From contig JAAUUW010000002.1 in the NCBI GenBank assembly GCA_012030735.1, positions 1 through 59,507 of the forward strand: DNA of 59,507 nucleotides, given 5' to 3'. Each line of letters opens with the position of its first letter. The stretch's first letter is position 1. Below, piece by piece: positions 1 to 59,507 of the stretch. A program made the translations under genes and the position numbers. Source of the DNA: Acaryochloridaceae cyanobacterium SU_2_1 (GTDB lineage Bacteria; Cyanobacteriota; Cyanobacteriia; Thermosynechococcales; Thermosynechococcaceae). The notes below the pieces were generated by a model. It did not search any database and was not told the origin of the DNA. It saw only the letters and a program-made list of their open reading frames with translations.

Positions 1-174
1 CCCGCTCGCTCGGACCTTCATTGCCGAATCGATCGAGGTATTCTATAACCGCTCCTAGGGTACACTCGTCCCTTGGATGCCTGACCCCCGCTCAATTTGA
101 AGGAAATTATTGGACCACTCTAGATCACCCAATGGCAGCTTAACTGACCGGTCCACTTTTTCGGGGGAAGGTCA
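1..174 (+). mobile_element. IS3-family insertion sequence, right-end remnant
   Basis: Only the 3' end of the transposase is in the window. Positions 11-55 encode a stretch ending in IEVFYNR, and positions 57-143 continue in the next frame with HSSLGCLTPAQFE, the usual C-terminal signature of IS3-family DDE transposases, then a TAA stop at 141-143. The two parts differ by one extra base near 56, so the copy is either decayed or misread. Directly downstream, 145-174 looks like a terminal inverted repeat with a G-rich run and a TCA end at 172-174, as IS3-type ends have. The left part lies outside the window. The element abuts the promoter region of the glycan cluster. Confidence 0.72.
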
Positions 175-175
175 G

Positions 176-196
176 AGAGTTTCCACATGAAACTCT
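176..196. repeat. Short perfect inverted repeat upstream of ugd
   Basis: Arms AGAGTTTC (176-183) and GAAACTCT (189-196) are separated by five bases. The repeat lies just past the IS end and 91 bases before the ugd start. It could be an operator or a small hairpin in the leader of the glycan operon. No T-run follows, so it is not a typical terminator. Confidence 0.35.
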
Positions 197-286
197 TCTC
201 ACAAAAGTTTAACTTCGGATTCATTACTAATCGCGACAGTAGAGATAAGCAATCGGGATAGCAACAGCTACGGAGACCTTATCACT

Positions 287-1672
287 ATGAAAGTTTGTGT
301 CATTGGAACAGGGTATGTCGGCCTAGGTACGGGCGTATGTCTTGCGCACATCGGTCATGATGTTGTGTGCGTAGATAACAATGTCGCTAAGGTTGCCAAG
401 ATGCAATCGGGACAGACACCGATTTACGAACCCGGATTGGAAGCGCTGATGCAGTCAGCTATGCAGGCTGAACGCTTAACCTTCACCACAGAATTAGCGG
501 CTGGAGTTGTGGAGAGTGAGATTCTCTTTATCGCAGTCGGCACCCCTCCTTTGCTGTCGGGGGAGAGCGATACGCGCTATGTAGAGGCCGTGGCTAAGGA
601 GATTGGTCTTCACCTCAATGGAGAGTATAAAGTTGTCGTCAATAAATCTACGGTTCCCATTGGATCTGGCGATTGGGTCAAGGGTTTGATCTTAGAGGGA
701 TTTGCTGAGAATCCCCAATCTGTCGCTGAGTTTGATGTGGTCAGCAACCCTGAATTCTTACGGGAAGGGTCGGCAGTTTATGACACCTTTAATCCTGATC
801 GTATTGTCTTAGGTAGCCGGAGTCAGCGGGCGATTGCACTGATGCAGCAGCTCTACGCCCCTTTGATTGGCCGAGAATTTGCCGATGATTTGTCTTTGCC
901 CTCTGTGCCGGTAGTTGTTACAGATTTGGCCTCGGCAGAAATGATTAAGTATGCTGCCAATTCGTTCTTGGCTACCAAAATTAGCTTTATTAACGAAGTG
1001 GCTAATCTCTGCGATCTCGTCGGTGCTGATGTCGCCCAAGTTGCCCAGGGCATTGGTCTCGATAGCCGCATTGGCCCCAAGTTCTTACAGGCGGGTCTCG
1101 GCTGGGGCGGATCTTGCTTCCCCAAGGATGTAGCGGCACTCATCCATACCGCAGCAGATTACGGATGCCCAACCCCTGTCCTAAAAGCCGCCGTGCAGAC
1201 GAATCGACAACAGCGTCTTTTGGCGGTGGAAAAGCTCCAGCAAACCTTAAAGATCCTTAAGGGAAAAACTATTGGCCTGCTGGGCGTTACTTTCAAGCCT
1301 GATACTGACGACATTAGGGATGCACCCGCGCTCGATCTGATTGATCAGTTACAGCGGCTGGGGGCCAAGGTCAAAACCTACGACCCACTCCTGAGCAAGA
1401 CACCCAATAGCTTAGCGTTGGTCGCGACACCCGAAGAACTCGCCGTTGACTGTGATGCGCTGGTGCTAGTAACAGACTGGGCCGAGTTTAGAGAACTGGA
1501 CTACAGTCACCTCGCTTCCTTAATGACCACTCCCATCTTCATTGATGGCCGTAATTTCTTGGAGCCGGCAGAATTAGCTAGGGCAGGGTTCCACATCATT
1601 GGCATCGGACGCCCTACTGCCCTCCAGCCGTTTTCATCATCTTTGAATAGTAGTGAAGTCGTTGCCGCTTAA
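287..1672 (+). CDS. ugd: UDP-glucose 6-dehydrogenase
   Basis: Oxidises UDP-glucose to UDP-glucuronate with two NAD+ in the cytoplasm and so supplies uronic acid for surface polysaccharide. The 461-residue protein has the usual family length. The N-terminal Rossmann motif GTGYVG is at residues 7-12. The nucleophilic cysteine lies in GGSCFPKD (Cys about 277), after the central helix that forms the dimer, and a C-terminal UDP-binding domain follows (GVTFKPDTDDIRDAP). A GGAG ribosome site precedes the ATG. It is the first gene of a long + strand glycan cluster. The product would feed the UDP-glucuronate 4-epimerase at 13673. Confidence 0.95.
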   Translation: MKVCVIGTGYVGLGTGVCLAHIGHDVVCVDNNVAKVAKMQSGQTPIYEPGLEALMQSAMQAERLTFTTELAAGVVESEILFIAVGTPPLLSGESDTRYVEAVAKEIGLHLNGEYKVVVNKSTVPIGSGDWVKGLILEGFAENPQSVAEFDVVSNPEFLREGSAVYDTFNPDRIVLGSRSQRAIALMQQLYAPLIGREFADDLSLPSVPVVVTDLASAEMIKYAANSFLATKISFINEVANLCDLVGADVAQVAQGIGLDSRIGPKFLQAGLGWGGSCFPKDVAALIHTAADYGCPTPVLKAAVQTNRQQRLLAVEKLQQTLKILKGKTIGLLGVTFKPDTDDIRDAPALDLIDQLQRLGAKVKTYDPLLSKTPNSLALVATPEELAVDCDALVLVTDWAEFRELDYSHLASLMTTPIFIDGRNFLEPAELARAGFHIIGIGRPTALQPFSSSLNSSEVVAA

Positions 1673-1707
1673 CGCTGCAGCATTAGCCCCTCATTGAGGA
1701 CCCTTCT

Positions 1708-2912
1708 ATGCGACTAATGGTTTATTCCCATGATGCTTTTGGCTTGGGTAATCTGCGCCGAATGCTAGCGATCTGTGAGCATCTGCTCAAGCACTGGCCG
1801 AATCTTTCGATTCTATTTGTTTCAGGTTCACCGATGCTGCAGGGGTTTCGTCTTCCGAGAGGGTTGGACTATATTAAACTCCCCTGTCTAAGCCGTGACA
1901 TATCAGGCACCCTGTCTGCAAAGTACCTGGGAACGGCAACCGATGAAACAATCGCCTTGCGATCTCACCTCATCCTCTCGGCGGCCCGACACTATAAGCC
2001 CGATCTGCTGTTGGTGGACAAAAAGCCCTACGGCATCCAAGAGGAATTGAAGCGCACCCTCACATACCTGAGACGGGGATTGCCCCATACCAAGCGGGTT
2101 TTGCTTTTGCGAGACATCTTGGATACACCAGAGAAAGTCTGTGGAGAATGGCAAGCGCAGGGTTATTACCAAGTCGTTCAGGATCACTATGACCGAGTGG
2201 CAGTGATGGGTACACCGGATATTTTTGACTTGGCTCAGGAATACCAATTTCCGCTACCTGTTGCTCACAAGGTGCATTACTGCGGCTATATTCGGAAATC
2301 TTGCCACCGCCCCAGACGCTCGGAAGTTCGTCGATTTTTGCGGCTCTCTTCTGAAGAAAAACTGGTGCTGGTCACCCCTGGCGGGGGTGAAGATGGCTTC
2401 CCATCTTGGAGGCATACCTGAAGGGATTATCCACCTGTCATGAGCAATTTCGTAGTCTGGTGCTCTGTGGGCCTGAGATGCCTACTCATCAGCAGGAGGC
2501 ATTACAAGGATGGCTGTGGGGTCTCCTGGCCTAGAGCTGCAGGTGTTTACCGATGACTTGCTGGGCTATCTCGATGCTGCTGATGCGGTGGTGTCAATGG
2601 GGGGGATACAACACGTTGACGGAGATTCTGTCGCTGCGAAAGCGGACTGTGGTGGTGCCCCGGATTTCTCCTTCCCATGAGCAATTGATTCGGACAGAGC
2701 GGTTTGTGGCGAGAGGGCTCGTAGAGGCGATTCATCCTGATCTATTGACGCCTCCATTGCTGATCAAGGGGGTGCTCGATCAGCTGAGGCAACCTGCTTT
2801 AACCCAAACGCTGAACTTTGAAGGCTTACCCCAAATTGCGCATCTACTCTCAGAACTGGTGATGCCGTCCCCGTCCTCTGCTTGTTTTTTGACTGATTTG
2901 CTTCCGGTCTAA
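1708..2912 (+). CDS. MurG-like (GT28-type) glycosyltransferase, copy 1, frameshifted
   Basis: First of three tandem paralogues of a predicted nucleotide-sugar glycosyltransferase (COG4671-like, two Rossmann domains). The N-terminal part ends in GGGEDGF near 2400. The frame then breaks three times: a C is missing near 2401, a G is missing near 2520, and a G is extra in the G7 run near 2604. Repairing these gives about 401 residues, matching the intact neighbour. The C-terminal half carries MGGYNTLTEIL, the sugar-nucleotide binding region shared with MurG-type enzymes. The substrate is unknown. I read the breaks as sequencing error, although three in 200 bases could also mean a true pseudogene. 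Confidence 0.7.
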
Positions 2913-2997
2913 GGGTTTGACTCTGATTTTTGATATAACTCAGTGCCGCCTTCGCCCCCCATTATTGTGACCTAATGAACTGCTAAGGAGACTCAAT

Positions 2998-4245
2998 ATG
3001 AAAAAGCTGATGTTTTACTGCCAACACATTCTGGGTATGGGGCATTTGATCCGCAGCATGGAAATTGTCCGTGGCCTGACCGATCAGTTTCAGGTCTGCT
3101 TCATCAACGGTGGTGAGGTGATTCAGGGGTTTCCGGTGCCAGCGTTGGTGCAGGTGGTTAATTTGCCCGGTATCAAGACGGATACAGAATTTCAGGAATT
3201 GCAGCCGGTGGATCCGGGGCGCAGTTTGGCGGAGGTGGAGTGCGATCGCAAAGCCAAACTTCTCCACACCCTAGAGCAATTCCAGCCAGACGTTCTCATG
3301 GTAGAGTTATTCCCCTTTGGCCGCCGCCGGTTTTCCTTTGAACTCATTCCCCTCCTAGAGGCCGCCAAGGAGCGAGGCGTCAAAATCGTCAGTAGCCTAC
3401 GAGATATTGTCGTCACAAAGCAGGATCAGGCTAAGCATGAGGCTAAGATCTGTCGGCTGATGAATCAGTACTTTGATCAACTTTTGATTCACGGCGATCC
3501 GAAGCTGCATCCGCTAGAGGAGAGCTTTTCAAGGGTCAAGGATCTCAACTGCGACGTTCACTATACCGGCTACGTCGCCCAGCAACAGCAAGAGCGGCTC
3601 ACGCTCATCGATCAGATGGCGCTGAATCGGACTCAGCCAATGATCTTGGTCAGCGTGGGCGGCGGCCGCTTTGGCCATCATCTGCTGCAGGGGATGGTAG
3701 GGGCTGCTGAGCTACTCGCAAATCGTATTCCTCACCATCTCCAAATGTTTGCGGGGCCGTTTATTCCTGATGATGTGTTCTGGGATCTAAAGCAGGCGGA
3801 ACAGGATGCTACAAACCTCTCTATTCATCGCTATACCCCGAATTTGCTGGCCTATATGCAGCAGGCGGATCTCTCGGTCAATATGTCGGGATATAACACG
3901 ACAATGAACATTCTGACGACGGGCGTGCGTGCGCTGATGCTGCCTTTTACGGGGAATGACGACCAAGAGCAAACTCTGCGGGTACGGCGGTTGGAAGAGT
4001 TGGGTCGGGTGCAGATGCTTCAGGCCACCGATGTAACGCCAAAGCGGCTAGCCCAGCGGGTGCAGGAAGCGCTAAAGCAGCAGCCTCAAGAGATTGATTT
4101 TGATCTCGATGGGGTGCAGAGGACGGCGAAGCTGGTGCGATCGCTGCTTGAGCAAGAGAGCCGAGCTCCCATTTGGCCGCCTAGGGACTGTATTAGCCCC
4201 CGTCCGAGAGTGCCGACCGATTGGGACTGTTGCCTAAGGGGCTGA
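2998..4245 (+). CDS. MurG-like (GT28-type) glycosyltransferase, copy 2
   Basis: Intact member of the triplet, 415 residues, with a strong AGGAG ribosome site before ATG. The N-terminus has the acceptor-side glycine loop (LGMGHLIRSMEI, residues 13-24), as in MurG-like transferases that act on lipid-linked or membrane acceptors. The C-terminal domain has SVGGGRFGHHLL and, later, SGYNTTMNIL, the likely donor-binding loop. No membrane segment is evident, so it is probably cytoplasmic or peripheral. Its place between paralogues and upstream of an ABC exporter suggests successive sugar additions to one glycan. Donor and acceptor cannot be read from the sequence. Confidence 0.8.
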   Translation: MKKLMFYCQHILGMGHLIRSMEIVRGLTDQFQVCFINGGEVIQGFPVPALVQVVNLPGIKTDTEFQELQPVDPGRSLAEVECDRKAKLLHTLEQFQPDVLMVELFPFGRRRFSFELIPLLEAAKERGVKIVSSLRDIVVTKQDQAKHEAKICRLMNQYFDQLLIHGDPKLHPLEESFSRVKDLNCDVHYTGYVAQQQQERLTLIDQMALNRTQPMILVSVGGGRFGHHLLQGMVGAAELLANRIPHHLQMFAGPFIPDDVFWDLKQAEQDATNLSIHRYTPNLLAYMQQADLSVNMSGYNTTMNILTTGVRALMLPFTGNDDQEQTLRVRRLEELGRVQMLQATDVTPKRLAQRVQEALKQQPQEIDFDLDGVQRTAKLVRSLLEQESRAPIWPPRDCISPRPRVPTDWDCCLRG

Positions 4246-4285
4246 GCTGATGAGTTATGAGATGTGATCCATCCAGTGCATTGCT

Positions 4286-5466
4286 ATGAAAAAAATTCTG
4301 TTTTATTGCCAGTATTTGGCAGGTATGGGCCACTTGGTTCGCAGTCGCGAAATCATTTGTAGTTTGGTGCAAGGCTTTAAGGTTTGCCTTGTGATTGGGG
4401 GAGAGCCGATTGCTGGATTTACTTTTCCTGAAGAGGCTGAGGTGGTCTATCTTCCTGCTTTGCGTGAGGAGGCGGGTGAACTGCTAGCTACGGATCAGGC
4501 GGTCGAGGAGGTGAAGGCGGGCCGGGTTCATCAGCTATTAGCGGTGTTCGACCGATTTCAGCCGAACTGTGTCATCACGGAATGCTTCCCCTTCAGTAAG
4601 TACAAAATGTCCTTTGAGTTGGTCCCGCTGCTGGAGCGGGCCAAGGCGGCTCAGGTCAAGGTGGTCTGTAGCCTGAGAGATTTGATTATGACCCAGAAAA
4701 TGAGCCCTAAGGGACAGGCTAGAAAGGAGGCTCGTATCCATGAGCAGATTCGCCAGTACTATGATTTGGTTTTGGTACATTGCGATCGCGACTTCCAACG
4801 CTTAGAAGCTTGCTTTCCCACAGCTCCTGAACTAGATTGCGATGTGTTTATACCGGATATGTGGCCCAGTCTTTGCCACCTGTGGCCAAGGAGCTGATCC
4901 AGCCTCCCAGCATCGTCGCCAGTGTGGGTGGCGGTAGAGATGGCTATGCTCTGCTAAAGACCGTCATCGAAGCGAGTCCACAACTACAGCAACAGGTTCC
5001 CCATCAGATTTATGCCTTTGCTGGTCCCTTGATGCCAGAGGCGCAGTTTGAAGATCTCCAGGCGCGTGCCGGCTCAAGGTCCAACGTGACGCTGCGGCGC
5101 TTTACGCCTCATCTACTCAGCGTTTTATCCCAGGCGGATCTCTCCCTTAGCTTAGGGGGCTACAACACCACGATGAACGTGCTGAGAACGGGCGTTCGAT
5201 CTTTGATTGTGCCGTCCCCCTCTGTTGATCAAGCAGAGGAGCAGCGACGACGGGCCACTTTACTGGCGCAACGGGGCATTGTCGATCTCCTTGATCGGCA
5301 AGAGCTGACCCCAGATGGGTTGACCCAGGCCATTGTGAAGCGTTTAGCTCAGCCTCAGCCTGCCTACTCTATCAATCTTGACGGTGCCCGAAATGCGTCT
5401 GAAGGACTGCAAGTATTACTTGAGGAGAGGGCTTCTCAAGGGTCTGTAACCACCGCAGCCGCCTAA
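4286..5466 (+). CDS. MurG-like (GT28-type) glycosyltransferase, copy 3, frameshifted
   Basis: Third paralogue, about 393 residues after repair. The first part (4286 to about 4847) has the same AGMGHLVRSREI loop as copy 2. The frame breaks at a T run near 4847: one extra T would join LDCDV to YTGYVAQ exactly as in copy 2 (CDVHYTGYVAQ). The C-terminal half has SVGGGRDGYALL and LGGYNTTMNVL. The gene begins 40 bases after copy 2 and no clear ribosome site is seen. It probably has a related but distinct role in the same glycan pathway. Confidence 0.75.
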
Positions 5467-5486
5467 TTTATCTTGGAGGAAAAGTA

Positions 5487-6704
5487 ATGAAACCTAAAGT
5501 TTGTATCACCGCTCTAGAATTCCCGCCCGATATTGGGGGCGTGGGCGAGTCTGTTCAGCGGATCGCCCACATGTTGATCGACCTCGGCTATGAGGTTCAT
5601 GTCGCCGTGTTCCGGGCTGTTTTTCGCGACCAAAGAGCAAGGGCGGCGGCGGGTGAATTCCAACGTCAGAGTTGCCAGACCACTGAGCAAGATGGCGTCA
5701 CGGTCCATCGCCTTCTGCCTGCGGTTCGATCAACCCAAGCCAAAGAACAGGATTACTTCTGCGATCTCTATGGACAGCTCCAGATGCTGCATTGGCAGTA
5801 TCAGTTTGATCTGCTGCACGCCTTTTTTATTAATGAAATGGGCTTCCTGACTACGCTCCTGGGTCAAGAGGAAGGGATTCCGGTGATCAACAGCGTGCGA
5901 GGGGCCGATCTGCATAAGCATGTGTTTAGTCCCCAACAGTTGGGCCAGATTACCTGGACGCTCGAAAACTCGGCCTGGACAACCTTTGTCAGTCGTGGAT
6001 TGATGCATCGTGCGCGCACTTTAGTGCCCAGCATTGAAGAGAAGTCTTCTGCCTTTTGGAATGCGATCGCACCCCTCGATTTCAGCCATTTACCCCAGCC
6101 TGCTCTGGTCCATCAATTGCAAGGAACGGTCATTGGCTCCGTCGGCAGCTTCCGCGATAAGAAAGGCGTGGAGCATTTGCTGGATGCCTGCCAGTCCCTA
6201 GGCGATAGCTCCTTCACACTGCTCTTTGTGGGCGACTTTGTTGCCAAGGAGCGCGACTACTGGATGCAAGAAATTGAGCGCAGTGGGTTGGCTGACCAAA
6301 TCGTGATCACTGGCAAGGTGAGTCATTCCGAAGCCTTGGCCTATCTGCCCCACATGGATATCTTTGCGATTCCATCCCTTCATGATGGCTGTCCCAATGC
6401 CATGTTAGAAGCCATGCTAGCCGCCAGGCCCGTGGTCGGAACAAATGTTGATGCGATCGGAGAGATTCTTGAAGATAGCGTCAATGGGCTAGTGGTGAAT
6501 CCTGCCGATGCTGCTAGCCTCACTCACGCCCTTCAGCAACTGATCGCTCAGCCTCAGTGGCGAGCACAATTGGGGCTGGCGGCCAGAGATAAGGTGTTAC
6601 ATCAGTTGACCCCAGCCATCGAACAACAAAATTGGCAACAGGTTTACCAACAGGTACTAGGCACCCCGTCGCAACCTGAGCAGATGTTCTCCTTGGCGAT
6701 CTAG
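5487..6704 (+). CDS. Glycosyltransferase family 4 (GT-B fold)
   Basis: A 405-residue retaining GT4-type transferase with a strong GGAGG ribosome site. The N-terminal domain opens with EFPPDIGGVGESVQRIAHML, the glycine-rich acceptor-side loop. The donor domain starts near residue 210 (IGSVGSFRDKKGVEHLLDA) and contains the E-x7-E region in PSLHDGCPNAMLEAMLA (residues about 296-312). It probably adds a sugar to the product of the preceding GT28-type enzymes. It lies 20 bases after copy 3, consistent with co-transcription. Confidence 0.85.
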   Translation: MKPKVCITALEFPPDIGGVGESVQRIAHMLIDLGYEVHVAVFRAVFRDQRARAAAGEFQRQSCQTTEQDGVTVHRLLPAVRSTQAKEQDYFCDLYGQLQMLHWQYQFDLLHAFFINEMGFLTTLLGQEEGIPVINSVRGADLHKHVFSPQQLGQITWTLENSAWTTFVSRGLMHRARTLVPSIEEKSSAFWNAIAPLDFSHLPQPALVHQLQGTVIGSVGSFRDKKGVEHLLDACQSLGDSSFTLLFVGDFVAKERDYWMQEIERSGLADQIVITGKVSHSEALAYLPHMDIFAIPSLHDGCPNAMLEAMLAARPVVGTNVDAIGEILEDSVNGLVVNPADAASLTHALQQLIAQPQWRAQLGLAARDKVLHQLTPAIEQQNWQQVYQQVLGTPSQPEQMFSLAI

Positions 6705-6809
6705 ATCTAGCCCACCGTTTCCACAGTGGCATAATTCCGTAGTCACCTCGCCTCGCCGACTGATTCCATCGTTCATCACTATGGCTCTAATGATCAGGAA
6801 CAAGATGAT

Positions 6810-8656
6810 ATGACTCAAAACACCCCACCACTAACTCAACTTTTTCCAGGCATCTGGAGCGTGGTCCAGCAATTCTGGCCCCAAATTCGCAAAGAAAAGA
6901 CTTTGATCTGGGTCTCCATTACGGGGCTAGTGATTGAAGTGATGGCGAGCTTACTCGGTCCCTGGCCTCTGAAGCTGATCTTTGATTATGTGCTGCTGCC
7001 CGAGGCCCATAATGCAGATCTCGATTTACCCTTCTCAAGGAAGCTAGCCCCAGTCTGCTCATCGCAATCTTGACCTTCTCGATTATTGGGGTCGCCGCCT
7101 TAAGTGCGGTGTCGGCTTACATCAGCATCGTTAGCCTATCGATTGCAGCCAGTCGCATCATCACCGAAATCCGCAGTGAGCTTTACGCCCACCTCCAGCG
7201 CCTTTCTCTGGCCTTTCACTACCAAGCCAAGAGTGGTGATTTACTCACGCGAATTACCAGTGATATTGATCGGATTCGGGATGTAACCGTTAACCATGCC
7301 TTGCCTTTAATGATCAATGTATTCACGTTGGTATGCATGGTGGGGGTGATGTTCTGGATGGATTGGGAACTGGCGGTGATTGCCCTGGCTGTCTTTCCTG
7401 TATTTTTGCTCTCCACCCTAAAAATTACCCAACGCATTCGTCAAGTAGCCCAACGTCAGCGTCGTCGAGAAAGTGCAATGGCGGCAACGGCGGCGGAGTC
7501 AATGGGGGCAATTAAGGTGGTTCAAGCCCTATCGCTGGAGACGATGCTGGCCCAATTATTTGCCCATGACAACCGCAAGAGCCTAGAGGAATGTGCGCGG
7601 ACTCAGCAGTTTTCGGCGGGGCTAAAACGCACGGCGGAAATTATGGCGATCGCCACGGCGCTGGTTCTCTGGCGCGGTATCTATCTCGTTCAGCAAGGTG
7701 CTGCCACTCCGGGGGATTTGCTAGTGTTTATCACTTATCTAAAGACGGCCTTTAAGCCCACCCGTGAACTTGCCAAGCAAATGGCCAAAATTACGAGGGG
7801 AATTGTCTCTGCGGAACGGATTATTGACTTGCTCAATATTGCGCCAGAGGTACAGGATGCCAAAGGGGCGATCGCAGCGCCCCCCTTCCAAGGGGCAATC
7901 AGCTTTCGCAACGTTAGCTTTGCCTACCAAGCCGAGCCGGCCAAGCCCACCCTCAAAGATCTCAGTTTTGAGGTGCAGCCCGGTGAGCACATTGCCTTGG
8001 TTGGCCCCTCGGGAGGCGGCAAGTCCACCTTAGTGAGTCTGCTGCTGCGCCTTTATGATCCCCAGTTGGGCCGAATCTTGATTGACGGCCAAGATTTGCG
8101 ACGCTACCAGCTTGACTCCCTCCGCAGCCAGATCAGCATTGTCTTGCAGGACAGTATTCTGTTTGGTACTTCGATTCGAGACAATATTGCCTATGGTGCT
8201 CTCGGGGCCACGGATGCGGAAGTTCGCCAAGCAGCAAAACTGGCTAACGCTCACGACTTCATCATGGCCTTGCCCGAGGGCTATAGCACCTTAATGAGCG
8301 AACGGGGAGTGACGCTTTCTGGAGGACAGCGGCAACGAGTTGCGATCGCCCGCGCCGCCATCCGCAAAGCCCCCATTGTGATCCTCGATGAGCCAACGGT
8401 AGGTCTAGATAACAAGAGCGAACAGGCCGTTAACGAAGCCCTCAGCCGTCTTACCCAAGACTGCACAACGATTCTAATCACCCATGATCTAGGCGTCTCG
8501 CAAAACTACGACCAGATTCTCTATATCGAATCGGGGCAAGTGCTAGAACAAGGCACCCACGCAGAACTGATGCAGCAGGGGCAGCACTATGCTGCGCTTT
8601 ATCAGCTCCAGTCTGCGATTGATGTTAAAAACTCTTCTCACGAAGTCACCCTTTGA
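6810..8656 (+). CDS. ABC exporter, MsbA/lipid-flippase type, frameshifted
   Basis: A fused transmembrane plus ATPase half-transporter of about 615 residues, which would homodimerise in the inner membrane. The first 85 residues include the first membrane helix. The frame breaks in a C run near 7031, where one missing C restores LPLLKEASPSLL. The N-terminal two thirds hold about six membrane helices. The ATPase domain has Walker A GPSGGGKST, signature LSGGQRQR, Walker B IVILDEP and switch ITHD. Its place among glycosyltransferases suggests export of a lipid-linked sugar or glycolipid, but drug or peptide export cannot be excluded by sequence. Confidence 0.85.
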
Positions 8657-8728
8657 TCTTGCATCCTTTGACCTCTGCCATTCCTCATTCTTCAACTGTT
8701 AACTCCATAGAGTAAAAAGGTTTGACCG

Positions 8729-9841
8729 ATGACTCAACCCAACATCACCATCATTGTTTCCCCTAGAGAACGCTTTCAGTTCGCTCGCGAATCCCTCGAA
8801 AGTCTCTATGAAAACACGATCGCTCCCTTCCGGCTCATCTATATCGACAACAATTCCCCCGCCGCCCGCCGCCGATATTTAGAGACTCAAGCCCAACAGC
8901 GAGGTTTCCAGATCATTCGCTCTCAGCAGTATCTCTCGCCCAATCAGTGCCGAAATCTAGGTCTGCAGGACGTGCAGACACCCTATGTGGTTTTCGTCGA
9001 TAACGATGTTGTGTTTGCCCCCGGCTGGTTAGACAAACTCCTGCACTGTGCGAAAGAGACCGGTGCAACGGTTGTGGGGTCGCTGGTCTGTCAGTATCGT
9101 CCTGTCCATGAGATTGTCCACTGCGCTGGCGGCACCTACATGGACTCCAAAGAATTCAGCGCCTTTGCCCGTGGTGAACGGAACCCAGCTGGCACCCTGG
9201 AACCCACTGGAGGTTGGCGGATTCAAGAAAAAACACCCTATCAGAATCAGCGGGTAGAAGAGCTTCGTGATGAAATTCAGCGTCAGCCCACGGGCTTCGT
9301 CGAGTTCCATGCCATGCTGGTGCAGACTGCTATCTTCGATCGCATCGGCCCCCTAGATGAAGGCTTTTGCTGCACCAAGGAATACCTCGATTTCTGCATG
9401 ACTGTCACCCGTGCGGGTGGCCAAATTTACCTGGAGCCAGAGTCTGTAGTGACCTTTCTAACCCATCCTCCAGCCCCAGCTTTGCAATGGTCTGATATTC
9501 CCTACTTTATGCTCCGCTGGAGCGATGCCTGGGAGCTAAGCAATCTCCTTCATTTTCAAAAGAAATGGAATTTGCAGGAGAGCAGCTACTTTCAAAAACG
9601 TTACCAAAAGCTCGGTCAACGCCGTCGCAAAGAACTGATCAAGCCTATCGCTAAGCGGTTCGCCTTCCTCGGAAAACCTGCGAAAAAATGGATTGAGGAC
9701 CAGCTCTTTCAGCTAGAGAAACGCCTCAATTATCGGCTCACCGATCGTCATGCTCAAGTCACGGGGGTAACTCATCAAAAGAGAGAATCCTTGCATCAGC
9801 CTGACAGTCAGGCAACGCTACATTCCTTCGTCTCTCAATAA
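8729..9841 (+). CDS. Glycosyltransferase family 2 (GT-A), copy A
   Basis: A 370-residue GT2-type enzyme. The N-terminus ITIIVSPRERFQFARESL and the metal-binding motif FVDNDVVF (residues about 91-98) mark a GT-A fold. The region around LQWSDIPYFMLRWSDAW near residue 255 is shared with the second copy at 11359. The C-terminal 100 residues are basic and helical, with no obvious membrane helix. It probably transfers a sugar from a nucleotide donor during assembly of the same glycan. The acceptor is unknown. Confidence 0.83.
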   Translation: MTQPNITIIVSPRERFQFARESLESLYENTIAPFRLIYIDNNSPAARRRYLETQAQQRGFQIIRSQQYLSPNQCRNLGLQDVQTPYVVFVDNDVVFAPGWLDKLLHCAKETGATVVGSLVCQYRPVHEIVHCAGGTYMDSKEFSAFARGERNPAGTLEPTGGWRIQEKTPYQNQRVEELRDEIQRQPTGFVEFHAMLVQTAIFDRIGPLDEGFCCTKEYLDFCMTVTRAGGQIYLEPESVVTFLTHPPAPALQWSDIPYFMLRWSDAWELSNLLHFQKKWNLQESSYFQKRYQKLGQRRRKELIKPIAKRFAFLGKPAKKWIEDQLFQLEKRLNYRLTDRHAQVTGVTHQKRESLHQPDSQATLHSFVSQ

Positions 9842-10325
9842 CGGGCAGCAACCCATCTGACGAAAATGGATGCCTCTAGTCAAGGCCTCTGGCTCACTGA
9901 ATTGCCCGTTAATGCCATCGATCGGTAGATGCAGCGAGGGCGATCGCAGAGGAGGTATCCAGAAATGCTTTTCTCATTCATTCACGGCTCTGAACCATAC
10001 AGGTATTTATCAATTTCTCTGACCAATCGGGTGGTCCCTCTAGCTGCAGGGACTGTGCCGTGTCAAGAAATGCCGTGTCAAGAGATGAAGTAGGAGTCTC
10101 TGTTGCCTGCTCATTAAGCGGTTCCACTATGAGTCGCACCCGTTCTCCCTCCTGCCGTAATTCGCTGCCATTTTGACCAGATGTTCTGAAACTCAACAGT
10201 AGTCTGCACTGCTCTCTATCTTGCCTAATTTTTCGCATAAAAACTAAAGCTCTCGGCACTCTCCCTTCAGAATTGGGAGGCTAGGGGACCAATCCAACAC
10301 TTTCAAATTTACAAGGAGTCAAACA
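9842..10325. other. Spacer of about 480 bases between GT2 copy A and the aldo/keto reductase
   Basis: This gap holds a small gene-like stretch on the - strand (9982 to about 10259, annotated separately) and a HIP1-like GCGATCGC. A good ribosome site, AAGGAG, lies just before the aldo/keto reductase ATG. I see no terminator with a T-run. Confidence 0.4.
9982..10259 (-). CDS. AF2212/DUF104-like small antitoxin-type protein, probably degraded or misread
   Basis: The reading frame contains ERVRLIVEPL followed by FLDTAQSLQLEGPPDWSEK. This resembles the small cyanobacterial proteins related to AF2212/DUF104 antitoxins, which end in a GPxDWS-x-KIDxYLYG motif. One A missing near 10017 would turn the C-terminus into KIDKYLYGSEP and a stop at 9982-9984. 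The N-terminal part does not match well, so more damage is likely there and the start is uncertain. No toxin gene (PIN or RelE type) is next to it. It interrupts an otherwise + strand cluster, so it may be a late insertion. Confidence 0.4.
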
Positions 10326-11278
10326 ATGCTTTATCGAGAACTTGGAACGACTGGCCTACAGGTCTCTGCCATCGGTATGGGTACCTGGAACATTGGCAAC
10401 CAATGGGGCCAGATTGACGAAACCACTGCCCTAGCCACTATCCGCAGTGCCTTTGACAGCGGCGTCAATATTTTCGACACGGCAGAATCCTACGGCATCC
10501 CGTCAGGATTGTCTGAAGAACGGCTCGGGAAGGCACTGGTGGGGATTCGCGATCGCACCCATCTCGTCACCAAAATTGGCCGCTGGGGCCGCCGCACCGG
10601 CCAAACCGTTCCCATGACCACAGTGGATATGATTCGCCTATGTACCCATGCTTCGCTCTACCGCCTCCAAACCGACTACATTGACGTGCTGCTCTGTCAT
10701 GAAGGCAAAATCGAAGACCCGAGCATTTATCTAGCCGGCTTTGAACAGCTCAAGGCAGCGGGCACGATTCGCGCCTACGGCATCTCTACCGATCACCTTG
10801 ATGTCCTCAAACGGTTTAACGCCGACCAGACCTGCAGCGTGGTTGAAGTAGACTATTCACTGCTCAGCCGTAATCCTGAACAAGAGTTTCTGCCCTATTG
10901 CCAAGAACATGGCATTGGCGTGCTAGTACGCGGCCCCCTCCATAAGGGGTTGCTCTCAGGTCAATATTCTACTGAGACTCGGTTTACCGATGCAGTGCGG
11001 TCGGAATGGTACGAGAGCGATCGCAGTCATGAAAACTAAACCGGAAGATCGCCAAGGTTGAACAACTCAAAACCGCTCTAAAACCTGGCCCCGAAATGGT
11101 CTCCAATGCTCTACGCTTTGTGATTTCTCATCCTGTACAGCCCGTTGCCATTCCTGGCGCCAAATCGCCAGCCCAAGCTCAAGCGAACGCATCAGTAGGA
11201 GACTCACTCCTCACACCTGAAGAGCGAGAACGCCTAATTCAGTTGACCAAACTGCCCAAAATGGCGGCCATAGGATGA
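10326..11278 (+). CDS. Aldo/keto reductase, frameshifted near its C-terminus
   Basis: NADPH-dependent oxidoreductase of the aldo/keto reductase superfamily, about 317 residues after repair. The TIM-barrel tetrad is visible: Asp and Tyr in FDTAESYG (residues about 54-61), Lys in HLVTKIGRW, and His in VLLCHEG. The frame is lost in an A4 run at 11032-11035. One more A restores the link to KIAKVEQLKTAL, then the C-terminal NADP-binding segment AIPGAKSPAQ. It lies inside the glycan cluster with a strong AAGGAG site. It could reduce a sugar intermediate, but families of this type are broad and the substrate is unknown. Confidence 0.82.
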
Positions 11279-11358
11279 AAATTTTCTCATTTACCCTTCA
11301 CGTTTTCTTGAAAGACAGATCCGAATATTGAACTAACGGCCCAGGATAGAGAACTACA

Positions 11359-12476
11359 ATGCCCCACCCCAAAGTAACGCTCATTGTTGGCCCTCGGGAG
11401 CGCTTTAGCTATACCCAAGCGTCCTTAGACAGCATTTATACAGAGACCGATTATCCCTTTGATCTGGTATTTGTAGATGTCTGCTCCCCCCCACCTGTTC
11501 AGGCTTATCTCAAAGCCAAATCGCAGGAACAGGGATTCAAAATTTTAGCGGTCGATCGCTATATTTCTCCGAACCAAGCCCGGAATGTGGGCCTCCGCCA
11601 TGTGCTAGAGCAGACCGATAGCGACTACGTGGTCTTCATTGAAAACGACGTCATTGTCAAGCGGGGCTGGCTCACCAAGCTGGTGGACTGTGCCGAAGAG
11701 ACCCATGGGGCGGTTGTCGGTCCCCTGACCTGTATCGGTCATCCAGCCCATCAGGTGATTCATAATGCCGGGGGCAAGTCCTATATCAAAACAGATGTCA
11801 AAAATGGCGAACCGCGCCGCCGCATTAAGCAATCGGCTTATTTGACCGGGCGGGCTGTGGCAGATGTCCCCGAGCAGCTTCACCGGACGCTGTGTGACTA
11901 TGTTGAATTTCACTGCATGTTGGTCCGTACCGACATGTTTTCTAAAACAGGGTTGCTCGATGAAGGGATGCTGGCTACCCGAGAGCATATCGACTTCTGC
12001 TTTATGGTTACCCAGGCAGGCGGCCAAATTTATAATGAGCGCTCAGCCGTCATCACCACTGATACCGTGGGCGTAGACTCTAACAAAGCAGGACTGGAGG
12101 CTTGGTTTGGTCAGCTCCAGCGACCTGCCTTCAATGGTACGACCTCCCCTATTTTGTCCTGCGCTGGAGCGATGCCTGGGACCGAGCTAGCCTTGACCAT
12201 CTGCGACGAAAGTGGAACCTGGCTGAGGATAAATACTTCATCAAACGCTATGCCGCCTTGGGTAATCGCCGTCGAGAATTATTGATTTTGCCTCTGGTGG
12301 AGCGGCTGACCTTCGGCAAAGGCAACGCTCACCTCGAAAAATTGCTGTTCAGCTTAGAACGCAAATTCAATCAATGGGTCTATGGCCTCTATCAACGGCG
12401 GTATGCCCATGTGAACGAAGCTGCGAACCAACAAGCTGCGACCAGCCTAACTCTGTGGGCAAAGTCTAATTCATAG
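11359..12476 (+). CDS. Glycosyltransferase family 2 (GT-A), copy B, frameshifted
   Basis: Paralogue of the gene at 8729; the repaired length of about 372 residues matches that copy's 370. The N-terminus VTLIVGPRERFSYTQASLDS and the metal motif FIENDVIV align with copy A. One base is missing around 12050-12120. After the break the frame continues with LQWYDLPYFVLRWSDAWDRA, the block shared with copy A. The exact site of the shift is unclear because the bridging segment is poorly conserved. It is probably a second GT2 in the same pathway, perhaps adding a different sugar or linkage. Confidence 0.78.
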
Positions 12477-12542
12477 CCGCGTCAGCGCAGATGCTGCCTT
12501 TGCCTCCATTCCAGCTCTTTCCTTCGCCAGCCTTAGCCAGCC

Positions 12543-13685
12543 ATGAACAACCGTCTCGCATTTCTAAACCCTGTAGCTTCCACCCGCGTTATTCTGGTCC
12601 GCCATGGTCGCAGTACCTATAACGAGCAGGGTCGCTACCAAGGCTCCAGTGATGAGGCCCTGCTCACCCCAAAAGGTCGCCAGGATGCCTTCCAAACGGG
12701 CTTAGCCCTCGGGGATCTGTCTGACGCTGCGCTTTACACCAGCCCGCTCCGGCGAGCACAACAGACAACTCAAGAAATTTTGGCGGCGCTCCAGTCTGAT
12801 CTCCCTTGTCCTATTCCGGTTTGCCCACATCCCGATCTCAAGGAGATTGACTTGCCACAGTGGGCCGGGCGCCCTTACACAGAGGTTCGAGAAACCTTAG
12901 CCGATCAGTATCGCTGTTGGATTGAACATCCCCATGAATTTGAGATGGAAAGGCGACACCCCGTTCGGGATCTCTATGCCCAAGCCCAACGCTTCTGGCA
13001 GGAGGTTCTACCCCGCCACAGAGGCAAAACCCTTGTGGTGGTCAGCCACGGCGGTACCATTCGTGCCTTGCTCAGCACTGCCTTAGGAATTGACTGTCGC
13101 TATTTCCATTCGCTACAGCAATCGAACGGTGGCATCAGTCAGCTCAGCTTCCAGTCAGGGCGGGCTAATTTGGAAATCATGAACGACACTCGCCACCTCG
13201 GAGAAACCTTGCCCAAGCTGAAAGCTGGCAAGCAAGGCGTCCGTTTGCTTTTAGTCCCCGACGATTCCCCTAACCTTCAGGCATTGCAGGCCCAGCTCGA
13301 CGGTATGGAAATTGGCTTTAGTGTCAGTAATGGTGAGCCGGCTCATGGGATCGCACAACGACTGCTAACGCGACATCCACTAACGGTACAGCTTCAGAGC
13401 GATCGCACCGATCTATCGCACCTCTGGCTGAGAATACTCAACAGTCGTCAACACTCAAGCCAACGCGATGACGGCATTGTGACAGGCTTAGTCATCGCCC
13501 AGCCCACTGTCGTGCAAGACATGCTGAACCATGTGATTGGCGGTCAACCTGGAATGCTCGCGTTGACTGCGGGGGGAATCAATGTTGTTCACTATGCCCA
13601 GACTCAAACCTTACCGATTTTGCAAGCACTGAATTTTGCTAAGTCGGCTGATTCAAGAGGAGGTTTAATTCCATGCGCGTCTTAG
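12543..13685 (+). CDS. Histidine phosphatase (phosphoglycerate-mutase fold) with a degenerate second domain
   Basis: A 380-residue protein. The first domain has the phosphohistidine motif VRHGRSTYNEQGRYQG near residues 19-34 and the second catalytic histidine in VVVSHGGTIRALL. The C-terminal 150 residues look like a second, degenerate domain without the RHG motif. Cyanobacterial relatives act as phosphoserine or sugar phosphatases, but the substrate here is unknown. Its 3' end overlaps the next gene by 13 bases and carries that gene's strong ribosome site, so the two are probably translationally coupled. This argues for a role in sugar-nucleotide supply, but that is inference. Confidence 0.8.
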   Translation: MNNRLAFLNPVASTRVILVRHGRSTYNEQGRYQGSSDEALLTPKGRQDAFQTGLALGDLSDAALYTSPLRRAQQTTQEILAALQSDLPCPIPVCPHPDLKEIDLPQWAGRPYTEVRETLADQYRCWIEHPHEFEMERRHPVRDLYAQAQRFWQEVLPRHRGKTLVVVSHGGTIRALLSTALGIDCRYFHSLQQSNGGISQLSFQSGRANLEIMNDTRHLGETLPKLKAGKQGVRLLLVPDDSPNLQALQAQLDGMEIGFSVSNGEPAHGIAQRLLTRHPLTVQLQSDRTDLSHLWLRILNSRQHSSQRDDGIVTGLVIAQPTVVQDMLNHVIGGQPGMLALTAGGINVVHYAQTQTLPILQALNFAKSADSRGGLIPCAS

Positions 13686-14701
13686 TCACTGGTGCGGCCG
13701 GATTTATTGGCTATCACCTCAGCCACCGACTCCTCCAGGAGGGGATAGACGTTTACGGCATTGACAATCTAAATGACTACTACGATGTCCGGCTCAAAAA
13801 GGCCCGCTTGGCAACGCTTCAGCCCCATGATAATTTTGAGTTTCAGAGGCTGGAGCTGAGCGATGGCCCTGCCACTACGGCTCTTTTTCAGACTCAATCC
13901 TTTGACTGCGTTGTCCATCTCGCCGCCCAAGCCGGTGTTCGTTATTCCCTCGATAACCCCCATGCCTACGTCGATAGCAATCTTGTGGGGTTCATGAATA
14001 TCTTGGAGGGCTGTCGCCAGCAACAGATCGCTCACTTGGTTTTTGCCTCCTCTAGTTCAGTCTACGGAGCTAATCAAAAAGTCCCGTTCTCGGTCGAAGA
14101 TAACGTGGATCATCCGGTTTCGCTCTATGCCGCCACCAAGAAAGCCAATGAGTTAATGGCCCATTCCTATAGCCATCTCTATGATTTACCCATCACGGGG
14201 CTGCGGTTCTTTACGGTGTATGGCCCTTGGGGACGGCCCGATATGGCCTATTACAAATTTGTGGATGCGATCGCACATAACCAGCCCATCAATATCTACA
14301 ACCATGGCAACATGGAACGCGATCTGACCTACATTGACGACGTTGTGGAAGGGATTGTGCGAGTCATGCACCGTCCACCGGTGGCGGAGAAGGCCCCCTA
14401 CAAGATCTACAACATTGGGAACCAAACGCCTGTCAATTTGCTGCGCTTCATTGCAACCATTGAGGCTGAGTTAGGCCAAATTGCTCAAAAGAATTGGCTC
14501 CCCATGCAGCCCGGAGATGTGCCCACCACCTATGCAGACGTGACCGAACTGATGAACGACACTGGTTTTCAGCCCCAGACTTCAATTGAGGAGGGCATTC
14601 ATACCTTTGTGCAATGGTACCGTACCTATCACGGGCTGGCCCTGCACTCGCTTGATGACCACAGGCCAGTCGAAAACTATCTTTGGCACCGTTGTGCATA
14701 A
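13673..14701 (+). CDS. UDP-glucuronate 4-epimerase (extended SDR)
   Basis: A 342-residue NAD-dependent epimerase that interconverts UDP-glucuronate and UDP-galacturonate. It has the nucleotide motif GAAGFIG (residues 7-13), the DNLNDYYD region typical of uronate epimerases, a serine-rich active-site strand ASSSSVYG, and the catalytic YAATK (Tyr about 152, Lys about 156). The ATG follows an AGAGGAGG site inside the previous gene. With Ugd at 287 it completes a two-step route from UDP-Glc to UDP-GalA, so the encoded glycan is probably acidic. Confidence 0.88.
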   Translation: MRVLVTGAAGFIGYHLSHRLLQEGIDVYGIDNLNDYYDVRLKKARLATLQPHDNFEFQRLELSDGPATTALFQTQSFDCVVHLAAQAGVRYSLDNPHAYVDSNLVGFMNILEGCRQQQIAHLVFASSSSVYGANQKVPFSVEDNVDHPVSLYAATKKANELMAHSYSHLYDLPITGLRFFTVYGPWGRPDMAYYKFVDAIAHNQPINIYNHGNMERDLTYIDDVVEGIVRVMHRPPVAEKAPYKIYNIGNQTPVNLLRFIATIEAELGQIAQKNWLPMQPGDVPTTYADVTELMNDTGFQPQTSIEEGIHTFVQWYRTYHGLALHSLDDHRPVENYLWHRCA

Positions 14702-16037
14702 GTACTTGAGTCAGAGCTTGATCGGAATCTGTCTGACGACGATGTTCATTGCCCCCCTAAAGGCACAGTCAACTCAGATATTGGATCCACCACCAAACTC
14801 CTGCGGCCTTTCTAGTTCCCCTCCGCCCATTCTGGACCAGGCGCAAGACATCCGGGATACTCGGAGTGTCGGGCCTCCAGAATGGGGAGAACTAGAAAAC
14901 CAATGCAAGATTAATGCGGTCTGGCAGCTTGCTCAAGAAATGTCAGACCTTGAACCCAGCCCAAAACCTAAGCACACCGCTCAAGATGCCGCAGACTTTC
15001 AACCCACCACCCAACTCAACGGCGAAGTAGTGTTTGCCTTGATTTACGCCAACGGCAACCGCCCCACCGAAGTGTCGACCCAGCCTAGCCTAGGTAGCCG
15101 TCTTCGACTAGACATAGAAACCAGCTTCACTGGAGAAGATCAACTGCGCTTCCGACTCCAGAGCACCAACCTTGCCAGACTGGATGATCTGTTTGAAACC
15201 AATATGGCCCGGCTAGCCATTCAGGGCGAAGATCAAAATCAGATAGAGCTGAACCGTTTAGATTACAGCTTTCCGATTAGCGATCGCACCGATCTCTTCA
15301 TCCCCATCGTGGGTGGCTCCATCAGCGATATTGCCGATCCTCTCAATCCCGCTTTCAGCAGCAGTGGGGAAGGGGCCCTCTCGCGTTTTGGGCAGCGCAA
15401 CCCCCTGTATCGTCAGGGTAGCGGTGCCGGCATCGGCATTAGCCATGATTTGAGCGATCGCACTAATCTCAGTGCGGGCTATCTCAGCAATGCTGAAAAT
15501 CTGTTACCCGATCAGAACACGGCTGCCTTTGCCCAGCTCACTGTAGAACCCACAGATACGACTAAACTAGGGCTGCTTTATGTCTATGCCTTCAATGGCC
15601 TGGATACCGGCACCGGCACTCAACAGGCCAACGATCCCTTTGAGGGCCAGAGCGATGCGATCTCGTCTCATTCTGTGGGCTTACAAGCAACCACTAATCT
15701 GACCTCGCAACTGGTCCTCTCGGGCTGGCTAGGCTGGACCCGTGCGATCGCCACCGATCTCAATACTCCAGACACCGATATTCTCAACGGCGCGCTCACC
15801 TTGGGCTATCTTGATCTACTCGGTGAAGGGAACCAAGCGGGCCTCATCATCGGTTATCCGCCCCAGCTGCTAAACCCAGAGGAACCCATCGCCACCTCGC
15901 TTCATCTGGAACTATTCTATAAAATCCAGATGAACAAGCAGATTACCGTAACGCCAGGGATTGTTGTCATTACCAATCCTGAGCAAAGTCAGTCTCCATT
16001 GACAATTGGCGTTATTCGCACCACCTTTCGGTTTTAG
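14694..16037 (+). CDS. OprB/SomA-type outer-membrane porin lacking an SLH domain
   Basis: I start this gene at GTG 14694, which overlaps the epimerase stop, because it yields a signal peptide (a basic start, then a hydrophobic stretch ending APLKAQ). The mature protein has beta-barrel character: alternating segments such as SRLRLDIETSFTGEDQLRFR, SAGYLSNAENL and GLLYVYAFNG, and a C-terminal aromatic residue (TFRF). Cyanobacterial porins of the iron-uptake/OprB group share these blocks, but most also have an N-terminal SLH domain, which is absent here. It may be the outer-membrane exit or uptake partner of the glycan region, or an unrelated porin. Confidence 0.75.
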   Translation: MHKYLSQSLIGICLTTMFIAPLKAQSTQILDPPPNSCGLSSSPPPILDQAQDIRDTRSVGPPEWGELENQCKINAVWQLAQEMSDLEPSPKPKHTAQDAADFQPTTQLNGEVVFALIYANGNRPTEVSTQPSLGSRLRLDIETSFTGEDQLRFRLQSTNLARLDDLFETNMARLAIQGEDQNQIELNRLDYSFPISDRTDLFIPIVGGSISDIADPLNPAFSSSGEGALSRFGQRNPLYRQGSGAGIGISHDLSDRTNLSAGYLSNAENLLPDQNTAAFAQLTVEPTDTTKLGLLYVYAFNGLDTGTGTQQANDPFEGQSDAISSHSVGLQATTNLTSQLVLSGWLGWTRAIATDLNTPDTDILNGALTLGYLDLLGEGNQAGLIIGYPPQLLNPEEPIATSLHLELFYKIQMNKQITVTPGIVVITNPEQSQSPLTIGVIRTTFRF

Positions 16038-16061
16038 CAATATATCCATGAGTAACCGGCC

Positions 16062-17510
16062 ATGACTCCATTGATGAGGGCGCAAAACCCGACTCCAAAA
16101 CGGTCACGATTCGCGCAATTCTTTAGCCAGACACGCACTCGAATTTTGATCCTGTATATATTCCTGATGTTGTCTTGCCTCGGGGCTGCAGCTCCCATAT
16201 TTCGAGCATTAATCGCCCAGGAGGTTTCCGCACGGGTTCGGGATGATTTACAAGAAGCCAAGACTGAATTCCAGACTGCCTACGACCGGTGGGAAAACGC
16301 TCCAAATCAGACTATGGGCGATCTTGAGACCTTTATTGATGAGTATCTGGCGAGCCAACTTCCCGAAGATGATAACTTCTTAATAATTGTCCTGAATCAG
16401 GAATTGTACCGTTCCAATCCATCTAGCTTACCAGAGGCCATCCAGCCTGATTCTCCTCTCGGTCAGCAGTGGCTGCGAATCACCCAATTTAGAGAGGGCG
16501 AATGGCCCTCCCCTGATCCTGAGATCCACAACATTCTTTATCAAGCAACGCCCCTGTTCTTTGAGGGAGAACAGCGCGGCGTTTTCGTTGTCGCTCACAC
16601 CACAGCAGGTGAACAAACTGAGGCAGAAGTTAGCATGTATATTTTCATCCAGGTGGGCGCTGGCGTACTCTTAGTGGCCTTTATCTTGGCTTGGTTCGGA
16701 ACAGGCCGCCTATTAAAAACCGTGCGTGAACTAGCCACAACTGCCTACAGTATTAGTGAATCGGATCTCTCTCAGCGCCTAGCGGTTCAGGGGTCTGGTG
16801 AATTGAGTGATTTAGCTCAAATCTTCAACGCCATGATGGATCGCCTCCAAAGGGCCTTTGAGAGTCAACAGCGCTTTATTAACGATACCGGTCATGAACT
16901 CCGCACCCCGATCACCATCGTGCGCGGCCACTTAGAGCTGATGGGTAATGACCCCCAAGAGCAGCAAGAAACCCTTGAGCTGGTTCTAGATGAACTCGAT
17001 CGCATGGGGCGGCTGGTGAATGACATGATCGCCCTAGCGAAGGCCGAGCGTCCTGATTTTTTACAGCTAGGAACCATTGAACTAGACGCCTTTATTCAAG
17101 AAATTTTCATGAAATCCCAAGCCCTAGCAGAGCGCAACTGGCAGCTCTCTAGTCAATGCTCAGGCTTGATGGTGGGCGATCGCCAGCGTCTCACAGGCGC
17201 GTTACTCAATCTGCTCAGAAATGCGACTCAGCATACCCAAGTCAGCGACACCATTGAACTAGGCTGCAGACGAACCCCAACACAGATCCAATTTTGGGTC
17301 AAAGACACCGGCTCCGGTATTGCCTTTGAAGATCAACAGCGAATATTTAACCGTTTTGCCCGCATTGCCAACCGCCAGTCTGACGGGTCCGGGTTGGGGC
17401 TAGCGATTGCAAAAGCCATCATCGAAGCCCATCACGGCAAAATTGAGCTGGTCAGCCAGCTAGGAATCGGTTCCACTTTTACCCTGACGCTACCTCACGC
17501 TTCACGCTAG
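16062..17510 (+). CDS. Membrane sensor histidine kinase, orphan
   Basis: A 482-residue two-component kinase. A first membrane helix is near residues 24-45 and a second near 195-215, enclosing a periplasmic sensor region of about 150 residues. A HAMP linker follows (LAQIFNAMMDRL), then the phosphorylation site in FINDTGHELRTPITI and the ATPase boxes LLNLLRNATQHT, KDTGSGI and GSGLGLAI. No response regulator gene lies next to it. It starts 24 bases after the porin stop, so it may be co-transcribed with it and could sense envelope state. Confidence 0.92.
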   Translation: MTPLMRAQNPTPKRSRFAQFFSQTRTRILILYIFLMLSCLGAAAPIFRALIAQEVSARVRDDLQEAKTEFQTAYDRWENAPNQTMGDLETFIDEYLASQLPEDDNFLIIVLNQELYRSNPSSLPEAIQPDSPLGQQWLRITQFREGEWPSPDPEIHNILYQATPLFFEGEQRGVFVVAHTTAGEQTEAEVSMYIFIQVGAGVLLVAFILAWFGTGRLLKTVRELATTAYSISESDLSQRLAVQGSGELSDLAQIFNAMMDRLQRAFESQQRFINDTGHELRTPITIVRGHLELMGNDPQEQQETLELVLDELDRMGRLVNDMIALAKAERPDFLQLGTIELDAFIQEIFMKSQALAERNWQLSSQCSGLMVGDRQRLTGALLNLLRNATQHTQVSDTIELGCRRTPTQIQFWVKDTGSGIAFEDQQRIFNRFARIANRQSDGSGLGLAIAKAIIEAHHGKIELVSQLGIGSTFTLTLPHASR

Positions 17511-17809
17511 AGCAAGCCCAATCAGGTGAAAGACTTTGGCTAGCTGTGTTTTGCCTGCCCGACCCCCAAGGAACCTCAAAATAGATTCGTGATCTCGGTC
17601 GAAACGAAGGGCACTAGTCCATAGACTGCTGCTTAGGAAAAGCTCTAAGTTGCTCTGTTCACGAAGCGTTTAGTATTTTTCTCAAATTGTCACAAATAGT
17701 GAAGGCTAGGAACAAGGAGATTAAAGTTCTCTCACACAATGTTGAAGCTAGATTCATGTCCAGCGGAGAGACTCATACTTGTAAACTTCATAACGGAAAA
17801 ATAGGTTAA
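17511..17809. promoter_or_regulatory. Intergenic region upstream of the secreted beta-solenoid gene
   Basis: About 300 bases without a gene between the kinase and the gene at 17810. The second half is AT-rich and likely contains the promoter of 17810. I can name no confident -35/-10 pair, no structured RNA and no terminator. Confidence 0.3.
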
Positions 17810-18380
17810 ATGATGTTAAAGCAGTTTTCAACGCTCACAATCGTAGCATTAACGCTTGGCAGTAGCCTTTCTTTTGCTCCCCTAGCCAAGGCAGAGGAAA
17901 TCCTCTGTCAACAAACTCTAGGAGCAATCACTGTGGACAATGTAAAGGTACCCGAGGGTAAAACTTGCACATTAAACGGGACCCGAGTAAAAGGCAACGT
18001 TGTAGTTAACCGCCTTGCCACGCTAAATACTTCAGGGGCAAAGATCAATGGCAGCATCCAAGCTGAAGGAGCTGCGTTTGTGAACGTAACCTCTAATACG
18101 ACTGTAGACGCAGACATCCAAGTGAAGCAGAGTCGTCGCACCACCATTGCGGCTACTCGTGTGAATGGCAGTGTTCAACTGGAATCTAACTCCGGTCCAA
18201 TCATCGCTAACCAAAATAGTGTTGGCAGCGATTTCCAAGTCTTTCAGAATATTGGGGGTGTCACCCTGCGTCAGAACCGAATTAACGGCAACTTGCAGTG
18301 CAAGGCCAATAATCCTCAGCCAGTAGGGGGTGGCAATATCGTGGCAGGGTCGAAAAGAAGATCAATGTGCTCGACTGTAA
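17810..18380 (+). CDS. Secreted bactofilin-like/right-handed solenoid protein with a C-terminal EDQC motif
   Basis: The protein has a signal peptide (cleavage near LAKAEE) followed by repeats of about 18-20 residues rich in V, N and G (GNVVVNRLAT, GSIQAEGAAF, ADIQVKQSRR, GSVQLESNSG). This is the look of a small beta-solenoid. A single extra A in the A4 run near 18353 breaks the frame. Without it the protein ends GSKEDQCARL with a stop at 18378-18380, about 189 residues, and the KEDQC end is common in this kind of bacterial protein. Uncorrected, the frame runs on to 18451. Cysteines near both ends may form a disulfide. The function is unknown; it is probably periplasmic or extracellular. Confidence 0.68.
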
Positions 18381-18480
18381 AGATTGCGGCACCTGCTATC
18401 AACGAGAGTCAATTCACCAGGTTAACAACTCCAATACTTGGCTCTTGCTAAAGTGGGATGCTCACGAAACATAGAACTAG

Positions 18481-18515
18481 AAAAGGTGGAGCAAGGCATT
18501 AGCTCCACCTTTTTT
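18481..18515 (+). terminator. Rho-independent terminator after the solenoid gene
   Basis: Stem AAGGTGGAGC (18483-18492) pairs perfectly with GCTCCACCTT (18502-18511) across a 9-base loop and is followed by a T-run to 18515. It lies 100 bases after the repaired stop of the upstream gene and ends transcription before dnaX. Confidence 0.85.
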
Positions 18516-18694
18516 CAAGGGCATCTCGAAAAAAAGAAAGATTTAATGCAGAACTCGCTGCATAGGCGATCGGGGCAAGAGAATAGAGACTTCACAGAGA
18601 ATAGGATGGCTGGTACAGCATGCCAATTAGAAGGCCCAGGTGGGGAGATATCCTCTAGAGTAGAAGGATACATGCTCATAGTTTGGGGTAAGTT

Positions 18695-20818
18695 GTGGCT
18701 TACGAACCACTGCATCATAAGTACCGTCCCCAAGTCTTTGCAGATTTAGTGGGCCAGGATGCGATCGCCACCACCTTAACCAACGCCATCCAGTCCCAGC
18801 GTATTGCACCCGCCTATCTGTTCACGGGTCCTCGGGGTACGGGTAAAACATCTAGTGCGCGCATTCTAGCAAAATCTCTGAATTGTTTGAGCGCTTCCCA
18901 GCCAACGGCTCAGCCCTGTGGTACTTGCATGGCTTGCCAAGATATTGCTAAGGGTATCTCCTTAGATGTTCTGGAGATTGATGCTGCCAGCAATACAGGG
19001 GTGGACAACATCCGCGAACTCATTGAGCGATCGCAATTTGCTCCCGTCCAAGGCCGCTTTAAAGTCTACTGCCTCGATGAAGTACATATGCTGAGCACAG
19101 CAGCCTTTAATGCCCTCCTCAAAACCCTGGAAGAACCCCCTAGTCGCGTCGTATTTATCCTCGCCACAACCGATCCACAGCGAGTTTTGCCCACCATTAT
19201 CTCTCGATGCCAACGGTTTGACTTCCGGCGTATTGCCCTAGGGGCAATGGTCGAACATCTCACCTATATCGCCCAACAAGAAACCATTGCTGTCACATCA
19301 ACGGCAATCGAGTTAATTGCTCAAATTGCCCAAGGAGGACTACGAGATGCCGAGAGCTTACTCGATCAACTCAGCTTGTTGGCTGGTGAAGTGGATGATG
19401 CCCAAGTTTGGGATTTAGTTGGATCTGTCCCTGAGCAAGCCTTATTAGCCTTGCTACAAGCGATCATCCAGCAACAGCCCGCCCTGATGCTAGAAGAGAT
19501 CCAGGCTTTGCTACATCGGGGTCGAGAACCCTTAACCATCCTCCAAAACTTGGCTGGTTTTTACCGAGACCTCTTGATCGCTAAAACCGCTCCAGATCGG
19601 CGAGATATAGTAGCGATCACAGAAACCAGTTGGAGCAAACTTTGCCAAATTGCCCAACAGTTCGAAATCGAAGACATTCTGGCCAATCAACAACATCTAC
19701 GCAGTTGCGAAGGACAGATCAAACATTCCACGCAACCTCGGCTATGGCTAGAGGTCTCTTGCTTGGGTTATTGCCTAGAGCGAGGTCAGCCCAAGATCCC
19801 CTATTAGTTCAACGTCCAGCCCAGTCCTTGGCTCAGCCTCCAGAAGTTCTTCCTTTACCCAAACACAGCTCGGGCCACCAAGACCCTGTTCCTGCCTCTA
19901 AGGATCTTGAACTTGCCTCCTCAACCTCCGACCAGCCAGCAAGGAGCAGCCTTGAGGTCCCAACCCTTACAGCGAGCGCCAATACCAAACCAGTACCTAG
20001 CCAATCCGCAACAGTTGAGCGGCCAGACCAGTCCATAGAACCAGAAACAACCCGGCTAGAAATCCCTAAGAAGACCAATCTTCACCCCAGCGATCCCTCC
20101 CTAAGTAAGGATATAGAAGGTGAGGACCTAGAGGACTCTATCACTTTCCCCCACCCTCAAGGTCAACCCCTAGACTCGATACTTCCTACACCACAACCCA
20201 CCTCAGCACCACAACCCACCCCAGCGACCCCAAGCGCACCACCCCTGCAAAAAATCAGCCATACAAACCCCTGCACCCCCAGTCGAAGTTCCAATTGATC
20301 TAACAGATGTTTGGCAGCAATTATTACAGAACCTCAACTTGCCTAGTCGAGCATTGCTAAAAGAGCATGGCCAGTTGTTGCATTGGCAGGGGCGAGAAGC
20401 TCACATCGGCATCCGCAAAACGTTACTCCGACTAGCGGCAGCTAAAGTAACCGAATTAGAAGAAACCTTTGAGAAATGTTTTAACCGTAAGGTTAAAGTC
20501 AGCTTGAGGGCATTGACGGAAGAGCAAATGCAATCTCAGCCTGGGGCCTCTAAGGCATCCATGCAGAGTAAGCCTGCACCGATCTCTGTCGCGCCCGCGC
20601 CCGCGCCTGCTCCGGCGGTCAGCCCATCTCGCTTGACCCAAGAGTACCCAGCGGCTGCCAACCCCCCAGCCCAAGAGGTTACAGCTCCTCCATCATCACC
20701 GAAGCTATCCGGCCAAGATCATGAAGAAGATCTTGCAACAGCAGCCCAGAGCTTTGCTGAATTTTTTAATGGCGCCTTTGTCAACACCGAACCAGTTGGA
20801 GAGGAGCCAACTGCTTGA
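18695..20818 (+). CDS. dnaX: DNA polymerase III subunit gamma/tau, frameshifted twice
   Basis: Clamp-loader ATPase of the replisome. The GTG start gives MAYEPLHHKYRPQVF, the conserved beginning. Walker A is GPRGTGKTS near residues 45-53, the zinc cysteines are in CGTCMACQ, Walker B is YCLDEVHML and the sensor region SRCQRF follows. The frame is lost near 19762 (one T missing) and again at the A6 run near 20250 (one A extra). Repair gives about 707 residues with a Pro/Ser-rich linker and a C-terminal domain (LLKEHGQLLHWQGREAHIGI). dnaX uses programmed slippage in some bacteria, so the A6 site deserves a check, but the first shift falls inside a conserved helix and looks like an error. Confidence 0.88.
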
Positions 20819-21546
20819 CCTTCGCCTTATCGAATTGCATAAAGATATTCAGCAGATGCTCGCCTGAGATATGGCGGTGCTGCATCAGTGGAAGTAGGAC
20901 AGAAATCCTCCCTGGTTGAGGTTGAATGAAGCAGCCATTGGAACAGGCTTACCCAGTTGAATTATCCGGTTCAGCATCGCAGATTGACACAATCATCCTG
21001 TCGCCTGATTCTCGAAGGTACGCGATTGAACTTCCCCCCAAAAACGGTTATATATTGTACTCACTCCCGTTGCGAACACGGTATTGCGGTTTCATCCTGC
21101 TGGCCTTGAACTTAGCGATTTATGGTGACCCTCTCACTACACATCGGAGACTCCTACTGATGCAACAACGCCCTTTTTTGGGGCAAGGTTCAGATTGTTT
21201 GCAAAGGAGCTCAGGTGTTGGAGAGGGCTACGGGCTTGACAATTTCGATCAGTCAGAAACTGAACCCATCGGCTCAGGCAACCACTGCCAGATCACAAGA
21301 TGGCGGCAACGTTTTCACTGAAGACTGACAAGTGGTGCTTGTCCTTTGGTGCAATGGATTGACTCAATTGCTGTTCTAGCTGAGGATAAAGTAGGGGAGT
21401 AGACATTGGTGTACTTCGGTGTTGTGCAAAAAATATGAAGCATCGCATCTAACCCCTCTTTTGTTATCTCAAATGTCTACTGGTCAAGATTTTCAGCTTA
21501 CCCCAGAGTTTTCTGCACCACTAAGGGGTGCTGGCTGTTATTTCCT
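20819..21546. other. Gene-poor 730-base stretch between dnaX and the HhH gene
   Basis: The only sizeable open frame (20926-21321, + strand) has atypical composition for a protein and no recognisable motif, so I do not call it. A promoter-like pair lies at 21026-21054 and several short complementary segments follow it (see the separate entry). The final 100 bases before 21547 may contain the promoter or a misread 5' extension of the next gene. Confidence 0.4.
21026..21054 (+). promoter_or_regulatory. Candidate sigma-70 promoter with no protein gene behind it
   Basis: TTGAAC (21026-21031) and TATATA (21049-21054) are spaced by 17 bases, close to the SigA consensus. Transcription would start near 21061. 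About 100 bases downstream GTTGC (near 21070) can pair with GCAAC (near 21162), and a nested CATC-GGAG-CTCC-GATG hairpin lies in between. No protein gene follows closely. It may drive a small RNA or a long leader of the HhH gene at 21547. Confidence 0.35.
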
Positions 21547-22082
21547 ATGCTGAGGCGTTTATTCTTTGGTTCTGCTGCTTCTGCGCCCCGGCTGCCTGCT
21601 GCTCAGGTGGTTGATCCCTATTATCGGTTCCAATCGCTGGCAGAAGTTTCTGAGGCCGCTAGTTTAGGGGTAAGAATTGATGTGAACCAGGCAGGGGTAG
21701 ATGACTGGCTGCGTTTGCCGGGTTTGTCGATTCATAGGCGCGCCTGTTGACTGAGTTAACCCAAAGTGGCGTGCAGTTTTTTGCCCTAGAGGATATTGCC
21801 GCAGCCCTGGTGATACCGGTGCATCGCTTACAGCCCTTGGCGGTGATTTTGCAGTTTTGCTATTACGATCTGGAGGGGCCGGCGGGCGTTAGCCAGGTTA
21901 ATCTGAATCATGCGTCTCTAGAGCAGTTGATGACCCTTCCAGGGATGACGCTCAGTTTGGCTCGGTCGATAATTCGCGATCGCATCCTCCAGGGACCATA
22001 CAAAAATATTGTTCATCTACAACAGCGACTCACCTTATCCGCCGTACTCATCCAAAATCTATTACCCTATCTGCGATTTTAA
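21547..22082 (+). CDS. ComEA-like helix-hairpin-helix DNA-binding protein, frameshifted
   Basis: About 178 residues after repair. Two HhH-type units are visible: RIDVNQAGVDDWLRLPGL near residues 40-58 and QVNLNHASLEQLMTLPGM near 115-132. Such tandem units bind DNA backbone non-specifically, as in the competence protein ComEA. One G is missing near 21739 (IHR, then ARLLTEL). The N-terminus is short and basic with no clear signal peptide or membrane anchor, unlike typical ComEA. The start is uncertain because a misread upstream segment could extend it. A role in natural transformation is possible but not shown. Confidence 0.68.
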
Positions 22083-22333
22083 GCCTCTTTCAAAGCAGAA
22101 CTACTGCTGCGTCAAGACGAAGAATTAGGATTGCCAATGTAGGCGCTGCGGCGATACTTCGACTTTGGCGATGGAACCCGCCCCTTGGTCAGCCGATGTT
22201 AACCAAGCCCAGCGCGGGGTGGATGGACAACCTTTTAAGCATCTACCCAACGGACAAAACACTCAGGACAGCATAGGTTAGGCCATCTAGAACAAGACCA
22301 AACGCAAAGGGCCACCAGTGCGTCGCTATCAGA
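22083..22333. other. Intergenic spacer, convergent genes
   Basis: About 250 bases between the HhH gene and the convergent glutaredoxin-MauE gene. I see no complete gene, no structural RNA and no clear T-run terminator. Confidence 0.3.
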
Positions 22334-23133
22334 TCAAGCTGTTTCATTGTGGCGTTGAATCACGGTAGGCGGTAACGCTTCTGGTGCTCTCGCAGCTTCT
22401 GGCTTGCCTTCACCCACTGAGGTGAAAATCAAGAATGCTCCCATTCCGGCCATGATTGCATTTTCGGCGAAACTGATGATGCCAAGTGGAGTCCTGGTTT
22501 TGCCGCCAACGCAGGCACAATTCAAATCCAGCTTGTCGATGTAAACTGCCTTGAAGACTGAAATGCCGCCGCTAGTGCCGATCAATAATGAGCTAATCCC
22601 AGTGACGAGCGGTACTAATCCAGACAAAAGCCGAGGCCAATCAAGAGTTCTGCGAATGGGTAAACTTTGGCATAGGGCTTGAGGCGCTGGGTGATTAAGT
22701 CGTACCTTTGGAAGCCTTCGACAAAACCATCAATATCCATCAGCTTCAGCGATGCCAGCATAGAGAGTGATACACCCATCAGACCCGTCATTCCCAAAGA
22801 AGCCGCCAGAGTAATCAGTCCAGCCGTTGAGAAAACAGCAATGACGGGCGCATAGGAATAGTCTTCGGATTCTGTTTCAATGTCAAAATGCTCAGCTAAG
22901 TCGGTGTAGCCGCCGATTCGCTCATTCCCGAAGAAAATCTGAGGTGTGGTGGGAACGTTATGCTTGGCCTTGAAGGTCTCAACTTCTGCTTTGGATGTCA
23001 GCTTGTGGTCTTCAAACTTAATGCCTTGCTCATTGAGTAAGTTGATGGCCTTGAGTCCCCAGGGACATTCATGCTCTGGCATTGACATGCGGTAGACTCT
23101 GACAGATCCCTGTGTGGCAGTTGTATCAGGCAT
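22334..23133 (-). CDS. Glutaredoxin-MauE/DoxX fusion membrane protein, frameshifted
   Basis: About 266 residues after repair. Residues 10-85 are a glutaredoxin-like domain with a single active cysteine (HECPWGLKA), the cis-proline TTPQIFF and GGYTDL. The rest is a four-helix MauE/DoxX-type membrane domain ending in a CACVGG motif (LNCACVGGKTRTPLG), probably a membrane redox pair. One T is missing in a T4 run near 22625, which splits the frame at LIGLGF. A GAGGAAG site precedes the ATG. It probably handles electrons or disulfides at the membrane, but its partner is not identifiable here. Confidence 0.78.
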
Positions 23134-23747
23134 GATGCTTCCTCTCAGCTAGATACTGCATGTTTTTAAGATTACTACTTAAATGTTTTAGTCAATCAGA
23201 GAGTCAATGCTATTTCTGAAATCAGTGACAGCTGTTTTACAGCTAGATCTTGAGCAAACTTTCCGAAGGATGGTCTTGAGTCCTTGCACTTTATGTGTTG
23301 CTGTAGAAGCATGCTTCTACCAGAGGTGAGAAGGGCAAAATCGATCAAATTGAGACGTACAATCTCATTCCGGTTTCACATTTGTATGTTCCTTTAACCA
23401 GTATTCTTATGACCGTCCAATCCTCTCCCACTCTGTTTCGAGTGGAAACCCACTGAGCTTAGCCAGTTCCTTCCTCAAGATACAAATAAAACAGGTTTAG
23501 AACCTTACGGTCATTGATGTCCAAGGGGGAACAACTGCTGCAAAACTAGCTGCTTTGATTGAACAGTTTCAGCAGGCGACGGGTATGGATATCAAGCTGA
23601 TGCTCGGAAATTGACGGTGTTTGAGATTATGGCAGAACCTTTATCGTCTAAACAAGGTGCTTAACACTCCAAAGTTGCCATGAAAAAGCCCTTGCTAATT
23701 GCTAGTCAAGGGCTTTTTAATGTTTTTAGGAAACCCAAGGGATGAGC
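23134..23747. other. Gene-poor region with possible carrier-protein remnant
   Basis: Six hundred bases without an intact gene. On the + strand near 23510-23615 a frame reads VIDVQGGTTAAKLAALIEQF, which resembles the end of an acyl or peptidyl carrier domain (DxxGGxS...KLAALIEQ) but has Thr for the pantetheinyl Ser. A shifted frame continues KLTVFEIMAEPLSSKQGA to a stop at 23662-23664. It could be a relic, or chance. The terminator at 23683-23718 lies at the right end. Confidence 0.3.
23683..23718 (-). terminator. Bidirectional rho-independent terminator after csgG
   Basis: AAAAAGCCCTTG (23683-23694) and CAAGGGCTTTTT (23707-23718) form a perfect 12-base stem with a 12-base loop. On the - strand it ends in a T-run 30 bases after the CsgG stop, so it terminates that gene. 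The A/T arms also make it work in the + direction. Confidence 0.85.
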
Positions 23748-24745
23748 TTAATCCACGGCTTTGGCAACATCACCGACCCGAAACCCAGTGCCTGTTAGAA
23801 TTTTGCCGACGGAAGACTCGGGGTCAACTTCGGTGAGCTGAATCCGACCCACGGACTGGGTTTGGCGACGCAGGAGTTTACCGGTAACTGGATCCTTGAT
23901 ATCTTTAATCACCCGTTCTACAGAGACCACCATGCCGGGGCGGAAACCATGCACCCCTCCTTTATTCAAGGTGATACTATTGCCCGTGATATCAGCAACG
24001 ACCATCTCCACAATCGGGGCTAGGGCAGGTTTGGCGGCTAACCGAGGGGCGGCGGCGACGAGTTGTTTCACCATGTCATTAACCGCTTGGTTAGAGGCTT
24101 CACTGAGGAGACGATCAGAGCTATCAGAGCTAGAGTCACCGCCGATGCCGAAAATGCGGATAGCACCGCCTACTTTTTATTTGTTTGACCTTTGCCTTCT
24201 GCTGTGGATAGAATTTCACCGGTAGAGGTGCTGACTAAGCGGCTAGAGAGTTGAACGGTGGCCAGTTGCTTTTTCTGGTTCCCACCTAAGCCCAAAAAAC
24301 CACCGAGGGAGCCACCTTGAGATTGTTCTTCGACATTAAATTCGGTGATCGAGCCAATCAGCACGGCATCAACGCCGAGGACGCGGCCAATTTGGGCAGC
24401 GGTTGTGGGTTCAATTCGACCGGATGCGCCTAGGTTCTGCTCGGCCAAGATCGCTTCCACCCGACTGCGCTCGACTAAAATATAGGTGCCATCCTTTGCC
24501 AGTTGGTTGGTGAGCAAATTGCTGATCCCTTTTGCTGCACCATTATCGCCATAGAGACCATAGCTCACTCCACGCGCACTGACGGTGGCTGTATCAAAAT
24601 CTAGCACAGCAATTCGCCGACTTTCCTTGGCTTTAATTTGCTCAATACCGATGCCAGGTGCGCCTGGTTTGGCTAGGACGGGGCCAGGTAAGGTAAAGAC
24701 TGTGAGTAAGGCTAAGGCTAGGGAAAGTTTGGCAGTGTTTTTCAT
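23748..24745 (-). CDS. CsgG/curli-assembly-type secreted protein, frameshifted
   Basis: About 332 residues. I start at ATG 24745 (MKNTAKLSLALALLT), which gives a signal peptide ending VLAK. The family core is clear: RRIAVLDFD, a long helix ILVERSRVEAILAEQ, TTAAQIGRVLGVDAVLIGSIT and VQLSSRLVSTSTGEIL. One A is missing in an A5 run near 24172 (NKK, then VGGAIRIFG). The extra C-terminal 150 residues end in a small beta domain (GGVHGFRPGMVVSV). Unlike E. coli CsgG there is no lipobox cysteine, and no csgA/B/E/F genes are near. It may form a pore or only share the fold. Confidence 0.8.
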
Positions 24746-24841
24746 GAATAGAGTCCTATAACTTTTGAATTTGAGCTGGAGGATGGACAAGTGACGGGTG
24801 ATGGACTGCAGTGATGTGCGATCGCCCTCGACGAGGAAGGA

Positions 24842-26101
24842 TTAGCGATCGCAAATCGACCGAATAGATTGCCGACAGTCTTTAGAAGCAATGGTAATCG
24901 CTTCTAAGGCCCGTTGATAGTCGGTTTGATTGTTCTCTTTAAGGGCCAAATCTGCAGATATGCGCAGATCTTGCAAGGCTTCTGCCTGTTTGCCTTGGTT
25001 GTACAGCACAATCCCTCGATTGTAATAGAGAATGGCATGATCGCCTTGGATATTGATTGCCTGGGTGTAATCTGCGATCGCAGCCCCTTCATCCCCTAAG
25101 GATGACTGCACCAAGGCCCGCCCAATATAAGCTTGCAGCAAGCCATTATCCAATTGCAGAGCTTGATTGAAATCTTGGAAGGCCCCCCCTTGGTCTTGAC
25201 CCACAAGCCGGACATTTCCCCGTAAAGCATAGGCAGGTGCAAATCGAGAATTTTGTTGAATAGCCTTAGTAACCTGGGTAAGGGCACCAGACATATCCCC
25301 CTGGCTATAGCGATCTAAGGCTTGCAGATAAAAATCATCCGCTCTCAACTCTGACGGTTCAGAGGCCGTCGGTATCGGGCTAAGAGCCACTGTCCCGGCT
25401 GGCGCTAACCGCAGAAAGGTATTGATCGGAATGCCTAGATTAAACCCCGTCTTAATAAAAATATCCGGATTGATACTTTGATCTTGCACCTTAGTGGTGG
25501 TATCAGCGCGACCATGAATGCCCAAAAGACGCCCTTCACTATCCAGGACAGGTCCACCACTCATCCCTGGCAAAGTGTTATTGGAATAGACAAGAGCATA
25601 GCCATCACTGAGGGGACGTTTCGCATTGGCAGTGATGGTGCCCACAGTGAAGTTATAGATAATATCTGTGAGCGCTTGGGAGCGACTGGGGAACCCCGCT
25701 ACAAAACTCGGGCTCCCTTCGGATATTTGGTTGGCATCCCCCAACTTGACAACTGTGTAGGCCTGATTACTGGCAAAGGTCAGCATCGCCATATCCACAT
25801 TCGGGAATTTTAGAATGGTCTTGGCATCCACTTGATACTGCTTGCCATCTTGAGTGATGACTTGATACTCATCAGGCGTCGCCACCACATGGGCCGCTGT
25901 TAGTACTGTATAAGTGGTGCCATTGCGCTTGATGATCACCCCAGAGCCTGGCGATTGACCATCAATACGAACCGTAATATCCTTAGCAATTTTGTTGACC
26001 TCAGCCGGACTAAGGGCCATGGAGACTTGGGGTAAAATCACCACCACCAAGGCCACGGCACTACCCAACAGCAGAGTGGAAAATTTACGGGTAAGGTTCA
26101 T
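24842..26101 (-). CDS. Secreted trypsin-like serine protease with C-terminal TPR repeats
   Basis: About 419 residues from ATG 26101, chosen over the upstream ATG at 26128 because it starts a clean signal peptide (MNLTRKFSTLLLGSAVALVV). The chymotrypsin-fold catalytic triad is visible: His in LTAAHVV, Asp in NVDMAML and Ser in PGMSGGPV. The C-terminal 150 residues hold about four tetratricopeptide units (for example DYTQAINIQGDHAILYYNRG), which bind partner proteins. The gene lies 96 bases upstream of csgG on the same strand, so the two may be co-transcribed. It is probably periplasmic or secreted. The substrate is unknown. Confidence 0.88.
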   Translation of the reverse strand: MNLTRKFSTLLLGSAVALVVVILPQVSMALSPAEVNKIAKDITVRIDGQSPGSGVIIKRNGTTYTVLTAAHVVATPDEYQVITQDGKQYQVDAKTILKFPNVDMAMLTFASNQAYTVVKLGDANQISEGSPSFVAGFPSRSQALTDIIYNFTVGTITANAKRPLSDGYALVYSNNTLPGMSGGPVLDSEGRLLGIHGRADTTTKVQDQSINPDIFIKTGFNLGIPINTFLRLAPAGTVALSPIPTASEPSELRADDFYLQALDRYSQGDMSGALTQVTKAIQQNSRFAPAYALRGNVRLVGQDQGGAFQDFNQALQLDNGLLQAYIGRALVQSSLGDEGAAIADYTQAINIQGDHAILYYNRGIVLYNQGKQAEALQDLRISADLALKENNQTDYQRALEAITIASKDCRQSIRSICDR

Positions 26102-26366
26102 GAACAGTCCTTGATCAAGTTTGGGCATTAACCCAAGGGCTAAAGACGAGAAAAGCTATCCTCAAGATGTTGCATTCCCAATCTGGGAAAAGCTCATTTC
26201 TTAAGAATGCTAGGATGCAAAGGGTTGAGGTCAATGATGCATGATTTCAAATTCTATTTTAGCGACTAAAATTCTTATAGCCTAGATATAGATCACAGAT
26301 ATAGGGTGATTGTTCCCGTTGTCAGGTTTGAACATGACTGTTACTGAAACTCTTGGGTAGCTGTTG
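26102..26366. promoter_or_regulatory. Divergent promoter region between the protease and the SbcD-like gene
   Basis: AT-rich spacer of about 260 bases between divergent genes, so it should hold promoters for both. I cannot assign -35/-10 boxes with confidence. Confidence 0.3.
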
Positions 26367-27644
26367 ATGCCACGTTTTCTGCATATGGCCGATGTTCACT
26401 TGGGCTATGACAAATACAATACGCCCCAGCGTACCCAGGATTTTTACCGCGCCTTTAATGATGCGATCGAAAAATATGCCATTGCCCCTCAGGTTGATTT
26501 TGTCCTGATTGCGGGTGATCTATTCGAATATCGCCAAGTCTTGCCCGCTGTACTCAACCAGGCCCAGCTTTGCTTAGATCGTCTTCAGGAAATGGGAATT
26601 CCGGTGTTCGCCATTGAAGGTAACCATGACTATCGACCCTATGGCACCAAAACCAGTTGGCTGCGATATTTAGCCGATTGGGGCCGCTTAATCTTGCTAG
26701 AACCCAGTGAAGGAGAGATCCTGGAGCCCTGGCAACCCGAAACTAAGCAAGGGGGCTATCTGGATCTCGACTGTGGGGTGCGGGTGATTGGTTCGCGTTG
26801 GTATGGCGCTGCTGCTCCCCAAGCCATCGAAGCCTTGGCGCTGCAAATCGAAGCACTGCCCCCAGGGCCATCCCAGACTGTGATGATGTTTCATCATGGC
26901 TTAGAGGGTCAAGTCTCTCGTTATAGTGGCGCTCTCCGCTATCAAGACTTTTCGCCCTTATTGACTGCCGGGGTTGACTATCTAGCCCTCGGCCATATCC
27001 ACCGTAGCTATACCCTAGAAAATTGGATCTATAATCCCGGTTCCATCGAAGCCAATAGTGTAGTTGAAAATCAAGAGCAAAATCCTCGAGGCGTATACTT
27101 AGTTGATTTAAGCGATCGCGGTATTGAGGCCGAGCTCAAGTCAGATTATTATCAACGACCCATTACACGGCTTTCGCTGCAGGTTGATTCCCGTCAAACA
27201 GCCCAGCAGGTCGCAGAAGCAGCGATCGCAACCCTTCAAATTGCCAAAAACGCCGGCAAGACCCAGGCAGCCATTGTCGAACTGCGGATTCAAGGCACCC
27301 TTGGCTTTGAACGCTCAGCCTTGAACATCAAAGACTTGCGCGCTCAGCTTTTAGAGCAAAGTGAGGCTTTGATTCTGCTGCTCAAATACGATGCCAACGG
27401 CCTCGAATATCAAACCTATATTAGTGAGCTAGAGGATGTCCCTTCCCGTTCAGAAATTGAACAGAAAGTGTTTGCGGACCTATTGGCTGCCATGAGCCAA
27501 TATAGAGACCAGTCAGAATTAGCAGCTCAGGGGTTGATGGATCTCAAGGATCGGCTGCTGCAAGAACAGCCCAGCGCTGAACTCTATCAAATCGCCGCAA
27601 GTCTGTTGTCATCCCTTACCAAATCCGCTCCCCCCGCTGCCTAG
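26367..27644 (+). CDS. SbcD/Mre11-type DNA repair exonuclease
   Basis: A calcineurin-like metallophosphoesterase, 425 residues from ATG 26367. The five metal-binding blocks are intact: MADVHLG (residues 6-12), AGDLFEY, EGNHDYR, MFHHG and LGHIHR. The C-terminal cap domain fits the SbcD family. SbcD normally pairs with the ATPase SbcC to cut hairpins and DNA ends. No sbcC is adjacent here, so the partner must lie elsewhere if present. It runs convergent with ppk. Confidence 0.88.
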   Translation: MPRFLHMADVHLGYDKYNTPQRTQDFYRAFNDAIEKYAIAPQVDFVLIAGDLFEYRQVLPAVLNQAQLCLDRLQEMGIPVFAIEGNHDYRPYGTKTSWLRYLADWGRLILLEPSEGEILEPWQPETKQGGYLDLDCGVRVIGSRWYGAAAPQAIEALALQIEALPPGPSQTVMMFHHGLEGQVSRYSGALRYQDFSPLLTAGVDYLALGHIHRSYTLENWIYNPGSIEANSVVENQEQNPRGVYLVDLSDRGIEAELKSDYYQRPITRLSLQVDSRQTAQQVAEAAIATLQIAKNAGKTQAAIVELRIQGTLGFERSALNIKDLRAQLLEQSEALILLLKYDANGLEYQTYISELEDVPSRSEIEQKVFADLLAAMSQYRDQSELAAQGLMDLKDRLLQEQPSAELYQIAASLLSSLTKSAPPAA

Positions 27645-27645
27645 A

Positions 27646-27670
27646 TGCCAAGGGCATCAATACCTTGGCA
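27646..27670. repeat. Small hairpin between convergent genes
   Basis: TGCCAAGG (27646-27653) pairs with CCTTGGCA (27663-27670) across 9 bases, starting two bases after the SbcD-like stop. No T-run follows on either strand, so terminator function is uncertain. Confidence 0.4.
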
Positions 27671-27730
27671 AGCATGTCTGCGCTACCGTCATTTCCAGGG
27701 AAATCAGGGGCCTGTTTTACTCACCAAGGA

Positions 27731-30154
27731 TTACTCATCATTGATCAAAGTCCCCTGGTGGTGAGCCGCACGCTGCATCAAGATTTGATGGATAGAACGT
27801 AGAGGCTGATCGGGACCTGGTTGTCGTTGAATATAGTTACCATCGGGTTGCAAGTCCCATGCGAGGCAATTATCCGTCAGCATGAGTTCCAATAGCTCTC
27901 GCAACTGAGCGACCAAGGCCGGATCCTCAATGGGTACCACTGCCTCCACCCCGGCGATCCAAATTGCGAGTTCGCCAGTCGGCACTCCCGATCAAAATCG
28001 ACGGTTGGCCCTGATTGTGAAAATAGAAAATGCGGTCATGCTCTAGAAAACGACCCACAATACTGATCACATGGATATTCTCGCTCAGACCTGGTAGACC
28101 AGGCTTGAGACTGCAAATCCCACGCACAATCAAATCAATTTTGACCCCAGCTTGAGAAGCCCGATAGAGCGCTCTCATCAGCTTAAAATCCACAAGGGAG
28201 TTCATCTTGGCGATGATTCGGCCTCGATTTCCCTGGCGCTGGTGATCGATTTCCCGCTCGATCAGCTCTAGGAGGTTATTTCTCAAATTAACCGGCGCGA
28301 TCCATAACTTCCGATAGCTCTGATGTCGAGAGAAACCGGTCAGATAGTTAAATAAATCCGTTAGATCAGCCCCTAGTTCTTCACGGCAACTAAGCAATCC
28401 AAGATCAGTGTATAAACGGGCTGTTTTAGGATTGTAGTTGCCTGTGCCGATATGAATATAGCGACGCAACTGCTTGCCTTCTCGCCGAACCACTAGGGCA
28501 GTTTTGGTATGGGTTTTCAGCCCCACTAATCCATAGACGACATGTACCCCCACATTTTCTAGCTTCTTGGCCCAGCCAATATTATTCTGCTCATCAAAGC
28601 GAGCTTTTAGCTCCACTAGGGCTACGACCTGCTTTCCATTCTCAGCCGCAGCAATCAAGCTACTGACAATGGGAGAACCACCAAGCCCAGCATCACCATC
28701 AGTCCGATAAAGAGTCATTTTAATGGTCAGAACATTGGGATCATGGGCAGCTTGAGCGATAAACTGCTGTACCGTCGCGGTAAAGGACTCATAGGGATGA
28801 TGAACCAACAAATCCCCCTGACGAATCACTGAAAAAATATCAACGGTATGGTCATCAATATTTTTCTCAGAGGGGATGGCCTCTTGATGCCGATGGACCA
28901 TGGACAGATCGAGCTGCTCAACTCGCTTGCGCAGTCGGGGCGGAATGACTGGCGTCCAAGGGGTTTGCCGCAACTCGGGGAAGGGTAAGCCAGCGATCTC
29001 CATCAGATCATTCAACCCTAGTAGGCCATCGATGCTATACAGATTTTGCTCGGATAAACCTAGTTCGCGCATTAAGGTCTGGGAAATAAATTCAGGGGTA
29101 TCCCGTTGCAGTTCCATGCGCACCACTGAACCAAAGCGCCGCTTGCGGAGTTCTTCTTCAATTGCTAGCAATAAGTCATCGGCTTCTTCTTCTTCTAGTT
29201 CGATATCAGCATTGCGGGTAATTCGGAAAGGATGGCAGGATTGAATGGCCATCCCTGGGAATAAATATTCTAGGTTATGGGCAATCACCTGTTCTATGGG
29301 CACGCCACTCCAAAGACAGGCCATTTCGTCGCAGTGATGCTGTGACAATTCAATGAAGCGGGGTAGCATGCTGGGCATTTTTACCCTAGCAAAATGGCTT
29401 TCTCCTGTATTGGTATCTTGAACGACGACAGCTAGATTGAGGCTGAGATTTGAATATAGGGAAAAGGATGAGCCGGATCAACCGCTAGGGGCGTTAAGAC
29501 AGGAAAGATTTGCTCAAGGAAATATTGATGTAAGTAGGTGGTTTGCTGAGAGTTGAGGCTAGCGTAGTCTAAAAGACAAATTTTGGCTGCCGCTAATTGC
29601 GGCTTAATGGTTTGGATAAAGTATTGATGTTGGTTTGTAATCTCGGGTTTGAGTACCCGATGAATTGTCTCTAATTGGGCTTGGGGAGTGAGTCCGTCAA
29701 TGGAGCGTGTGATGACTTGGGCAGCGACTTGTTGCTGTAGTCCTGAGACCCGTACCATAAAGTACTCATCTAGGTTTGAGGTATAGATTGCTAAGAATTT
29801 GAGTCGCTCTAGGAGAGGAGCCTGCGGATCGAAGGCTTGGTGCAGAACACGCTGGTTGAATTTCAACCAGCTCAATTCTCGATTAAAGTAATAGCTCGGA
29901 TCCCGTAAATCGAGATCTTGGCTTTGGGCAGCCAGTGCTTGAGTCTCGGGCGTTATTGCCTTAGCAGAAACTTGAGGGGACTGCTGACCATTCTTGGCGA
30001 GGAGGTTCTGGAGCTGATCGGCCTCGGCAATCGTGATCGAGCTGCTGGGATGGACGGCAGCGATCTGTAAGTGATGACAATGGTCGAGCAGTTCGCTAGA
30101 TTTCAGATTTAGTCTATGTGCCAGGGTATAAATCCGAATTCTATCTGTAGTCAT
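27731..30154 (-). CDS. ppk1: Polyphosphate kinase (Ppk1) with an IF2_N-like N-terminal extension, frameshifted twice
   Basis: Makes inorganic polyphosphate from ATP. About 807 residues after repair, roughly 90 longer than the usual 700-720. The catalytic part starts near residue 80 with YFNRELSWLKFNQRVL and TSNLDEYFMVR. Later come LTIKMTLYRTDGDA, VVYGLVGLKTHTKTAL (phosphorylated His) and RYIHIGTGNYNPKTA. Frames break near 29430 (one base missing) and near 27950 in a G run (one G extra). The first 50 residues (RIRIYTLAHRLNLKSSELLD) look like the IF2_N domain of translation factor IF-2, and a GAAGG site before the ATG supports this start. The gene is divergent from the 30646 gene. Confidence 0.9.
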
Positions 30155-30645
30155 GTTTTCCTTCGAGAGTCTATGTGTTAGGGGTAAAAACAGTTCAGCT
30201 CAAGGACTAACAGTCTGCTCATCCCTCGGGTCTTAGTTCTTTTATTTTTAAGTTTGTGTTGTTTAGGTAAAACTTACGTTAAGACTCTGCCTTGAGCTGC
30301 CATGAATATTACTTTTTGGTTTGGTCTTCCTTTAGCTGAGATCAACAGGAAAACGGTGCTTGGTAACTGAGCTGGTGAATTCTTTGATTTTGCCCAGTTA
30401 AGTTGAATTTTAGAAACTTTAGGAATTTTCTCCAGCCCTTATTTAATTTGCACTCAAGGGATGCTGACTGTTCTTAGACAAGGTGGTTTGGTGTTTTTTA
30501 GTGCGGGTCATTTAATCAGATGTTATATTGAAAACTCTGCTGGGGGTAAGAGCGAACAGTCTTCTTTGTCTAAGTCAAAGGTTGCTTCGCATTGGTGTTT
30601 AAAATTTCGCTTCATTGTAGACTAAACAGCAGGTAACGTTTGATC
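30155..30645. promoter_or_regulatory. Divergent intergenic region between ppk1 and the 30646 gene
   Basis: About 490 AT-rich bases that must hold promoters for both divergent genes. TTATATTG near 30522 is a plausible -10 box on the + strand. No pho-box repeat was recognised by eye, and no RNA gene is evident. Confidence 0.3.
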
Positions 30646-31311
30646 ATGGTCTTTACCCAGCCTAGCAAAACCATGGCTTCTTCAAGTTTGACGGATGCCC
30701 AATTGATTGAAACCTTTGTGGAAGGGTTTGTGCAAGGTCAGCCCGTTCTCTTGTCAAATGCGAATTTGCGCACGGAGCCGCTATTTGACAGTATGCAGTT
30801 GATTGATAACCGAGAAGGCTTGATTTCTACTGCCAATATGCAAAAAGTGCCGATCTGGGCTAAGGTTTGTACTCGATCAATGTATTGGTCGCTTTTACAT
30901 GATGTCTTGCGCCGACAAAACTTTTTTCCCTTAGCCAAGGCTGAAACTAAGGATTTCTATAGCTATCGATATTGTTTGCTTTCTGCAGACTATGAGATTC
31001 ATTGCACGACGGCTAAAGAGTTGTGGCGGATTTGCTGGGGACGGGGGCAAACTGTCCGTTCGAGTATTCCCTTGGATTTGATGGTTTGGGGCCAAGGACC
31101 AGCTCTTGAAAAGGAGTCATGGCATCCCCTCAGAGGCATGGACTGCGATCAAGGGTTTTTAAAGATCAAAATTTTGGGTGGGTTCATTCAAGTGGAGAGC
31201 CAAGATTTAGTAGTCTGGGCACGTAAAATCTCGGAACATCGGTTCTCTGGTGCTCGGGAAGAGGGGCAGCTTCGGGCTGGGATGCGTGGCTATCTGCGTT
31301 TACGCAATTAA
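30646..31311 (+). CDS. Hypothetical cyanobacterial protein
   Basis: About 221 residues from ATG 30646 (a TTG lies two codons upstream). It is rich in aromatic residues (SMYWSLLHDVLRRQNFF, ELWRICWGRG), has no signal peptide and no membrane helix. I do not recognise a domain. It sits alone between divergent ppk1 and the convergent lytic transglycosylase. Confidence 0.72.
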   Translation: MVFTQPSKTMASSSLTDAQLIETFVEGFVQGQPVLLSNANLRTEPLFDSMQLIDNREGLISTANMQKVPIWAKVCTRSMYWSLLHDVLRRQNFFPLAKAETKDFYSYRYCLLSADYEIHCTTAKELWRICWGRGQTVRSSIPLDLMVWGQGPALEKESWHPLRGMDCDQGFLKIKILGGFIQVESQDLVVWARKISEHRFSGAREEGQLRAGMRGYLRLRN

Positions 31312-31380
31312 TCTTTGATGTGACTCATCCATGGGTTGTGGCTGGTGCCACGGCTTGTGAAGCTCTGTTGTCTTGGGGGC

Positions 31381-33570
31381 TTAGGTTTGGGTCTGATGCT
31401 GCAGGAGCTTTTGTTTGATCTGGGGATTATAGAGCCGCAGATAGTTCCAATAGTTGCCAAGAACAGATTTGACATAGGTATTGGTTTCAGGGAAGGGAAT
31501 AGCCTCTACAAAGGCATCTGGATTGCTGGGGGGTATCTTTTTGACCCATTGATCAACGTTGCCGGGACCAGCATTGTAACTTGCGATCGCTAGCATGGCA
31601 TCATCGTTGTAAGTGCGGTGGGTATAGTCTAGGTACCAAGTGCCCAGATTGATATTGTCCTTAGTGTCCTCCAGCTGATAGGTTTTTAACCCTGCTTGTA
31701 GACTGATCCAATCGGCAGTTTCGGGCAGAACTTGCATGAGGCCAATGGCCCCTGCCACAGAGCGAATGTTGGCCTGGAATCGAGATTCTTGACGCATCAG
31801 TCCAATCACCAATAGAGGATTGAGGCGACGTTGAGGTGACCATTGCTGAATAGCATCTAGGTAAGCGAGGGGATAGAGAGCCTGTTGATAGCCAGGATGT
31901 TGACGCCATTGTAGATAGCCTGGATCTGGTGCAGGATCTTCCTTAGCTCGGGTTTCGAGATTAGCCAACATAAAAATGCCGTCTAGATAATCCTGAACGC
32001 CAATTCGCAGTAGTCCATCTGTGAGCTGCTCGGCCATACTGGGTTGTTGACGATGGCGAAATTCCCATTGCCAGCGCTGCCAAGCGGACTGGGCCTGTCC
32101 GAGTTGATAGAGCTCTTGCAAGGCTGGAGACCCGGCGGCTAAGGGCAGTTGCTCGGCGGAGCGCTGAATGTCGGGTTGACGAGTGCGTACCGTCTTAAAA
32201 TCACCCACATCCCAGCCTAAGAACGTTGCTGCTCGCCAGGCATAGTAAGAGTCAGGATAGCGGCGCAGTAAGGTTTGCCAAGTCGATTGAGTGGCTGAGG
32301 ATTGGTTCAGTTGCCCTGCCCATTGCCCAGCCCAAAATAGAGCTTGGGGCGCTAGGGGGCTATAGGGATTTTGCTGGGTCAGTTGTAGGGCTAGGCTGCG
32401 GGCTTGGTCTAGATTGCCCTGTTTTTGGTGGGCTTCAATGCTTTGCCAACGGAGGTTGGCAGCGGCATCGGTGGTGGAGAACTCTTGTAATAGTCGCTGC
32501 TCCGCTTGCTGGGCGAGGCTAGACCGTTGTAATTTTCGCAATTTTGCGCTTTGCGCTAGTAGGGCTTCTCCTGCCAGTTGGGGCTGTTGTTTAAGGCTGA
32601 GGTTAAGAGCTTGATTGAGCTGCTGAATCGCTGTCTCCGGATTTTTTCTAGCTGGGCTAGTTTGGTCAAGGCGAGGGCCGTTTCTGCTGCTTGGGGATAG
32701 CCGCGATCATCCTTTGATAGGCTGCAATCGCCTGAGTTTCTTCCCCCGCTAATTGTAGGCCCCGCGCTGTACGATAGGCAGCTTGGGCGGTGGGGGGGGC
32801 TTTGGCATAGGCGAGGGCCCCTTCCTTGTAGAGTTGTTTTTCCCAATAGCCAAAGGCAATGTGTTGCCAATCTTGAGGGGTGAGCTGAGCCTTATAGGAC
32901 TGAGTGAGACGGTTGAGATAGGTACTATAGTCAGGTCGGTATAAGCCATGCTCGGCAATCAGGCGCAACAGTGGCAATTGTTGGGGATTTTTTGTAGTTG
33001 CCGCAGGGCAATCTCAACGGTGCGGGGATGGGCAGGAAAAGTTGCGATCGCTTGCTGCCAAAGCTGGGGCTGCTCTTCTCCGAGGGCAAACAAGGCTTCA
33101 GCAGCGGCTGGATCTTGGGGATAGTCCGTTAAAATTTGCTGCCATCGCTCTTGAGCCCTTGCTTTTTCCCCCGCAAGACTGTGGGCTTGAGCTTGGAGGA
33201 CCAACACATGGCTGGCCAGAAGGGGGATACTGTTTTTCTAAGCCCTCTAGCCAGAGAACTGCTGCCTTGCCCTGCCCTTCTTGAATTAAATCAGCTGCCA
33301 ACAGATATCTAGCCTGCTGCTGCTCATGGATCTTGCCCTGTTGGGCTAAGGTCTCTAAAGCTGAGCGTCGCTGGGGTGCAGACAAGGGCAGTAAGGCTGC
33401 CAGGGCTGAACTGATGCCCGGAGATAGTGCAGTTGAACCAGGGAGATCCGAGGGGGGGCGAGGCCGCAGAACCACCAGCCTAACCCTAAGGTAGCCGTCA
33501 ACCCCATCCCTACCAAGATCGCGGTCATGGGTTTCCAGCGACCCTTGCCAGGGTGATCTCCTTTGACCAT
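31381..33570 (-). CDS. Soluble lytic transglycosylase (Slt70-type), frameshifted five times
   Basis: Cleaves peptidoglycan glycan strands to 1,6-anhydro products in the periplasm. Repair gives about 730 residues. An N-terminal membrane anchor or signal (AILVGMGLTATLGLGWWF) is followed by a long helical superhelix of repeats (SLAGEKARAQERWQQIL and others). The C-terminal SLT domain holds the catalytic Glu in GLMRQESRFQ, then SVAGAIGLMQVLPETA and ASYNAGPGNVDQW. The frame breaks near 33452, 33232, 32985, 32688 and 32650, almost all in runs of A, C or G. Each repair is one base and links conserved helices, so I read them as errors. Confidence 0.85.
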
Positions 33571-33881
33571 CGGTTTACTCGTCCTCTAGATTAAAGCAGG
33601 TGGACACTCAATGAGGCTAAGATCTGGGGGGCTAGCGATCTGGTCAGGTTCAGGGGCAAGGGAGCCGCATCGAGGGAGTCGGTTTTCCCGGTAAGGGTTG
33701 ACTTGATTCAGGCAGTCAAGGGATTAAAATAAAGATGCAGACCCAGATCGTGACTGATCGTAGTTGATTGAGTTGACTATTTTCAACCGACTCAAATTCC
33801 GCCAGTAACACCTACCCCCACCGGCTTCGATGGGATCTGCCGAATTTAGTGCAGCCTGTTGGTCTGCTGAGGAAACTAGCC
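33571..33881. promoter_or_regulatory. Divergent intergenic region between slt and the zinc-ribbon gene
   Basis: About 310 bases. No gene, no RNA and no strong hairpin seen. It must include promoters for both flanking genes. Confidence 0.3.
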
Positions 33882-34259
33882 ATGAATATGAATCAAACCC
33901 AGCGGTTGTTATTGAGTCCTTCTAGCCTGCGATCTTGGTTGACTTTTTTCGCCTTGATCTGGTTGATGGGGTTTATTGGGCTGGGTTGGCTGGTCAAATC
34001 CTTGCTAGTCCTTACTCTGTTACTGCTGCTAACTCCCCTTGTCTTGTTTGTGGGATTGCGTTGGTGGCTGAGTCGCAATCTTATCCAGGGGGCTTGTCCG
34101 GCCTGTGGAAAGGAGTTGGCGGGTTTAAAGAATACCCAAACAACTTGCCCCCATTGTACACAAAGGGTTCAAATCCAAACCAATGCTTTTCAACGTCCTA
34201 CGGAGCCTGGCACCATTGATGTACAGGCCATTGATGTCACTAGCCAGATCCTAGATTAG
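33882..34259 (+). CDS. Small membrane protein with a zinc ribbon
   Basis: About 125 residues from ATG 33882, chosen because GAGGAA lies just upstream. Two adjacent hydrophobic helices (residues about 18-60) are followed by a four-cysteine ribbon, CPACGKEL and CPHCTQR. Such proteins are often membrane-linked metal or nucleic-acid-binding adaptors. I do not recognise a named family. The cytosolic tail ends TSQILD. Confidence 0.75.
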   Translation: MNMNQTQRLLLSPSSLRSWLTFFALIWLMGFIGLGWLVKSLLVLTLLLLLTPLVLFVGLRWWLSRNLIQGACPACGKELAGLKNTQTTCPHCTQRVQIQTNAFQRPTEPGTIDVQAIDVTSQILD

Positions 34260-34309
34260 GCAGGTTCCCTTCAGTTATTGCCCTTTGTCGCTGTTGCCCT
34301 CGACAGATA

Positions 34310-34860
34310 TTAAGAATCAAATACTGGTTGCGGATCGAGGCTACAGATGACCGTTTGGGGGTCTATGGAAATGAGAGCCTCTCGGCTTAAATCGATCTTC
34401 CAGGTGCGCAGTGGCATGAGTCTCTGTTGCTGATCCTCGTGAACAACGGCAAGAATAGTCTGGTCACTGGTTGCTGGGGTTTGTTGACATCCTTGACTGA
34501 GAACTAGTTCATTGTTGTTCAGCTTCGCTAGGGGTTTGATCTGAACTACTTTCCAGACGGCTTGTTTTTGGGCTGTATAGCGGACAAGCCGTTGGAGAAA
34601 AAATATGTGCCTTCAGGGCGATCGCAGATCACGCTGCCATATTGGCGGTTGTCCTGTTGACCCAATAATGCATCGGTATACCCCTGACAGAACTGGGGAG
34701 GAAGCGCTGTATATTCCTGTCCTTGGAGTGCTGAAACACAGTGACCCATGGCCGGTAGGCATAGCCAAGGAAGGGTGAGAAAACATCCGATGAGCTTGCT
34801 CCAGGTAGTTTTGGGATCATGCCACCCTAAGGGTTTAGCAAGAGCGTTCAGAAAACCCAT
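34310..34860 (-). CDS. Hypothetical exported protein, frameshifted
   Basis: About 183 residues after repair. A long signal-like N-terminus (about 42 residues, hydrophobic FLTLPWLCLPAMG) precedes a mature part with paired cysteines. One base is missing near 34568 in a C/A run. The continued frame reads AVWKVVQIKPLAKLNNNELV, QGCQQTP, then TVICSLDPQPVFDS to a stop at 34310-34312. The function is unknown. It is divergent from the M23 gene. Confidence 0.6.
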
Positions 34861-35192
34861 TGATTGTGCTACTCCTCAAGTTTAGGTCAGCTCCCCCACA
34901 ACCCTCTCAAAGAAGGCTCGTGGTTAGTGTAGCTTAAGCTGCCTGTGGGTGATAAAAAATCTCTGATAGCAAAAAAATATTGAGAATTAAGATCATTTTT
35001 TCTTTTGGCAAGGGAAACTAAATATAGATGAATTGCAGAGCATTGAGGGGTTGAGGCGATGCAATCTATTTACGATTTTTGCTTTAGAAGTCTAGCTACT
35101 GCACCACTCTGTTCAGCCCTTTCCTGATTCTTGTCGATTGTGACTTTAAAGCCTAGTCTTCCTGCCGTAACTTTTGCCCCGAGGAATAACCA
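34861..35192. promoter_or_regulatory. Divergent intergenic region
   Basis: About 330 AT-rich bases between the exported protein and the M23 gene, with an A-rich central part near 34955-35030. No gene or RNA recognised. Confidence 0.3.
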
Positions 35193-36125
35193 GTGATCAT
35201 CCGAGCCTTGCCGAACCAAGACAAAATTAGAGTTGGAGAAGTGCTAGTGCAAAAAGGGTTGATTACCTCAGCCCAATTGAGCGATGCTCTCACTCGCCAA
35301 CGGCAGACTCAACAAAAGCTAGGCCATATTCTCGTCCAAGAGAAGTTTGTAACTCGCACCCAGTTGCGCCAAGCCCTCAGTGAGCAACGATGGCGTAATT
35401 GGCTGGCCACTGGCATGATCACCACGACTTCCCTATTGTCTAATTTGCCCAAGGTGATGGTGGCGGAGGCCGTTCCTGCCCATCAGTCTGCCCAATTTTC
35501 AGCCCTGATGCCAAGGGATATTGGGGGAGTGAATCCGCTGAGGCCATTGGGGGACAACGGCGAATTCGCCTTCTAGAGAACAATTGCGAGCTTCCCATGC
35601 TACGGATCTCAATACGCCCTTACCTAGGCAGGCCAGTGTGTCTGCGCCTCTGCGGGGATTTTGTCATCCTTAAATGGTCAAGGCTGGTTGAGTCAAGGGA
35701 TTCGAGGCACGACCCATCGAGGTCGGATGGAATATGCCTATGATCTAGCGGTGAGTATTGGCTCTCCAGTCTATGCCATGCGAGCCGGTAAAGTGATTGC
35801 CGTTCAGGATAAATTTCCAGACACGGGTGGCGGTAGAGAAAATGCCTCTCGGTTTAATTATGTCTGGATTGAGCATTCTCAGGGATATCGCTCGATCTAT
35901 GTGCACCTGCAGCAAGGGTTTAGAGAGAAGGTTTCAGTGAAGGCAGGGGACCAAGTTCTGGCGGGCCAGTTGATTGGCTATAGTGGTAACTCTGGTTGGA
36001 GTAGTGGACCCCATTTGCATATAGAGGTGCAGCGGCCTGGCCATCAGAGAGTGTTTACTTCCTCAGTCCCCTTTGCGATCGCAGGTGTCTGTGGAGATCA
36101 GCAAGTCGCTAGAGCCACTCGCTAA
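35193..36125 (+). CDS. M23-family peptidase with tandem MshEN-like N-terminal units, frameshifted
   Basis: About 310 residues. GTG start preceded by GAGGAATAACC. Residues 12-70 contain two repeats of the GEVLVQKGLITSAQLSDAL / GHILVQEKFVTRTQLRQAL type, which resemble the N-terminal MshEN domain of type II secretion/pilus ATPases. The C-terminal LytM/M23 domain has the zinc ligands His and Asp in HRGRMEYAYDLAV and the HLH motif in SGPHLHIEV. A base is extra near 35571 and a T is missing in a T4 run near 35660. No signal peptide is seen, so how it reaches the cell wall is unclear. Confidence 0.78.
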
Positions 36126-36326
36126 CTTTTGTGGTGAATCTGGGCATTTTGGAAATATCGCTACTTTGACCATTGATAGTCTTGGGGTTTGGGGACGGTC
36201 CCTACAAATCTAAGGGGCTATCTGGCAGTCAACACCCCTCACAGAGGGAGCTGCTATATTATTGGATCTAAATGATCTAACAAAGTTTGCCAAAAAGCCC
36301 TGTTTTCGCCCAACTTTTACCTTTGC

Positions 36327-37232
36327 ATGCTATCAATGCAACTTGCTAACCTACGGCGATCTGCCCAACAACCGGAAATCTGGTTAGTTGCGATCGCCTT
36401 AGCGATGGCCAGTCTCAATCTGTCCCTGGCCTGGGTGCATACACGCAACATGGATCTGGTGGCGATCATGGGCCTGTGCTGGACGATCACGGGGTATTTA
36501 CTCTGGAACCGTCGCCATCGGTTAATCTATCGCAGTGATCCTTACTCCACAGTGGCCGGGATTCTACTCATCACCTGGGCCTTATTCAAAAGCCTGGTGA
36601 TGCTAGATTTCGATCCCTTTATGCGGATTCAACCCCTCATTTTTTGCTTGGGGTTGGGGTTGTTGGCCTCTGGGGCCAAACGACTTGGACAGTACTGGAA
36701 AGAATTTGGCATCTTACTCGTGTTAGCCCTGCCTGAAGGATTATTTGCCCAGGGTATTGATCGATGGGTGAATATGAGCCTGATCGCCGCTCAATCAACA
36801 ACGGCCATGCTCTGGTATCTGGGACTAGATGTCAAACGCCAGGGAGTTTTCGTGCTATTGCCCACAGGCGGCATTGAAGTTTATCGCGGTTGCTCCGGTC
36901 TTAAAGCAATGCTAGAGCTGTTCCGGCTCTCCTTAATTTATTTGGTCATCTGCCCCACCAGTTGGCTCCAAAAACTGATCCTGCCTGTGGTTGCAGTGGG
37001 TCTTGCCTATATTGTCAATGTGGTGCGGCTCGTGGTCATGACCTTGCTCGCTGCCTGGCATTATCGAGCAGCTTTTATCTATTGGCATGAAGGAGAAGGA
37101 TCTAATATCTTCCCTGTGATTGCAATGTTGCTGTTTGCAGCTTTATGTGTTTACTTGAGCCAAACCCGTCACAGCGCTCCACCGACCCGCAAACATCCTT
37201 CATCCCCACCTAACCAGGAAGCTTCTCTGTGA
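36327..37232 (+). CDS. crtA: Cyanoexosortase A (polytopic membrane transpeptidase)
   Basis: About 301 residues with around eight membrane helices. The three exosortase catalytic residues are visible near the C-terminus: Cys in EVYRGCSGL (about residue 190), Arg in IVNVVRLVVM and His in YWHEGEGSN. Exosortases process PEP-CTERM sorting tails and work with exopolysaccharide export. The neighbours at 37229 and 37943 match the cyanoexosortase A companions. The stop overlaps the next GTG start by four bases. No PEP-CTERM protein was found in this window. The symbol follows the cyanobacterial exosortase naming and should not be confused with carotenoid crtA. Confidence 0.85.
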   Translation: MLSMQLANLRRSAQQPEIWLVAIALAMASLNLSLAWVHTRNMDLVAIMGLCWTITGYLLWNRRHRLIYRSDPYSTVAGILLITWALFKSLVMLDFDPFMRIQPLIFCLGLGLLASGAKRLGQYWKEFGILLVLALPEGLFAQGIDRWVNMSLIAAQSTTAMLWYLGLDVKRQGVFVLLPTGGIEVYRGCSGLKAMLELFRLSLIYLVICPTSWLQKLILPVVAVGLAYIVNVVRLVVMTLLAAWHYRAAFIYWHEGEGSNIFPVIAMLLFAALCVYLSQTRHSAPPTRKHPSSPPNQEASL

Positions 37233-37870
37233 ATAAGTGGCGACTAGGGGGATTAGCAGTGGTATGCACCGCTGTGATGGTGGTATTAAGTACAGCCTTG
37301 ATTAAGGTGATCCGACCTCAGCATCAAGCCTTTGTCTTTCCCCAAAGGGTGCCCCTCCAAGCCGCGCAGTTTTTGCAAAGCCAAGCTCAGCCGCCTCAAA
37401 AAGGCAATGCCTATTCGGAGATTATTGCCCAACGACGGTATCAATACCAATATCAAGGTTCTCCCTTAGAGATTCAGATCAGTTATGTCACAGGCACCTC
37501 TGGCGACCTAAAACTATTTCATGAAACCTATTCAGTAGGGGGGCAGCGGATCCGTCCCTTGCCTCAATTTCAAATCCGTAAGGGCCAGGGCGGTACCTTT
37601 GCCACCTATACCTTTCAAAACCGTGCCTATTTGAGCGCTTGCCTGGATCCGGCAGGACAATCAACAGTGGAGATCGGGGAGTTCATTACCCACTGGAATA
37701 GTCATTGGTATTTGCTAGGACGGGATTATTTAGATGATCGGTGCCTATGGAGCCATCTGTCTATGCCCCTGGATCAACAATCTGCTCAAACTGCCTTCAT
37801 GCATCTAGAATCAATCTGGGTACCCTGGTATCAATGGTGGCAACCTCGGATACCTCGGCAGGATCTCTAG
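37229..37870 (+). CDS. Cyanoexosortase A system-associated protein
   Basis: A 213-residue protein beginning at a GTG that overlaps the exosortase stop (GTGA), so it is translationally coupled. One N-terminal membrane helix (residues about 8-26) is followed by an exported domain with two cysteines (LSACLDPAG, DDRCLWS) and several tryptophans. Position and topology match the small partner protein that follows exosortase in cyanobacteria, analogous to EpsI-type domains elsewhere. The exact function is unknown. Confidence 0.75.
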   Translation: MNKWRLGGLAVVCTAVMVVLSTALIKVIRPQHQAFVFPQRVPLQAAQFLQSQAQPPQKGNAYSEIIAQRRYQYQYQGSPLEIQISYVTGTSGDLKLFHETYSVGGQRIRPLPQFQIRKGQGGTFATYTFQNRAYLSACLDPAGQSTVEIGEFITHWNSHWYLLGRDYLDDRCLWSHLSMPLDQQSAQTAFMHLESIWVPWYQWWQPRIPRQDL

Positions 37871-37942
37871 TGCCTATGACTCTTAAACTATCCCCTGGCT
37901 TAGTCTAGATCTCAATTCCTCTAGATTCCTCGAACAATTAAA

Positions 37943-38679
37943 GTGAGCTTCATGGAACAACAGACCAATTTTCCCCAAACCCGCAGTTCATCTGCAATGC
38001 CCTCTAGTAAGACCCAGTGGCTATCAACCTTTGTGGTCCGATTTGCTGGCTATAGCCTCTTGCTCTTGACCTTAGTGGATACTGTCGCTCTGTTGGTGCC
38101 AGCCAAGCTGCTCGATCCCGCTTGGGAATTACAGACCATTGGTAGTTTGGTTGATCGAACACCTGGACTCATTATTGGTTTCGCTTTGGTGGCCTATGGT
38201 GGCCGCCGTTATCGTCAGTCCTTGGATAAATATTGCTTTGGCGTGATGCCGACCTTGGCAATAGTGCTGGGGATCAGTTTTCTGTTGATGATTCCTCTAG
38301 GAATTTCAAATACCCTGCGTTTGAACCAAGAAATCAAGAGCAGAATAGTGCTGTGGCCAAGCAATCTTCTGATCTAAAAAGTCTAGAAGACCGTCTGAGT
38401 AAGGCCCCGGCGCCAGAGGTTGCCGCTTGGGCACAGAAATATAATCCTGAAGTGGCCCAAGGCCAACAGCAAGATCCGGCCAGTATTAAGGCGAATGTGA
38501 TTGCCCAGCTCAAGGCTAATCAAGCGGGTTTACAAACCCAAGCGGCTCGGGCTAGGCGACAACCAGAAGATTTGCTAAAAAAAACGGTTAAATGGCTGAT
38601 CAATGCCCTGATTGCGGGATTATCTTTGCTGTTTATTGGAAAAACAGTTCGCAGTTTTCCGCATCCTAAGGTGCGGTGA
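37943..38679 (+). CDS. HpsJ-like protein, cyanoexosortase-associated, frameshifted
   Basis: About 245 residues. Three or four membrane helices (near residues 30-55, 75-95, 105-130) are followed by a coiled-coil-like, Gln/Ala-rich segment (SLEDRLSKAPAPEVAAWAQK) and a last helix (WLINALIAGLSLLFIG). The frame breaks near 38342, where one C would restore IKSQNSAVAKQ. HpsJ of filamentous cyanobacteria is needed for hormogonium polysaccharide secretion. A relative next to exosortase suggests an envelope polysaccharide or sorting complex. The stop overlaps the aminopeptidase GTG (GTGA). Confidence 0.7.
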
Positions 38680-40091
38680 CCTTGCTGCACCAACCTGATC
38701 GGCCTAGTCTGCAGCAACGGCGTCGGCGGTTATCAAGGCTGTTTGAGGGGAGGGCGCTATTGTGGTCAGGGCAACCGAGTCCCCGTAATTTTCCGGCTAA
38801 TCTGCTGCCTTTTCGAGCCAGTAGCCATTTCCTCTATTTTGTGGGATCACCCCTACCCAATGCTGTGGTGGTCTTAGAGGGTGGCGAAATGACGCTGTTG
38901 ATTGATGAAGCTGAGCCAGAGGAAGCCTTATGGCACGGGGGCTGCCCCAGTCGAGCGGAGCTTGCTGATCGCATCGGTGCTGATCAGACTCGCCCCCTGT
39001 CTGATTTGGATTTATTCGCCCCAGAGGCTGCCACGATTCCTGTGCAAGATTGGGCGACACGGTACCATCAAGCTGAGGTGCTAGGGCGTTCCCTGAGTGG
39101 CAGGGATGGCGCTTGGAGGGCAGACGCTCTTGAGTGCTGTGATCTGGCCCAGGGTGATTTCCAGTTGGCTAGGGCGATCGCAACCTTACGACTAGAGCAT
39201 GACGCTGCTGCCCTGCATCAACTACGGCAAGCAGCGGACTTAACGGTTAAGGCCCATTTAGCTGGGATGGCATCTAGAAGTCAAGCCCAAACCGAAGCAG
39301 AGGTTCGAGGAGCTGTGGAAGCTGTGTTTTTAGCAGCACAATGTTCCCCAGCCTACGCCAGTATAGTCACGACTCAGGCAGAGGTGCTCCATAATCCGTA
39401 TTATCATCATGCCCTTAATCCTGGTGAGTTGCTACTGGTGGATGCAGGGGCTGAAACCCCGATGGGATGGGCTGCGGATGTGACTCGGACTTGGCCTGTC
39501 TCTGGAGAATTTTCCGCTAGTCAACAGGATTTGTACAATCTGGTGTTAGCGGCCCATGATGCTTGCCTTGCTAAAGCCGCCCCTGGGGTTGAGTTTCGAG
39601 ATATTCATCTATCAGCAGCCTTGGTTTTGACCGAAGGATTGGTGGATCTGGGCATTCTTAAAGGCGATCCCGAAGGGCTAGTGGCTCGGGATGCCCATGG
39701 ATTGTTTTTCCCCCATGGTGTTGGACATTTATTGGGGCTAGATGTCCATGATATGGAAGACTTAGGAGATCTGGCAGGCTATGCATCAGGACGCCAGAGA
39801 AGCGAACGTCTGGGACTATCTTTTCTCCGTTTAGACCGTCCTCTTCAACCAGGGATGTTGGTGACGATTGAACCAGGCTTTTATCAAATTCCGGCCTTGC
39901 TTCATTGCCCTGAGTATCAACAGCAATATGGCGATTGCATTAACTGGGAGGTCTTGGCCCAGTTTAGAGATGTGCGAGGCATTCGCATTGAGGATGATGT
40001 TTTAATTACAGAAACGGGCTGCGAAGTCTTAACGGCTGCTCTGCCCACGAGCATGGCGGAAATTTCTGCCTGTTGTGCTCTGCAGGACTAA
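38676..40091 (+). CDS. pepP: Xaa-Pro aminopeptidase (M24, PepP type)
   Basis: A 471-residue metalloaminopeptidase that removes N-terminal residues before proline. The N-terminal domain (SHFLYFVGSPLPNAVVV) is of aminopeptidase-P type. All five metal ligands are present: Asp in LLVDAGAE, Asp in AADVTRTWP, His in FFPHGVGHLLGLDVHD, Glu in TIEPGFY and Glu in RIEDDVLIT. The GTG start overlaps the HpsJ-like stop by four bases, so translation is coupled to the exosortase operon, though a functional link is unproven. Confidence 0.9.
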   Translation: MTLLHQPDRPSLQQRRRRLSRLFEGRALLWSGQPSPRNFPANLLPFRASSHFLYFVGSPLPNAVVVLEGGEMTLLIDEAEPEEALWHGGCPSRAELADRIGADQTRPLSDLDLFAPEAATIPVQDWATRYHQAEVLGRSLSGRDGAWRADALECCDLAQGDFQLARAIATLRLEHDAAALHQLRQAADLTVKAHLAGMASRSQAQTEAEVRGAVEAVFLAAQCSPAYASIVTTQAEVLHNPYYHHALNPGELLLVDAGAETPMGWAADVTRTWPVSGEFSASQQDLYNLVLAAHDACLAKAAPGVEFRDIHLSAALVLTEGLVDLGILKGDPEGLVARDAHGLFFPHGVGHLLGLDVHDMEDLGDLAGYASGRQRSERLGLSFLRLDRPLQPGMLVTIEPGFYQIPALLHCPEYQQQYGDCINWEVLAQFRDVRGIRIEDDVLITETGCEVLTAALPTSMAEISACCALQD

Positions 40092-40189
40092 CTTGGCAAT
40101 CATTCACTCCCATTCTATGCATAGGGTATGGGATAACCAGCCTTAAAGCCGACTACTCTTCGTGACCCCCTAGGATGCTGACAATCTCC

Positions 40190-40794
40190 CTAGCGCATTA
40201 GACTCATCGTTTGCTTCCAAGACAATTCCTTGCGCAAAATTTCTAAGGCGCGGCGATCGCATCCCGTAAACAAAGGACTGACTTGCACGAGAACTCGCTC
40301 TGCTAGCTGAGCAGCAAAGATGCCGCCTGAGCGCAATAGATGACTGTAATAGCTCAATTGAGGCTGCTGATCACTATCCAGATGAAAATGATGCATATCC
40401 TCTAAGCTCATAGTCCAGGCTGGGGTATTCACCGGGACAATGATGCTAGGAATTCCTTGCTGACCATAGGCACAGGATTCACCTTGATAGAGAACGCCAA
40501 TCAAGACAATCCGCAGCAGAGTTCGAGTTTCTCGGATGAGGTCAGGGTAAAAAAAGGGTCAGGTTGGCTGACCAGGCGAGGGCCGGTGTTGAGATAGGCA
40601 GGGTTGAACAATTGCGAGTCATAGATCAGCCCCACTGCCCAATGTCGATCCTCTGTCTCCAGTTTAACGAAGCTGCCAAAGCCGAAGTCATCTGCTTGGG
40701 GAGGCGCAATCACCTCCATCTCATCATCAACTTGGATCACATAATCGCAATGGGAGTCTGACTTAACGACTTTACCTAATTTCATGGGATTCAA
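40190..40794 (-). CDS. HAS-barrel-like cyanobacterial hypothetical protein, frameshifted
   Basis: About 201 residues after repair. The N-terminus (GKVVKSDSHCDYVIQVDDE, then FGSFVKLE and AVGLIYDS) looks like the HAS-barrel found on HerA-type ATPases and related cyanobacterial proteins. The rest (YYSHLLRSGGIFAAQLAERV) is helical. One T is missing in a T7 run near 40553; adding it gives FFYPDLIRETRTLLRIVLIG and a continuous frame. The function is unknown. It probably forms an operon with the gene at 40886. Confidence 0.68.
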
Positions 40795-40885
40795 CCTAGA
40801 GAGGCGGATATTCAGTCCAAGGCCCTAACCTCTGCCTGAATCAACTGTAATGGCTCGTTACCAGTTTGTTTAGAACTAGAAATAA

Positions 40886-41248
40886 TTATCTCGTGAGCTT
40901 ATGAGCGCTGTTTTCTGCCTCTGAACGGTCTGAAGGTTGTCGAGCAGCATGACCATGGGTGGGGCAAGGGGGAGCGCTGATCGATCGATCCAACCAGCCT
41001 ACAGCCTGCTCTAGGCGGATTAAGCCCTCTTGGGTCTGATCCTGCAATAAGAAGACCATCGCAGCGGCAGCTTGCTCTAGGGCACGGGCTTTGCGGTTCC
41101 CCTTGAGGCGATGCCAATCCCCAGAGGTAATGGTCAACTGCTGCGCCAATTGTTCTGCCAACTGCAAGGCGGACGGAGGAGAGGCTATTGCATTGTTTGG
41201 TGAACCTTGGGGTTGTTCAGCGGACAGATCAGCAGACAGATTAGACAT
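40886..41248 (-). CDS. Conserved small cyanobacterial protein (DUF6439-like)
   Basis: 120 residues with a central helical stretch (ALQLAEQLAQQLTITSGDWH, then KARALEQAAAAMVFLLQDQ) and a C-terminal SISAPPCPTHGH. This pattern matches a small protein widely conserved in cyanobacteria and plastid lineages; I believe it is DUF6439 but cannot check. No signal peptide. The function is not known. Confidence 0.72.
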   Translation of the reverse strand: MSNLSADLSAEQPQGSPNNAIASPPSALQLAEQLAQQLTITSGDWHRLKGNRKARALEQAAAAMVFLLQDQTQEGLIRLEQAVGWLDRSISAPPCPTHGHAARQPSDRSEAENSAHKLTR

Positions 41249-41647
41249 ATTTAATCCTCCGAGGCTTGCAGATGATTGTAGCCAAAGGATCCTAGCTTTG
41301 TCTTGTGAGAGAGGATCGCCTTGTGAGTGACTGGGCTTGCAGAGAAATCCCTGTTAGAATGCCTACTAGCGATTCCTGCGGCGTTGGTGACTGCCAATAT
41401 CGTTTTTTGATCTATACCTTTAACGATAGGGAACAACTTGCTCGGTGGCAGTATACCAAGCTCAGGTTTGGAAACTTTAAGCCGTGGCGACCACTTCCCA
41501 CCTGGATTTTCCAGGTCAAAAACTGAGGTAAGACGGCGTTGTGGGAATTGCTCTTGTGAAATGGGATGTTGCTTAGGTTTTTAACAGCTTGACCTAGCAG
41601 CAGGCTTCAAGAGAATTTTATGTTGAGAGAATGCTAGGAAGAATGGA
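41249..41647. other. Spacer between the 40886 gene and trnL
   Basis: A 73-codon + strand frame (GTG 41305 to 41526) with aromatic-rich ends (LARWQYTKLRFGNFKPWRPL) might be a small gene, but I cannot place it in a family and no good ribosome site precedes it. No other gene is seen. Confidence 0.35.
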
Positions 41648-41984
41648 TGGGGGCGGAGGGACTTGAACCCTCACGACTTTATCAGTCAACGGATTTTCAT
41701 TCTCTTGCTGCTTTCACAGCTACCAAATCTGGTTTTGAGAATTGGACTCTCTCTTTACCCGCGCTTCACGTCACCTAGTGAAGGTTTGATCTGCGTGAGG
41801 GTAGCTCCCGTCGAGTCTCTGCACCTTCTGAGTGGGTCTAGACCGCTACTCAGCTTGGCTCAGGATTGCCTTGTCTGGATGACAGATTTAGGTTTCCCTG
41901 AATTTGAGAGCCTTCACTTGCTAGATTTCTCAGGCAAGGCCCAGTTTTCTAAGTCCGCAGCGTCTACCATTCCGCCACGCCCCC
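41648..41984 (-). tRNA. trnL-UAA: tRNA-Leu(UAA), split by a group I intron
   Basis: Exon 1 is 41951-41984 and exon 2 is 41648-41697 (34 + 50 nt). The acceptor arms GGGGGCG and CGCCCCC pair fully, with discriminator A at 41648. The T-loop GGTTCAAGTCC is present. The anticodon UAA is formed across the splice site, its U from exon 1 and AA from exon 2. CCA is not encoded. A long variable arm fits class II tRNA-Leu. The order of elements is the same as in the well-known cyanobacterial and chloroplast trnL gene. Confidence 0.96.
41698..41950 (-). ncRNA. Self-splicing group I intron of tRNA-Leu(UAA)
   Basis: 253 bases inserted after the first anticodon base. It ends in G before exon 2. It holds the hallmark core pieces of this intron family, including ACGGGAGCTACC and AAAGAGAGAGTCC. 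It contains no open frame of its own that looks like a homing endonuclease. The intron is an ancient cyanobacterial/plastid trait. Confidence 0.93.
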
Positions 41985-42084
41985 ATATTGCTTGGACTAC
42001 AATAGCATGGGAATATATCCGGCGTCCAAGTCATCTAAGTTTACAATAGATGCACACAATCTCTAGCGTTACATGTTCTAAGCT

Positions 42085-42429
42085 ATGTTACTCAAATCCA
42101 CCACCCGTCATATTCATATTTTTACCGCTGAGATCGAAAATAATGAGCTGATCCCGAGCGAGAAGGTATTGACCCTGGATGTTGATCCTGATAACGAGCT
42201 GGTTTGGAGTGAAGATGCGCTGCAACGGGTGTATGCCAAGTTTGATGAGTTGGTGGAAGCTTATAGTGGCGAAGCTTTGACAGACTATAATTTGCGACGG
42301 ATTGGCTCAGATTTAGAGCATTATGTGCGCAGTCTGCTCCAAAAAGGCATAGTCGGCTATAACCTCAGCAGTCGGGTCCGCAACTACAGCATGGGTGTCC
42401 CCCAAGTGATTATGGGTGGCTCAAACTAA
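42085..42429 (+). CDS. ndhM: NAD(P)H-quinone oxidoreductase subunit M
   Basis: 114 residues, the usual length for cyanobacterial NdhM. Sequence blocks IHIFTAEIENNELIPSEKVL, VDPDNELVW and RIGSDLEHYVRSLL are typical. NdhM is a peripheral subunit of the photosynthetic NDH-1 complex on the thylakoid membrane and takes part in cyclic electron flow and CO2 uptake. It stands alone next to trnL and convergent to pilQ. Confidence 0.95.
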   Translation: MLLKSTTRHIHIFTAEIENNELIPSEKVLTLDVDPDNELVWSEDALQRVYAKFDELVEAYSGEALTDYNLRRIGSDLEHYVRSLLQKGIVGYNLSSRVRNYSMGVPQVIMGGSN

Positions 42430-42442
42430 ATTGCAGTTCCGC

Positions 42443-42514
42443 AAAAAAAATCGCTTCCTCTAAACCCCACTGATTACCCCCATGGGCAGTCAAAGCAGGA
42501 ATTAGGGGAAGCGA
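42443..42514 (-). terminator. Terminator of the pilMNOQ operon
   Basis: TCGCTTCCTCTAA (42451-42463) and TTAGGGGAAGCGA (42502-42514) pair, with one mismatch, around a branched loop. On the - strand the stem is followed by an eight-T run (42443-42450). It lies about 65 bases beyond the pilQ stop. Confidence 0.75.
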
Positions 42515-42577
42515 ATCTCAGATCAATAAGGAGTGTAGTTGGATAAAATCCCTCTATACCAATCGAGCTCAACAAGC

Positions 42578-44677
42578 CTATGGATTCAAAAGCTGCTGGG
42601 CTTGTGGGCCAGGATTATACTGGTAGCCAGCGGTTGCTTGGTCGGAATCATCCAAAATTTGGGGCGTGATTAAGACCACCAACTCGCTTCTTTGACGAGA
42701 ATTGGTCTCCCGTCGGAACAGCCGACCCAACAAGGGAATATCACCCAAGATGGGTACCTTGCTGACACTCACTCGATCTTGGTCCTGGATAATTCCAGTT
42801 AAAACCATCGTTTGACCATCTCTGAGGCGGATTTTCCCTGTTTCTAGGCGACGTTGCTGCAAAAGCAATGCTGATCCACCGAACTGATCCGTAAAGCTCC
42901 GCCCTGATAAAGAGCTCACTTCTGGTGACAAACTGAGGGTGATAAAACCATTGTCATCAATCTGATCAACATCGATATTCATGATCACACCAGCGTTTTG
43001 GATGATTGGTTTCAAGCTGGATGAAGAACCACCCGCTGGATTATCTCTGATTTCAGCCTCAAACCCTGAGAAGACTTGCTCGGTGAGGTTAACCTGGGCA
43101 GAACTGCCTTCTTGAATGAGCAAAGTGGGGTTGGTGAGGATTTTGGCAGATTCATTGTTAATAGAGACAAATAAGGCCCCCAGAAAGCGGTCAGTCAAGG
43201 AAAACAATCCTTGGGCTGGATTAAGCAGTCCGGTCAAACCAGTCACAGCGCCATTGGCAAGGGAAGCCGCTGGAGATGTTGAGTCCTTAACTCTACTGGA
43301 GATTCCAAATCCTGAATTTTCAGGATTGTTTGGATCTTGGACAAAACCAATTCCCAAATTGTTATTGACCCGAAACTGCAAGTCAGCGTTGGCACTTTTT
43401 CCCTTGAGCAAGTTCACATCAATGAACTTGACATTGACAGCCACTTGGCGCTGTCGCACATCCAGTCGGGTGAGGATGGAGGTGGCTGTTTCCACCTTGC
43501 GAGGTGTGCCCACCAAGGTGACGGAATTGGTGCGTGCATCGGCTACCACATCTAACCCTTCCAAGAGGGTAGATTTGCCTGCACTGGCTTCTCCGGTACC
43601 ACCATTAGCCCCATAGGACTCTAAAATTTCCTTAGCCCCTAGGACTTGGCTTTCCTCTTTGGTTTCGCGTTTGCGGGTGATGCCTGTGTTACCCAAATCT
43701 GAGCTATTTTCAGAGTTGGCGGGGGTAATATTAGCACCCGTTACTGCTTCGTTAGCCAATGTATTTGATCGCTTAATGCTGGTTGTGGCCTTTATTTGGT
43801 TGAGGCGAAGAGTTCTCACCACTCGGTTTTGGGCGTCTCCAGGGAGGGTCTTGCCCACAAATATGGTTTGGCCGACGCGATTGGCTTGCATGCCTGATAG
43901 GCGCACCACATAGTTGAACACATCCTCAACGGATTCGTTTTCAATATCCAGCGAGATCGTTGAAGATGCGGCAGGGGCATCTTCAACTCCTTCACTGCTG
44001 CCACCCTCCTCGGCGAAGGCGACGTTTACACCTGCGGCTCGGCCCAGCAAGGTCAACACTTCTCTTACAGGGGCTTCCCTCAGCAATAGCTTGGGAATTA
44101 CCTGGTCGCTGCCTAGATCGATCCGTTCTGGTTCGACATTGAGGGGGGCGATGGCGATATCACCCACCGGAGGCGCACTAGCGCGGGTTTGGAAGGGCGG
44201 CACTGCGCTCGGTTGCGCTGAGCTGCTGGTTTGGGAGGAGGATGAGATTCCCGCATTGGGGCTGCTGTCGAAGCTAACCGCTAAGACACCCCGACGATTA
44301 TCTTGACGTAATACTTCGGCGATGGGGGCTGCATGTATCCCCTCGACGGTGATGCGGACTGTATTGGCATCTAGTTGACGAACTTGAACAGAGCGGATAC
44401 CAGGGGCGGGTTCTCGCTGTTCAAAGTCGCCGGATTGGGGAAGTCGTAAGACAGCGTTGCTCACATCAGAGATAGAGAGATTGCCGCGATTGACGGTAAA
44501 GATGGGTGGGCGAGCATCGCCCTGTGCGCCGAGCACAAGCTCAACCCCTTTAGCGGTGGGATTGAGTTGAACGGTTGTAATTTCGGTATCGGCAGCCCAG
44601 ACGGGCTGAGTCATTGCGCCTAAAACGGCGGCTGTACAACCAAGAATAATACCTGACTTGCCTTGAGTCCAGTTCAC
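42578..44677 (-). CDS. pilQ: Type IV pilus secretin PilQ
   Basis: A 699-residue outer-membrane channel for the pilus fibre. GTG start with GAGGAG upstream gives a signal peptide ending PVWAAD. The N-terminal AMIN domain (residues about 30-140) binds peptidoglycan. N0/STN-like blocks follow (LREAPVREVLTLLGRAAGVN), then an N1 repeat, and the secretin core near residues 430-690 with VNLTEQVFSG, LRDGQTMVLTGIIQDQ and VPILGDIPLLGRLF. The last gene of pilM-N-O-Q. No pilP is present, as in other cyanobacteria. Confidence 0.94.
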   Translation of the reverse strand: MNWTQGKSGIILGCTAAVLGAMTQPVWAADTEITTVQLNPTAKGVELVLGAQGDARPPIFTVNRGNLSISDVSNAVLRLPQSGDFEQREPAPGIRSVQVRQLDANTVRITVEGIHAAPIAEVLRQDNRRGVLAVSFDSSPNAGISSSSQTSSSAQPSAVPPFQTRASAPPVGDIAIAPLNVEPERIDLGSDQVIPKLLLREAPVREVLTLLGRAAGVNVAFAEEGGSSEGVEDAPAASSTISLDIENESVEDVFNYVVRLSGMQANRVGQTIFVGKTLPGDAQNRVVRTLRLNQIKATTSIKRSNTLANEAVTGANITPANSENSSDLGNTGITRKRETKEESQVLGAKEILESYGANGGTGEASAGKSTLLEGLDVVADARTNSVTLVGTPRKVETATSILTRLDVRQRQVAVNVKFIDVNLLKGKSANADLQFRVNNNLGIGFVQDPNNPENSGFGISSRVKDSTSPAASLANGAVTGLTGLLNPAQGLFSLTDRFLGALFVSINNESAKILTNPTLLIQEGSSAQVNLTEQVFSGFEAEIRDNPAGGSSSSLKPIIQNAGVIMNIDVDQIDDNGFITLSLSPEVSSLSGRSFTDQFGGSALLLQQRRLETGKIRLRDGQTMVLTGIIQDQDRVSVSKVPILGDIPLLGRLFRRETNSRQRSELVVLITPQILDDSDQATAGYQYNPGPQAQQLLNP

Positions 44678-44776
44678 CCTATACTCCTCTATTTAATAGA
44701 TTTAATGACGGTTGGCAGATGGTGTTGCTGTCGATCAGCAGCCAATTAAAATAATCGATTGAAGGAAGTTGTTTTG

Positions 44777-45526
44777 TTAGTTGGGCGCGCCTGCGGGTGG
44801 TGTTTCTGCGGGCGGCGTGCCGGCGGGGGGTTGTGTCTGTTGCGCGGAAGCGGCGGCGGCCATTTCCTCAGCGGTCAAAGGAACATAGGCATGTAAGCTG
44901 AAGGTCGATTTGACAATGTTACGAGGTTCTCCGGGTTTGGTTCCTTGCTGCAATTCCATGGATAGATCGCGAACCACTAAAACGGTTTGCAGGCGATCAA
45001 TGGATTGCATGATTTGCAGGGTTTGGTTAAAGGTGCCTTGAAAAGAAACAGCCGTGACCTGACGTTTGATTTTGTTATCGAGGGGCGCGCCGAGGGAACT
45101 ATCGGTGACGACACCTGAGAGGCCGTAGTCAGGCTTAAAGGTTAAGAGCTGGGCGTTGCTGGCAACAATGACACGGTTGAGATCTAGCAATAGGGTATCG
45201 ATGGAGCGTTGGTCAGAGAATAACCCTCGTACCTCTCTATTTTGTCGCTGGGCGAGTAATACGCTGGCTTCGATGTCCTTAACGCGTTTGACGGTTTCTT
45301 CCTTTTGGGAGAGGTCTTCTTTTTTTTGCTCAACGCGATCGCGAGTCTCTTGAAATTCTGCATATTTGGGACCGACCAATTGGGTGCCCGCATAGCCGGC
45401 TAGCCCGACCCCTATAACGGCGGCTAAAATTCCCGAGACGGTTGGGGTGAAAGTGATGCCAAAGACCGTGGGATAAACCGGCCCTGAAAAATCGTTTTCT
45501 CTTGCGAATTCACCGGTGGCCATCAT
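44777..45526 (-). CDS. pilO: Type IV pilus inner-membrane protein PilO
   Basis: 249 residues with one membrane helix near residues 31-49 (VSGILAAVIGVGLAGYAG), a coiled coil (EFQETRDRVEQKKEDLSQKE) and a ferredoxin-like periplasmic domain. The tail is Pro/Ala/Thr-rich. PilO dimerises with PilN in the alignment subcomplex that links the motor to the secretin. Its start overlaps the pilN stop (ATGATG). Confidence 0.9.
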   Translation of the reverse strand: MMATGEFARENDFSGPVYPTVFGITFTPTVSGILAAVIGVGLAGYAGTQLVGPKYAEFQETRDRVEQKKEDLSQKEETVKRVKDIEASVLLAQRQNREVRGLFSDQRSIDTLLLDLNRVIVASNAQLLTFKPDYGLSGVVTDSSLGAPLDNKIKRQVTAVSFQGTFNQTLQIMQSIDRLQTVLVVRDLSMELQQGTKPGEPRNIVKSTFSLHAYVPLTAEEMAAAASAQQTQPPAGTPPAETPPAGAPN

Positions 45527-46321
45527 GGATTAATTACTCCTTTTTGCTTTAGCATCTCAATTCTGGCTACTAGGCCCGATGCCCCTTTGGCATTGAGAAT
45601 TTGTAGTAATTCAGAGGCAGGGACATCATTGATAGTGGTATCGATTCGATGCTCTACCAAGTTAACTTTGGTTTGATCGTTGATCTTGCGTTCTGAGGAA
45701 ATGAGTTTTGAGTCAACGGCCAAGAAAGGAGATTTTCTGAGGGTCAACACAAAGTCGTTGATATCGCCAAAGGAGATGGCATTGCCCGTGATCTCTAGCT
45801 GAGTGGGGTCAGACAAACTAGGAAGAGCAGGAGCTGGAGTGGGTTGTCCGGCAGCGACGGGGGCTGGAGTTGGAGCGGGGGTAGGTTGCGCAGCACCAGG
45901 CGCGGCGACAGCTGCAGGTGCTCCTTTTTGGACAATTTGGGTGATCTGGAGCGTGGGAGGGACGCGATCGCGAATATCCTGTAAGGTGGCTGACCAAGGC
46001 TTAATCTGATTGAAAATCGTAGCCAAGGCGGCTGTTTCTGACTTCACCAGTTGCTCCTTGGTTTTAAGAGTCTCTACCTCTGAAAGTTGGGGAGGCTAAA
46101 TTGGCCAGTTCGCCATCTAATTTTTCTTCTTCCGCTGTCAGATTTTGGTTCACTAAGGCCATGACACCAAAGGTAGCTAGCACCAAGGCCAACGCCGCGC
46201 CTGCCACACCCAAGCCGATAAACAGGGGTGTTTTATCGTCACTACCATAGTTTACGGAAGAGACTGTCCGCTGATTAAAATCTGGGCGGTCATTTAGTAG
46301 ATTAATTTCAATGGAGTACAT
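45523..46321 (-). CDS. pilN: Type IV pilus inner-membrane protein PilN, frameshifted
   Basis: About 265 residues. The short cytoplasmic N-terminus has the INLLND motif (MYSIEINLLNDRPDF) that binds PilM, and is followed by a membrane helix (residues about 35-57). The frame is broken near 46087 (one T too many), after LANLASPT. The downstream frame carries the periplasmic part with a long Pro/Ala linker and ELLQILNAKGASGLVARIE. The start overlaps the pilM stop by one base. Confidence 0.85.
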
Positions 46322-47415
46322 TAGTTTAATACCTCTCGCATGCCCAGCCCCATCACAACACTCAAGGCAGGACGCTGTGCATGGGGAATAACATCAGAAT
46401 TTTGAATGCCTAAGCAACTAATCGGATCCACAAGACTGGTGGTCAATCCCAACCGTTGGGTCAAGAACTCATCAATTTGTCCTAGGCTAGCCCCTGGGCC
46501 AGAAACAAACACCTGAACAATTTCTAAGTTGTCGCCTTGGTTCAAGTAAAAATCAATGGAGCGACGCAGCTCATCGGACAGATCGCTCAGCATCCGCAGA
46601 ATTGCCGCCGAACTTGGGTTATTAGCGGTGGTATCGGTGGCATTTAAGGGTACCGTCATGCCTTGGAGCAAATCTGCTCCCATAGAACCGGGTAAGTTCA
46701 TGGCTCGACTTAGGGCATTTTGCAAATGATGGGTGCCGATCGGAACCTTCCGGTTAAATTGAGGGATACCATCCTTGACGATACTAATTTCAGTGCCGTC
46801 AAAGTCGATGTTGACCAAGGCAACGGCTTCCCCTTCCACAAATTGTAGGAGTTGGCTCCTCAGGGTGCGAATTAGGGAAAAGCTGCTAATTTCTAAGACC
46901 TTAAGGTCTAAGCCTGCCTGTTGGAATACGGTGAGGTAATTCTCGGTAATATCCTTAGGGGTAGCTACTAAGAGAACTTCGACGCGCTCAATGCCATCTT
47001 CGTCAATATCTGTACCCAGCCGTTGGAAGTCAACATCCGCTTCTTCGCGAGGAAAGGGGAGATAAATGGCGGCCTCTTGATTGAGAACCATATCTCGCAA
47101 TTCCATCTCATCCAGTTCAGCGGGTAAGCGAATTAACCGGATCACAGCTTCGCCAATGGGGACAGCGCTAACGGCTGTTTTAGCCTTGATTTTGTGATCG
47201 CTGATGCCCTGACGCAGAGCATCAGCAACGGCATCGGGGTCTTGAATGCGACCCTCTTGGAATGCGCCTTCGGGCAAGGGAATCGCCGCAAAGGAACCCA
47301 AGTTTGTGCCTTGTTTTTGCTGGTTGAGCTGAACAATATTGACACTGTCTGGGGTGAATTCCACGCCCAGACCCTGAGTTTGTTTAGAAAATAGATTTTT
47401 AAGTGAAGTTACCAC
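46321..47415 (-). CDS. pilM: Type IV pilus cytoplasmic actin-like protein PilM
   Basis: About 364 residues from GTG 47415, which has AGGGA upstream. It has the actin-like ATP-binding fold (GLGVEFTPDSVNIVQL, LVNIDFDGTEISIV, QVFVSGPGASL), with the PilN-binding face expected. PilM recruits PilN on the cytoplasmic side. First gene of the operon and divergent from fumC. Confidence 0.92.
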   Translation of the reverse strand: MVTSLKNLFSKQTQGLGVEFTPDSVNIVQLNQQKQGTNLGSFAAIPLPEGAFQEGRIQDPDAVADALRQGISDHKIKAKTAVSAVPIGEAVIRLIRLPAELDEMELRDMVLNQEAAIYLPFPREEADVDFQRLGTDIDEDGIERVEVLLVATPKDITENYLTVFQQAGLDLKVLEISSFSLIRTLRSQLLQFVEGEAVALVNIDFDGTEISIVKDGIPQFNRKVPIGTHHLQNALSRAMNLPGSMGADLLQGMTVPLNATDTTANNPSSAAILRMLSDLSDELRRSIDFYLNQGDNLEIVQVFVSGPGASLGQIDEFLTQRLGLTTSLVDPISCLGIQNSDVIPHAQRPALSVVMGLGMREVLN

Positions 47416-47728
47416 AGTATCCCTGCTACAGGCCAATTACAATATTTGCAACTCTATTGGTTAGTTTGACGGTTTGATGCCGACCTTGGTGCTAATCGCC
47501 CTCTATAGACAGGTTGCCCATAGGCAAGGGCAGAGGCTACATTACCTATGCCGACTCAATGACACCCAAAAGACCACTAGGTACTGATGTTAGGTGGTGG
47601 AATATAGAAATATTGGCTCAATTGGCCTGTTTATATCCCTTCAGTCAGGATACCCAAGATTATCGTAAGGTTGTACCATGCCTCCAAAATTACCCTGCCA
47701 ACCTTGCCATAGTGCTCGATAAATCCCT
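47416..47728. promoter_or_regulatory. Divergent promoter region pilM / fumC
   Basis: About 310 bases. The open frame 47514-47765 on the + strand shows no recognisable domain and is not called. Promoters for both operons must lie here. Confidence 0.35.
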
Positions 47729-49148
47729 ATGTCTGCGGATGCTGCTTCAGAGAAATATCGTTTAGAAACAGATAGTATGGGCGCGATTGAGGTGCCTTGC
47801 GATCGCTACTGGGGTGCCCAAACCCAGCGATCCGCTGCGCTATTTCGCCATTGGTGATGAGCAGATGCCCCGCCCCATGATTCGCGCCTTAGGTCTCATC
47901 AAGCAAGCCGCCGCCCTTGTTAATCACGACCTCGGCCTTCTGCCTGCTGAGTTAACCCCAGCCTTACTTCAAGCTGCCCTAGAGGTGATCGAAGGCGACC
48001 TCGATGACCATTTCCCCTTACGAATTTGGCAAACTGGTAGCGGCACTCAAACCAACATGAATGCCAATGAGGTGATTGCCAATCGGGCCATTGAATTAGT
48101 GGGCGGCAGTCTGGGCAGCAAAACCCCCTTTCACCCCAATGATCATGTCAATCTGTCCCAATCCTCTAATGATGTCTTTCCCACCGCAATGCATATTGCT
48201 GCTGTAGAGGAAATTCACCATCGATTGCTGCCCCAAGTTCGTCAATTAAAAGACTCTCTAGCCGCCAAGGCCCAAGAATTTGACCCCATTGTCAAAATTG
48301 GGCGCACCCATTTAATGGATGCCGTCCCCTTAACCTTGGGGCAAGAGTTTTCGGGTTATGTGGCGCAACTCGACCATAATATAGAGCGCCTCCACAATAG
48401 CTTGCCCCATCTCTACGAATTGGCTCTGGGGGGCACTGCCGTGGGTACGGGTTTGAATACTCATCCTGACTTTGCTGTAGCAGTGGCGGCCCAACTAGCA
48501 GCCTTAACCCAGCTTCCCTTTAAAACTGCTGCCAATAAATTTGCTGCCTTGGCCAGCCATGATGTCTTGGTGCTCCTCAGTGGGGTCCTCAAAACCTTAG
48601 CCGTGAGCCTGATGAAAATTGCCAATGATTTGCGGTGGCTGGGTTCAGGCCCCAGATGTGGACTGGGAGAATTATCCTTGCCGGCCAATGAGCCGGGCTC
48701 TTCGATTATGCCGGGCAAGGTCAATCCCACCCAATGTGAAGCGATGACCATGGTTTGTGTGCAAGTAATGGGCAATGATGCTGCCGTAAGTTTTGCGGGT
48801 AGTCAGGGTAACCTAGAGCTGAACGTGTTTAAGCCAGTAATCATTCATAATCTCCTGCAGTCGATTGGTTTGCTCACCGATGCCTGTGGGGCCTTTAGGG
48901 ATTACTTAGTGGTAGGTATAGAGCCGAATCTCCCACAAATTCAAACCTATCTGGAACGCTCTTTGATGTTAGTCACTGCCCTCACTCCTGAGATTGGCTA
49001 TGACCGAGCCGCTCAGGTGGCAAAACAAGCCCATCAAACCGGACAGACCTTACGGCAGACCTGCATTGATCTAGGATTTCTGACGCCAGAAGCCTTTGAT
49101 CGCTGTGTTCAACCCGCTCAAATGACTCGGCCCATTGCTCAACAGTAA
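47729..49148 (+). CDS. fumC: Fumarate hydratase class II, frameshifted near its start
   Basis: Interconverts fumarate and malate in the TCA cycle. The true start is ATG 47729 ([20 protein letters not shown]). A single extra base near 47835 breaks the frame after TQRS, and the remaining 450 residues follow. About 472 residues in all. Key blocks are [12 protein letters not shown], the [14 protein letters not shown] segment and the signature [15 protein letters not shown]. No membrane or signal features. Confidence 0.9.
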
Positions 49149-49223
49149 TCTCCCAATCATAATCTCCCCAGGGTCATGACCCCAGGGTCATCTTGCTTTT
49201 CTCCTTCCTCATGGAATAACACT

Positions 49224-49844
49224 ATGGCTTCCTTACAAATTGCTTCTCGGCTGATTGCCAGCACGGTGATTGCCACTTCAGTTTTGCTCCCTTTCCAGGC
49301 TGTGGCCCAGCCGATTGTTGAAGAAGATCAACCGGCCGTACAAACCGCTAAAACTAGCCGGGACCAACGACAAACCCATCATGCCCAGGGATTGATTTTT
49401 GAAACTCCGATGGGGTTTTCAGAGGTCAAAAATCTTGGCAATAGCATGGTAGGGGTTGTGGCGCGCAAGGGAAATAAACAACTGCGGATCCGCTTGGGGG
49501 CACTCGATACAGGTCTATTAGACGTGCTGAGCATGGATGATTCTGAACTGTTGGGCTATGTGAAGCAGACGATGTTAGGCATTAATGCCCCTGCTCAGCA
49601 ATTTCATGAGCGGGAATTTCTGGACCAAACTTTAACAGGAGAGCTGCATTTTAAGCGCACCAGTCGTGGCTTCACCGCCATGGAGATTTATTTGGTGCCC
49701 TTGCCCGATGGACGGCAGCTGATTGTCGCCTTAGAGGCAGACCCAGATTTGCCCCTCGCTCAAGTAGACTATGCCTTTCAAACGATGGCTAGTTCGCTGC
49801 GTGAAGATCCAGAACTGCAAAAGAAGAAAAAGGCTAAGAAATAA
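49224..49844 (+). CDS. Hypothetical exported protein
   Basis: About 206 residues from ATG 49224, which follows the fumC stop by 75 bases and starts a signal peptide ending AVAQ. The mature part (GLIFETPMGFSEVKNLGNSM, LLGYVKQTMLGINAPAQ) looks like a small mixed fold. The tail is lysine-rich (KKKKAKK). I recognise no family. A short direct repeat (CCCCAGGGTCAT, 49167-49178 and 49180-49191) sits just upstream. Confidence 0.65.
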   Translation: MASLQIASRLIASTVIATSVLLPFQAVAQPIVEEDQPAVQTAKTSRDQRQTHHAQGLIFETPMGFSEVKNLGNSMVGVVARKGNKQLRIRLGALDTGLLDVLSMDDSELLGYVKQTMLGINAPAQQFHEREFLDQTLTGELHFKRTSRGFTAMEIYLVPLPDGRQLIVALEADPDLPLAQVDYAFQTMASSLREDPELQKKKKAKK

Positions 49845-49860
49845 AACCTCCCTCGTGAAC

Positions 49861-51060
49861 TTATGCCAAGCTGTTTCGCGCTCCCCAGGCATCTTGGGGG
49901 ATAAAGTTGCGATCGCAGGCAATAGCGGCCACGGGTTCTGTCAACAAAAACTTGCCCGTCTCGATCCAGTCCTTCAGTTCTAAGGCAACTTGGCGAGCTA
50001 AGGCCATACTGGCAAGGGGCGCGGTGCGGACCTTGGTATTTTCTACCTGAATATAGCCAGACTTAAGTTGGGCATAGCTGACCAACCCAAAGGTGGGGCG
50101 CACTCGCCGGGGAATGGAAAAGTCAATAATGGGGGCCACCAAATCATGATCGCCAACAGCACAATAGCGCACCACGGCTTCATCTAAAACGGGTAAAGGG
50201 ACCCCTACCCCCAACATCAGAGAGGGACCATATTGCTTAAAATAACAGCCCCGCACCCATTGGGGCTGCATTTGCTTAGCATCACCAATCAGCGCTAGGG
50301 TGGCAGCCGGCCCAATGGGTGTCTCATTGGGCAACCGTTTTTGCAGCGGAAAATGTTGGGTGCCTTCCCAAGTGACATAGCCAACTCCACCCCCCAAAAA
50401 GACGCGAGTGCCAATGCCCACTAGCCGCAGATGGGGATCGTTCAACAAGGGCGATAAGGCACCTGGATTGGCATAGACTGCATTTCCCAATCGGGGTTGC
50501 AAGGGGCCAAGGTAAGTATAGAGCGGCTGTTCACCCCCATTGATACCCACAATAAAGTTCTGATAGAGATTACGCGGGTTAAACAGATAAAATTGGTTAA
50601 TCGTATCCTTGGTGATCAAGGTATCCAAGGAGGCCCGCGGATAGCAATCCGTCATTTGTCCCAAGGCCCGCAAGTGAACCGCCTTGCCGCCAATAAGATC
50701 CTCAATCACATGGCCGCCCCCATGCTCTAGGGTGTCATCGCCTTCGGACAGCTCGCTGGGTCGTTTGCGCTCGATGGTTTGGGATGCGCCTAAATAGAGA
50801 TCGACCGCGCCAAATCCAGAATAGGCCGGTACGCCGTCTAGCCAGCATTCTCGAATTTTGATGGGCGGATCGGTATGCCCTAAATTGAGAATGGCCCCCG
50901 AGGACTCCATTGGCTCAAAGGTCCCGGTGGTGATCACGTCCACCGTCTTGGCGACCTTCGCAATGCCCAATTCGGCAACCTGTTGTTTTACTTCTTCTAG
51001 GGTGGAAACAACCGCAGAGCCCTGCTCAATTTTGTCGTTAATTTCAGCAATGGTACGCAT
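49861..51060 (-). CDS. Homocysteine biosynthesis protein (DUF39/HcyBio)
   Basis: A 399-residue protein of the DUF39 family, known from anaerobes and cyanobacteria as part of the sulfur transfer from sulfide to aspartate semialdehyde on the route to homocysteine. Blocks such as VDVITTGTFEPMESSGAIL, IKIRECWLDGVPAYSG, GGHVIEDLIGGKAVHL and GGGVGYVTWEGTQHF are typical. A partner with a NIL/ferredoxin domain is used in methanogens; none is adjacent here, although the divergent gene at 51322 is ferredoxin-fused. Confidence 0.88.
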   Translation of the reverse strand: MRTIAEINDKIEQGSAVVSTLEEVKQQVAELGIAKVAKTVDVITTGTFEPMESSGAILNLGHTDPPIKIRECWLDGVPAYSGFGAVDLYLGASQTIERKRPSELSEGDDTLEHGGGHVIEDLIGGKAVHLRALGQMTDCYPRASLDTLITKDTINQFYLFNPRNLYQNFIVGINGGEQPLYTYLGPLQPRLGNAVYANPGALSPLLNDPHLRLVGIGTRVFLGGGVGYVTWEGTQHFPLQKRLPNETPIGPAATLALIGDAKQMQPQWVRGCYFKQYGPSLMLGVGVPLPVLDEAVVRYCAVGDHDLVAPIIDFSIPRRVRPTFGLVSYAQLKSGYIQVENTKVRTAPLASMALARQVALELKDWIETGKFLLTEPVAAIACDRNFIPQDAWGARNSLA

Positions 51061-51321
51061 AGGGGTCTTAAGCCTTGCCCAGTCTCAGGCACAACATAAA
51101 TTCGGCATCATAAATTCTTCGGCAATAGATCGGTGGGTTGGTGTGAGGGGCCGCTGGTGCAATTCTCTGGGTGATTTTCCGCTAGGCCAGTGTAACAGCC
51201 TCTTGCACTATAACAACTTCAGGTCTATTCCCTGACCGAGAGAGTAAGGATGCTCAGCCCCTTAGGGAAGCATCACGCTAGGCTAGAGATTAGCAAGGAT
51301 GTTCTACGGGAGAGAAGGACC
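51061..51321. promoter_or_regulatory. Divergent region between DUF39 and the MBL protein
   Basis: About 260 bases without a gene. I looked for an S-box/SAM-type riboswitch, which would fit a homocysteine gene, and did not recognise one. Confidence 0.35.
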
Positions 51322-52194
51322 ATGGCACGCATAGAACAACGGCGATCGCAAAATAGTCCTGGCAATTTCTATGTTGACGATAGTTGCATCGATTGTGATA
51401 CCTGTCGATGGATGGTACCAACGGTCTTTCACCGAGCTGGTGAGCAATCAGCAGTTCATCATCAGCCCACCCGAGAGAGTGAACGGTTCCAGGCATTGCA
51501 AGCCCTACTAGCCTGTCCCACTGCCTCCATTGGCAGCCTCGATAAACCCCAAGATATTCGCCAAGTCCAGCAGAGTTTTCCGACCCCAATTACCGCGAAT
51601 ATCTATCATTGCGGGTACCATTCGGCTAAATCCTTTGGGGCGGCTAGTTATTTCATTCGCCGCCCCGAGGGGAATATCCTCATTGATTCGCCGCGTTTTA
51701 CACCGCCCTTAGTGAAACAACTCGAAGCCCTGGGTGGTATTCATTACCTCTACCTCACCCATCGAGATGATGTGGCCGATCATGCCCAATTTCAAGCGCA
51801 TTTTGGCTGTCGTCGGATTTTGCACCAAGCTGATATCAACCGAGATACCCAAGGGATAGAATTGCCCTTGCAAGGCACAGAACCTTATTCGCTAGCAGAG
51901 GATCTGCTCATTATTCCCGTACCGGGCCATAGCCCAGGCCATACGGTCTTAGTCTATGACCATCAATATCTGTTTACTGGCGATCATTTGGCTTGGTCGG
52001 CAAAAACCAATAGTTTGACTGCTTTTCGCCGCTATTGTCATTCTTGGCCTGATCAAATTCAATCCATGCGTCAACTTTTGCAGTATGACTTCACATGGAT
52101 ATTGCCCGGTCATGGTCGGCGCTATCATGCTGACTCGGCCATCCTGCGCCATGAATTGCAAGCATGTATTGCGGCGATGGAAGCGGTTGCATAA
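51322..52194 (+). CDS. Ferredoxin-fused metallo-beta-lactamase-fold hydrolase
   Basis: About 290 residues from ATG 51322, with a GAGAAGGA site. Residues 15-62 form a ferredoxin-like domain with CIDCDTC and a later single Cys (LLACPTAS) that could hold a 3Fe or 4Fe cluster. An MBL-fold hydrolase follows with THRDDVADH (metal ligands), GHSPGH, GDH and ILPGHGRRY. Such ferredoxin-MBL fusions occur widely in cyanobacteria and plants. The substrate is unknown. Confidence 0.85.
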   Translation: MARIEQRRSQNSPGNFYVDDSCIDCDTCRWMVPTVFHRAGEQSAVHHQPTRESERFQALQALLACPTASIGSLDKPQDIRQVQQSFPTPITANIYHCGYHSAKSFGAASYFIRRPEGNILIDSPRFTPPLVKQLEALGGIHYLYLTHRDDVADHAQFQAHFGCRRILHQADINRDTQGIELPLQGTEPYSLAEDLLIIPVPGHSPGHTVLVYDHQYLFTGDHLAWSAKTNSLTAFRRYCHSWPDQIQSMRQLLQYDFTWILPGHGRRYHADSAILRHELQACIAAMEAVA

Positions 52195-52328
52195 ATCCCC
52201 AAGGCTTTGCTCGGGTCTGCGACCCAGGTTATTCACCCAGATCTTCTCTCCTTGGGGCATTGCGCCAACTTTTAACCAAGTTTTTCAATTCTTAAACCAG
52301 TTTAAGCAAGAAAGTTAGAAACAATAAA
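52195..52328. repeat. Inverted-repeat region between convergent genes
   Basis: CCCCAAGG (52197-52204) can pair with CCTTGGGG (52250-52257), with an inner GGGTC/GACCC hairpin near 52213-52225. This might end transcription from both sides of the convergent pair, but no T-run is present. Confidence 0.35.
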
Positions 52329-53102
52329 TCAGGCCCAGGTTGACGTCCCTAAATCGGGCGGTAGGTCTTGCCAGCGCCCTGGACCCACAGCTCGAAGGGC
52401 CTCAGACAAATTTAGATCTGCGGTGTAAAGGGCACGCCCCACAATCGCTCCTGTGACGCCCATGGCCTCCAGGGCTAATAAGTTGAGTAAGTCTGGAATC
52501 GAGCTAACCCCTCCCGAGGCAATCACTGGGATGGAGATCGCTGTTGCCATCTCTCGCAGCATGGGGATATTCGGGCCTTGGAGGGTTCCATCCCGCTGGA
52601 TATCGGTGTAGATAATTGCACTAGCCCCTGCTGCTACCATGCGTTGGGCTAAGTCCAGGGCTGAAATTTCTGAGGTTTCTAGCCAGCCTCGGGTTGCCAC
52701 CTTGCCAGCACGGGCATCAATTCCCACCAGAATCTGGCCTGGAAACTCTTGACAGAGAGTCTGAACTAATTCGGGCTCTTCAATGGCCACTGTTCCCAAA
52801 ATGGCCCGCTGCACCCCCAGCTCTAGAAGCTGGGCAACTCGGGTGCGATCTCGCAACCCCCCTCCCACTTGCACCGGAATATCGAGCGCCTCGACAATGG
52901 CAGCAATCGTCTTTAAGTTGACTGGCTGACCCGTCTTAGCCCCATCTAAATCCACCAGATGCAACCAGGAAGCCCCTTGCTGCTCCCAAGTCTGCGCTAC
53001 CTCAACCGGGTTTTCAGAAAAAATTTGAGATTGGTCGTAATCTCCTTGATAGAGTCGCACGCATCGACCATTCAACAGATCAATCGCCGGAATCACATCC
53101 AT
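52329..53102 (-). CDS. hisA: Phosphoribosylformimino-5-aminoimidazole carboxamide ribotide isomerase
   Basis: TIM-barrel isomerase of histidine synthesis that converts ProFAR to PRFAR. About 257 residues from ATG 53102, chosen because [10 protein letters not shown] is the family start and AAGGCG lies upstream. Catalytic Asp in IPAIDLL and Asp in [11 protein letters not shown], and phosphate-binding loops VQVGGGLRD and ASGGVSS. Alone on the - strand. Confidence 0.93.
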
Positions 53103-53270
53103 AAATCTATTCGCCTTGGAAACAACATCAGAGCCTGCCATCTAGGAGGCAATTTTATATCACAACGTCAAAGGATCTGGATCACCGGAACTTGAAAACT
53201 TTAGGTTAGTCTTAACAAATGGGTATGCTGATGCAAACAGACACTGTCAACACAAGAGAGATTGAGAACT

Positions 53271-53976
53271 ATGAGAACATTGAGGCTGAGACTAGGCAAG
53301 CATCGGTTACAGTGTCTTTGGGGCAGCCTTGCCGCCGCCTTATTATGTGCAGGGCCTGCTAGCGCTGCCGAGCAAATCATGTTTCGCTATGGTTCCATTG
53401 CCCGATCCATCCCCGTGAGTTCCTTGCGCCAACTCGCTAACACAGGCCAAGCCCCTTCAGATCTCCAGGTTTATTTAGATCTAGCCGGACAAGATCCTCA
53501 ATCTGTGCGCCAAATCTTAACCCGTCCCTTTGCTGTTAAGGCAAACCAAGTCGATCAACTCCTCAATAGCCCCTTCGGAGATGTTGTCCTCGGCAAAGTT
53601 GGAGAAATTATCCGTACCCCTGCCAATCGCTCCAATCGCGAAGCGATTCGCTCAGCCTTAGTTTTAGATGCTAGCCAAGATGGCCAAGTCACCTTGATCG
53701 ACACCTTAGAAAAATACCCCACCGCCACAGTAGAAGTTGGATGGTGAACGCTTGTTAGAAGCCTATCAACAATATGGTCCTCTGATTGCCAAGGGACGCC
53801 AAATCGCCCCTGCCTTAGAAGCCGCTAGCCCGCTACTCAAAGAGGCAGGTCCCTTATTGCAAGAAGCAGGCCCCATATTACAAGATGCGCAGCCTTACTT
53901 GCAGCGAGTTCAACCCTTGATTGAGGAGTCGGGCATTCTTGATATTCTTTCGGAAACCCTGGGATCTTTTTTCTAG
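53271..53976 (+). CDS. Exported DUF1400-domain protein without hydrolase domain, frameshifted
   Basis: About 234 residues from ATG 53271. Signal peptide ending ASAAEQ. The MFRYGSIARSIPVSSL and LTRPFAVKANQVDQLLNSPF blocks belong to the DUF1400 region that usually precedes an alpha/beta hydrolase in cyanobacteria. Here the protein ends after a helical repeat tail (LLKEAGPLLQEAGPILQDAQ) and lacks the hydrolase. One G too many near 53739 breaks the frame (TVEV, then DGERLLEAY). Confidence 0.7.
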
Positions 53977-54585
53977 TCAGATCTCATTGCTCAACTTAGA
54001 GAGACTAGGGATTTAGCAGGATTTCAAGCAGCAGTAATCGCTTGAAAAGCAGCGAGGCCCTGCCGTTGTTTGGTGCCATTGATTTACCCCATTCACTCGT
54101 TGCACTGGTTTCGCCACTGCCTATTCTCGTGCCTACCTTAATCGGGTCACGATGCCCTTCAGCTCAATTGTTGATTAACTGGAGTTTAGACAAAATCAAT
54201 ATCTAGTCAGCAGTAATCTGCCTAACTTGTAGATTGGTGCGCTCCATTCAAGGAGATAGCGGATATACCAGTCTAGGGGACACTGCGCCGTTGAAGGTTT
54301 GGGTATTGGCAAGAGAGGAAGAATGCTAACAGATTGCATCTTTACAATCCACAAAATAGGGCTACAGTTGTAATCTTACTGAGATCACAGCTCTGTAATC
54401 TTTCAAGCGTTTTGTACTGGGCTGGAGCATGGCCAATTTGGACAGTGCTGATCCTAAAAATCTAAAGGATTATGAACCTTACATCTGGTGAACTACCGGG
54501 AGCAGAAAACTGATATTTTTCATATCATCCAAGTAACAGCGGTAGTTGGTGCTACTGTGCGATCGCATTTAGCTGCTCACCCCAA
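53977..54585. other. Gene-free spacer of about 600 bases
   Basis: No open frame resembles a protein and no RNA gene is recognised. One HIP1 octamer lies near 54555. Confidence 0.35.
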
Positions 54586-55002
54586 ATGATCCATCGCTCC
54601 AGCTCTGAGACCAATAGTTACGAAATTCTCTGCCTAGAACATCAGGGTCAGTATCTCTATGCTGAAGTGATTCAGGTAGTTGCCATGCGGCAGCGCTACT
54701 GGGTGAGGCCCCTCTTGCTGAGGATTGACCAACCCACCACTGCTGATCACCCCGACTATCCGGCGGTGCAATCCCTGACTCACGACCTAAAATCTGCTTC
54801 TGATCTAGTCTGGCCCCAACTGTTTTTTCGCCCGACCTTGGATACAGAGCTACTGCCCTTGATTTCGCAAATCCAGAGAGACAAAGCATCAGAAGTCGGT
54901 GACTCAGAGGCAGCGGCAGAGTGCGATCGCCAAGCCAAGCAGGCCCTTCGTCAATTGATTGAGCAGGTTTGGCAAGCCTTTCCCGAAGCGTTCTCCACCT
55001 AG
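54586..55002 (+). CDS. Hypothetical cyanobacterial protein
   Basis: 138 residues from ATG 54586, no signal peptide or membrane helix. N-terminal half looks beta-rich (YEILCLEHQGQYLYAEVIQV, RYWVRPLLLR), C-terminal half helical with a final QVWQAFPEAF. The composition is coding-like. I do not know the function. Confidence 0.66.
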   Translation: MIHRSSSETNSYEILCLEHQGQYLYAEVIQVVAMRQRYWVRPLLLRIDQPTTADHPDYPAVQSLTHDLKSASDLVWPQLFFRPTLDTELLPLISQIQRDKASEVGDSEAAAECDRQAKQALRQLIEQVWQAFPEAFST

Positions 55003-55333
55003 GGTCTGGGGCTAGAGTCTGGAGCTGGCTTTGAGGGCAAAGGAAGGGACAGACTAACCGGGAATCATCTCTATTCGGTAATCCCTCTAAGCTTTGCACC
55101 GCCTCAACCGAGGAAAAGCCTAAACTTAAAACAAAGAAAGGATCTCTATCAAAGCTCTACGCCCATGCTTACAATGATGATCATAAAAGGATCACCAAAG
55201 ACAGAATGGGCAATGATCATGGGCTGAAGACTCAGGCTTTGGTATTCGAGCTTTGCTCTAAAGGCAGATCTATCGGAGTCCTTGCTCGCCCATTGCCTTG
55301 AGATCGTTCTAACCTAAGCAGCGTTCAATACGG
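55003..55333. other. Spacer before the DUF1517 gene
   Basis: About 330 bases with no credible gene; the long - strand frame here (54569-55099) is a shadow of the 54586 gene. It probably contains the promoter of 55334. Confidence 0.35.
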
Positions 55334-56309
55334 ATGATGAATATAAAACGAACATCCATTTTTAAGTTTTTCTCGCGCGCCCTAATCGCCATTACCCTGG
55401 TCGGCGTTCTTATCCTCAGTAGCGGTGACACAGCCCTAGCTGCCCGCACAGGAGGCCGGCGATCGGAGGGCAGTTTTCGCCGCTCCGTGCCTTCCCGCAG
55501 CTATCGCAGTGCGCCTTCGCGGAGCTATTCCAGAGGCCCTAGCAGTTATTATCGTGGGCCTAGTGGGGGGCTTTGGCTTTCCCTTCCTGATCCCGTTTTT
55601 CGGGGTTGGTGGGGGCTTTGGTAGCCTCTTTTCCATTCTGATTTTTATTGCTGTCGCCAATTTCTTGGTATCCAGCTTCCGCAATATTGCTGGAGAAGGT
55701 GGGATTAACCTAGGGGGCAATAGTGATCAAAATTCGGCAAACCCCACTGTTACCCTGAATAAAATTCAAGTGGGTCTATTAGCAGAGGCCCGGGGCCTCA
55801 AGGCCGACTTAGATCGGATTGCCCAGTCTGGGGATACCGGTTCAACGGCAGGCTTAGTTAAGGTTCTACAAGAGACAAACTTGGCCTTGCTCAGGCATCC
55901 AGAATATTGGGTCTATGCCAGTATCAGTTCTGAGAAAACTGGGTTGGTGTCTGCTGAGCCTAAATTCAACCGTTTGGCTCTGACGGAACGGAGCAAGTTC
56001 CAGGCCGAAACCCTGTCCAATGTGAAGCAGCAACTGCAACAGGCCGCCTCTGGTGCCTTAACCAAAACAGCGGAGCACCAAGCGCCGGGTGAATATATTG
56101 TGGTCACCTTGATTGTGGCTTCCCAAGGCCAGCTAACCCTGCCTGACATAAAATCTGATCAGGATTTACAGAAAGCGCTCAACCAAGTTGGCGCAGTGTC
56201 TAGTGATCAACTCCTTGCCTTAGAGGTGTTATGGACTCCCCAAGCTGAATCCGATACCTTGAGTGGAGATGATTTGCTCGCTGCCTATCCTGATCTGAAG
56301 ATGATTTAG
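55334..56309 (+). CDS. DUF1517 membrane protein, frameshifted
   Basis: About 324 residues. An N-terminal signal-anchor (residues 15-37, RALIAITLVGVLILS) is followed by a Ser/Arg/Tyr-rich repeat (SYRSAPSRSYSRGPSSYY), a glycine-rich membrane helix (FGVGGGFGSLFSILIFIAV) and the DUF1517 domain (LNKIQVGLLAEARGLKADLD, LALLRHPEYWVYASI, GEYIVVTLIVASQG). One G too many in a G6 run near 55565 breaks the frame. Related proteins occur in plant chloroplasts. Function unknown. Confidence 0.78.
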
Positions 56310-56338
56310 AAGCCCTTGATGCCAATGCCCGCTGCGAT

Positions 56339-57034
56339 ATGTATGCCCTGAGCTTGAATACAACCAGTTCGGTTCTGTGCCTGGGCATGGCCGATTGGCC
56401 AAGGGAACAGACCAATCTAGCCTCTGCAGGTTCAGTCCAAGCCTTGGGCAGCTATCGCATCCAAACTTGGGATTTAGGCAGAGAGTTATCTCATTATTTG
56501 CATCAATATCTCGCGACCTTTCTTGCCCCTCAAGGTTGGTCAGATCTTAGCTGGTTAGCCGTTGCCTATGGTCCTGGTAGCTATACGGGCACTCGCATTG
56601 GCCTGGTTACGGCCCGCATCCTAGCCCAACAGTTAGAGATTCCTTTGTTTGGTATCTCCACCCTGGCGGCAATTGCCCAAGCCTATGCAAAGGAATCAAC
56701 CCTACTGGATTCGAAGGTTCTGATTGCTGTTGAGATGCCTGCTCAGCGAGGCTCTGTTTATGGTGGACTCTATCGATGGCATCCAGAAGGGCAAGGTTTA
56801 AGCTGCGATCGCACCGATCAATGCCTGACAATTGCAAGCTGGGAAGAACAGTTAGCCGCGCAAACCACCGATACTCACCGTATTAGAGAGGGGTCAGCCG
56901 TTAGTCAAGAGAATATTAAGCAAGAGAATATCGATCAAAAGAATATTGGTCGGGCCTTGCTCACCCTGGCTCATCAGCAATGGCAACAGGGTAATCGTCC
57001 CCCTTGGCAAGATATTTTGCCCAATTACGGCTAG
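56339..57034 (+). CDS. tsaB: tRNA threonylcarbamoyladenosine biosynthesis protein TsaB
   Basis: 231 residues, actin-like fold of the Kae1/TsaD family. TsaB scaffolds TsaD in the t6A37 modification of tRNAs. The family motif GPGSYTGTRIGLVTARIL is at residues about 80-97, after MYALSLNTTSSVLCLG. The C-terminal part is variable, with a repeat of QENI/QKNI. It is 29 bases after the DUF1517 gene. Confidence 0.88.
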   Translation: MYALSLNTTSSVLCLGMADWPREQTNLASAGSVQALGSYRIQTWDLGRELSHYLHQYLATFLAPQGWSDLSWLAVAYGPGSYTGTRIGLVTARILAQQLEIPLFGISTLAAIAQAYAKESTLLDSKVLIAVEMPAQRGSVYGGLYRWHPEGQGLSCDRTDQCLTIASWEEQLAAQTTDTHRIREGSAVSQENIKQENIDQKNIGRALLTLAHQQWQQGNRPPWQDILPNYG

Positions 57035-57047
57035 ATTAGTATCCCCA

Positions 57048-58863
57048 TTACTCTTCAGTTTTGGTTTCTGGGGTTTCAGGCTTAGTTTTTAACTCTTCGG
57101 GATGGCTGGGTGGAATGCCCTCAACACTAACGAGCGTTTCTAAGACCGCCTTGACAATGGGTGCAGCAGTCGTTGAGCCATAGGCGTTGTCGCCCTTTGG
57201 CTCATCCACAACCGCCAAGACAATATATCGGGGTGACTCTAAGGGAAAAGAAGCCACAAAGCTGGTAATCCGAGCATTCGTATAGGTGCCATCCCCAGCC
57301 TTTTGAGCTGTGCCCGTTTTGCCACCAAGCCGATACCCAGGTATTTGTGCTGGTTTCCCGGTCCCCTTCTCCACCACATTTCCCATCATCAATCGCACTT
57401 GAGCAGCAGTCTTCTCCGAAAAAATCCGCCGGGGTTGAATTAAATTAAGACTTTTGACTTTCTTGCCCTCTGGGTTATATAGACCTTCCACCACATGAGG
57501 GGTGACTAGCTGACCACCATTGGCGATCGCAGCATGTAATTGGGCCATTTGGAGCGGTGTCACGGAAAAACCCTGACCAAAGGCAGCCGTTGCCAACTCA
57601 ATGGGGTAGTCAACAAACTGCTCCCTAGTCTTGAAATGACCGGGTGTTTCGAAGGGTAGGTCTGTGCCTGTAATCTGACCAATGCCAACTTTTTCGAGAT
57701 AGTCAAAGTAAACCCCCGGCTTCAGGGTTTTCATGACATGAACCATCCCCACATTACTGGAATATTCTAAAATCTCGCTAATATTCAGGGGGCCATGAGC
57801 GGAGCGATCAGCATTATTAATCGGCCAGCCCCCCACAGAAATGGAGCCACCGTCATTAAACACACTATTGGGTGCAATGCTGCCAGTCTCTAGCGCGATC
57901 GCAACATTAATGGGCTTAAAGGTTGACCCCGGCTCATATAAATCTGAAACAGCCCAATTTTTAAATGTCTCGGCATCCTTGACCTCAAAATACCGCTCCG
58001 GCTCAAAGGATGGCTCCGACACCAAACTCAACAAAGACCCATCTTTCACATCCATCACCATCACGGTACCCCGCTTGGCCTGAAACTGATTCATGGTCTT
58101 TTGTAGGGCTTGACGAGCAGACCGCTGCAATCTTGTGTCTAGGGTAACCTGCAAAGTGAGTTTATTGGCATTCAGCGCTTCCAAGGGAAATCGATCCGGT
58201 AGCACCTTACCCCGGGCATCGTGAGACACCACCAATGGGTCCAGTTGCTCTTCCAAAAACGGCTGCTGACTATATTCCAGACCAGCTTGACCTTTACTAT
58301 CGGCATTGACATAACCCACCACCGTAGAGGTCAAGTCCCCCTGGGGATAGACTCGCTGCCATTCCTTTGTAATTTCCAACCCATCCATCTGCAAGGGTTC
58401 AATCTTGGCAGCATCCTCCTCCGACAAATAAGCCACCGGAATGCCGGTGTCTGCTGTTTGCCATAGCTTGATCAGATTCTCAGCAGGCTGATTTACAATC
58501 GGTGCCAAGGATTGAGCGATCTGATCGGATGGTTTGAAAACTGGATGGGATGAGCAAATAGCCGAAAACCGGTTCATCCTTGGCCAGAATATTGCCCTGG
58601 CGATCAGCAATGGGATATCGATAGGTGCGCGCAGAGAGGGGGGCAAGTTGCTGCTTGCGAGCTTGAGCCTTCAAAAAAGGGGCTGCAGCAACCTGTAAAT
58701 AGGCTAATCGAACAGCCAGCCCCACTTGGCTACCCAGCAGAACCAGACAGACCAGCAACAGCCTAAATCGATAATTGATAATCTTATCGGGACTTTTAGC
58801 TTTGATGCGAGCTTTAATGGCTGAGCGGCGATTTTGAGTAGAAGTAGGGGGCGGGGTGGGCAT
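57048..58863 (-). CDS. ftsI: Peptidoglycan D,D-transpeptidase FtsI (PBP2/PBP3 type), frameshifted twice
   Basis: Septal cross-linking enzyme. About 605 residues after repair. One N-terminal membrane helix (residues about 32-55) follows a basic tail. The pedestal and transpeptidase domain hold the catalytic serine in EPGSTFKPI, the SSN motif in EYSSNVGMV and KTG in GGKTGTAQK. Two T-run deletions, near 58566 and 58538, split the frame at residues about 100-110. Repair gives EPVFRLFAHP and then FKPSDQIAQSL as in homologues. It lies 12 bases downstream of the FtsL-like gene. Confidence 0.9.
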
Positions 58864-58875
58864 TGCAATAGCGAC

Positions 58876-59394
58876 CTAATATCCAATCGGTGAAATAGTG
58901 ACAGGAGAAACAGCGGATGTCGGTGGTACCGGCTTGTTTGGGCGCGGCGAAGCTGGCTCCACAAAGATGGTGGTTTGCGACCCTTTGGGTATAAAGCCCC
59001 TTGGGGCCTTTTCTACGGTTTCGGAAATCTCGTATTTACGTTTTTCGCTACGGGTCAGCCACTGTCGCTCGCTGCGTTCTAATTCCTCCAGTTTGCTGTA
59101 GCGATCGCCCCAGAATCTCTGAGTGTTAGCAGTCCAGGCGTAGAGAGGTAAGATCCCTAGGACTAGCAAGCACAAAACAGGTGTTGAAATCTTGCGAAGG
59201 GCCATCAATAAAATTAACCAATCAGGAAACTGAGGAGATAATGGATCCATCCCCTTTATTTCTTGACTGTTCCTAGAAAAGTTCTGGGTTGATTTATTGA
59301 TAGATGGAATTGAAGAGAAGTTTGATGATAATTGCTCAGCAGAATGATTGAGGTCACCCACTGAAGATGGCTGAGTGCTGCTGGCAACGGTCAT
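58876..59394 (-). CDS. FtsL-like small bitopic protein upstream of ftsI
   Basis: 172 residues. A cytoplasmic tail of about 66 residues, rich in Ser and Asn, one membrane helix (residues about 68-87, ISTPVLCLLVLGILPLYAW) and a charged helix that could form a coiled coil (SKLEELERSERQWLTRSEKR), then a Pro-rich tail. Size and topology resemble FtsL, and the gene lies 12 bases before ftsI, the position FtsL holds in many bacteria. Cyanobacteria are generally said to lack a recognised FtsL. No sequence motif proves the identity. Confidence 0.62.
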   Translation of the reverse strand: MTVASSTQPSSVGDLNHSAEQLSSNFSSIPSINKSTQNFSRNSQEIKGMDPLSPQFPDWLILLMALRKISTPVLCLLVLGILPLYAWTANTQRFWGDRYSKLEELERSERQWLTRSEKRKYEISETVEKAPRGFIPKGSQTTIFVEPASPRPNKPVPPTSAVSPVTISPIGY

Positions 59395-59507
59395 AATGAA
59401 ACTCCTCTAGCCCCAATTTTAAAGATTCCTGAAAAGGTCAATTTCAAAATCTAGCCAAAAAGCTCGTTATTGAAAATGACACATGCAATTATAAATGCAT
59501 TAAATAT

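Follow-up and report, generated by a model that had tools for sequence, protein, structure and literature searches.

Immediately upstream of ftsI, Acaryochloridaceae cyanobacterium SU_2_1 encodes a small bitopic protein that, judged from its sequence and those of its relatives, is most probably a divergent variant of FtsL, a known kind of division protein with a new branch. Reviews count both FtsL and FtsB among the division proteins that cyanobacteria lack, and the introduction of the paper on CyDiv states that neither was detected there (PMC4748335). Chlamydia provides a precedent for an overlooked FtsL (PMC4643143). A literature survey by titles and abstract openings, with most subscription papers and all preprints outside its scope, returned no description of a cyanobacterial FtsL. 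The identification made in the preliminary description, an FtsL candidate, is supported by gene order and by proteins from other classes of the phylum that join the cyanobacterial family to canonical FtsL.

A small bitopic protein encoded next to ftsI

Within the window (the whole stretch of 59,507 nucleotides analysed), the gene and its surroundings comprise the following features:

59395..59507, minus strand: upstream edge of the contig, resembling the rsmH–ftsL intergenic region of relatives
58876..59394, minus strand: ftsL candidate, 172 amino acids, stop codon included (ORF and homologue counts)
59158..59214, minus strand: transmembrane (TM) segment, residues 61–79 (hydropathy maximum, mean Kyte-Doolittle 2.04)
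59008..59223, minus strand: single unbroken helix predicted by AlphaFold2, residues 58–129, membrane span plus periplasmic helix
58954..58998, minus strand: conserved block past the helix, residues 133–147, GFIPKGSQTTIFVEP (alignments)
58879..58890, minus strand: conserved C-terminal tail PIGY, residues 169–172 (end-residue counts)
58480..58863, minus strand: N-terminal part of ftsI, 127 amino acids, ending in a frameshift (ORFs, homology)
57048..58646, minus strand: remaining ftsI in another frame, PBP dimer and transpeptidase domains (PF00905, E 5e-75)

The candidate ORF begins with ATG, and 12 bases separate its stop codon from the ATG (58863) of the ftsI N-terminal ORF, the spacing originally described. 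A hydropathy scan finds a single hydrophobic segment. In the AlphaFold2 model, the helix that includes this segment has a block pLDDT of about 84–97, and both ends of the protein are disordered and of low confidence; structure prediction for the homologue from Roseofilum likewise gives one helix. The small bitopic protein with a helix past its membrane segment, as first read from the DNA, is thus borne out by the ORF, hydropathy and the predicted structure. The block GFIPKGSQTTIFVEP aligns with the LGM..P...i.i region of FtsL proteins from the sister classes (the other classes of the phylum). No strand is predicted for it in the isolated chain, and the single-chain models of the candidate and of the Roseofilum homologue contain no terminal beta-strand of the kind by which FtsL joins the FtsQ–FtsB sheet, a feature to be judged in the complex.

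In this assembly, ftsI is split into two overlapping ORFs by a frameshift, with homology switching frame near 58533–58554; relatives possess a whole ftsI. An assembly error and a real mutation are indistinguishable at this site.

Distribution and gene order

A search with the candidate protein alone found homologues in 36 of 39 relatives. The profile A1, built from 30 relatives, had matches in 142 of the 386 phylum genomes searched, and all matches listed belong to the class of the source organism. Judging by the named relatives and by GTDB taxonomy, this class would comprise the photosynthetic cyanobacteria, the remaining classes of the phylum being non-photosynthetic. When 12 class genomes lacking an A1 match were inspected by way of ftsI, 10 showed, immediately upstream of it, an ORF with a GY end; the other two were G085, whose contig reaches about 540 bases further upstream and then stops, and G151. 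With a wider profile (A10, 47 rows, six near-duplicates omitted), the gene was found in 376 of 388 class genomes, including 331 of 334 good genomes, and in 157 of 160 genera. The candidate ftsL is a core gene of the class, and these counts, together with the 36 relatives, place the reality of the small ORF far beyond chance.

Gene order was compared across 68 cyanobacterial loci, one per genome (eight loci were omitted because their genomes already had one, and L282 of G454 is not in the set). A same-strand ftsI lies downstream of the gene in 58 of them; ftsI is elsewhere in nine, and one locus (L031) runs into a contig end. Nineteen named cyanobacterial loci (L154–L172) were sampled from ftsI instead: in 17 the gene lies at most 250 bases upstream, in L157 (Hormoscilla) it is 1.95 kb away, and L171 lacks it. 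The synteny check proposed at the outset, for which absence of the gene upstream of ftsI in relatives would have counted against the reading, therefore came out in its favour. In many bacteria the position between rsmH and ftsI is that of ftsL (PMC8871954). Here rsmH lies within 800 bases upstream in 18 of the 68 loci, 16 of them from the family of the source organism; RsmH identity was checked for five loci (PF01795, E 1e-99 to 1e-108). The full rsmH–gene–ftsI order is also kept in ‘Candidatus Cyanaurora vandensis’ (L169), and thus persists both there and in the family of the source organism. The triplets found in this sample are not completely dispersed.

In the source genome itself, rsmH ends near the edge of another contig (C97). 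This edge and that of the contig carrying the candidate (C117, 59395..59507) match consecutive parts of the spacer between rsmH and the gene in close relatives, and for this reason the genome very probably keeps rsmH–ftsL–ftsI; the two contigs share no exact overlap that joins them, and their adjacency is taken from the relatives. Close relatives share, in the spacer between rsmH and the candidate, a GCATTTATAATGCATG-like stretch that includes a TATAAT-like box (59482–59507; L084–L086), a possible promoter. In loci of family f2, which has small genomes (L102–L107), ftsI is followed by an ORF of roughly 390–400 amino acids, the start of which presumably resembles transaldolase; in L102, the one locus checked, a gene for an Rce1-like protease precedes ftsL.

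Relationship to FtsL of the sister classes and of other phyla

In eight loci from the other classes of the phylum (alignment A3), a small bitopic ORF also lies just upstream of ftsI, preceded by rsmH in seven. These slot proteins combine an FtsL-like end (for example VESRAQAMGMQPVEQYHYISI, L139) with a tail such as PPIGF. The A3 profile matched 206 of 292 sample genomes at E≤1, and most other genomes of the sister classes were matched. By hhalign, a set of 13 sister proteins scored 98.6% (P 4.8e-15) against FtsL-slot proteins from other phyla (28 sequences); for 53 cyanobacterial proteins against this sister set, the figure is 92% (P 9e-8). Thirteen of the 30 sister proteins went into the set, which excludes family f40 as more divergent; with all 30, the value is 92.1%. 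L205 entered the canonical set cut back to an inner start, and A4 omits it. When the columns of the cyanobacterial alignment were scrambled in three ways, none of 240 controls attained the score of the 92% match. In genome-wide searches of 145 cyanobacterial genomes, A5, a profile of the sister proteins, hit four places at E<1e-3 (G088, G445, G454 and G427), all of them the candidate gene, and A3 added two further hits on it (G043 and G227). Four weaker A5 hits that were checked (G417, G444, G422 and G428) fell on other ORFs. At E≤1, A5 reached 37 of the 145 genomes and missed 108, the source genome included.

Directly compared, the cyanobacterial family and canonical FtsL match at 53–58%, a level also reached by 6 of 40 heptad-rotated controls. 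The direct match is thus not above generic TM-coil similarity, and the step to canonical FtsL therefore rests on the sister-class intermediate. The family–sister match itself falls to 27% without the TM segment and to 13% without both TM segment and tail. Searches with Pfam and NCBIfam returned only chance hits for the candidate protein, as did Pfam for 30 relatives, and a PDB profile search found no FtsL. The Pfam model of FtsL, PF04999, exceeded its cut-off in none of 194 genomes of the phylum, but this search is uninformative because the model is insensitive, detecting only 2 of 14 well-known control genomes. With such sensitivity, calls of FtsL absence based on this model are weak.

A further feature shared with the sister classes is the C terminus. 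The last residue is Y in all 68 cyanobacterial loci; the residue before it is G in 52, A in 8, S in 4 and N in 4. An end of the form [GASN][YFW] occurs in 53 of 53 cyanobacterial and 30 of 30 sister-class proteins but in none of 28 canonical FtsL proteins; the sister-class ends are all [GA][FYW]. The linker that precedes the tail is variable and often proline-rich in the alignment, a pattern such as a short docking motif would give. We found no literature report of a conserved small-aromatic tail. FtsL-slot proteins with a GY end also occur in two metagenome-assembled genomes (MAGs) titled Actinobacteria (L179:3359-3916) and Proteobacteria (L192:3313-3870); the tail may extend outside the phylum, or these genomes may be mistitled. 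In a model of a Roseofilum FtsL–FtsI read-through, FtsI is confident, the FtsL helix block has a pLDDT of about 77–88, and the tail is mostly below 50; a fold search with this model matched 8bh1_B (Z 50.9, rmsd 4.2, 496 aligned), over the FtsI part only.

These data bear on whether the protein is related to FtsL at all. A non-homologous small bitopic protein could have taken the ftsL slot and come to do the same job by convergence, as the generic level of the direct canonical match and the weak similarity to the sister classes past the TM segment would allow. We regard this as unlikely, given that all four sister-profile hits below 1e-3 in whole genomes fall on the candidate gene, that no scrambled control attains the family–sister score, that cyanobacterial and sister-class proteins share the tail, and that ‘Candidatus Cyanaurora’ retains the gene order. 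A second alternative is that the protein is FtsB/DivIC (PF04977), which has the same architecture of TM segment and coiled coil; FtsL and FtsB are themselves alike (hhalign of DivIC against canonical FtsL, 98%). An assignment to FtsB/DivIC is nevertheless very improbable: the family shows no profile similarity to it, with hhalign giving 0% against 15 sister-class DivIC proteins of the same architecture and a DivIC profile giving a single weak hit (E 1.1) among 30 members; moreover, the slot of the candidate adjoins ftsI, and in the sister classes DivIC is encoded by a gene of its own, in addition to the slot gene.

The sister classes (L069–L083) have a clear DivIC/FtsB gene, and a profile made from them found nothing convincing in 77 genomes of the photosynthetic class (best E 0.006). 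This null result, and a tail without counterpart in canonical FtsL, would also fit a cyanobacteria-specific accessory factor that stabilizes or targets FtsI outside any QBL-type complex. Such a factor is quite improbable as well, for the same tail is found on the canonical-looking FtsL in the sister-class slot. A proposed FtsB/DivIC-like protein of Anabaena, CyDiv (All2320), is described as exclusive to filamentous cyanobacteria (PMC4748335). Like the candidate, it is small, sits in the membrane, has a coiled coil and is linked to division, but its TM segment is at the C-terminal end. We also considered and rejected CyDiv as the candidate gene itself: all2320 is distinct, and ftsI is alr0718.

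Proposed role in septal peptidoglycan synthesis

The candidate shares with FtsL of E. coli and Pseudomonas (PF04999) the slot between rsmH and ftsI, the bitopic topology, a helix that runs unbroken from membrane to periplasm (predicted in the candidate) and a further conserved segment past that helix. It differs in matching no Pfam model and in having GL(V/I)P..P..tIFl in place of the IE..A...LGM..P signature; it also has a long disordered, presumably cytoplasmic N terminus and the small-aromatic tail, and no FtsB is known to accompany it. FtsL of the sister classes (A3, A5) agrees with the candidate in slot, in Y..TV past the TM segment, in helix length and in a GF, GY, AY or AW tail end, but it retains an LGM-type signature as in canonical FtsL, and DivIC/FtsB is present in the genomes that encode it. 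The cyanobacterial gene is most probably a divergent orthologue, vertically inherited from an ancestral rsmH–ftsL–ftsI unit.

In the structure of Pseudomonas FtsWIQBL, helix 1 of FtsL lies on the FtsI pedestal, helix 2 and strand 1 touch the transpeptidase domain, and FtsL completes the FtsQ–FtsB sheet (PMC7614612). The source genome encodes FtsI and an FtsQ-type POTRA_1 domain, and because these are present and the order of parts is comparable, we read the candidate as an FtsL acting between FtsQ and FtsW–FtsI. Taking FtsL of E. coli and Pseudomonas as a model, we infer orientation, contacts and activation: the N terminus would be cytoplasmic, and the single helix would span the membrane and run beside the FtsI pedestal. 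Mean net charge over 53 sequences is +2.6 before the TM segment and +1.3 after it, with no clear bias in the candidate protein itself. The segment past the helix would reach the FtsI transpeptidase domain and FtsQ, and FtsL would thereby couple FtsQ to FtsW–FtsI, switching on septal peptidoglycan synthesis. The flexible, proline-rich linker would present the phylum-wide small-aromatic tail to a partner. More tentatively, cyanobacterial FtsL might work without a recognizable FtsB, wired through the tail as a phylum-wide docking motif to a partner that replaces or supplements the FtsB link; we consider this possible but doubtful.

The supposed absence of FtsL and FtsB had left the control of FtsW–FtsI by FtsQ in cyanobacteria unexplained. 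With an almost universal gene at the ftsL position, most probably a divergent ftsL, the missing part of the division set would narrow to FtsB, and the phylum-wide C-terminal motif would offer a handle for the search for a partner.
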